Source of the DNA: Candidatus Magasanikiibacteriota bacterium
GTDB lineage: Bacteria; Patescibacteriota; Patescibacteriia; Magasanikbacterales; GWA2-37-8
Direction: 5' to 3'
Assembly: GCA_943357105.1 (NCBI GenBank)
Contig: CALRGC010000005.1
Location: 24,310-58,418, forward strand
Length of the DNA stretch: 34,109 nucleotides
In this document: piece by piece, positions 1 to 34,109 of the stretch
How positions within the stretch are numbered: the stretch's first letter is position 1
How the letters are laid out: each line of letters begins with the position of its first letter
Program-made: the position numbers and the translations under genes
Notes under the pieces: model-generated
Database searches by the model: none
The model's input: only the letters and a program-made list of their open reading frames with translations
What the model was told of the DNA's origin: nothing

Positions 1-2
1 TT

Positions 3-269
3 GATATGGTATCAACTAAACTAGGAAACTCGAATGAAAACAAAAAAACTGCACGTCTTGGCTGCGGTGATGGCGATTATTTGCCGCTGGTAGAATATTT
101 GCAGAATCAGGGCAAACAGGTAGAAGTGATGGCTTTTGGTAATACTTCCTCCGGTCGTTTGCGTGAAGAAGCGGATGACTTTATTGATTTGGGTGGAGAA
201 GAAAAGCATAAATTTTTGATATTGGAAAGAATGGATAGAAAAATTTTTAATCCAAAATTTAAAAAATAA
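3..269 (+). CDS. NYN (LabA/DUF88-like) domain protein, C-terminal part, 5' truncated by window edge
   Basis: Frame open to the window edge; motif GCGDGDYLPLVEYLQNQGKQVEVMAFG...ADDFIDL resembles the SGDGDF.PLV...G..VEV...ADxFIDL core of NYN domains. Confidence 0.75.
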   Translation, partial: DMVSTKLGNSNENKKTARLGCGDGDYLPLVEYLQNQGKQVEVMAFGNTSSGRLREEADDFIDLGGEEKHKFLILERMDRKIFNPKFKK

Positions 270-288
270 TTTAATTAATTTAGACGTT

Positions 289-334
289 GGTTCAAGGACA
301 CATAGACCTTATTGAGGTCTCTAGCTCTTGAATC
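289..334 (+). promoter_or_regulatory. two-tier stem in the pnp 5' leader
   Basis: Outer helix GGTTCAAG(289-296)/CTTGAATC(327-334), inner helix AGACCT(304-309)/AGGTCT(315-320), ending about 23 nt before the pnp ATG. Confidence 0.5.
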
Positions 335-357
335 AGCTTCGGAAAGAAAAATACTGT

Positions 358-2568
358 ATGTCAGTAAAAAAATGGTCAATGCAGTGGGGTGGTAGGGAGC
401 TCACTGTGGAAACCGGCAAGCTCTCTTTACAAGCCAACGCATCCTGCGTAGTGCAGTATGGAGAAACCGTCATTATGGCGACCGCCACAATGAGCAAAAA
501 CACTCGTGATGGGATCGACTTTTTCCCACTCATGGTAAATTTTGAAGAAAAGTTGTACGCGGCTGGCAAGATCAAAGGCAGTCGCTTTATCAAACGCGAA
601 GGTCGCCCTACCGAAGAAGCGACTTTGTCTGGTCGCTTGGTGGATCGTTCTATCCGTCCTTTGTTTGATGAAAAAATGCGCAATGATACGCAAGTTATTT
701 TGACCGCTCTTTCTTATGACGGTGAAAATGATTCTCAGATTACCGCGCTCGTCGCCGCTTGTACCGTATTGTCTATTTCTTCCATTCCTTGGAAGGGTGG
801 GATTGCCGGTGTGCGCGTGGGTCGTGTGGATGGTGCTTTTAAAATCAACCCAACTTTGGCGGAACGTAAATTAAGTGATGTAGATATTGTCGTTGCCGGT
901 AACACCGAAAAATTAATTATGGTAGAAGCCGGTTGTAATGAATGTCCAGATGAGGATGTAGTGACGGCGATGAAATATGGTGGTCAACAACTTCAACCAC
1001 TTTTGGATTTTATTGCTAAAATTTCCGCGGAAGTTGGTCAACCAAAACAAGACATGAATGCCAACCTAAGTGAAAAGGAAACTGCTTTGCGCGCGCTTGA
1101 AAAAGAAGTGGAAGAATTTGTGGGATCAAAATCCGACGAATGGATTTTTGGCACTCCAAAAAAAGATCGCAAAGAACGCGTAGCGATGGTAGATAAATTT
1201 AGCGAAGCGATAGCCGAAATGCTTAAAGCCAAAGAAGTAGATGAAGGCATTCAAAAAATTATTTTGGGTCGCGTAAAAATTTACGTAGAAAAATATATTA
1301 CTTTACAAATTTTAAACAAAGATCAACGTCTGGATGGTCGCAGTTTATTTGATATTCGCGATCTATCTGTGGAAGTTGGTTTGTTACCTCGTACTCACGG
1401 TACTGGTTTATTCCAGCGCGGTGATACCCAGGTATTATCTGTAGTAACTCTAGGTGCTCCTGGTGATGTGCAGACACTCGATACGATGGAAGAAGAAGGT
1501 ACCAAACGCTACATGCACCACTATAGCGATACTCCCGCCACCTATGGTGAAACTGGTCCGCTACGTGGTCCAGGTAATCGCGCGATTGGTCATGGTGCGC
1601 TCGCTGAACGTGCACTTGAGCCAATGTTGCCAAGTGCCGAAGATTTTCCATACGCGATGCGTGTAGTATCTGAAGTTTTGGGCAGTAATGGTAGTAGCTC
1701 AATGGCCTCTACTTGTGGCTCTACTTTAGCTCTAATGGATGCTGGTGTACCTTTGAAAAAACCAGTGGCTGGTATTGCTATGGGATTGGCAAGCGACGAC
1801 AAGGGACGCTGGAAAGTTTTGACAGATTTACAGGATGTAGAAGATGGTCCAGGTGGAATGGATTTCAAAATTACTGGTACGCGCGATGGTGTTACGGCTA
1901 TCCAGATGGATACCAAGACTGATGGCTTGAACTGGGAAATTGTAGCTCAAACTTTCAAACAATCTCGCGAAGCGCGTTTGAAAATTTTGGATAAGATGGC
2001 GACGATTATTGCCCAGCCAAGAGCGGAGATGTCCAAATATGCTCCACGCATTGAAACTATCATGATCAATCCAGACAAGATTCGTGATGTGATTGGTCCA
2101 GGTGGTAAAATGATTAACAAAATTATCGCTGAAACCGGTGTTCAAATTGATATCGAAGATAGTGGTAAAGTGTTGGTCACTTCGAGCGATTCTGTTGGTA
2201 TGCAAAAAGCTAAGGATTGGATCAAACAACTCACTCACGAAGTCACAGCCGGTGAGGTCTATGAGGGCACGGTCGTGCGCTTGGAAGACTTTGGTGCTTT
2301 TATCAATATTTTACCTGGTCAAGACGGTATGGTGTACGTTTCCGATATTGCTTGGACTCGTACCAACAAACCATCCGATGTGATGAAGCTCGGTGATAAA
2401 ATAAAAGTGGTAGTAAAAGAAGTAGATGCGATGAACCGCGTGAACCTCAGTATGAAAGCTCTGACCGAAAAACCAGAAGGCTATGTTGAACAACCGCAAC
2501 GCGAACGCACCTTTGGTGGTGGCGGACGTAGCGGCGGTCGTGGTGGTTTCGGTGGACGCCGACCATAA
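358..2568 (+). CDS. pnp: polyribonucleotide nucleotidyltransferase (PNPase)
   Basis: Two RNase PH-like domains, KH domain (INPDKIRDVIGPGGKMINKI), S1 domain (GEVYEGTVVRLEDFGAFINILPGQDGMVYVSDI), RGG-like tail. ATG at 358 (MSVKKWSMQWGGRELTVETGKL) preferred over the 328 start of the ORF track. Confidence 0.97.
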   Translation: MSVKKWSMQWGGRELTVETGKLSLQANASCVVQYGETVIMATATMSKNTRDGIDFFPLMVNFEEKLYAAGKIKGSRFIKREGRPTEEATLSGRLVDRSIRPLFDEKMRNDTQVILTALSYDGENDSQITALVAACTVLSISSIPWKGGIAGVRVGRVDGAFKINPTLAERKLSDVDIVVAGNTEKLIMVEAGCNECPDEDVVTAMKYGGQQLQPLLDFIAKISAEVGQPKQDMNANLSEKETALRALEKEVEEFVGSKSDEWIFGTPKKDRKERVAMVDKFSEAIAEMLKAKEVDEGIQKIILGRVKIYVEKYITLQILNKDQRLDGRSLFDIRDLSVEVGLLPRTHGTGLFQRGDTQVLSVVTLGAPGDVQTLDTMEEEGTKRYMHHYSDTPATYGETGPLRGPGNRAIGHGALAERALEPMLPSAEDFPYAMRVVSEVLGSNGSSSMASTCGSTLALMDAGVPLKKPVAGIAMGLASDDKGRWKVLTDLQDVEDGPGGMDFKITGTRDGVTAIQMDTKTDGLNWEIVAQTFKQSREARLKILDKMATIIAQPRAEMSKYAPRIETIMINPDKIRDVIGPGGKMINKIIAETGVQIDIEDSGKVLVTSSDSVGMQKAKDWIKQLTHEVTAGEVYEGTVVRLEDFGAFINILPGQDGMVYVSDIAWTRTNKPSDVMKLGDKIKVVVKEVDAMNRVNLSMKALTEKPEGYVEQPQRERTFGGGGRSGGRGGFGGRRP

Positions 2569-2573
2569 AAATT

Positions 2574-3515
2574 ATGAACAAACGTCTTGTCATTGCCGTT
2601 GGTGGCAATGCTCTGATTGCGGATAAAGATCGCCAAAGTGAAGCGGATCAAAATGAACAAGTAAAAAAAACTTGCGCCCATATTATTCCTCTAATTCAAG
2701 CCGGTCATGAAGTGGTTATCACTCATGGTAATGGCCCGCAAGTCGGTTTTATTTTACAGCGTTCAGAAATGTGTGCGGAAAAATTAGCGCGCGTTCCTAT
2801 TGATACCGCCGGAGCGCAAACTCAAGGAGCTATAGGTTATTATTTTGTACAAAATTTAAAAAATTTATTACAAAGTAATCAATTAAAAAATTCCGTCTGT
2901 GCGCTTGTTACTCAAACTCTAGTAAATAAAAATGACGAATCTTTTCAAAAGCCAAGCAAACCAATTGGTTCTTTTTGGTCGCAAGCGGAAGCTCTGCAAA
3001 TACAAGAACAGTATGGTTGGACGATGAAAGAAGACGCTGGTCGCGGATATCGCCGGGTAGTGCCTTCACCATTGCCAGTAGAGATTTTAGAAAAAGACAT
3101 AATCAAAAAATTATTAGCTGATAAAATAATTGTGATTGCTGGCGGTGGCGGTGGGGTGCCGGTCATCAAAGATGATCAGGGACAATTACATGGAGTAGAA
3201 GCGGTAATAGATAAAGATCGTGGTTCAGCTCATTTGGCCAATGAAATCAAAGCCGATACGCTTATTATTGCCACAGCCGTGGATTTTGTCTATGTTAATT
3301 TTAATAAAGATAATCAGAAAAAATTGGAACAGGTAACGGTGGCTGAATTAAAAGATTATATTGATCAAGGTCAATTTGCCAGCGGTTCAATGTTGCCAAA
3401 AATTGAAGCCGTAATTCAGTTCTTGGAAAATGGCGGCAAAGAAGCTATAATTACTTCACCAGAAATGCTTACTTTGGCTTTGAATGGCCAAGGTGGTACT
3501 CATATTATTAAATAA
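2574..3515 (+). CDS. arcC: carbamate kinase
   Basis: MNKRLVIAVGGNALI, THGNGPQVGFIL, GYRRVVPSPLPVEI, VIAGGGGGVPVI, KIEAVIQFLENGGKEAIITSP motifs. Confidence 0.95.
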   Translation: MNKRLVIAVGGNALIADKDRQSEADQNEQVKKTCAHIIPLIQAGHEVVITHGNGPQVGFILQRSEMCAEKLARVPIDTAGAQTQGAIGYYFVQNLKNLLQSNQLKNSVCALVTQTLVNKNDESFQKPSKPIGSFWSQAEALQIQEQYGWTMKEDAGRGYRRVVPSPLPVEILEKDIIKKLLADKIIVIAGGGGGVPVIKDDQGQLHGVEAVIDKDRGSAHLANEIKADTLIIATAVDFVYVNFNKDNQKKLEQVTVAELKDYIDQGQFASGSMLPKIEAVIQFLENGGKEAIITSPEMLTLALNGQGGTHIIK

Positions 3516-3526
3516 TTTTTTAATTT

Positions 3527-4474
3527 ATGCGTCATTTAATTTCGCTCAAGGAACAAAGCAAAGAAGACATTTTAAAAATTTTAGACCTGGCTCAGAAAAT
3601 TAAAGCTAAACGTAATGCCGGAGAATTGACCAACTACCTTACCAATAAAACTTTGGTGATGTTGTTTCAAAAAACTTCCACCCGCACTCGTTTGTCTTTT
3701 GAAAGTGGTATGACTGAGCTCGGTGGTCACGGCATTTTTTTGGACGCTCGTACCTCTCAGCTCGGCTTGTCGGATTTTGGCGATGAGATTCAGGCCATAA
3801 TGCGTTTTGGACAAGTTTTGATGTTCCGCGCGCTCAAAGCCGACGATGTGATTAAGGCCGCTTCGTACAATAGAATTCCGGTTATTGACGCCTGCAGTGA
3901 AAAATATCACCCGGCCCAGGCATTGAGCGACCTTCTGACTATGGCCGAAAAATCTGGCGGTATTGAGAATGTTAAAAAAATTACTTGGCTTGGAGTAGAA
4001 AATAATGTGTCCAATACTCTAATGTTGGCCTGCGTCAAGTTGGGTATTAAAGTAGCGATTGCCGCGCCAGAAGCAAATATCCAGAGTGTTGACGCTGAAT
4101 TAAATGCCATGGTCGAATCTACTGGCTTGGTAACACGCACCACTGATTTGGCTCAAGCGCTCCAAGATACTGACTTTGTCCATACCGATACCTGGATGGA
4201 TATGGAATTTTTTGAAAATGGCCAAGTGAAGGCGAGTTTTCAAGCGGAATATGAACGTCGCAAAGCTACTTTTATGCCATTTCAGCTCAACGCCAATTTA
4301 ATAAATACCTACGCGCCCAAGGCAAAAATAATGCACTGCATGCCGTGCCATGTTGGTTATGAAATTTCCCGCGACGCGATTGATCATCCGAGTGCCGTGA
4401 TTTTTGATCAAGCCGAAAATCGTTTGCATATGCAAAAGGCGATGATCATGTGGTTGCTCGAAAAAGAAGTTTAA
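3527..4474 (+). CDS. argF: ornithine carbamoyltransferase family protein
   Basis: STRTRLSFESGM carbamoyl-phosphate motif, HPAQALSDLLT, HCMPCHVGYEIS, FDQAENRLHMQKA; SMG-loop region is atypical (TDTWMDMEFF). Confidence 0.85.
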   Translation: MRHLISLKEQSKEDILKILDLAQKIKAKRNAGELTNYLTNKTLVMLFQKTSTRTRLSFESGMTELGGHGIFLDARTSQLGLSDFGDEIQAIMRFGQVLMFRALKADDVIKAASYNRIPVIDACSEKYHPAQALSDLLTMAEKSGGIENVKKITWLGVENNVSNTLMLACVKLGIKVAIAAPEANIQSVDAELNAMVESTGLVTRTTDLAQALQDTDFVHTDTWMDMEFFENGQVKASFQAEYERRKATFMPFQLNANLINTYAPKAKIMHCMPCHVGYEISRDAIDHPSAVIFDQAENRLHMQKAMIMWLLEKEV

Positions 4475-4529
4475 AAAACAAAAAAGATAGCTGGTATATA
4501 TTTTTTGTTTGTTTTAACCCCAAAAACCC

Positions 4530-4558
4530 TTGACAAAACTCGATTTTTGTGCTATTAT
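4530..4558 (+). promoter_or_regulatory. sigma70-type promoter for the polyamine genes
   Basis: TTGACA (4530-4535), 17 nt spacer, TATTAT (4553-4558). Confidence 0.75.
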
Positions 4559-4561
4559 ATA

Positions 4562-4680
4562 GGGGTAAAATTATTTTTTATCCCAAAATTGGATGGCTAT
4601 GACAACTAGCCCGCTACCATTTTTAGAAAAAATCAAATAATTTCAAGCAGAACTTCCTCGCTAGGTGGTTTTTCTTTTTA
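4562..4680 (+). promoter_or_regulatory. structured 5' leader upstream of the decarboxylase gene
   Basis: Hairpins GGGGTAAAA/TTTTATCCC (4562-4584) and AAAATTGG..GGCTA/TAGCC..CCATTTTT (4585-4624), then weak hairpin plus U-rich tract (4651-4680) before ATG 4693. Confidence 0.5.
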
Positions 4681-4692
4681 ATAATATTTAAC

Positions 4693-5856
4693 ATGAAGAA
4701 AAAAACTCCAAAACAAAGTAAAGGCGGTGAATCTTACTTTAAAGATTTGTTGACTGTTAATTTTGACCAGGCCAGGGCTTTGGTGAAACGCCATGGTAGC
4801 CCGTTGTTGGTGTTATCACGTCAACGCGTGCGTGATAGTTTTGCCGCTTTACAGCGTGCTTTGCCTAATGTGCAAATTTTTTATGCTATTAAGTCCAACC
4901 ACAATTCAGAGATTTTAAAAACCCTTAAACAAGCCGGCGCCAGTTTTGAAGTGGCTTCATTTGGTGAGTTGAAAATGGTCATGAAAATTGGAATCAATCC
5001 AAAAGATGTTTTGAATACCCAACCGTTTTTGAGCGAAAAGGATTTTGCCGAATGTTATAAAGCTGGACAACGCTGGTTTATTTTTGACAATCTTGACCAG
5101 CTCAAACGTCTTACCAGCAAGACCAACGATATTGATTTATTGTTGCGTTTAAGTTTTCCAAATCGCAATTGTCAGGTAGATTTATCCTATAAATTTGGTG
5201 CCACTATCAAAGAAGCCGAAGCGCTAATTAAAGCCGCACATGATACTGGCGCCCGTGTTCACGGTGTGAGTTTCCATGTGGGTTCACAATCTTACACCAC
5301 CAAAAATTATATCAAAGCCCTAAAAGCCGTGCGTAAACTTTTTGATAAAATGCAGACTCAGGGAATTATGCTTGATAGTATTGATATGGGTGGTGGTTTT
5401 CCTGTGCCTTACACCAAAGCTCTACCGCCAATTGAACGCTTCGCCGCTCCAATTCGCCGCAAATTGGTGGAGCTTTTTCCCGGTATGAAAATTTCTGCCG
5501 AGCCGGGTCGTTTTATTTGCGGTCTTACCCAAAGTTTAATTGTGAAAGTAAACGGCAAAAATGTTCGTCGCGGCGTACCGTGGTATTATTTGGATGATGG
5601 TGTTTATAATTCTTTTTCCGGTAAAGTTTATGATCATTGTGAATATAGAATTCTTACCGAAAAAACCGGCACTCCAATCAAAAGTGTTTTAGCCGGTCCA
5701 ACTTGCGACTCCTTTGATATTGTGGCTGAAGATATTGCCTTGCCGCACCTTGATATTGGTGATATTATTTTAGTGCCGGCAATGGGTGCTTATACCAATG
5801 TTTCATCCACTACTTATAATGGTTTTGATCAGGCAAAAATTATTACTATTGATTAA
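4693..5856 (+). CDS. PLP-dependent ornithine/diaminopimelate/arginine decarboxylase family, likely ornithine decarboxylase
   Basis: FYAIKSN (PLP Lys), HVGSQS, GGGFPVPY, AEPGRF, GPTCDSFDIV, GAYTNVSSTTYNGF; adjacent to spermidine synthase and SpeD. Confidence 0.87.
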   Translation: MKKKTPKQSKGGESYFKDLLTVNFDQARALVKRHGSPLLVLSRQRVRDSFAALQRALPNVQIFYAIKSNHNSEILKTLKQAGASFEVASFGELKMVMKIGINPKDVLNTQPFLSEKDFAECYKAGQRWFIFDNLDQLKRLTSKTNDIDLLLRLSFPNRNCQVDLSYKFGATIKEAEALIKAAHDTGARVHGVSFHVGSQSYTTKNYIKALKAVRKLFDKMQTQGIMLDSIDMGGGFPVPYTKALPPIERFAAPIRRKLVELFPGMKISAEPGRFICGLTQSLIVKVNGKNVRRGVPWYYLDDGVYNSFSGKVYDHCEYRILTEKTGTPIKSVLAGPTCDSFDIVAEDIALPHLDIGDIILVPAMGAYTNVSSTTYNGFDQAKIITID

Positions 5857-5872
5857 TTTAATTTAGAAATAT

Positions 5873-6760
5873 ATGGCTAAAGAATATACTTACGAATATC
5901 ACGCGGTTGGAGATAAAATGGAAGGCAAAGGTGTAAAATTTGATTATGTTTTTGGTTTTGCTTTTGACAAAATTTTATACACCGGTCAGACCAAATATCA
6001 AAAGATTGAATTGTTTGAAACTCCGCTTTTTGGCAAAATGTTGAAATTGGATGGCCAATTTCAAACATCAGAAAAAGATGAATTTTTTTATCATGAAATG
6101 CAGGTGCACGTGCCACTGTGCGCCCACCCAAAACCAGAAAATGTTTTGATTATAGGCGCTGGTGATGGTGGTATTTTGAAGAATGTTTTAATGCATAAAA
6201 CCGTAAAGAAAGCCGTGATGGTGGAAATTGATGCCGGGGTAGTAGAATTTTCCATGAAGTATTTGAAGTCAGTTTGTGGTAACGCTTTCAAAGATAAACG
6301 TGCTCATGTAATAATTGGTGATGGCAAGCGATATGTCGAAGAGACTCAGGAAAAATTTGATGTGGTAATTTTGGATCTTACCGATCCGATGGGTCCGTCC
6401 AAAGCTCTTTACACTAAAGAATTTTATCAAAGTGTTTCCAAATTATTGAATAAAAATGGTATTGTGCAATTACATATTGAACTTTGTGTTACCAGACCAA
6501 AGATTTCTAAGATGGTTTATGATCGTTTGGCTTCGGTATTTAAATATACCGCGCCATCCGCTTCCTATGTGCCATTATATGGTGGCTTGATGTCTTTCTG
6601 TACCAACAGTCAAGATTTTGATGCTTCCCAAGTAAACGCTAAAGTCATTGAAAAACGCCTCAAAGAACGTGGTGTGAAAAATTTAAATTTATATAATGGT
6701 GAATTTCACGAAGGCGTATTCAAGCTACCAAACTTTTTGAAAAAATTATATGGAAGATAA
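5873..6760 (+). CDS. speE: spermidine synthase (aminopropyltransferase)
   Basis: LDGQFQTSEKDEFFYHEMQVHVPL, GAGDGGILKNVL, DVVILDLTDPMGPSKALYTKEFY. Confidence 0.92.
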   Translation: MAKEYTYEYHAVGDKMEGKGVKFDYVFGFAFDKILYTGQTKYQKIELFETPLFGKMLKLDGQFQTSEKDEFFYHEMQVHVPLCAHPKPENVLIIGAGDGGILKNVLMHKTVKKAVMVEIDAGVVEFSMKYLKSVCGNAFKDKRAHVIIGDGKRYVEETQEKFDVVILDLTDPMGPSKALYTKEFYQSVSKLLNKNGIVQLHIELCVTRPKISKMVYDRLASVFKYTAPSASYVPLYGGLMSFCTNSQDFDASQVNAKVIEKRLKERGVKNLNLYNGEFHEGVFKLPNFLKKLYGR

Positions 6761-7817
6761 AGCCAAAAATAAAGTACGTAAAGCTGGGCGTAGCTATAAA
6801 GTGGGGCGAGAGATGATCGCCGATATGCGCAATTGTGATCCGCGCGTGATTGATGACGAGCAATTGCTTAAACGTCTGGTGCAGGAAGCCATTCGTACCA
6901 CCAAACATCACCTCTTGGATATTGTGGTGCGAAAATTTGAACCGATCGGTGTCACGGTTTTAGCCTTACTCGCCGAAAGTCATTTGAGTTTGCATAGTTA
7001 CCCGGAGTTTGGTTATGTAGCGGTAGATGTTTTTACTTGTGGTAAAAATAAACCGGAGCCAATCTTGGAATATTTGCAGGAAAAATTTGGCGCCAAAGAA
7101 GTGCATTGGGAATATATCCGTCGTGGTACGATGAAACAGTGGAAATCTATCTATGAAAGCGAAGGCTATAAACGTCAAATTGAAGTGATAAAGACTTTGC
7201 ATACGCGCGTCACTCCTTTTCAAAAATTGGAAGTGGTACGTGCCAAAAAATTGGGTATTTGTCTATTTGCCAACGATGTCTTGCAGATGACTTCGTATGA
7301 TTCGGATATTTATGATCAGCAAATTTTGAAAAAATTGGGCAAAGCTAAAAGCGTGTTGATAGTAGGTGGTGGCGATTGTTCAATTTTGAAACAGATTGTG
7401 AAGATAAAACAGCTCAAAGAGATTTATATGTTTGAGCAGGATCAGCAGGTGGTGGAAATTGCCCGTAAATATTTGGGCGCCAGCGCCGCTTTGCGCGATC
7501 CACGTCTGAAGATGTTTTATGGGGACGCGACCGACTCCATCCCATATTTGAAGGATAAGAAGATTGATTACGCCGTATTTGATATTATCAATTATCCCGA
7601 TAACAAAGCGCGCGCTTTTTACAATACTCTATTTGAGAAGTTAGCGGCGATAAATGTGGCGGCTTTTGCCACTCAGGCCGGACACGTGACCGATACAAAA
7701 GAGAAGAATTTAATTTTAACGGCCGCGAAAAAATATTTTAAAAATGTGGAAACGGAAGAAAAATATATTTTTTCCAACGGGATGTTAAATTTCGTTTACG
7801 GAAATAATGTAAAATAA
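6750..7817 (+). CDS. fusion: N-terminal S-adenosylmethionine decarboxylase proenzyme (SpeD) and C-terminal aminopropyltransferase-like domain
   Basis: LLAESHLSLHSYPEFGYVAVDVFTCG matches the SpeD self-processing Ser and catalytic Cys region; C-terminus TPFQKLEVVRAKKLG...VLQMTSYDSDIYDQQIL...LIVGGGDCS is SpeE-like. Overlaps speE by 11 nt. Confidence 0.88.
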   Translation: MEDKAKNKVRKAGRSYKVGREMIADMRNCDPRVIDDEQLLKRLVQEAIRTTKHHLLDIVVRKFEPIGVTVLALLAESHLSLHSYPEFGYVAVDVFTCGKNKPEPILEYLQEKFGAKEVHWEYIRRGTMKQWKSIYESEGYKRQIEVIKTLHTRVTPFQKLEVVRAKKLGICLFANDVLQMTSYDSDIYDQQILKKLGKAKSVLIVGGGDCSILKQIVKIKQLKEIYMFEQDQQVVEIARKYLGASAALRDPRLKMFYGDATDSIPYLKDKKIDYAVFDIINYPDNKARAFYNTLFEKLAAINVAAFATQAGHVTDTKEKNLILTAAKKYFKNVETEEKYIFSNGMLNFVYGNNVK

Positions 7818-7828
7818 TTTAAATTAAA

Positions 7829-7860
7829 CAAGAGTCCAAATTTGGACTCTTGTTTTTTTA
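7829..7860 (+). terminator. rho-independent terminator
   Basis: CAAGAGTCCAAATTTGGACTCTTG followed by TTTTTTT. Confidence 0.85.
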
Positions 7861-7890
7861 TTTTGATTGTGGTTAAATAAGGCCAATCAA

Positions 7891-7976
7891 GCCGGGGTGG
7901 CGAAACGGTAGACGCAACAGTCTTAGAAGCTGTCGGGAGCGATCCCATGGAGGTTCAAGTCCTCTCCCCGGCACCA
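7891..7976 (+). tRNA. tRNA-Leu (anticodon TAG), CCA encoded
   Basis: Acceptor GCCGGGG/CCCCGGC, loop CTTAGAA giving TAG, long variable arm, GGTTCAAGTCC T-arm, terminal CCA. Confidence 0.95.
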
Positions 7977-7979
7977 ATT

Positions 7980-8012
7980 TACAGAAGCTTTTTGGCTTCT
8001 GTATTTTTATTT
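7980..8012 (+). terminator. rho-independent terminator after tRNA-Leu
   Basis: ACAGAAGC-tttttg-GCTTCTGT followed by ATTTTTATTTT. Confidence 0.8.
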
Positions 8013-8321
8013 TATTTCAATTATTATCAAGCCAACTAGAATGATAATCAGACCAATTATCTGTTGAGTATTAAGTGATTCTTTGAAGATTAAATAACCG
8101 GTAATGGTAATAAGGATAGTTGAGGTCGCTACCCAAACAGCGTTGGCAATGCCCGAAGGCGCATAGGCAGTAGAACGGGCAAAAATTATTGGCATCAGAC
8201 AAAAAAGGACTATGGCCGCCCCTAGCCATTGCCAGCGCTGGCTTATTTGCCATTGTCTAGAAAAGGAAATCGCGAAAACATCAATTGTTGATAGTACTAG
8301 GATATATAGAAAAAATTGCAT
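8007..8321 (-). CDS. small four-TM EamA/SMR-type drug/metabolite transporter
   Basis: 104 aa, four hydrophobic segments; SGIANAVWVATSTILITITGYLIFKESLNTQQIIGLIIILVGLI resembles the C-terminal half of SMR/EamA proteins. Confidence 0.75.
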   Translation of the reverse strand: MQFFLYILVLSTIDVFAISFSRQWQISQRWQWLGAAIVLFCLMPIIFARSTAYAPSGIANAVWVATSTILITITGYLIFKESLNTQQIIGLIIILVGLIIIEIK

Positions 8322-8426
8322 ATTTTATTTTCATTTTAAACGATTATATCATTTTCTAAATAAATTCGCAATTTAATTATTTATGTAAAAAATAAAATAT
8401 CTTTTTTAAGATATTTTTAATTTATA

Positions 8427-8448
8427 AGTGGGTGCCCGAGCGCCCACT
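8427..8448 (-). terminator. GC-rich hairpin at the 3' end of the Cys-rich mini-gene
   Basis: AGTGGGTGC-CCGA-GCGCCCACT stem with one G.U; neighbouring AT palindrome AAAATATCTT/AAGATATTTT (8394-8417). Confidence 0.55.
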
Positions 8449-8493
8449 ATGGACAGAGCCATAGAGAACGCGCGGGGTTTGACCTTGTGCCGA

Positions 8494-8718
8494 TCAGCCG
8501 ACGCACAGGTGTGCGCTACCGGGGCCGACTTGGCCACTGTAGCAGAAGGTGGCGGTGTCGTTTCCGCCGTCCACCAACAGTGGCACCGGGCCGATGCTAC
8601 GCGAGTCTTTGCAGCGCCGGCAATCGCAATCGCGATCGCCGACCTGCTTGTCGGTCTTGTGCTTGCAGTTGGGGCAAGTTTTTTCCTCAGTCTGACACTG
8701 GCATGCGGGGCAGATCAT
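8494..8718 (-). CDS. Cys-rich (putative multi-zinc-ribbon) mini-protein in a GC-rich islet
   Basis: Start at MICPACQCQTEEKTCPNCKHKTDKQVGDRDCDCRRCKD..., preceded on the minus strand by a strong SD (aaaggaggggccATG); the ORF track extends it further upstream. Confidence 0.65.
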   Translation of the reverse strand: MICPACQCQTEEKTCPNCKHKTDKQVGDRDCDCRRCKDSRSIGPVPLLVDGGNDTATFCYSGQVGPGSAHLCVG

Positions 8719-8762
8719 GGCCCCTCCTTTGAAACTCTCGCCACATCCGGCAAGGTGCCACG

Positions 8763-8791
8763 AATATATCATATTTTACTTTAAAAGTCAA
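8763..8791 (-). promoter_or_regulatory. promoter for the Cys-rich mini-gene
   Basis: Minus strand TTGACT, 17 nt spacer, TATATT. Confidence 0.6.
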
Positions 8792-8863
8792 TGGTTTTCT
8801 TGCAAATTTTATGGCGATAAGATATTATTTAGTTATTAAAAATAGTAATATTATCAACTCAAT

Positions 8864-9508
8864 ATGAAATTTTTTATTGATACCGCCAATATTGAAGAGA
8901 TTAAAACCGCCCATGCTTGGGGATTGGTGGATGGTGTCACCACCAATCCATCCTTAGTAGCCAAAGAGGGTAGAGATTTTAAACAAGTAGTTTTAGAAAT
9001 TTGCCAGATTGTGGACGGCCCAATCAGCGCTGAAGTAATATCGCTCGAAGCCGATAAAATGATTGCCGAAGCCAAAGAATTGGCCGCTTGGCATAAAAAT
9101 GTAGTGGTAAAAATTCCTTGCACCCCCGATGGACTTCAAGCCGTAAAAGAAGTGACTAAATTAGGTATAAAAACTAATGTCACTTTGGTATTTTCACCAA
9201 ATCAAGTATTGCTTTCCGCCAAAGCGGGCGCTACTTACATTAGTCAATTTGTTGGGCGCCTGGATGATATTGGTGATGATGGTTTACAGATGATTGCTGA
9301 TTCGGTGGCCGTAATTAAAAATTATAATTTTAACTCTCAGATTTTAGTTGCTTCAATTCGTAGTCCAATTACGGTACAAAAAGCAGCTATACTCGGCGCC
9401 CATGTGGCCACCATTCCTTTCAAAGTTTTACAACAACTATTTAAACACCCGCTCACTGATAATGGCATCAAAACTTTTTTGGACGATTGGGCTAAACTAA
9501 AAAAGTAA
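8864..9508 (+). CDS. tal: transaldolase / fructose-6-phosphate aldolase family
   Basis: [86 protein letters not shown]. Confidence 0.93.
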
Positions 9509-9517
9509 TCGATCCAA

Positions 9518-9784
9518 ATGGACAAGAATTCTGCCAAATTTTTCGCCGCGCAAATTGGTGCTTCAATTCCGACGCTAGATTTGCACGGATTTTATCCTAG
9601 TGACGCGCTTGAAAAATTGGAGATATTTCTTTATCAATGTATAGAGAAAAATGCCGACAGCGCCAGGGTAGTTTATGGTGGTGGCACCGGGCGTTTGCGC
9701 CAAGCAGTTTTGGACCACTTGGAAAATCATAAAGTGGTTGTGGATTACCAAGACGAAGGTGGAAGCTGTATAGTTTTATTTTAA
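9518..9784 (+). CDS. Smr-domain protein
   Basis: LDLHGFYPSDALEKLEIFLYQC...ARVVYGGGTGRLRQAVLDHL matches the LDLHG and (H)GxGTGxLR Smr signatures. Confidence 0.85.
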   Translation: MDKNSAKFFAAQIGASIPTLDLHGFYPSDALEKLEIFLYQCIEKNADSARVVYGGGTGRLRQAVLDHLENHKVVVDYQDEGGSCIVLF

Positions 9785-9854
9785 GCCATAAATCCTTTAA
9801 AATAGGCCAAAAAAGCCTATTTTTTTATCCCCATCTTTTCCACAATTATACCTC

Positions 9855-9883
9855 TTGACAACTTTAAGTGTTCATAGTATAAT
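9855..9883 (+). promoter_or_regulatory. consensus sigma70-type promoter upstream of leader RNA/23S
   Basis: TTGACA (9855-9860), 17 nt, TATAAT (9878-9883). Confidence 0.85.
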
Positions 9884-9889
9884 CCGCAT

Positions 9890-10115
9890 TACGTTTGAAT
9901 CTCCTAAAATTATTTAGGACCACGTCCAAAAGATAATGGTTGAAAGCGTACCCTTGGACCTCTGGGTTATACCGGCACTTAAGCCGGTAACCAAAAATTT
10001 AAAGACAATGTTTACATTGCAGTTAAATTCTTACTCAGAATATCCAAGTGGTTCATAAATACAGATCTTCATCTGATATTTTAGAGGGCCACTTGTAAGA
10101 GTGGCTCTTTTATTT
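9890..10115 (+). ncRNA. unclassified structured RNA or rRNA leader with attenuator-like 3' end
   Basis: Hairpins TCCTAAA/TTTAGGA (9902-9919), GTCCAA/TTGGAC (9924-9959), GGTT..ACCGGC/GCCGGT-AACC (9965-9992), CAATG/CATTG (10006-10019), CAGAT/ATCTG (10062-10075), GCCACT/AGTGGC plus U-rich tail (10088-10115). Confidence 0.65.
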
Positions 10116-11480
10116 TAAAAACTCAAACCAAAAATTGCTCTCAGATGATTGCGTTGAAAAATTTCAAAACAATCATCTGGTTGTAACGGAAAGAACTTTG
10201 ACAACTTAATAGGTAAATCAACGCAAAAATAGGGTAGGAAATATTTAATATTTCCCAATATAAAAATACCGCAAAGCACAATTAAGTGTTTTTGCCGTAC
10301 GCAATTTCAACAAGTGCACATGGTGGATGCCTTGACACTAAAAGACGAAGAAGGACGTTGCAGGGTGCGAAAAGTTCCGGAGAGGTCCCAAGCAACCATT
10401 GACCCGGAAATATCCCAATGGGGAAACCCTCGTGCTGATGAAGCACGAATCATTCACTGAATACATAGGTGGATGAAGTAAACCTGGTGAAGTGAAACAT
10501 CTCAGTAACCAGAGGAAAAGAAATCGAAGAGATTCCCTTAGTAGTGGCGAGCGAAAAGGGAAGAGTCTAAACTTTATAAATGTTGTTGCAGTGATTGGTT
10601 GGTCTCACGATTAACTTTGAACTGTAATTTAAAGAGATAGGTCGTTGTTTATAGAGTGTTGTAAGTCGTTAACGCTAATTTCCTACAAAATTAGGCGTCT
10701 AAATTGTTTAATAGCAGAATGTCTCTGGAAAGAGCAACCAAAGCAGGTGAAAGTCCTTTACGCGAAATTAAACAGTTTAACGTGGTTAGCGCACTTGAGT
10801 AGGGCGGGACTCGTGAAATTCCGTCTGAATTTGGGCCGACTATGGTCTAAGACTAAATACTTTTAGTGATCGATAGTGAATTAGTACCATGAGGGAAAGG
10901 TGAAAAGTAGCCCGGAGAGGGCAATGAAATAGTATCTGAAACCGTGTGCTTACAAAGAGCCGGAGCCCGCAAGGGTGACGGTGTTCCTATTGAAGAATGA
11001 GCCTGCGAGTGTGCTGTATGTCGTCGCTTAAGGACCTCTGGTCCGAAGGCATAGCGAAAGCGAGTCTGAAAGGGCGAAATTAAGATGGCATGCACATAAC
11101 CCGAAACCGGGTGGTCAACCCATGACCAGGTTGAACCTTGTAGAAATACAAGGGGAGGACCGAACTCACGAGCCGTGCAACACTCGGAGATGAGTTGTGG
11201 GTAGTAGAGAAATTCTAATCGAACTCGGTGATAGCTGGTTTTCCTCGAAATAGCTCTAGGGCTAGCCTTGCGCGTTCCTAATGCTGGTAGAGCACTGGAT
11301 GAGAATTGGGTCCTTCGGGATACCGTTTTCAATCAAACTCCGAATGGCATTGGTCACTAGCGCAGGAGTCAGACGGTGACGGCGAAGCGCCATCGTCAAA
11401 AGGGGAACAGCCCAGATCGCAAGTTAAGGTCCCTAAATCTATGTTAAGTGTAAAAGGTGGTGATAATTCTTATACAACCA

Positions 11481-11512
<32 letters not shown>

Positions 11513-12287
11513 GATAGCGTAACAGCTCACTGGTCAAGAGTTTTCGCGCCGAAAATGTACCGGGGCTCAAACATAGTACCGAAGCTGCGAAATGTAGTAT
11601 TCCTTCGGGAATATTACTTTGGTAGAGGAACGTTCTTAACGCACTGAAGCTCCAGACGCGAGTCAGAGTGGAGTGTTAAGAAGCGAGAATGCAGGCATAA
11701 GTAGCAAAAATCAAGGTGAGAATCCTTGACGCTGAAAATCTAAGGTTTCCTGGGCAACGAGAATCGTCCCAGGGTTAGTCGATCCTAAGGCCAGGCCGAA
11801 AGGCGTAACCGATGGAAGAGATGGTTAATATTCCATCACTGCGTATGGTTTGGTTTATAGTGCGCATTTTTGAAGCAGCAGCGTGACTAGAATTGCACGC
11901 GGCGCAAGCCAAAGACAAAGCCTTCGGGTGGAGTCAATTACTGTGGAGAATGTGCCCAGAAAAGCTATAAATCGTTAAGCCATAAGCAATCGTACCGGAA
12001 ACCGACACAGGTAGATAGGTCGAGAAGACCAAGGCGAACGAGAGAACCTTCGTTAAGGAACTCTGCAATACAGCGGCCGTAACTTAGGGATAAGGCCCGC
12101 CCCTCGAAAGAGGGGTTACAACAAATGACCCACTGCGACTGTTTACCAAAAACACAGCTCCCTGCAAAAGCGTAAGCTAAAGTATAGGGGGTGATGCCTG
12201 GCCAGTGTCAGAACGTTAAGAGGAGAGGTGCAAGCCTTGAATCGAAGCGCTGATGAACGCCGGCGGTAACTATAACCGTCCTAAGGT

Positions 12288-12574
12288 AGTGAATTCAAGT
12301 AATTGAGTCCACTAGGATTGGGACGAATTATAGCAAATAGTAAACAGTGCAAACATGATCCAGCAGAAGATCATACATCAACAGCCATTAAAAAAGCTGC
12401 CTTACTCACAGTAATGTGAGAGATAATCCGATCATAGCTATATGCTGGGAAATCCAGAAATGGACAATCAGCAGGGAAGACTTTGATTCATTTCAAAGAA
12501 CCCTCAGAGACCAAACGCTATGCTCCTAAGCAATTAGGATGAAGATAGAGTCCGTCGTAATAAAGGAAACGAAG
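12288..12574 (+). other. group I intron (ORF-less, 287 nt) in 23S at the E. coli-1931-type site
   Basis: Interrupts ctaaggt|agcgaaattcc; core elements P-like gctgggaaatcc, Q-like aatcagcagggaag, R-like ctcagagaccaaacg, S-like aagatagagtcc; U at the 5' exon end, G at the intron end. Confidence 0.9.
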
Positions 12575-13110
12575 AGCGAAATTCCTTGTCGGGCGAGTTC
12601 CGACCTGCACGAATGGCATAACGATGGTGGGACTGTCTCAACGAAGGACTCGGTGAAATTGCAAGGGAGGTGAAGATGCCTCCTACCCGTAACTAGACGA
12701 AAAGACCCCGTGAAGCTTTACTACAACTTGCTATTGATATAAGGATATTTATGTTCAGCGTAGGTGGGACCCGCAAGGGGCCAATGAGACACCACCCTTA
12801 AATATTTTTATGTCTAATTTTCTCCCATGAATCTGGGATAGAAGACAGTGGCTGGTGGGTAGTTTAACTGGGGCGGTTGCCTCCTAAAATGTAACGGAGG
12901 CGTTTACAAAGGTCAGCTTAGCTCGGATGGAAATCGAGCTGGACGCGCAAACGCAAAAGCTGGCTTTACTGCAAGGACTACGATCCGAGCAGTTACGAAA
13001 GTAGAAGTTAGTGAACCGACTACTCTTCATAGGAAGGTAGAAGATCAACGGATAAAAGCTACTCCGGGGATAACAGGCTGATCGCGCCCAATAGTCCACA
13101 TAGACGGCGC

Positions 13111-13151
<41 letters not shown>

Positions 13152-13182
13152 TAGAAGGTCCCAAGGGTTTGGCTGTTCGCCA

Positions 13183-13215
<33 letters not shown>

Positions 13216-13938
13216 AAATAACATTGCGTTACACCATAGAAATATGGTAGTATAGTACTGACTCATAACGGTGAAACCCTACTACAAATTCGAACTGTAA
13301 GTAGAGGGCAATACCGTGGGAAGGTCAATTTATGGCAAAAATTTTCTCAACAACAAAAGCCTATGTTGCCGGATTTTTAGACGGCGATGGCTGTATAATG
13401 TTTCAGTTGGTGCGAAGGAAAGATTATATCTACGGATTTCAGATTCGCGCGAGTATTGTTTTTTATCAAAAAACCATGCATCGCGACCACCTTGAGTGGA
13501 TCAAAAGAATTTTGAAACACGGATATATTCGAGATCGCAACGACGGCATGACAGAGTACACTATCGTTGGTTTTAAATCGGTAATTGAGGTCTTGAAATT
13601 TTTGCAACCATATATAAAAATGAAACGCGAACATGTAGAAGTCGCTTTGAAAATAAGCGCTATCATGTCCGGTAAATTTACCATTGAAAAAATGGTCAAA
13701 GCCGCGCGGTTCGTAGATCAATATCAGCAATTGAATTACTCAAAAAAAAGAGTAAACACTTCCAAAGTATTGATCGATTTTTTAGCGGAACATAAATTGT
13801 ACCCCTGTAACGACTGATCTCGATAATTTCGAGACGACGGATACCACGAAAAGTATCTGTAACACGTCAGCCCCTCCTTGGTGTTGTCCAAGAGGGTGAA
13901 GGTATAGTCTGTGCCATTAGTAATAATGGAATAACACG
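13216..13938 (+). other. group I intron (723 nt) in 23S at the E. coli-2593-type site, with homing endonuclease ORF
   Basis: Interrupts ggttcagaacgt|cgtgagacag; P/Q-like acggtgaaacccta and aataccgtgggaagg, R-like taacgactga, S-like aaggtatagtctg; terminal G. Confidence 0.92.
13332..13817 (+). CDS. LAGLIDADG homing endonuclease, I-CreI-like, single motif
   Basis: AYVAGFLDGDGCIMFQLV motif; GYIRDRNDGMTEYTIVG, LQPYIKMKREHVEVALKI and FVDQYQQLNYSKKRVNTSKVLIDFLAEHK parallel I-CreI segments. Confidence 0.93.
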   Translation: MAKIFSTTKAYVAGFLDGDGCIMFQLVRRKDYIYGFQIRASIVFYQKTMHRDHLEWIKRILKHGYIRDRNDGMTEYTIVGFKSVIEVLKFLQPYIKMKREHVEVALKISAIMSGKFTIEKMVKAARFVDQYQQLNYSKKRVNTSKVLIDFLAEHKLYPCND

Positions 13939-14321
13939 CGTGAGACAGTTCGGTCTCCTATCTGTTACGGGCGTTGAATATTGAGAAGGCCCACTCCTAG
14001 TACGAGAGGACCGGAGCGGACGAACCTCTAGTGTGCCAGTTGTCCTTTCAAGGGCATCGCTGGGTAGCTATGTTCGGTGCGGATAAACGCTGAAAGCATC
14101 TAAGCGTGAAGCCGTCTTCAAGATTAATATTCGTTATAGACCCCTTGTAGATTACGAGGTTGATAGGTCCTATGTGTAAGTGTAGTAATACATTGAGCAA
14201 AGGGATACTAATCGGTCGAGCGTATGGCGGAAGCACTGAGTTGTGCTTAAACGAATGCAACATAACCCTCAATATAGTTTGGTTTACCTATTAAGTTCAA
14301 GTTTGAAAAATTAAAGAGTCA

Positions 14322-14435
14322 GTGTCTTGGTGACACAAGCGATGAGGTCACACCTGTTCCCATCCCGAACACAGCAGTTAAGCTCATCTGCGCCAATGAT
14401 AGCCGTAAGGCAAAAGTAGGCCGTCGCCAGGACAA
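14322..14435 (+). rRNA. 5S rRNA
   Basis: gtgtcttggtgac...cacacctgttcccatcccgaacacagcagttaagctc...gtaggccgtcgccaggac; ends approximate. Confidence 0.92.
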
Positions 14436-14449
14436 TGACTCTTTTTTTA
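14434..14449 (+). terminator. terminator formed by the 5S flanking stem
   Basis: AAGAGTCA (upstream flank) pairs with TGACTCTT followed by a T tract. Confidence 0.65.
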
Positions 14450-14454
14450 TTTGC

Positions 14455-14663
14455 CAAAAAACTAAAAACAAGCCAGATATATTTCCTCGCTCACTCACCT
14501 TGAAAACCCTTGCACAATTTGCAACCCGCCAAAGCTCTGGCTCTGAACTCGCCTGAGGGCTCAAACAGCAGAGCCAGCCACGCTTTGTCGGCTCACAAAT
14601 TGTCTGCTCGGATTTTCAGGGTTCGTTCGGAGGAAATATATCTGGCTTGTTTTTAGTTTTTTG
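14455..14663. repeat. ~209 bp near-perfect palindromic element with 34 bp perfect terminal inverted repeats
   Basis: CAAAAAACTAAAAACAAGCCAGATATATTTCCTC (14455-14488) is the exact reverse complement of 14630-14663; internal pairing also present. Confidence 0.9.
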
Positions 14664-14681
14664 AGAAATAATCTGGGGTAT

Positions 14682-15200
14682 TTATGCGCCAAATGGCAGG
14701 TCGACTATGGCTAAAATTGTTATTACAGCTATAGTTAGTAGAGAAGAAAACGAAGTTAAAATTAATATAAATAATAAATTTTTTCTAGATAAATTTATTC
14801 GTTCTTTAATGCCAAGTGTAATAAATAATGCGCCTGCTATGGCTACTGCTACGCTTTTTAAAATATCTGACATAGGCAAGGGCGCAGCTTCTAAATTCAT
14901 CATTTGCTTACCATAAATATAAACTTTTGGTACTTTTAGAAAGAATTCAGCTGTTTTATCAGCTGTATAGGCGACAGTTGATGCTAACAAAAGAAAGCCT
15001 ATAATAAAAAGTATGTTGGTTAAATTTTTTTTATTTTGTTCTTTAGAAGTCAGTCCTAACGTAATTACTATGCAAAATATGGTGCTTAAAATAAATACAG
15101 GAAGTGCTATTAATGAAATAATAGGTATGGTAGATAAAGCGGCGCTGACGATTAGCCCGACATATAGAAAGCTTAAAAATAAGAGTTTTTCTTTGTCCAT
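14682..15200 (-). CDS. multi-TM membrane protein of unknown function
   Basis: 172 aa ORF with several long hydrophobic segments. Confidence 0.65.
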   Translation of the reverse strand: MDKEKLLFLSFLYVGLIVSAALSTIPIISLIALPVFILSTIFCIVITLGLTSKEQNKKNLTNILFIIGFLLLASTVAYTADKTAEFFLKVPKVYIYGKQMMNLEAAPLPMSDILKSVAVAIAGALFITLGIKERINLSRKNLLFILILTSFSSLLTIAVITILAIVDLPFGA

Positions 15201-15334
15201 ATTTTTAAATAAAATTTATTTAATTTGTGCCAAAAAACAGCTATATTATACCAATAATACATTAAATAGGTCAAAGTAGCTGTCAATATTGTCTTTTATT
15301 TTGGGAAATGGTAAAATAAGGGCGCTATAATCAT

Positions 15335-16324
15335 ATGAATTTACCTCTTACTTTATCACAGTTTTTGATAAAACAACTCGCTAGGCATCCTGAACGTGAT
15401 GGTTTAGTAGCTATAATTTCGGATTTGTCTACCATTGGAAAAATTATTTCCAACCATACCAATCGGGCCGGTGTGGTAGATATGATTGGCAGTGCTCAAA
15501 AGATGAATATCCAGGGGGAAGAAGTAAAAAAGTTGGATGTTTTTTGTAATGAGCTTTGTAAAGACTATTTGCGTCAGACCGGAAATTTTGCAGCCATGGC
15601 CAGTGAAGAAGAAGATGAAGTGGTGGATATGGGAGAATTTGGGAAAGAGGCAAAGTATATAATTGCCTTTGATCCGTTGGATGGTTCACATAATGTCGAA
15701 GTAAATTTACCGGTGGGGACAATTTTTTCCGTCCAGCGTCTATTGAATCAATTTGAACGAACCGACGAACGTCAATTTTTACAGCCGGGCCGTGATCAGG
15801 TTTTGGCCGGCTATATTTTATATAGTGCCAGTACCGTTTTGGTTTTTAGTTGGGGCGATGGGGTATATGAATTTACTTTGGATCAAGGGCTCGGAGAATT
15901 TTTATTGACTAGAGAAAAGATGAGCGTTCCAGCGGAGTGCGCGATATATAGTTTTAATGAAGGCGCTTATCGGTATCTGGGCGATAAGGATAAAAAATTT
16001 ATTGATTATTTGAAAGAAAAAAAGTCCTGTAGTTTGAGATATGTGGCGGCAATGGTCGCTGATGTGCACCGCACCTTAATAAAGGGTGGAATATTTTTAC
16101 ACCCCGCAGTAGATAAAAAAGGCACCGGAGAATATAAAGGTAAATTAAGACTGAATTATGAAGCCAAACCAATGGCTTATTTGGTAGAACAAGCTGGTGG
16201 TTTTTGTACGGAAAGTAAAGGAAATCTTTTGGATCTGCCTGGTGAATCTTTGCATCAGCGCGTGCCAGTAATTTTGGGGAATAAAGATATTATAGAGTAT
16301 TATTTACAAAATAATTTAATTTAG
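15335..16324 (+). CDS. fbp: fructose-1,6-bisphosphatase class I
   Basis: MASEEEDEVV, YIIAFDPLDGSHNVEVNLPVGTIFSVQR, GKLRLNYEAKPMAYLVEQAGG. Confidence 0.95.
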   Translation: MNLPLTLSQFLIKQLARHPERDGLVAIISDLSTIGKIISNHTNRAGVVDMIGSAQKMNIQGEEVKKLDVFCNELCKDYLRQTGNFAAMASEEEDEVVDMGEFGKEAKYIIAFDPLDGSHNVEVNLPVGTIFSVQRLLNQFERTDERQFLQPGRDQVLAGYILYSASTVLVFSWGDGVYEFTLDQGLGEFLLTREKMSVPAECAIYSFNEGAYRYLGDKDKKFIDYLKEKKSCSLRYVAAMVADVHRTLIKGGIFLHPAVDKKGTGEYKGKLRLNYEAKPMAYLVEQAGGFCTESKGNLLDLPGESLHQRVPVILGNKDIIEYYLQNNLI

Positions 16325-16337
16325 AGGAATAAAAGAT

Positions 16338-17354
16338 ATGTCAGAACAAACATTATCACAAATTGCTAAAGCCATGGTGGCTAATGGCAAAGGAATTTTG
16401 GCCGCCGATGAAAGTAGTGGCAATATTAAAAAGAAGTTTGAAAAATTAGGCGTGGAAGATATGTCCGAAAATCATCGCCGTTATCGTGAATTGTTGTTCA
16501 CCGCTCCCGGTATGGAAAAATATATCAGCGGAGTAATTTTATTTGATGAAACTATTCGCCAAGCTACTTCTGATGGATTACCTTTTGCTCAATATTTGAG
16601 CTCTAAAGGTGTAGTTCCGGGCATTAAAGTGGACATTGGTCTCAAAGATATGGACGGTCATGTTGGTGAACAAGTTACCAAGTGGGATGATACTTTGGAT
16701 GCTAGATTAAAAGAATACTATGCTTTGGGTGCGCGTTTTGCCAAATGGCGCGTTGTCATAAATATTGGCGCCGGTATTCCAAGTGATGAATGTATTGAAA
16801 CCAACTGTAAAACTCTGACTGAATATGCCCGCCTCTGCCAGGCTAATGGTATCGTGCCAATTGTGGAACCAGAAGTTTTGATGGATGGTGACCACACTAT
16901 AGATCGTTGTTATGAAGTAACTCATAAAACTCTCAGCACTTTATTCTCTGAGTTAAAAAAAGCTAATGTCGATCTCAGTGGTTTGATCTTAAAACCAAAT
17001 ATGGTGGTGTATAGTTCAAACGGTGAAAAAGTTTCAGCGGATATTGTGGCTCAAAAAACTTTGCAATGTTTTAAGGAAACTGTGCCCGCAGAAGTGCCGG
17101 GAATTGTATTTTTATCTGGTGGTCAGAGCGAACCGGAATCTTGTGTAAATTTGAATGCGATAAATAAATTAGCCAAAGAGCAAAATTCACCATGGAAATT
17201 AACTTTTTCTTATGGACGCGCTCTGCAAAATAGTGCTTTGAAGAATTGGTCGGGAAAAGAAGAGAATAAGATTAAGTCACAGGAAATATTTGCTCACCGA
17301 GCGCAATTGGCTAGCGCCGCTAGTTTGGGAGAATATAAAATTGAAATGGAATAA
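16338..17354 (+). CDS. fructose-bisphosphate aldolase class I
   Basis: GKGILAADESSGNIKKKF, RYRELLFTAPGMEKYISGVILFDET, PIVEPEVLMDGDH, LILKPNMV, FLSGGQSE, SYGRALQNSALKNWSGKEEN. Confidence 0.96.
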   Translation: MSEQTLSQIAKAMVANGKGILAADESSGNIKKKFEKLGVEDMSENHRRYRELLFTAPGMEKYISGVILFDETIRQATSDGLPFAQYLSSKGVVPGIKVDIGLKDMDGHVGEQVTKWDDTLDARLKEYYALGARFAKWRVVINIGAGIPSDECIETNCKTLTEYARLCQANGIVPIVEPEVLMDGDHTIDRCYEVTHKTLSTLFSELKKANVDLSGLILKPNMVVYSSNGEKVSADIVAQKTLQCFKETVPAEVPGIVFLSGGQSEPESCVNLNAINKLAKEQNSPWKLTFSYGRALQNSALKNWSGKEENKIKSQEIFAHRAQLASAASLGEYKIEME

Positions 17355-17357
17355 ATT

Positions 17358-17906
17358 ATGACTATGAATCCAATCGCACAAGAATATTATAATAAAAGTG
17401 AAGGTATAATAAATCTATCGTGGCAAGATGTGGAAGCGGATGTTTTAAAAATCATCGCCAAGATGAAAGCGGAGAATTTTGAGCCAGATGTTATTGTGTC
17501 TATTGCTCGCTCTGGATTAATCCCGGCTTCGATGATTGCCTATACTTTAGGCAACAAGCAATTGTATGTTATCAAAGTAGATTTTTCTATTGTTCAAAAA
17601 GACGGTAAAGATCAGGAACTTCGTGACCGGCCAATTATTTCTCAAGAACTGACTAAAGATGTTAGTGGACTAAAGGTTTTGGTTGTAGATGAGATGGCGG
17701 TATCAGGATCCACTTTGAAATTGGTCAAAGCTTATATGGATATCAAAAATCCAGCTGAGGTGAAGTACTGTGTACTCTATAAACAGCCTTGGGCCGGATT
17801 TACGCCAGATTACTTTGGCCGCGAGATAGTAGAGTGGCCTATTTATCCCTGGAAAGAACTAAGAAACAATATTTTGGATCCCCGCGCCAAGATAAAAATG
17901 GCTTAA
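17358..17906 (+). CDS. phosphoribosyltransferase family protein
   Basis: VLVVDEMAVSGSTLKLVKAY PRPP-binding loop; VIVSIARSGLIPASMIA. Confidence 0.88.
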   Translation: MTMNPIAQEYYNKSEGIINLSWQDVEADVLKIIAKMKAENFEPDVIVSIARSGLIPASMIAYTLGNKQLYVIKVDFSIVQKDGKDQELRDRPIISQELTKDVSGLKVLVVDEMAVSGSTLKLVKAYMDIKNPAEVKYCVLYKQPWAGFTPDYFGREIVEWPIYPWKELRNNILDPRAKIKMA

Positions 17907-17944
17907 ATAAGCCATTTTTTAGTAAAATTAACAGTTTATCCACA

Positions 17945-17980
17945 ACAGACTGTCGAAAATATTTTGACAGTCTGTATTTT
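17945..17980 (+). terminator. rho-independent terminator
   Basis: CAGACTGTC-gaaaatattt-tGACAGTCTG followed by a T-rich tract. Confidence 0.8.
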
Positions 17981-17993
17981 TTTATAGTATAAT
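17964..17993 (+). promoter_or_regulatory. promoter for the TrmB-type regulator, overlapping the upstream terminator
   Basis: TTGACA (17964-17969), 18 nt, TATAAT (17988-17993). Confidence 0.7.
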
Positions 17994-18017
17994 AATATTG
18001 GCTAAAATAAAGCAAAT

Positions 18018-18755
18018 ATGGACTTAAGTATCTTCAAAAAATTAGGTTTTTCAGATAAAAGTGTCAAGATTTATTTGACACTTATTGGACTTGGACCAAC
18101 TTCTGTCCGTATCTTAGCTAAAAAAACTCGTTTAAATCGTGGTACCGTTTACGATGGTCTCAAATGGCTCAAAGAAACCGGATTGGTAAACTATTATGAA
18201 AAAGAGTCAAAACAATTTTTTGTGGCTGAGGATCCTGAAAAATTACACACTCTGGTACAAAAACAGACCGACGAACTGCAAGAGGTAAATAAAAAGATGA
18301 AAGATATTGTCCAAGAACTTAAATCGGTTCATGACGAAGGTGGTCAGCGACCGGTGGCGCGTTATTATGAAAAAGGTGAGATTAAAAAAATTTTGGAACA
18401 GGTCTTGGAAGTTTGTGAAAAAAGTCCAGAAAAGTGTTATCGGGTTTATTCCGACGCGGCCATTCGCGAATATCTCTACGATGGTTTTGAATCGTTTTCC
18501 GACGCGCGCATCGCCAAAGGAATAGTGGTAAAAGCGATTGCCATTGGTGGCGGCGGTGAATTGCGTGGTCTCGATGAGCGCAAATGGTTACAAATTAAAA
18601 AAGACTCACCTACTTACATTATTATTTATCCGGGGAATACGGCTTATATTTCCTTAAATAATCAAGGTGATTTAATCGGCGTAGTGATTGAAAATGACGG
18701 CGTCCATCAAACCCAAAAAGGGATCTTTGATGCTTTGTGGGATAAAATTAATTGA
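18018..18755 (+). CDS. TrmB-family transcriptional regulator
   Basis: LGFSDKSVKIYLTLIGLGPTSVRILAKKTRLNRGTVYDGLKWLKETGLVNYYEKESKQFFVAEDPEKL wHTH plus coiled coil. Confidence 0.88.
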   Translation: MDLSIFKKLGFSDKSVKIYLTLIGLGPTSVRILAKKTRLNRGTVYDGLKWLKETGLVNYYEKESKQFFVAEDPEKLHTLVQKQTDELQEVNKKMKDIVQELKSVHDEGGQRPVARYYEKGEIKKILEQVLEVCEKSPEKCYRVYSDAAIREYLYDGFESFSDARIAKGIVVKAIAIGGGGELRGLDERKWLQIKKDSPTYIIIYPGNTAYISLNNQGDLIGVVIENDGVHQTQKGIFDALWDKIN

Positions 18756-18758
18756 CTT

Positions 18759-19397
18759 ATGTTTGATTATAGTTTTATTGATTTAGATGACACTCTTTTT
18801 AGTACTTATATCTTTAAAAAAGATATTTTTGGTTGTTTCTCTTTGTGTGGGGTGACGCCGGAAGATTATCAAATGACTTATAAGCAGGCGGTGTTTGGTC
18901 CAGTAGTGGGGTATTTTGATTACACCTTTAAAAAACATGCCGATATTTTGAGAGAAAATGGTTATGAGATTCCGGACCGAACCGTGGAAGATTTAAATAA
19001 TTTATTTAAAAAAGATTATAAAGATCAGCAAGCGGAGGAATTTTTGACCGCTTTAAAAAAATTTAGCAATAAATTAATTTTGTTGACTGCCGGTGAAAAA
19101 AATATTCAACAAAAAAAGATTGACTCTACCGGTTTGGCTAAATATTTTGATGAAATAGTGATAATCGATGGTGGCAAAGGTCAAAAAATTATCAGTATGG
19201 TTGGTCGGACAGAGAAAATCTTATTTGTTAATGATAATTTGATAGAAAATCTCCAAATTAAAAATGAGCTACCAAATATATTGGTGGTGGCCAAAAAAAA
19301 TCCAACTTTATGGACCGAGGAAGATTATCAAAGCGCTGGAATGCCATATTTCCATACCTTAAACGAAATAAAAGATTATGTCAGTCGATCTATCTAA
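18759..19397 (+). CDS. HAD-superfamily hydrolase
   Basis: FDYSFIDLDDTLFST motif I, LILLTAGEKNIQQKKIDSTGLAKYFDEIV, ILFVNDN. Confidence 0.8.
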   Translation: MFDYSFIDLDDTLFSTYIFKKDIFGCFSLCGVTPEDYQMTYKQAVFGPVVGYFDYTFKKHADILRENGYEIPDRTVEDLNNLFKKDYKDQQAEEFLTALKKFSNKLILLTAGEKNIQQKKIDSTGLAKYFDEIVIIDGGKGQKIISMVGRTEKILFVNDNLIENLQIKNELPNILVVAKKNPTLWTEEDYQSAGMPYFHTLNEIKDYVSRSI

Positions 19398-20139
19398 AGT
19401 AGGCGTAGTTATAATGTCCGCCGGCAAAGGTACGCGCCTCAATTGTACCAATAAGCCCAAAGTAATGCTCGAAATTGGTGGTAAACCAATAGTGTCTTAT
19501 GCGGTTTTAACTTTGCAAAGTCTTGGTTTTAAAAAAGAACAGATCTGTTTGGTAGTAGGTTTTAAAAAAGAACAGATTGAAGATTATTTTAAAGACACTG
19601 TCAGCTATGCTAATCAAGCGGAGCAATTGGGTACTGCCCACGCCGCCTATATTGGAATGAAAAGCTTGCCACCCGCGATAGAGCAAGTCTTGGTAATGGG
19701 CGGAGATGACGGCGCTTTTTATACCGCGAAAACTTTGGAAAATTTAATTGTAGAACATTTAAAAAATTATTCCACAGTCACTTTGCTCAGTGCCAAGGTG
19801 GATGATCCCGCTAGTTTTGGCCGAGTAATCAGAGATGAAGAGGGAATAAAGGTGGTAGAAAAAGAATATTTAACCCCAGAACAAAAAAATATTAATGAGG
19901 TTAGTACCGGGACATATATCTTTAATAGAAATTGGTACCAAAATGCTTTTCCACGAATGCCAAAGTTGCGTAAGTTGGGCGAATATGGTCTGAATGTTTC
20001 GCTGGTGATGGCCCAAGAAGAAAATAAAAAAGTGGCCGTTGTGGAATTACCCAATAATAATGAATGGCAAGGGATAAATACTTTGGCAGAATTGGAGTTG
20101 GCTAACAAATTAAAACAACAAATTAAAACAACAAAATAA
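19378..20139 (+). CDS. sugar-phosphate nucleotidyltransferase (GlmU N-terminal-like)
   Basis: VVIMSAGKGTRLNCTNKPKVMLEIGGKPIVSYAV, EQLGTAHAAYIG, VMGGDDGAF. Confidence 0.87.
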   Translation: MSVDLSKVGVVIMSAGKGTRLNCTNKPKVMLEIGGKPIVSYAVLTLQSLGFKKEQICLVVGFKKEQIEDYFKDTVSYANQAEQLGTAHAAYIGMKSLPPAIEQVLVMGGDDGAFYTAKTLENLIVEHLKNYSTVTLLSAKVDDPASFGRVIRDEEGIKVVEKEYLTPEQKNINEVSTGTYIFNRNWYQNAFPRMPKLRKLGEYGLNVSLVMAQEENKKVAVVELPNNNEWQGINTLAELELANKLKQQIKTTK

Positions 20140-20153
20140 TTAATTTAAAAAAT

Positions 20154-21977
20154 ATGTGCGGAATTGTCGGATATATTGGAAAAAAAGAAGCGTTGCCGAT
20201 TTTAATAAACGGTTTGCGCCGTTTGGAATACCGTGGCTATGATAGTGCTGGCGTGGCGATTTTTCAGGATGGAAAAATAAAAAAAACCAAAGCAGTTGGT
20301 AAGATAGATAGTTTGGCGCAAAAAGTAAAATCCGCTGATTTGGTCGGCAATGTCGGCGTAGCTCATACTCGATGGGCGACCCACGGCGGTGTTACCGAAG
20401 AAAATGCTCATCCGCACTACGGTTGTCATGATGATTTGGTAATTTGTCACAATGGGATTATTGAAAATTATCGTGAACTTAAAGAGAAGTTTTTATCCGG
20501 ACATAATATTAAATCTCAAACCGATACGGAAATTTTAGCCCATCTGGTAGAGGTCTTTTATGAAGGTAATCTATTGGCGGCGGTGCAAAAGGCATTGGCG
20601 GAAGTGCGGGGCACCTATGGTTTGGTAGCCATGCATGCTTCTGAACCAAACAAAATTATTGCCGCCCGTTTAGGTAGTCCGTTGGTGGTGGGTGTTGGCG
20701 AAGATGAATATTATATTGCTTCGGATACTTCACCGATGTTGGCTCACACTAAAAATGTAGTATTTTTAGATGATGGTGAGGTGGCCGAAATTACCCTTAA
20801 TTCTTTAAAAATTTTTAATGTTGATCATAAAAAAATAGATAAAAATATCGAAAAAATAGAATGGAATGAAGCGCAAGCGCAAAAGCAAGGGTTTGATAAT
20901 TTTATGCTTAAAGAAATTTTTGATCAGCCAACGGTAGTCAAAGACGCGATTCGTGGTCGCTATAGTTTAGAAGACGGTACGGCCCATTTAGGCGGTCTAA
21001 ATATGACGGATGAAGAAATGCATCAGGTGAAACGCGTGGTGATGTTGTCTTGCGGTACCGCTTATTATGCCGGTCTAGTGGGGAAATATGCTTTTGAGCG
21101 TTTGGCCGGGTTACCGACTGAAGCGGATGTGGCCAGTGAATTTCGTTACCGTGATCCGATTATTGATAAACACACTTTGGTTTTTGCTATTTCCCAATCT
21201 GGTGAAACGGCCGATACTATCGCCGCTTTGCGCGAAGCCAAACGCAAAGGCGCTTTTGTGCGGGGAATTGTCAATGTGGTAGGATCCACTATCGCGCGTG
21301 AAACTGATGGCGGTACTTATATTCATGCCGGACCGGAGTTGGCCGTGGCTTCTACCAAGGCTTATACTAATATGGTCGCGGTTTTAATTCTGTACGCTCT
21401 GCAATATGGCCGTCTCAATCGAGTGAGTGTGGCCACAGGCGAAAGATTACTTCATGCGCTTTTGGAGATTCCAGAAAAGATGAAATTGGTTTTAGCTCAA
21501 AGTGATAAGATAAAAAGCATAGCGCAAAAATATAAAAATTATACCGATTGTATATTCTTGGGACGAGGTATTAATTATCCGGTAGCTCTGGAGGGCGCGC
21601 TCAAACTAAAAGAAATTTCCTATATTCATAGTGAAGCTTATCCGGGTGGTGAAATGAAGCATGGTCCGATTGCCCTTTTGTCCGAAAATTTTCCAATTAT
21701 TGCGATTGCCACCAAAAATCAGCTTTATGAAAAAATGATTAGCAATATCCAAGAAGCTAAAGCGCGTAAAGCGCCGGTAATTTTGATCGCGACCGATGGC
21801 GATACTGAAGCGAAAGATTTGGCTGATAATGTCATCTATGTCCCACAAACTATGGAATTGCTGGAACCGCTCGTAAATACTCTGGCGTTGCAGCTTTTTT
21901 CGTATCACACGGCGGTGTTGCTTGGGAAAGATGTAGATCGTCCAAGAAATTTAGCCAAAAGTGTAACCGTAGAATAA
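20154..21977 (+). CDS. glmS: glutamine--fructose-6-phosphate aminotransferase (isomerizing)
   Basis: MCGIVGYIGKKEALPILINGLRRLEYRGYDSAGVA, HTRWATHGG, SQSGETADT, C-terminal DRPRNLAKSVTVE. Confidence 0.98.
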   Translation: MCGIVGYIGKKEALPILINGLRRLEYRGYDSAGVAIFQDGKIKKTKAVGKIDSLAQKVKSADLVGNVGVAHTRWATHGGVTEENAHPHYGCHDDLVICHNGIIENYRELKEKFLSGHNIKSQTDTEILAHLVEVFYEGNLLAAVQKALAEVRGTYGLVAMHASEPNKIIAARLGSPLVVGVGEDEYYIASDTSPMLAHTKNVVFLDDGEVAEITLNSLKIFNVDHKKIDKNIEKIEWNEAQAQKQGFDNFMLKEIFDQPTVVKDAIRGRYSLEDGTAHLGGLNMTDEEMHQVKRVVMLSCGTAYYAGLVGKYAFERLAGLPTEADVASEFRYRDPIIDKHTLVFAISQSGETADTIAALREAKRKGAFVRGIVNVVGSTIARETDGGTYIHAGPELAVASTKAYTNMVAVLILYALQYGRLNRVSVATGERLLHALLEIPEKMKLVLAQSDKIKSIAQKYKNYTDCIFLGRGINYPVALEGALKLKEISYIHSEAYPGGEMKHGPIALLSENFPIIAIATKNQLYEKMISNIQEAKARKAPVILIATDGDTEAKDLADNVIYVPQTMELLEPLVNTLALQLFSYHTAVLLGKDVDRPRNLAKSVTVE

Positions 21978-21979
21978 CT

Positions 21980-22633
21980 ATGTCTAAAAAGTTTAAAGCG
22001 GTAATTTTTGATATGGATGGTGTGCTGATTGATAGTGAGCAATATTGGGGCGCGGCCGAAGAAGGATTTTTAAATAAATATAAAATGACTTCAACTGAGG
22101 AAATGAGTATATTATTTACCGGCAGAAGTGAAATTCAAAATGTAACTTGGATGAAAGAAAAATTTAATTTGCCAGGCACGCTGGAAGATCTTATAAAAGA
22201 AAGACGAAGTTACACGGACAGAATATATAGTGATAGAATTAGACCACTACCGCTGGTAGAAAGTTTACTATCCAAGATCAGTTTGATTTACCCACAAGCC
22301 ATTGCTTCCGGCGCGCGCCATGATCTGATCAATGAAGTGGTAGACAAATTTAGTTGGAGAAATTATTTTAAACTTTTAATTTCTAGTGATGATGTTGGTC
22401 ATATAGGTAAGCCAGACCCAGCTATTTATCTGCACACGGCCGATAAATTAGGCGTTAGACCAGAAGATTGTTTGGTATTTGAAGACGCGCAAAACGGAGT
22501 AGTGTCGGCCAAGAATGCCGGCATGAGTTGCGTGGCTTTGATTAATCAACCGTGGACCCGCGGCGATTATTCTTTGGCTGATTTGCAAATTGATTCTTTT
22601 GGCGATGAGCGAATAAATGAACTTTTATTTTAA
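21980..22633 (+). CDS. HAD hydrolase, beta-phosphoglucomutase-like
   Basis: KAVIFDMDGVLIDSEQYW, ASGARHDLI, GKPDPAIYLHTADKLGVRPEDCLVFEDAQNGVVSAKNAGM. Confidence 0.92.
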   Translation: MSKKFKAVIFDMDGVLIDSEQYWGAAEEGFLNKYKMTSTEEMSILFTGRSEIQNVTWMKEKFNLPGTLEDLIKERRSYTDRIYSDRIRPLPLVESLLSKISLIYPQAIASGARHDLINEVVDKFSWRNYFKLLISSDDVGHIGKPDPAIYLHTADKLGVRPEDCLVFEDAQNGVVSAKNAGMSCVALINQPWTRGDYSLADLQIDSFGDERINELLF

Positions 22634-22635
22634 AT

Positions 22636-23586
22636 ATGAAAAAGAAAGTAGTCGTACTCGGTGGGGGCAATGGTAGCGCGGTGTCGCTGGTGGCTTTGAA
22701 ACAAAATATTGATAGGTTTGATATTTCTGGTATTGTGGCGATGAGCGATTCGGGTGGATCTTCGGGGAGATTACGCCAAGAATTTGGTGTTTTGCCACCC
22801 GGAGATATTATGCGCGCGGTTTTGGCACTTTCAAGATATGAATATCCGCTCCTTAAGAAAATTTTTTATACCAATCGTTTTGATAGCGTCGATAAATTAA
22901 ATAAACACAATCTGGGAAATATATTTTTGACTTTGGCCACGAAGTATACCGGAGAATTGATCTCGGCCGTGCGCGCCCTAGAGCAAAGTGTGGAAGCGCA
23001 GGGTAAAATATATCCGGCTACTTTGGAAAGTTCGGATTTGGTAGCGGAGTTAACTAATGGCCAACAAATTTTTAGTGAGTCAAAAATCGATGAGCCGGAA
23101 TACGATCGCAATTTGAAAATTAAAAAAGTATTTTTAGAACCAAAAGTCAAAGTTTATACTGAAACAGTCAAGGTAATTGAATCCGCCGACTATATTATGC
23201 TAAGTCCCGGTAGTCTCTATACCAGCGTAGTGGCCACTTTGTTGCCAGCGGGCATGCCAGAGGCGATTAAGAATAGTAACGCCAAGATAATTTTTGCAGT
23301 TGGCAACGCTTATCGCACCGACAGTGAAACCGGCCCGGAAGATGTGGCTGGTGCCGTGCGAGAGTTGCAACAATATTTACCGCGTAAAATTGATCTGGTT
23401 TTGCATAATAATCATCAATTGACTGCGGCGGAAAATAAAAAGTATAAAGAAAAAAATTGGGGAGTATTGTTGGATAATTCTAAAGAATTAAAAGAATATA
23501 AAGTAATTAGTTTTGATTATGAACGAGCGGGCGGCGGATTATGTTCGATAAAATTAGGAAAAAAATTAAAAGAAGTTTTGAAATAA
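22636..23586 (+). CDS. yvcK: YvcK/CofD-like gluconeogenesis factor
   Basis: VVVLGGGNGSAVSLVALKQ, MSDSGGSSGRLRQEFGVLPPGDIMRAVLALS, LSPGSLYTSVVATLLPAGM. Confidence 0.92.
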   Translation: MKKKVVVLGGGNGSAVSLVALKQNIDRFDISGIVAMSDSGGSSGRLRQEFGVLPPGDIMRAVLALSRYEYPLLKKIFYTNRFDSVDKLNKHNLGNIFLTLATKYTGELISAVRALEQSVEAQGKIYPATLESSDLVAELTNGQQIFSESKIDEPEYDRNLKIKKVFLEPKVKVYTETVKVIESADYIMLSPGSLYTSVVATLLPAGMPEAIKNSNAKIIFAVGNAYRTDSETGPEDVAGAVRELQQYLPRKIDLVLHNNHQLTAAENKKYKEKNWGVLLDNSKELKEYKVISFDYERAGGGLCSIKLGKKLKEVLK

Positions 23587-23587
23587 T

Positions 23588-23917
23588 ATGAACATTAAAA
23601 AAACTGAAAAACAAACAGTGGGGATAAAAATATCGGTAGAGGAGGAAGGGGTAGAGTTGGGAAGAGCTTGGCTATATCTGGTATATAATGATCTGCATGC
23701 CGAACCTTATGGGTTACTTGAAGATGTGTTTGTAAATGAAGATGTGCGTGGCCAGGGTGTGGGCAATGAATTGCTGAAAAATGCGATAGCGGAAGCTAAG
23801 AGTAAAGGCTGTTATAAATTAATTGGCACCAGCCGAAAGAGCCGAGAAAATGTGCACGCTTGGTATAAGAAATTAGGATTTGAGGATTATGGATTAGAGT
23901 TTAGAATGGATCTTTAA
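23588..23917 (+). CDS. GNAT-family acetyltransferase
   Basis: LLEDVFVNEDVRGQGVGNELLKNAIAEAKSKGCYKLIGTSRKSRENVHAWYKKLGFEDYG. Confidence 0.9.
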   Translation: MNIKKTEKQTVGIKISVEEEGVELGRAWLYLVYNDLHAEPYGLLEDVFVNEDVRGQGVGNELLKNAIAEAKSKGCYKLIGTSRKSRENVHAWYKKLGFEDYGLEFRMDL

Positions 23918-23970
23918 AAATAAAATTAAAAACATTCCGGGTTTAATCGGAATGTTTAAATGGTAGGACT

Positions 23971-24006
23971 ACCCGACCGGACACGCAAACTGCGCGCCGG
24001 TCGGGT
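23971..24006 (-). terminator. GC-rich hairpin at the 3' end of the second GC-rich mini-gene
   Basis: ACCCGACCGG (23971-23980) pairs perfectly with CCGGTCGGGT (23997-24006). Confidence 0.5.
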
Positions 24007-24024
24007 GTTCCAGACCTGTGGTGG

Positions 24025-24279
24025 TCAACCCTGGAAGCACTGCTGAGCTTCGGCGGCGGAAACCGAGCTGGGCAAGCTTGCGTTCATGGTCATCCGAAAC
24101 TGGCCGGAGCGGGCGATTTCGCCACGCTTGGCATCGAGCGCCACCCACACGTACCAGGGCGGAGTGTCTTCGCCGGGGATCTGCCAGCGTTCGAAGATGA
24201 AGACGCCAGTCATGTCGACCCGCGCCAACAGTTCGGACAGTTCGCTTTTCTGGGAATCTGCAAAACGACGAGCAGCCAT
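24025..24279 (-). CDS. GC-rich mini-ORF of unknown function, 84 aa from the internal ATG
   Basis: MAARRFADSQKSELSELLARVDMTGVFIFERWQIPGEDTPPWYVWVALDAKRGEIARSGQFRMTMNASLPSSVSAAEAQQCFQG; SD-like gaggtg before ATG; GC-rich codon choice unlike neighbours. Confidence 0.6.
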   Translation of the reverse strand: MAARRFADSQKSELSELLARVDMTGVFIFERWQIPGEDTPPWYVWVALDAKRGEIARSGQFRMTMNASLPSSVSAAEAQQCFQG

Positions 24280-24372
24280 GTTCACCTCACACAGGTCGGG
24301 AAAGTTGAGATCCGACCTACACCTTTAGATAATTCGTAAAATTATTTAAAAGTGTAAGTCGAATCTACAAAT

Positions 24373-24403
24373 AAAAAACTGTTATCCCAAAGAAAGATAA
24401 CAG
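24373..24403 (-). terminator. rho-independent terminator of the SAM riboswitch expression platform
   Basis: Minus strand CTGTTATC-tttctttgg-GATAACAG followed by TTTTTT. Confidence 0.85.
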
Positions 24404-24435
24404 ACTACAAGCAAACTGTTCCCGTTTAAAACGGG

Positions 24436-24530
24436 CGAATCTTTCCCTAAATAGGGTCGGAATTAGCACCCTGGAGGGGGTTGCTGGGTGGTCGTAGGGC
24501 CGAATCCCTCGCACCGCTCTAGATAAATTT
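24436..24530 (-). promoter_or_regulatory. SAM-I-type riboswitch aptamer
   Basis: Minus strand atctAGAGCGGTGCGAGGGATTCGGCCCTACGACCACCCAGCAACCCCCTCCAGGGTGCTAATTCCGACCCTATTTAGGGAAAGAT: matches AGAG..GAGGGA..GGCCC..GCAACC..GGTGCTAATTCC; P2 loop TCGG complements J3/4 CCGA (pseudoknot); P4 CCCTatttAGGG. Confidence 0.85.
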
Positions 24531-24578
24531 TCCAACTAATATTATACTAACGTAAGTAATTAAAATTGTCAATATCCT

Positions 24579-25472
24579 ATGTCAACGTCAACTTTATCAA
24601 TATTATCTACCCTACCTAGTGCGGATTACGAATTGCTCGATAGTGGTGATGGCGAAAAATTGGAACGCTATGGAAGAGTGGTTTTTCGTCGTCCAGATCC
24701 CCAGGCTCTATGGAAGAAAAATTTGTCACTAAATAAAGATTGGGGCAACGCTCATGCTGTTTTTATCCGTGACGGTCGGGCGGCAGACTGGAATATTCGC
24801 CCCGGTACTCCAGAAAAATGGACCATAAATTTTGGCGGATTGAAATTTCATATTCGTCCCACTGCTTTCAAACACACCGGACTTTTTCCAGAGCAAGAAG
24901 GAAATTGGAATTGGATGCGTGAAGTAATTAAAAAGCGTCTGCCAAAACAAAAAGAGATTAATGTTTTAAATTTGTTTGGTTATACTGGCGGTGCTAGTCT
25001 GGCTTGTGCTCAAGCTGGCGCACAAGTATGTCATGTCGATGGATCCAAAGTAGCGATTGGTTGGGCACGCGACAATGCCGAATTATCCGGACTTAAAGAA
25101 AAACCAATTCGCTGGATTTTGGACGACGCGGTGGAATTTGTAAAACGTGAAGTAAAGCGTGGTAAAAAATATGACGGCATTTTGATGGATCCACCGGCTT
25201 TTGGTCATGGACCAAATGGTGAGATGTGGAAGATTGAAAAAGATTTTACCGATTTGGTGGAAATGTGTAGCCAAATTTTGTCGGATAAACCATTGTTCTT
25301 CCTATTGAATGGATATGCCAGTGGTTATTCCGCGATTGCTTATGAAAACAATCTGCAAGCGCTCTTAAAGAAATATGGCGGCGAAATAGAAAAAGGGGAA
25401 TTGACTTTGCAAGAAAGTAAAAGTGGGCGTTTGTTGCCGTGCGGTATTTTTGCGCGGTGGAGTAGTAAATAA
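24579..25472 (+). CDS. class I SAM-dependent rRNA methyltransferase (COG1092/RlmI-like)
   Basis: EINVLNLFGYTGGASLACAQAGAQVCHVDGSKVAIGWARDNAELSGL, YDGILMDPPAFGHGPNGEMW. Confidence 0.9.
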   Translation: MSTSTLSILSTLPSADYELLDSGDGEKLERYGRVVFRRPDPQALWKKNLSLNKDWGNAHAVFIRDGRAADWNIRPGTPEKWTINFGGLKFHIRPTAFKHTGLFPEQEGNWNWMREVIKKRLPKQKEINVLNLFGYTGGASLACAQAGAQVCHVDGSKVAIGWARDNAELSGLKEKPIRWILDDAVEFVKREVKRGKKYDGILMDPPAFGHGPNGEMWKIEKDFTDLVEMCSQILSDKPLFFLLNGYASGYSAIAYENNLQALLKKYGGEIEKGELTLQESKSGRLLPCGIFARWSSK

Positions 25473-25475
25473 TTT

Positions 25476-26627
25476 TTGTCTATGAACTTATACGAATTTG
25501 AAGGAAAAAATATTTTTAAAAAATTTGGAATTAATACGCCAAAATCTGTTTTATTACGTCGCACAGATAATGTAGGAGAAAAATATGATGAGCTTGGGAT
25601 AAAAGATGTAGTGCTCAAGGCCCAAGTATTATCCGGTAAACGGGGTAAAAACAATGGTATTTTATTTGTCGGGAATGCCAGTGAAGCCAAAGAGGCGACT
25701 GAGAAAATATTTTCTAACAATATTCGCGGTCAATATGTGGCCGCGGTATTGATGGAAGAAAAATTGGAAATTGTACAGGAACATTATCTGTCTATTACTT
25801 ATGATACCAACAAAAAACAGCCGGTCTTGGTGTATTCCAAAGAGGGCGGCATGGATATCGAAGACGTGCCGGAAGAAAAAATTCAAAAACAATATTTTGA
25901 TATTCGTCAAAATGAAATAGAATCGGACATCCCATTCGCCAAAGAATTGTGGAAATGTTTTTTGCAAAGTGATGCGCGAGTGGTGGAAATAAATCCATTG
26001 GTAATTACTGGTAGTGGAGAAAAAATTGCGGCCGATGCCAAAGTGGCGTTGGATGACGACGCTTTTTTTCGCCACAAAGATTGGGAATTTGAACCACGTA
26101 CCATGCTTGGTCGCTTACCGACCGAAAGAGAAAGCGCGGTTGGGAAAATTGATGAAGGGGAAAATTATTATCGTGGAACAGCCGGTAAATATATTGAAAT
26201 GGATGGCGATATCGCCGTATTATTTTCTGGCGGTGGCGCAAGTATCGCCAATATGGACGCGCTGATGCAAGTCGGTTTGAAGGCAGCCAATTATACGGAA
26301 TATTCTGGAAATCCGCCGCGTGAAAAAGTGGCCCAGTTGGCAAAATTGGTTTTATCCAAACCAGGTTTGCGCGGGCTTTGGATTGCTGGTGGTGTGGCCA
26401 ATTTTACGGATATTGCGGCTACGTTTAGTGGTATTATAGATGCTTTGGATGAAGTGAGACCGGCCTATCCAATCGTGGTGCGTCGGGCTGGCCCAAATGA
26501 AGATGAAGGCAAAAGATTGATGCGTGAATGTGCACAGCGTAATAGTCTTAATTTGAAAATTTTTGGAAAAGAAGTAGCGATGGGCGCGACCGTGACCGCG
26601 TTGGTAGATATGATTAACAAAAAATAA
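25476..26627 (+). CDS. citryl-CoA synthetase subunit / ATP-citrate lyase N-terminal-like (ATP-grasp, SucC-like)
   Basis: EINPLVIT, FSGGGASIANMDALM, NYTEYSGNPP, GGVANFTDIAATFSGI, VRRAGPNEDEG match ATP-citrate lyase rather than SucC signatures. Confidence 0.88.
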   Translation: MSMNLYEFEGKNIFKKFGINTPKSVLLRRTDNVGEKYDELGIKDVVLKAQVLSGKRGKNNGILFVGNASEAKEATEKIFSNNIRGQYVAAVLMEEKLEIVQEHYLSITYDTNKKQPVLVYSKEGGMDIEDVPEEKIQKQYFDIRQNEIESDIPFAKELWKCFLQSDARVVEINPLVITGSGEKIAADAKVALDDDAFFRHKDWEFEPRTMLGRLPTERESAVGKIDEGENYYRGTAGKYIEMDGDIAVLFSGGGASIANMDALMQVGLKAANYTEYSGNPPREKVAQLAKLVLSKPGLRGLWIAGGVANFTDIAATFSGIIDALDEVRPAYPIVVRRAGPNEDEGKRLMRECAQRNSLNLKIFGKEVAMGATVTALVDMINKK

Positions 26628-26628
26628 T

Positions 26629-27525
26629 ATGTCTATTTTGATAAATAAAAATACCAAAGTTTTGGTGCAGGGCATTACTGGCAAAGAAGGACAAAAAGCC
26701 GCCGCCGCGATGCGTGAATATGGCACACAAGTGGTAGCTGGTGTGCGCCCGGGGAAAGGTGGAGAAAATGTTGATGGTGTGCCGGTATATAATTCGGTAA
26801 AAGAAGCGATGGCCGCTCATCCGGATATTTCTACTACCACCATTTATGTGCCACCATTTGCGGCCAAGGAAGCAATTTTGGAGGCCATAGAAAATAATAT
26901 TGCGATTATCAATACAATTGTAGAAAGAATCCCAATTCAAGATACTGCTTATTGTTTGGCCGCGGCCAAAGAAAAAAATATTCGCCTCATTGGTCCAAGT
27001 TCGCTTGGCTATATCAGTCCGGGCGAAGGACGGGTTGGTGTGGTCGGTGGCCCAAAAGTTTTGGCAGATGAAGTTTTTCAGCCGGGGAGCATTGGTTTGA
27101 TTTCTCGTTCCGGTGGCATGACCAATGAACTTTCTTGGCAAATTCGTAAAGCTGGTTTGGGACAGAGTACGGCCGTGCACGTTGGTGGTGACTTGTTGAT
27201 GGGGACCACTTATACTGATTTGTTAAAATTGTTTGAAAATGATGAGCAAACAAAAGCGGTGATAATTTTTGGCGAGCATGGTGGAGGATATGAATTTGAA
27301 GTGGTAGAGATGATAAAAAATAAAGAGTTTACCAAACCATTGGCGGTATATGTTGGGGGTAAGTTTGCCGATCTTTTTCCAGAGGGTATGAATATTGGTC
27401 ATGCCGGCGCCATTGTTGATCGTGGTCAGAGCGCGGAAGAAAAAGAATACGCGTTGAAATCGGCGGGAACTCTAGTCGCTGACACTTACGAAGAATTAGT
27501 AAAAAAAATTAAAATTTTCGCATAA
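26629..27525 (+). CDS. citryl-CoA synthetase CoA-binding subunit / ATP-citrate lyase SucD-like domain
   Basis: LVQGITGKEGQKAA, RLIGPSSLGYISPGE, ISRSGGMTNELSWQI, AVHVGGDLLMGTTYTDLL, catalytic His in NIGHAGAIV. Confidence 0.88.
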   Translation: MSILINKNTKVLVQGITGKEGQKAAAAMREYGTQVVAGVRPGKGGENVDGVPVYNSVKEAMAAHPDISTTTIYVPPFAAKEAILEAIENNIAIINTIVERIPIQDTAYCLAAAKEKNIRLIGPSSLGYISPGEGRVGVVGGPKVLADEVFQPGSIGLISRSGGMTNELSWQIRKAGLGQSTAVHVGGDLLMGTTYTDLLKLFENDEQTKAVIIFGEHGGGYEFEVVEMIKNKEFTKPLAVYVGGKFADLFPEGMNIGHAGAIVDRGQSAEEKEYALKSAGTLVADTYEELVKKIKIFA

Positions 27526-27536
27526 TAATTTTATAT

Positions 27537-28262
27537 ATGAAATGGGAAACATCAATTACTAATCTTAACAATGGGAACGAAATTATTCGTGGTAAAAAGT
27601 TATCCGCTTTAATTAAATCAAATACTTTTACCGAAACTATTTTTTTACTTTTTCAAGGCAGATTGCCCAAACCAGTCGAAACCAAAATGTTTGATGCTTT
27701 GCTAGTATCTTCGATTGATCATGGTATCGGCACAGCCTCGGCAATTACCGCTCGAGTAGTTGCTTCTACTAAAAATAGTTTTAATACTTCTCTAGGAGCT
27801 GGTATTTTAGCGCTTGGTGAGCGTCATGGTGGGGCGATTGAAAATGCAGCTAAATTTTTTATTGATAATCATAATAATAAAAATATTGTAGAAACCGTGA
27901 AGCAGTTGAAAGAGAAAAAAGTACGTTTGCCTGGGTTTGGTCATGCGGTTTTGGTAAAAGATAATCGCAGTATTGAAGTTTTTAAAGTTGCGAAAAAATT
28001 AGGGTTTTATAAAAAGTCTTGTGCCGTGGCTGTGCAAGTAGAAAAAGAATTAAATAAAATTTCATCCAAATCAGTGCCACTCAATATTGACGGTGCGATG
28101 GGGGCAATTTTGGCCGATATGGGTTTTGATCCAAAGCTCATGAAAGGTATATTCATGGTGTCTCGTGTGCCCGGCCTAGTGGCTCATATCTATGAAGAAA
28201 TCACTAACGATGCCGGGTTGCGTCGTTTGGGCGAAGAAGAAATTAGCTATATTGGAAAATAG
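27537..28262 (+). CDS. ccl: citryl-CoA lyase (citrate synthase-like; ATP-citrate lyase C-terminal domain-like)
   Basis: GERHGGAIENAA, GFGHAVL, LNIDGAMGAILADMGF and GIFMVSRVPGLVAHIYEE carry the His/His/Asp and Arg elements of the citrate synthase fold. Confidence 0.87.
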   Translation: MKWETSITNLNNGNEIIRGKKLSALIKSNTFTETIFLLFQGRLPKPVETKMFDALLVSSIDHGIGTASAITARVVASTKNSFNTSLGAGILALGERHGGAIENAAKFFIDNHNNKNIVETVKQLKEKKVRLPGFGHAVLVKDNRSIEVFKVAKKLGFYKKSCAVAVQVEKELNKISSKSVPLNIDGAMGAILADMGFDPKLMKGIFMVSRVPGLVAHIYEEITNDAGLRRLGEEEISYIGK

Positions 28263-28267
28263 ATTAA

Positions 28268-28304
28268 TCAAAAAAACAACACTGATTAAGGTGTTGTTTT
28301 TGCT
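28268..28304 (+). terminator. rho-independent terminator between convergent genes
   Basis: AACAACAC...GTGTTGTT followed by TTTTG; A tract on the other side. Confidence 0.75.
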
Positions 28305-28311
28305 TTCAGCT

Positions 28312-29820
28312 TTAGCCGGTTTTATTAATATAATATTCTACCGGCGCGAAATCATCCGTTAAAATTGGCATGTCAGTCGCGATATTTTTATTCCACAAAT
28401 GAGATAAACAAGTTTTTATATCATTGTCAGTGTTTTTAAAGTTCGGCACATTTTTGGATTTTAAAGCTACCAGAATAACATTTTGTACGCTGTCGCCGTT
28501 ATCGGGATTGTTTACAGGAAAAATATACGCTTGAGGGAAAATGCTTTTGTAAGTGGCTAGTTCCGCTCTTAGAAATTCTCCCTTTTCTCCATCAATTGCG
28601 GATATGGTATTTAAAATTACCACACCATTATCACTTAGCGCGTCGTAAGTTTTTTGGACGGCCTCCTTGGTGGTTAATTGATAAGGCAAGGAGTAATGTG
28701 AACTAAAAGCGTCACCAAAAACCACGTCGTATTTTTTTTGATTTTTATTTAGAAAGACCCGGCCGTCTTGGACGTATATATTTAATCGTGGATTTTCTTT
28801 TAGATTAAAATATTTTTTTGCCAGTTCAGTCACAATTGGATCTATTTCCACTACGTCCATGGTTGCTTTAGGGTATTTTAGTAAAAAATTTTTAGGAAAA
28901 GAAAAACCACCACCGCCGAGCATCAGGGTGTTTTGAAAATCAGGTTTAAAATATCGAGCCAGATGATAATATTTGGTGTATTCAAAGGCCAACTCATCAC
29001 TATTTAGAAACATGGCCGAGTTATGGTCTTTGTTTATGGCCAAGGTACGGGTAGTTTGGTGGGTGACGTTATTGGTTTGATCGTAAATCCAGATACGATT
29101 ATAGGCAGTATCGGTATCTATAAAATTATTTTTTTTATTTATTATTTCTATTTGGTTGATAGTGCCCCAAATCAAGGCCGTTATTATTAAGGCCGCAATT
29201 TTAATTTTAAATTTTTTTTTAATCGACAAAGACAGAGAGATGACAATTAAAGTTATTGTAAGGATGATTAATAATTTATTGGTTCCAAACTTTGGAATTA
29301 GATAAAATCCGGATATAAAAGTCCCTAGGATACTGCCGGCGGTAGATAGCGCGTAGAGATTGCCAACAGTAGATCCGGAACGAGTTAGGTCATCGATTTT
29401 AAGTTTTGCGCTGTAGGGAGAAACCATCCCAAGCAAAAAGCTGGTTGGGAAAAATAAGATAACAGAAGAAAGAATTGAATTTATTTTAATATCGGCGAAG
29501 TTTGATTGTAGCCAAAATAACAACATGTCCTTTATTAAGGTAGTGACACCAATAAAGACAGCCGCCAAAAAAATAATTAATGCTAAACTGTCGACGGTTG
29601 GTTTTTTGTCAGCTAGTTTGCCGCCTAAATAATATCCCAGGCTTAAACTACCAAGAATAACACCAATTAAACTGGTCCAGACAAAAATTGAATTTCCAAA
29701 ATATGGCCCTAAAATTCTTGAACCGATTAATTCATATATCATCACTACCGCGCCACAAACAAACACGGCTATTTCCAGTAAATACATATCTGCTAGGCCA
29801 TTATTTTTTTGTATTATCAT
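28312..29820 (-). CDS. membrane-anchored spermidine synthase-like protein (TM domain plus C-terminal methyltransferase-fold domain)
   Basis: N-terminal TM region with GSRILGPYFGNSIFVWTSLIGVILGSLSLGYYLGG; C-terminal LMLGGGGFSFPKNFLLKYPKATMDVVEIDPIV, YDVVFGDAFSSHYSLPYQLTTKEAV. Confidence 0.87.
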   Translation of the reverse strand: MIIQKNNGLADMYLLEIAVFVCGAVVMIYELIGSRILGPYFGNSIFVWTSLIGVILGSLSLGYYLGGKLADKKPTVDSLALIIFLAAVFIGVTTLIKDMLLFWLQSNFADIKINSILSSVILFFPTSFLLGMVSPYSAKLKIDDLTRSGSTVGNLYALSTAGSILGTFISGFYLIPKFGTNKLLIILTITLIVISLSLSIKKKFKIKIAALIITALIWGTINQIEIINKKNNFIDTDTAYNRIWIYDQTNNVTHQTTRTLAINKDHNSAMFLNSDELAFEYTKYYHLARYFKPDFQNTLMLGGGGFSFPKNFLLKYPKATMDVVEIDPIVTELAKKYFNLKENPRLNIYVQDGRVFLNKNQKKYDVVFGDAFSSHYSLPYQLTTKEAVQKTYDALSDNGVVILNTISAIDGEKGEFLRAELATYKSIFPQAYIFPVNNPDNGDSVQNVILVALKSKNVPNFKNTDNDIKTCLSHLWNKNIATDMPILTDDFAPVEYYINKTG

Positions 29821-29850
29821 ACTTCGTTTATAATAGTTCCAATTCGGCTA

Positions 29851-29961
29851 TTAATTGATTGTCCTGTTTTTATCCAATAAATCCTGAGCTACTTCATAAA
29901 CGCCGCGCATGGCCATGGCCACCTGTTCCTTTTTAGGGATTTTGCTTTTTTCGTCTTCCAT
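29851..29961 (-). CDS. possible 36-aa small protein upstream of the membrane spermidine-synthase-like gene
   Basis: Minus strand ATG ORF MEDEKSKIPKKEQVAMAMRGVYEVAQDLLDKNRTIN, same strand and 30 nt before the next gene; below the size cutoff of the ORF track. Confidence 0.45.
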   Translation of the reverse strand: MEDEKSKIPKKEQVAMAMRGVYEVAQDLLDKNRTIN

Positions 29962-30045
29962 ATTAAATTGTGGTAAAATTAGCGGAAATATGTTAAAATT
30001 TGTCTGTTATAAGTATAGCATAAAGTCTAAAAGATAAGCAATGAT

Positions 30046-30501
30046 ATGGAAAAATTTATTTTAATTTTACCAAATATCCGCAGTGCCCACAATGTCGGCG
30101 CGATGTTTCGTACCGCTGATGGAGCGGGGGTTGAGAAGATCTATCTCACCGGCTATACGCCTTGTCCGCCTCACCCTCGGCTAGATAAAGTCTCTCTGGG
30201 AGCGGAAAAATGGGTACCTTGGGAATATGCCAATCAGACCGGCCGATTACTCAAAAAGCTAAAATTTCAGGGCTATAAAATCGTCGCCTTGGAGCAGACG
30301 CCAAAAAGTGTTAATATATATCAGTGGCAACCGGAATTTCCGTTGGCCTTGATTGTCGGTAATGAGAAAACCGGCATCACTAAAAGCTTGTTAAAATATT
30401 GCGACACGGAAATTGAACTAAATATGAAAGGTAAAAAGAAAAGTCTCAATGTCAGTGTGGCCGCCGGCATTACTATGTATTATATTTCTTCAAAATTTTA
30501 A
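30046..30501 (+). CDS. SpoU/TrmH-family RNA methyltransferase
   Basis: LILPNIRSAHNVGAMFRTADGAGVEKIYLTGYTPCPPHPRLDKVSLGAEKWVPW, LALIVGNEKTGI, SLNVSVAAGITMY. Confidence 0.94.
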   Translation: MEKFILILPNIRSAHNVGAMFRTADGAGVEKIYLTGYTPCPPHPRLDKVSLGAEKWVPWEYANQTGRLLKKLKFQGYKIVALEQTPKSVNIYQWQPEFPLALIVGNEKTGITKSLLKYCDTEIELNMKGKKKSLNVSVAAGITMYYISSKF

Positions 30502-30502
30502 T

Positions 30503-31222
30503 ATGGAATCCACTATCCAGCTATTTGCTCAATTGGTAGAAAATCTGCCGCCGCTTTTGCCGGATGATTTGGTGTACCGTATTCGTAAAGAATTAAAAAA
30601 TATTCAGACCGAACCAACGAGCTTGGAAAGTTTGGAAGAAAAGATGATCCAAGTAGGTTATGAAATTTGGCCATGGAATCAGGCCTTTCGTGAATTTTTG
30701 CGCGTCACCGAAGAAAAAATGGGTGAAGAATTTTTGTTAGCCCATTTAAATAACGAACTACAGAAAAAATATTACGAATATCGTCAGCTCGGTATGACTT
30801 GGATTGATATTCATACTGGTCGTACGGCTGCTTATTTTGATGAGGACGAGCGCCTAGATCTGGCTCAAGCGCTGGTAGCTACCCACCGCGCGGTGAAAGA
30901 TTTTACTATTCGTGAAGTAGTAGGAATGAAAAAAGAAAGTTATTTAAAAAAAGTGGAAGAATTTAAAAATATTTTAATAAAAATTAAAGACGGATTGGGT
31001 GATTTGCGGGATTTGGCTATCAACGAAGGTGATCATCCGATGCTGGCCAATGAAATTATGGAGCGGGTGAAATCATTTGAACATGGACTTTGTTTGCTCG
31101 CGCCAGAATTTGAACACGAAGATATCAGTCGCGCCCATGAATTTTTTGTCGGACGTAAGCAGGAATTAAATCGTTTGCGTGGAATTCACGAAACTATTGA
31201 AATTGATTTTTATGCCGAATAA
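30503..31222 (+). CDS. conserved hypothetical protein, soluble and helical
   Basis: Long ORF; ATG at 30503 (MESTIQLFAQLVENLPPLLPDDL) fits better than the overlapping 30449 start. Confidence 0.75.
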   Translation: MESTIQLFAQLVENLPPLLPDDLVYRIRKELKNIQTEPTSLESLEEKMIQVGYEIWPWNQAFREFLRVTEEKMGEEFLLAHLNNELQKKYYEYRQLGMTWIDIHTGRTAAYFDEDERLDLAQALVATHRAVKDFTIREVVGMKKESYLKKVEEFKNILIKIKDGLGDLRDLAINEGDHPMLANEIMERVKSFEHGLCLLAPEFEHEDISRAHEFFVGRKQELNRLRGIHETIEIDFYAE

Positions 31223-31235
31223 TCTTTTAAAATTT

Positions 31236-31264
31236 AAAAAACACCGTTCAACGGTGTTTTTTTG
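31236..31264. terminator. bidirectional terminator between convergent genes
   Basis: AAACACCG-ttcaa-CGGTGTTT flanked by A tract and T tract. Confidence 0.8.
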
Positions 31265-31265
31265 T

Positions 31266-32243
31266 TTATATTTTTATTGGCTGTACAGTTTTAAATTTTT
31301 CTATCATTTTTTTAATTCCTTTTTGATTGAGTTGTCCTTCTTCTACACCAAAATGTCCTAAAACTGAACAACTATTGGCTGTGCCCCAAGTCAGACAGCC
31401 TGGCAAATCATGTCCTAAAATTTTAGCGGAGATAAATCCGGCCGAGAAAGAATCGCCCGCACCGGTTTTGGAAACTATAGGGACATCGTATGGGGTCATT
31501 TCCCAAATACCTTCGGCATTGCCAGCCAAAGCGCCGCGCGCGCCGTCGGTGATGACTACTTCTTTGGCTCCCATCCCGAGCAGAGCACCGACTAAAGTTT
31601 TGGCGGATTGGTTTAAATTAACTCCGCTGATAATTTTCGCTTCTTCCAAGTTTACAATTAATAAATCCGTTAAAGGTAAAATTTCTTTGCATAAACTAAG
31701 ACCGTATTTCAATTGAAAAGCGCCGGGGTTGAAAGCTAATTTTGTATTTTTATTTTGTTTTAAAAATTTTATTAAATTTGTTTGCAAAGAAGCAAAGCCA
31801 TCACTAAGACTGGTATAATAAATCCAATTAGTTTTTGGCATTTTCTTTGGCCAGTGGTAATTTTTTTTGCTGTGATAGGATAAAATCGTTCGTTCACCTT
31901 TGAAATTTAAAACAATAGAGTAGCGGGTTTTTGTTTTTTTATCTTTGGTAACTCCCGCAATATTTATTTTGTGTTTTTTTAGTTCGCCACTGATAATTTT
32001 GCCATTGGAGTCGTCGCCAATCGTACTGATGATGGTGGTGTTCAAATTTAATTTGGCAGTACCCAGCGCGAAATTAGCGGCGTTGCCGCCAACAGTTTGA
32101 AAGCTGTCCGTGACCGGCACTTTGGCGGCATAATCCAGGCAAAGTTTGCAATTATGGCCATCGAGATTGCATTCTACCGAAGCGTCATCAATTTTGACAT
32201 GCGTGTCTACCACCAAATCACCAATAGCGACAATATTAGGCAT
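31266..32243 (-). CDS. PfkB-family carbohydrate kinase
   Basis: VGGNAANFALGTAKLNLNTTIISTIGDDSNGK, VVITDGARGALA, SKTGAGDSFSAGFISA. Confidence 0.95.
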   Translation of the reverse strand: MPNIVAIGDLVVDTHVKIDDASVECNLDGHNCKLCLDYAAKVPVTDSFQTVGGNAANFALGTAKLNLNTTIISTIGDDSNGKIISGELKKHKINIAGVTKDKKTKTRYSIVLNFKGERTILSYHSKKNYHWPKKMPKTNWIYYTSLSDGFASLQTNLIKFLKQNKNTKLAFNPGAFQLKYGLSLCKEILPLTDLLIVNLEEAKIISGVNLNQSAKTLVGALLGMGAKEVVITDGARGALAGNAEGIWEMTPYDVPIVSKTGAGDSFSAGFISAKILGHDLPGCLTWGTANSCSVLGHFGVEEGQLNQKGIKKMIEKFKTVQPIKI

Positions 32244-32244
32244 A

Positions 32245-32553
32245 TTATTTTTTTTCGTAATTTTCTATTTCTTTCTGGCTGTGTTTGTGGTGACCGGTCA
32301 TGATTTCAATAAATTCAATTAAACTTCCAGCCGTAAATCCGGCCATAGCCAACATAAAAATTTTGTTATTGATCCAAAGGGCGTAGATAAACAGACAAAC
32401 ACCGCCTAAGATAAAAACCAGATCACGGCGTTTTTCCGTTTCTAAAAATACGCCATAGATATGCAAAGTCGCCCCGGCCATAGCCACCATGTTGATCACA
32501 ATCACCGTATGATCCCAAGGCAGACCGGGAAATAAATTAAAAAGAAAGTTCAT
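32245..32553 (-). CDS. small membrane protein
   Basis: 102 aa with several hydrophobic segments, tightly spaced to the kinase gene. Confidence 0.7.
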   Translation of the reverse strand: MNFLFNLFPGLPWDHTVIVINMVAMAGATLHIYGVFLETEKRRDLVFILGGVCLFIYALWINNKIFMLAMAGFTAGSLIEFIEIMTGHHKHSQKEIENYEKK

Positions 32554-32577
32554 AATTAAATTAATTAAAAATTAAAT

Positions 32578-33249
32578 TTAAGCGGCTTGAGCGTAGGTCG
32601 GGGGCTGTTGTAGGCGATCGTGGCGGCTTTTTAGTTGGCGCACTCGATCGACTGTGGCAAAGAGCAGATCTTCGGTTGCTTCGGGGATTTTTCCTTTGGC
32701 AATCAGCTCAGAACTTCTTAATCTATTTAATTCCTCAAGGTTGCGATTAAGTCCGCGGTCAACTTGTTGCCAAATTGGACCACCACTGTTGAGATCACCA
32801 CTAAAAATTTGTAACCAATGATTAAAGGCGTCAATAGCACTATTAATTTTGGCGACTTCGCTTTTGACAGTCTGCTCCGGACTAAGCTCGCCTCCGGACA
32901 AAGCCGTTTCCGCCATTTTGACTGGCTTTTCTACTTCTCTGGCTTCCGCTTGTTCGATCAAACTATGCAATTGTTCGGCCTGCTGGGCCGGAAATTCATT
33001 TCCAAATAGTTGCGCTTTGGATGTAAGTTTTTGATCAATGTAGGTTAGGTCTTCCACACTTATTCCCAATCGAGCAATATCTCCACCTACTCTAGTGATT
33101 TCTTGATTAAGCAATTCTAAATTTTTTTGGATGTGGTTGGCATCCAATTCCGCGCCTTTTAAAGCCATTTTTAAATTTTCACAATTTTGTTTGCCACTGG
33201 GCATTTCTCCGCCTTGTTCTGGTCTCATATAATTATATTTTAATTCCAA
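32578..33249 (-). CDS. hypothetical helical/coiled-coil protein
   Basis: 223 aa ORF rich in E/Q/L, overlaps the end of the trxB-like gene. Confidence 0.7.
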   Translation of the reverse strand: MELKYNYMRPEQGGEMPSGKQNCENLKMALKGAELDANHIQKNLELLNQEITRVGGDIARLGISVEDLTYIDQKLTSKAQLFGNEFPAQQAEQLHSLIEQAEAREVEKPVKMAETALSGGELSPEQTVKSEVAKINSAIDAFNHWLQIFSGDLNSGGPIWQQVDRGLNRNLEELNRLRSSELIAKGKIPEATEDLLFATVDRVRQLKSRHDRLQQPPTYAQAA

Positions 33250-34109
33250 CGATTTATATATTCAATGGCCGCGAGAGCGGAGGTGATGCCTTGCCCGGCG
33301 GAAATTCCGATTTGTTTATAAGCCACATCAGTGACATCACCAGCCGCCAGAATACCCGGAATATTTGTTTGGCATTTGGCATCCACCATAATTTCATTTA
33401 TTTTATTTTTTTTCACGCTGTCGATAAATTGCGAATTGGGGATCTGGCCAATATGGACCATCACCCCTTGAGTCTCAATAATTTTTTCTTCGCCGTTGGC
33501 CGTGTATTTTAAGCCAGTCACAGATTTTTCACCCAAGATTTCGGTAGTGGACGCGCTATAGATTATTTCGACATTAGAAAATGTTTTTAATTTATCAATC
33601 AAAATATTTTCTCCTTTTGGGAAGCCGAAATTATCGGCCGCACTATTTGAAAATTTGCTGATCAAATAAACTTTTTTGGCAATGCCAGCCATCATGATAG
33701 CGGATTCCAGCGCCGAGTTGCCGGATCCCACCGTAGCTGTAATTTTATTTTTGAAAAGCGGGCCGTCGCAAACGGTGCAGTAGGTGACGCCTTTGCGGTC
33801 AAATTCTTTTTCTCCAGGTATGCCCAGTTGGCGGGGGTGAATGCCGGTAGCGATTATTACTGTTTTAGTTTGGTATTGTTTTTCCGCGCCCGCGCCATCT
33901 TTGGCCACCACCGTGTGATAATTTTTTTCGGAAATTATTTTTTCTACTTTGTAGCCAGTGTCAATTTGCACACCGTAAGATTTCACATGTTCATTAAATT
34001 TCTGTGCCAGTTTAAATCCTTGAATTTCAATAATACCTGGCCAATTATTGACGACACCGGACAAAGCCACTTCGCCTCCGACATCAAAAGTGACCATTTT
34101 GAAATTTAG
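33240..34109 (-). CDS. trxB: thioredoxin reductase-like, N-terminus beyond window
   Basis: VIIATGIHPRQLGIPGEKEFDRKGVTYCTVCDGPLFKNK (CxxC), ATVGSGNSALESAIMMAGIAKKVYLI, GILAAGDVTDVAYKQIGISAGQGITSALAA; frame open to the window end. Confidence 0.93.
   Translation of the reverse strand, partial: LNFKMVTFDVGGEVALSGVVNNWPGIIEIQGFKLAQKFNEHVKSYGVQIDTGYKVEKIISEKNYHTVVAKDGAGAEKQYQTKTVIIATGIHPRQLGIPGEKEFDRKGVTYCTVCDGPLFKNKITATVGSGNSALESAIMMAGIAKKVYLISKFSNSAADNFGFPKGENILIDKLKTFSNVEIIYSASTTEILGEKSVTGLKYTANGEEKIIETQGVMVHIGQIPNSQFIDSVKKNKINEIMVDAKCQTNIPGILAAGDVTDVAYKQIGISAGQGITSALAAIEYINRWN

Follow-up and report, generated by a model that had tools for sequence, protein, structure and literature searches.

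A probable translation-coupled attenuator in the leader of the unlinked 23S rRNA gene in Magasanikbacteria and other Patescibacteria

The leader of the 23S rRNA gene in a genome of the order Magasanikbacterales (925 kb in 34 contigs) probably acts as a translation-coupled transcription attenuator, similar in principle to those of the trp and tna operons. Read in this way, the sequence would place a 23S gene that is not linked to 16S under the control of a short open reading frame (ORF). Patescibacteria are very small bacteria, not in culture, that form a large group. The anatomy of the leader, its conservation and covariation, the geometry of its ORF and its specificity for 23S genes were established computationally. 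A first-pass annotation of the same DNA had recognised the two-state layout and overlooked the conserved short ORF at 10008-10058.

Layout of the 23S leader

The window, i.e., the whole stretch of 34,109 nucleotides that was analysed, contains the 23S and 5S genes. The only 16S copy found sits on a different contig, where it has a promoter and a boxA-like element of its own and is followed by a terminator; 23S is unlinked from 16S in this genome. The features are as follows, in positions of the window.

9855 to 9883, + strand: sigma-70-type promoter TTGACA-N17-TATAAT, 12/12 consensus matches, conserved in homologs
9902 to 9919, + strand: 5' hairpin TCCTAAAATTATTTAGGA, covarying helix 1, 4/4 pairs changed on both sides
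9917 to 9928, + strand: strand 0, GGACCACGTCCA, near-invariant in homologs, its GUCC able to pair with GGAC of strand 1
9951 to 9969, + strand: strand 1, CCCTTGGACCTCTGGGTTA, the pairing partner of strand 2, specific to Magasanikbacteria; covarying helices 2 and 3, MFE structure
10008 to 10058, + strand: leader ORF, ATG...TAA, MFTLQLNSYSEYPSGS-stop, with the same geometry in 41/44 Magasanikbacteria and 38/45 other class leaders
10031 to 10051, + strand: strand 2, encoding the last part of the peptide, with the antiterminator strand CAAGTGG (10045-10051) at its 3' end
10083 to 10116, + strand: intrinsic terminator (strands 3-4 and T-tract), hairpin at 10083-10110; helix 4, both-side changes in 6/9 pairs
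10089 to 10095, + strand: strand 3, CCACTTG, left arm of the terminator and partner of the antiterminator
10142 to 10179, + strand: boxB-like hairpin CAGATGATTG...CAATCATCTG, preceding boxA (direct reading)
10193 to 10209, + strand: boxA-like GAACTTTGACAACTTAA, the same element as in the 16S leader of the host (GAACCTTGACAACA)
10300 to 13294, + strand: 23S rRNA gene, the putatively controlled gene (RF02541, 2069.9 bits)
14326 to 14432: 5S gene (Rfam scan of the window)

The promoter matches the consensus at every position, as the first-pass annotation had stated, and scores 10-12 of 12 in 48/49 Magasanikbacteria leaders. Just 5' of it, an AT-rich sequence at about 9798-9826 reads directly as the terminator of the upstream Smr-domain gene, and read-through from genes upstream of the leader is therefore unlikely. 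Between the leader terminator and 23S, no good promoter was found in the window, in agreement with the earlier claim. Promoters of 10/12 or better occur in this interval in 1/45 regions of the class (2.3 expected) and in 7/45 of the Magasanikbacteria (2.9 expected), the best case (L008) arising from the TTGACA of the boxA-like motif; none is conserved across the class and Magasanikbacteria leaders. The TTGACA within GAACTTTGACAA was rejected as a 23S promoter, as it keeps no conserved distance to a -10-like box and the motif recurs in the 16S leader as boxA. The boxA-like motif is present in 31/45 class 23S leaders, compared to 2.1 in shuffles, and a hairpin before boxA is also found in the host genome's 16S leader.

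Several other elements were observed. A group I intron match lies within the 23S gene (12379-12565), and an ORF for a LAGLIDADG endonuclease lies between 23S and 5S (13332-13814). The window's only riboswitch, a SAM riboswitch (RF00162) above the gathering score, is located on the minus strand at 24434-24529. The 16S gene (L056 1-4228, contig C3 of the host genome) is interrupted by an insertion, in which an ORF and a weak match to group II D1-D4 were seen. In its leader, about 200 nt upstream of 16S, an AU-rich hairpin and a T-run before boxA are terminator-like by rule; a leader ORF of the 23S type was not found at this hairpin. DnaA-box-like sequences (TTATCCACA) occur at 9825-9844 and cluster near rRNA promoters. 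An exact DnaA box is found near the 23S promoter in 30/49 Magasanikbacteria leaders (0.2 in shuffles), in 7/45 other class 23S leaders and also upstream of the 16S promoter in the host genome. Control of rRNA by DnaA is possible, judging from these sites.

Two exclusive structures and their homologs in the order

The leader RNA of the window folds far beyond its shuffles (z -6.1). In helices P0b, 1-2 and 3-4, 13 pairs are changed on both sides (45 cells), which was equalled in 0/500 shuffles. The local hairpin TCCTAAA/TTTAGGA (9902-9919), already seen in the first-pass annotation, corresponds to the conserved and covarying helix 1. The long-range pair 9901-9910/10078-10088, proposed there to close the whole RNA, is not conserved and found no support in relatives.

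The reported perfect complementarity of CAAGTGG (10045-10051) and CCACTTG (10089-10095) is exact, and the terminator-like hairpin with its U-rich tail was recovered as hairpin 10083-10110 plus T-tract. The complementarity CAAGYGG/CCRCUUG is kept across 48 Magasanikbacteria homologs (mean z -2.5), with changes on both sides to UAAGCGG/CCGCUUA (L016) and CAAGCA/UGCUUG (L077, L078); weak antiterminators occur in a few homologs (L021, L086, L093). The covariation check suggested earlier thus found the alternative pairing conserved, and the two exclusive states, terminator and antiterminator, were borne out.

The folding of the nascent RNA was modelled. Naked RNA has a mean P(2-3) of 0.79, which rises to 0.98 when a ribosome occupies the start codon; a ribosome placed on the stop codon instead brings P(3-4) to about 1.0 in each of the 40 leaders. 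For the leader of the window, P(2-3) is 0.98 in the nascent RNA, and 1-2 plus 3-4 are favoured in the complete RNA at equilibrium. In Magasanikbacteria, strand 1 is able to sequester strand 2, and strand 0 is able to sequester strand 1. The untranslated state in this group may be OFF or ON, strand 1 sequestering strand 2 without any ribosome, and strands 0 and 1 (GGACCACGTCCA, CCUUGGACCUCUGGGU) may tune which untranslated state wins. The octamer ACCTCTGG (window region 9917-9969) is still present in family f7, whose leaders are shortened (L096, L097).

Homologs were searched by BLAST in relatives, a covariance model, a pattern scan of GTDB genomes and a second covariance model. The element was found in 51/86 genomes of the order, one copy each. 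Wherever the flank of a true homolog was inspected, 23S lay downstream. Among 26 order genomes without a match, 15 have an assembly without 23S; degenerate but recognisable versions occur in several non-matching genomes that bear 23S (L095, L098, L099, L100). The covariance-model matches L026 and L029-L034 and the pattern matches L050 and L054 were judged to be chance, being not near 23S or without the core motif.

In the Rfam scan, at gathering and permissive thresholds, no family reached its cut-off in the leader region, which agrees with the earlier statement that no known class could be assigned. The best permissive match, BjrC1505, was rejected (24.7 bits where the cut-off is 50, and largely over the terminator). 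The covariance model of 6S RNA (RF00013) had no match at the leader region or in the genome. These results bear on another reading raised in the first-pass annotation, an independent small RNA, 6S-like or of another kind and about 220 nt long, whose position upstream of 23S is fortuitous. The element's own promoter and terminator would suit such an RNA, as would the lack of a 6S RNA elsewhere in the genome. However, all homologs with an examined flank lie upstream of 23S, no conserved promoter separates the element from 23S, and it is the attenuator design that is conserved class-wide, not the RNA sequence. A stand-alone RNA is therefore highly improbable, and the gating of 23S transcription by the element, the other reading put forward at the time, is the most likely one.

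The leader ORF in the class and the phylum

In most Magasanikbacteria, the conserved block CAAUGUUUAC...UUACUCAGAnUAUCCAAGYGGU is readable as a short ORF. An ATG ORF of 8-20 codons with its stop 15-50 nt before the terminator is present in 41/44 leaders, compared to a mean of 5.8 and a maximum of 14 in shuffled leaders; the sequences are related, hence this test is not independent on its own. The homologous leader peptides include MFTITTTFYSDHPSG-stop (L011), MFTKNIKYSESLSG-stop (L016) and MMYSRTISYSQYPSG-stop (L017), and YSxYPSG is conserved among them. In the homologs L083 and L071, a leader ORF of the expected type was not found. Good Shine-Dalgarno sequences are mostly missing 5' of the leader ORF.

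In other families of the class, the RNA sequence of the leader is unrecognisable and not alignable; the design is retained. A unit was defined as a promoter with at least 9/12 matches that precedes an intrinsic terminator by 30-230 nt. By this rule, with consensus-based promoter and terminator calls, 45/58 class 23S leaders consist of a promoter, about 100 nt and a terminator; 13/58 are without such a unit, L124 and L116 being short leaders with no terminator. An ATG ORF of 10-20 codons with its stop 18-36 nt before the terminator is found in 38/45 units; 500 rounds of shuffling gave 3.1 on average and at most 9. The leaders with an ORF span about 30 family-level groups, and in the second-fetched batch the ORF is present in 26/26 units. 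As controls, 592 other genome windows gave 22 units and 3 ORFs, and 30 16S leaders of the same class gave 9 units and 0 ORFs. The ORF and distance thresholds were chosen after the pattern had been seen; the effect and the controls are large.

The antiterminator is retained as well. Pairing of the ORF-end segment with the left arm of the terminator far exceeds that of shuffled class leaders (mean z -2.4, 27/45 below -2), and the sequences have changed yet stayed complementary (UUCAGCGAC/GUCGCUGAA, CGUGUCCA/UGGACACG, CUUAGCGGAU/AUCCGCUAAG). As in an attenuator, antiterminator and terminator are conserved and mutually exclusive, and the ribosome position overlaps the antiterminator strand, as the stop codon is found where strand 2 ends and precedes the terminator by 18-36 nt. 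A constitutive partial terminator that merely sets the 23S dose, with ORF and antiterminator incidental, would fit a terminator that is strong and often favoured by equilibrium folding. Nevertheless, the position and length of the ORF and the covariation of the antiterminator are far above chance and specific to 23S leaders, which leaves this explanation very little probability.

The survey also bears on the riboswitch suggested in the first-pass annotation, in which the 5' domain (strands 0-1-2) would sense a small molecule and control the terminator before 23S. In Magasanikbacteria, this domain is highly conserved, covarying and in competition with the antiterminator. Elsewhere in the class, however, it is absent or unrecognisable, and ORF, antiterminator and terminator persist. 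Moreover, the conserved strand 2 is largely coding, and the leader has no match to an Rfam riboswitch. A ligand-binding riboswitch seems very improbable; the sensor is most likely the translated leader ORF, not a ligand aptamer.

The class peptides (n=40; 38 from ATG ORFs and two with GTG starts) are exactly 13 amino acids long in 23/40 cases. Their last residue is Gly in 28 and Pro in 5 (33/40), compared to 7.5% Gly/Pro among the remaining short ORFs of these regions. The Gly bias is partly forced by GCGG in strand 2, and peptides ending in Pro occur where the strand 2 sequence differs. Release of the peptide is reported to be notably inefficient when the last residue of the chain is Pro or Gly (PMC7246954, citing Pierson et al. 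2016). Repeated codons or residues for one amino acid shared among the leader peptides of the class and the Magasanikbacteria were not found, and amino-acid-specific attenuation of the trp type was rejected because codon runs are absent from these peptides.

Were the leader peptide a specific arrest peptide of the TnaC or ErmCL kind, it would sense a drug, a metabolite or the release-factor state via the exit tunnel, not general ribosome availability. The usual 13-codon length and the Ser-Gly-stop at the C-terminus, with its Gly or Pro bias, are compatible with such a peptide, as is the YSxYPSG of Magasanikbacteria. In contrast, the first ten residues are free to vary between the families of the class, the ends differ (Gly, Pro, other), and the SG pattern is partly imposed by strand 2. 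An arrest peptide is thus considered unlikely.

For other classes of the phylum, the small sample gives a sketch rather than a survey. Similar units precede 23S in L172, L183-L185, L187, L190 and L193, and among those only L172, L184, L185 and L193 have a strong antiterminator too. The leader peptide of L193 is MLYFICFILQRSG-stop; in L188, GTG...KKGVSG-stop followed by a terminator was read by eye. The unit is absent in the sampled genomes that have a tRNA spacer of the sort found in linked rRNA operons (L171, L174, L176, L179).

Proposed mechanism and known systems

From the arrangement of these elements, we infer translation of the ORF, function of the terminator, which way control acts and to which physiological signal it responds. 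RNA polymerase would start at the perfect promoter and make a leader with an ORF of 13-16 codons, the last of which (strand 2, CAAGYGG) could base-pair with strand 3 (CCRCUUG), the terminator's left arm. Should strand 3 emerge while strand 2 is unoccupied, the 2-3 antiterminator would form, and transcription would continue through boxA into 23S. A ribosome that has reached the leader stop codon after translation would cover strand 2, so that 3-4 forms and transcription stops; the terminator begins about 25 nt downstream, just beyond the ribosome's footprint. The occupancy of strand 2 would last longer where the peptide, ending in Gly or Pro, is released slowly. Abundant, efficient ribosomes would turn 23S synthesis off, and scarce or slow ribosomes would allow it, a direct negative feedback. 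In Magasanikbacteria, the additional upstream strand 1 would compete for strand 2.

Translated-leader attenuation is textbook knowledge for biosynthetic operons. The trp, his and pheA attenuators of enteric bacteria likewise have a short ORF and overlapping strands 1-2-3-4, with a 2-3 antiterminator opposed to a 3-4 terminator, and the position of the ribosome decides. In contrast to them, the gene concerned here is 23S rRNA and not a biosynthetic operon, the leader has no run of codons for one amino acid, the ORF ends in strand 2 instead of lying in strand 1, and full translation is proposed to lead to OFF through masking of strand 2. In the tna operon, too, a ribosome at the leader stop codon (that of TnaC) decides, and slow release keeps the RNA covered. 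However, tna masks a Rho site and depends on an inducer (Trp), whereas an antiterminator strand before an intrinsic terminator would be masked here, with no inducer known.

The rrn antitermination systems of E. coli and B. subtilis (boxB-boxA, NusB/NusE) resemble the present leader in the boxA-like GAACYTTGACAA between terminator and 23S, which is also found in the 16S leader. Here, however, the intrinsic terminator lies upstream of boxA, and the boxA complex therefore cannot account for passage of the leader terminator. Ribosome feedback in E. coli acts mainly at the promoter level (ppGpp, NTPs). It shares with our proposal that translating ribosomes lower rRNA synthesis (Nomura), whereas a leader ORF and a terminator in cis are proposed here.

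To our knowledge, no rRNA gene is known to be under leader-peptide control, and a search of the open-access literature found no case of translated-leader attenuation controlling ribosomal RNA. For Patescibacteria with unlinked rRNA genes in general, we lean slightly towards the view that the leader of about 13 codons, with its slow-release Gly/Pro stop, serves to sense, in cis, functional ribosomes or release capacity, setting 23S rRNA synthesis by direct feedback without promoter control of the ppGpp type. If true, it would be a simple, cis-encoded form of ribosome feedback, an idea long debated, and would explain how rRNA supply is matched to ribosome demand in minimal cells with one unlinked 23S copy.

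Follow-up and report, generated by a model that had tools for sequence, protein, structure and literature searches.

Organization of the Locus

The window is the whole analysed stretch of 34,109 nucleotides from the focal genome (G000). This genome, tiny and from an uncultured member of the Magasanikbacteria, comprises 925 kb in 34 contigs. A GNAT gene (23588-23917) and a methyltransferase gene of family PF10672 (24579-25472) are both encoded on its plus strand, and the interval between them carries a series of features read from the minus strand. The first is a promoter-like sequence, TTGACA-17-TAGTAT (24572-24544), matching the consensus at 10 of 12 positions, with a TATAAT overlapping at 24546-24541; six promoter-like sites were counted in the region, where shuffles would lead one to expect 1.3. 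It is followed by a SAM-I aptamer with its expression platform and, after the platform terminator, by a long 5' leader hairpin of 66 nt (24370-24305; -36.2 kcal/mol), which leads into GGTCGGATCTCAACTTTCCCGACC. None of 200 shuffles was as stable as this hairpin (z -6.5). A mini-ORF of 84 aa (24279-24025) begins with ATG at 24279, preceded by the SD sequence GAGGTG (24288-24283), and has a GC content of 61% and a GC3 of 73%, compared to about 40% around it. Behind the ORF, a GC-rich 3' hairpin, ACCCGACCGGCGCGCA..TGTCCGGTCGGGT (24006-23971), and a second terminator (23957-23930) close the mini-ORF transcript ahead of the convergent GNAT gene.

As the GNAT and methyltransferase genes lie on the plus strand, the minus-strand transcript cannot serve either of them, and with no other minus-strand gene before the terminator at 23957-23930 the mini-ORF is the sole client. 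An earlier, sequence-only reading of this DNA had named the mini-ORF as the only minus-strand ORF downstream and had the riboswitch facing it and not a methionine gene. Both points hold; metK of the focal genome was found on a different contig, without a Rfam SAM riboswitch match.

GC-rich islets are not confined to this locus. In 398 kb sampled from the focal genome (39-40% GC) we noted about ten other ORFan-looking islets of 58-66% GC, e.g., L051:2733-3488, L052:14302-15150, L058:14992-16243, L060:9275-9766, L062:18449-19225, L064:3746-4648, and one in the window at about 8420-8770. Several possess their own promoter, 5' leader hairpin, SD site, and strong 3' terminator. Inspected by eye, one encodes a protein resembling 2-oxoglutarate/isopenicillin-N-synthase-type oxygenases, one a methyltransferase-like protein, and one a Cys-rich, probably secreted protein. 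The mini-gene is one more islet of this general kind, distinguished from the others by its riboswitch. Elsewhere in the window, a group I intron match (RF00028, 55.6 bits, 12379-12565) was located inside the 23S rRNA gene (10300-13294).

The SAM-I Aptamer

The Rfam scan assigned 24529-24434 of the minus strand to RF00162 (SAM-I, S-box) with 50.3 bits, above the gathering score of 44.4. The match spans the full model, 1-108, with an E value of 7.5e-9 for the whole window, and is the sole SAM-I match in a genome estimated to be 98.8% complete. The P1 helix, which would close the four-way junction, is formed by ATCT (24524-24521) and AGAT (24442-24439), and the P2 loop pairs with J3/4 in a pseudoknot, TCGG (24503-24500) with CCGA (24460-24457). 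The pseudoknot shows strong covariation: among the 44 aptamers of relatives parseable by the pattern, 174 of 176 pseudoknot positions were paired, compared to a shuffle mean of 135.3 and a maximum of 146. Judged by its anatomy, the aptamer is a new member of the known riboswitch class SAM-I, and the regulator has the build of a textbook SAM OFF switch.

P1 has three consecutive model pairs, or four when the inner U-A is counted, against a mode of five among 109 aptamers of the class, and it is one of the weakest in that set. Lengths of 4-5 bp are normal for the class, and 4 bp are common in front of metK also, so that a short P1 is the usual condition there, with the focal genus at the low end.

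The Expression Platform

Downstream of the aptamer, an antiterminator (24445-24392) and an intrinsic terminator (24403-24373) are both complete and mutually exclusive. The antiterminator pairs AACAG (24420-24416) with CTGTT (24403-24399), and is extended by GAAAGAT (24445-24439) with ATCTTTC (24398-24392). The two helices are continuous around a small enclosed hairpin, CCCGTTTTAAACGGG (24435-24421). The 5' arm of the antiterminator overlaps the 3' strand of P1; on the other side, ATCTTTC is contained in the 5' arm and loop of the terminator, and CTGTT sits just before that heptamer. The terminator itself pairs CTGTTATC (24403-24396) with GATAACAG (24386-24379) and runs out into TTTTTT. The anatomy put forward in the sequence-only reading, i.e., a SAM-I-type core with the TCGG/CCGA pseudoknot, a short ATCT/AGAT P1, the AACAG/CTGTT antiterminator, the terminator, and a possible upstream promoter, was recovered in all its parts on the minus strand; the GAAAGAT/ATCTTTC extension had been overlooked in that reading.

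Ensemble energies were calculated with ViennaRNA, leaving out the pseudoknot and SAM. For a transcript stopping short of the terminator 3' arm, the antiterminator ensemble reached -44.5 kcal/mol and the P1 ensemble -38.7 kcal/mol; for the full transcript the terminator was favoured, with -52.0 against -49.6 kcal/mol. The preference for the antiterminator over P1, about 6 kcal/mol in these calculations, together with the weak P1 might mean that a high SAM level is needed to turn the switch.

The Same Site in Relatives of the Genus

In an independent MAG of the same genus, G003, the site carries the riboswitch, then its platform and a homologous mini-ORF, in the arrangement seen in the focal genome. 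The flanking genes are 94% (methyltransferase), 85% (GNAT), and 82% (cofD) identical to the focal ones. Aptamer and platform are about 90% identical to the focal sequence, and P1 is unchanged. The hairpin enclosed by the antiterminator shows a compensatory change from C-G to U-A, and the terminator is kept with a single change from U-A to U-G. The promoter-like site is kept as well. The mini-ORF of G003 has a GC content of 64%, and its product is 32% identical to the focal mini-protein (BLASTP E 2e-6). A second relative, G001, carries at the site a 97-codon GC-rich ORF behind a plain promoter similar to the focal one. The aptamer is missing; a hairpin resembling the terminator stem is still there, lacking a U tract. 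The G001 ORF resembles the focal one in frame, though weakly (z 4.5), and is a probable homolog. Equivalents of the leader hairpin and of the 3' hairpin were present in both G003 and G001. In a third member of the genus, G002, the islet is lacking and the GNAT and methyltransferase genes are adjacent, as they are in L008 and L013 from other genera.

The minus-oriented unit stands between genes that adjoin elsewhere, and so it looks inserted there. The comparison of the three relatives indicates that the genus has either acquired or lost SAM control in the course of its history, and the aptamer-less mini-gene of G001 that the gene can do without such control. Within the genus, the mini-protein is 28-32% identical (focal versus L028 and L004), and the flanking genes mostly 56-94%. 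Divergence of this degree at a constantly high GC3 would be explained either by very fast evolution or by repeated replacement.

These comparisons bear on several readings of the locus. The riboswitch could be a decaying relic, with a P1 too short to work, the SAM response lost, and the mini-ORF a mere passenger; the sequence-only reading, too, had allowed for decay in view of the short P1. The three consecutive pairs of P1, and the lack of the aptamer in G001 and of the whole islet in G002, are in line with such decay. It is nevertheless unlikely, as G003 has the same P1 and a closely similar aptamer and platform with a compensatory change in the enclosed hairpin, both antiterminator and terminator arms are kept, and a P1 of this length, 4 bp with the inner U-A, is ordinary in the class, before metK too. 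The sequence-only reading had further left it open whether the mini-protein is a SAM-regulated client or the islet had replaced an original one. The conserved arrangement in G003 favours the former. Replacement finds no support at this site, where the leader hairpins, and the mini-gene with them, are shared with the aptamer-less G001. In the relatives inspected, the site showed no met or SAM-transporter gene, and an assembly artefact, also considered in that reading, is refuted by the independent MAGs.

The mini-ORF may also be no protein gene at all, the riboswitch then controlling a structured non-coding RNA made up of the leader and 3' hairpins. The stability of the leader hairpin would fit such an RNA, and so would the recognisable conservation of both hairpins in three genomes whose proteins are that dissimilar. 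Against this, the homology between the focal and G003 ORFs is in frame, with a z of 9.3 compared to 4.9 for the next best frame, the start codon has an SD site, GC3 lies at 72-78% in G000, G003, and G001, and similar leader hairpins also stand before other GC-rich ORFs of the genome, where long coding frames follow. We consider a non-coding RNA improbable, and the mini-ORF has the look of a protein-coding gene.

The Mini-Protein

The 84-aa product gave no significant match in the profile libraries of Pfam, NCBIfam, and PHROGs. Among PDB sequences the best E value was 1.2, among plasmids there was one weak partial match (E 0.4), and among phages and IMG/VR there was none. Searches of the order returned only the own genome, and searches of the class only the own genome and G001, both of which were part of the query alignment; the remaining hits, with E values of 0.004 or weaker, were taken as chance. 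An AlphaFold2 model built from two sequences shows an alpha-beta-beta-beta-alpha order at a mean pLDDT of 52, which is too poor for a fold search and gives no confident fold. By eye the protein is soluble-looking, with no signal peptide and no membrane segment. The mini-proteins of G008, G212, G263, and G178 have a similar look and were tried as one family with the focal one, but pairwise shuffles gave no support. Our best guess is a small cytosolic effector of SAM or methionine starvation.

SAM-I Aptamers and Their Clients Across the Class

Of the 25 genomes of the family, 9 carry SAM-I aptamers; in the order the figure is 21 of 86, and in the class sample 105 of 380. For 109 aptamers the downstream sequence was inspected and the first recognised gene taken as client; the calling was automatic, so that single cases may be wrong, while the count for metK is firm. 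The client was metK in 51 cases and another methionine/SAM-type gene in eight, and in about 50 no recognised methionine/SAM gene followed, often a small ORFan instead. SAM-hydroxide-adenosyltransferase-like clients were called four times (weak PF20257 support), nucleotidyltransferase/methionine-synthase-like fusions twice (weak Pfam matches), and MTHFR twice (PF02219). The remaining 50 comprised family A (4), the focal family (2), Zn-ribbon mini-proteins (3), the "GFIP" family (7), and 34 singletons, most of them outside the Pfam scan. Terminators followed 47 of 51 metK aptamers and 53 of 58 others, and by this similar frequency the non-metK switches look as intact as the metK ones. The 21 clients of at most 100 aa, picked by hand, exceeded their surroundings in GC by a mean of 0.115, versus 0.050 for metK (Mann-Whitney p 0.006, a statistic that ignores kinship of the genomes).

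Family A consists of mutually homologous proteins of 64-76 aa with the pattern P..P...YY..L......F..LSQ..RR (L040, L041, L042, L153). All four members are encoded directly behind SAM-I aptamers; their four genomes represent two families of the class, and no other convincing member was found in the 380 genomes. The "GFIP" proteins (GFIP...L.VFPFNVL, about 135-150 aa; L078, L095, L098, L111, L117, L152, L076) also stand behind SAM-I riboswitches, and at some loci a CxxC protein comes before them; Pfam and PHROGs gave no match for the members tried. At L105, L126, and L142 the position behind the riboswitch is taken by Zn-ribbon-like mini-proteins of 53-65 aa. At L025, L034, L043, and L044 the SAM-hydroxide-adenosyltransferase-like genes behind the riboswitch are GC-rich; if active, a SAM-degrading enzyme whose switch shuts it off just when SAM is abundant would present a paradox.

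The diversity of SAM-I clients in the class, and the frequency in the focal genome of GC-rich ORFan islets with their own promoters, could point to a riboswitch that arrived with a foreign GC-rich cassette and mainly silences it in SAM-replete cells, the gene having no role in the SAM economy. This explanation has some claim to attention, but we hold it doubtful, since G000 and G003 both retain the aptamer along with its client, and family A mini-proteins occur only with SAM-I aptamers. A tentative proposal, which we rate as a serious possibility somewhat short of probable, is that the class (Magasanikbacteria and their relatives) uses SAM-I riboswitches for a sizeable set of lineage-specific small ORFans, of several families and about 50-150 aa, which would serve a response to shortage of SAM or methionine that is not known from bacteria elsewhere and is possibly linked to dependence on host cells for methionine. 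In the literature searched, which included few subscription papers, no reports of SAM riboswitches in Patescibacteria or Magasanikbacteria were found; within this partial coverage, the client family and the recurrent small ORFan clients appear to be undescribed.

Proposed Mode of Action

We regard it as highly probable that the locus is a transcription-terminating (OFF) SAM-I riboswitch with a small, fast-evolving GC-rich gene as its only client. Sequence, structure, and conservation of the parts were followed directly, and SAM binding and switching we infer from the riboswitch family. Promoter, riboswitch, leader hairpin, ORF, 3' hairpin, and terminator would act as one unit. With SAM scarce, GAAAGAT and AACAG would pair with CTGTTATCTTTC, the terminator would be blocked, and RNA polymerase would read past the leader hairpin into the ORF. 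With SAM plentiful, the ligand would close P1, CTGTTATC would be freed, and transcription would stop at about 24373 as the terminator forms. The mini-protein would then, as a best guess, be needed when SAM or methionine runs low.

Riboswitches point to the role of genes whose function is not known. With about half of the sampled SAM-I switches of the class lacking a recognised methionine gene, they mark dozens of often tiny proteins as probably SAM-responsive, and give a handle on SAM handling in reduced, probably host-dependent, and hardly culturable bacteria.

Comparison with Known Systems

The closest described model is the transcription-terminating S-box genes of Bacillus (RF00162). They have in common with the focal switch the aptamer core, P1-P4, and the pseudoknot of loop and J3/4, as well as an antiterminator overlapping the P1 3' strand and an intrinsic terminator; the standard logic, in which P1 and antiterminator compete for one strand, applies to both. 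The focal switch differs by its P1 of only 3-4 bp and by its client, which is an ORFan mini-gene and does not belong to methionine, cysteine, or SAM metabolism or transport, as members of the S-box regulon do. It is also the only such switch in its genome, and metK is not under it. The metK riboswitches of the class (e.g., G020, G042, G055) share aptamer family and terminators with the focal one, but serve SAM synthetase, the textbook target. Within the same genus, G004 (L022) carries a switch of the same class in front of metF (MTHFR, PF02219), a client that is likewise GC-rich (53% versus 32% around), but at another locus, with another P2 sequence, and with a known methionine gene. Family A (G047, G058, G076, G230) is alike in layout, its small ORFans standing directly behind the riboswitch as the focal mini-ORF does, although the proteins have no detectable sequence relation to the focal mini-protein.
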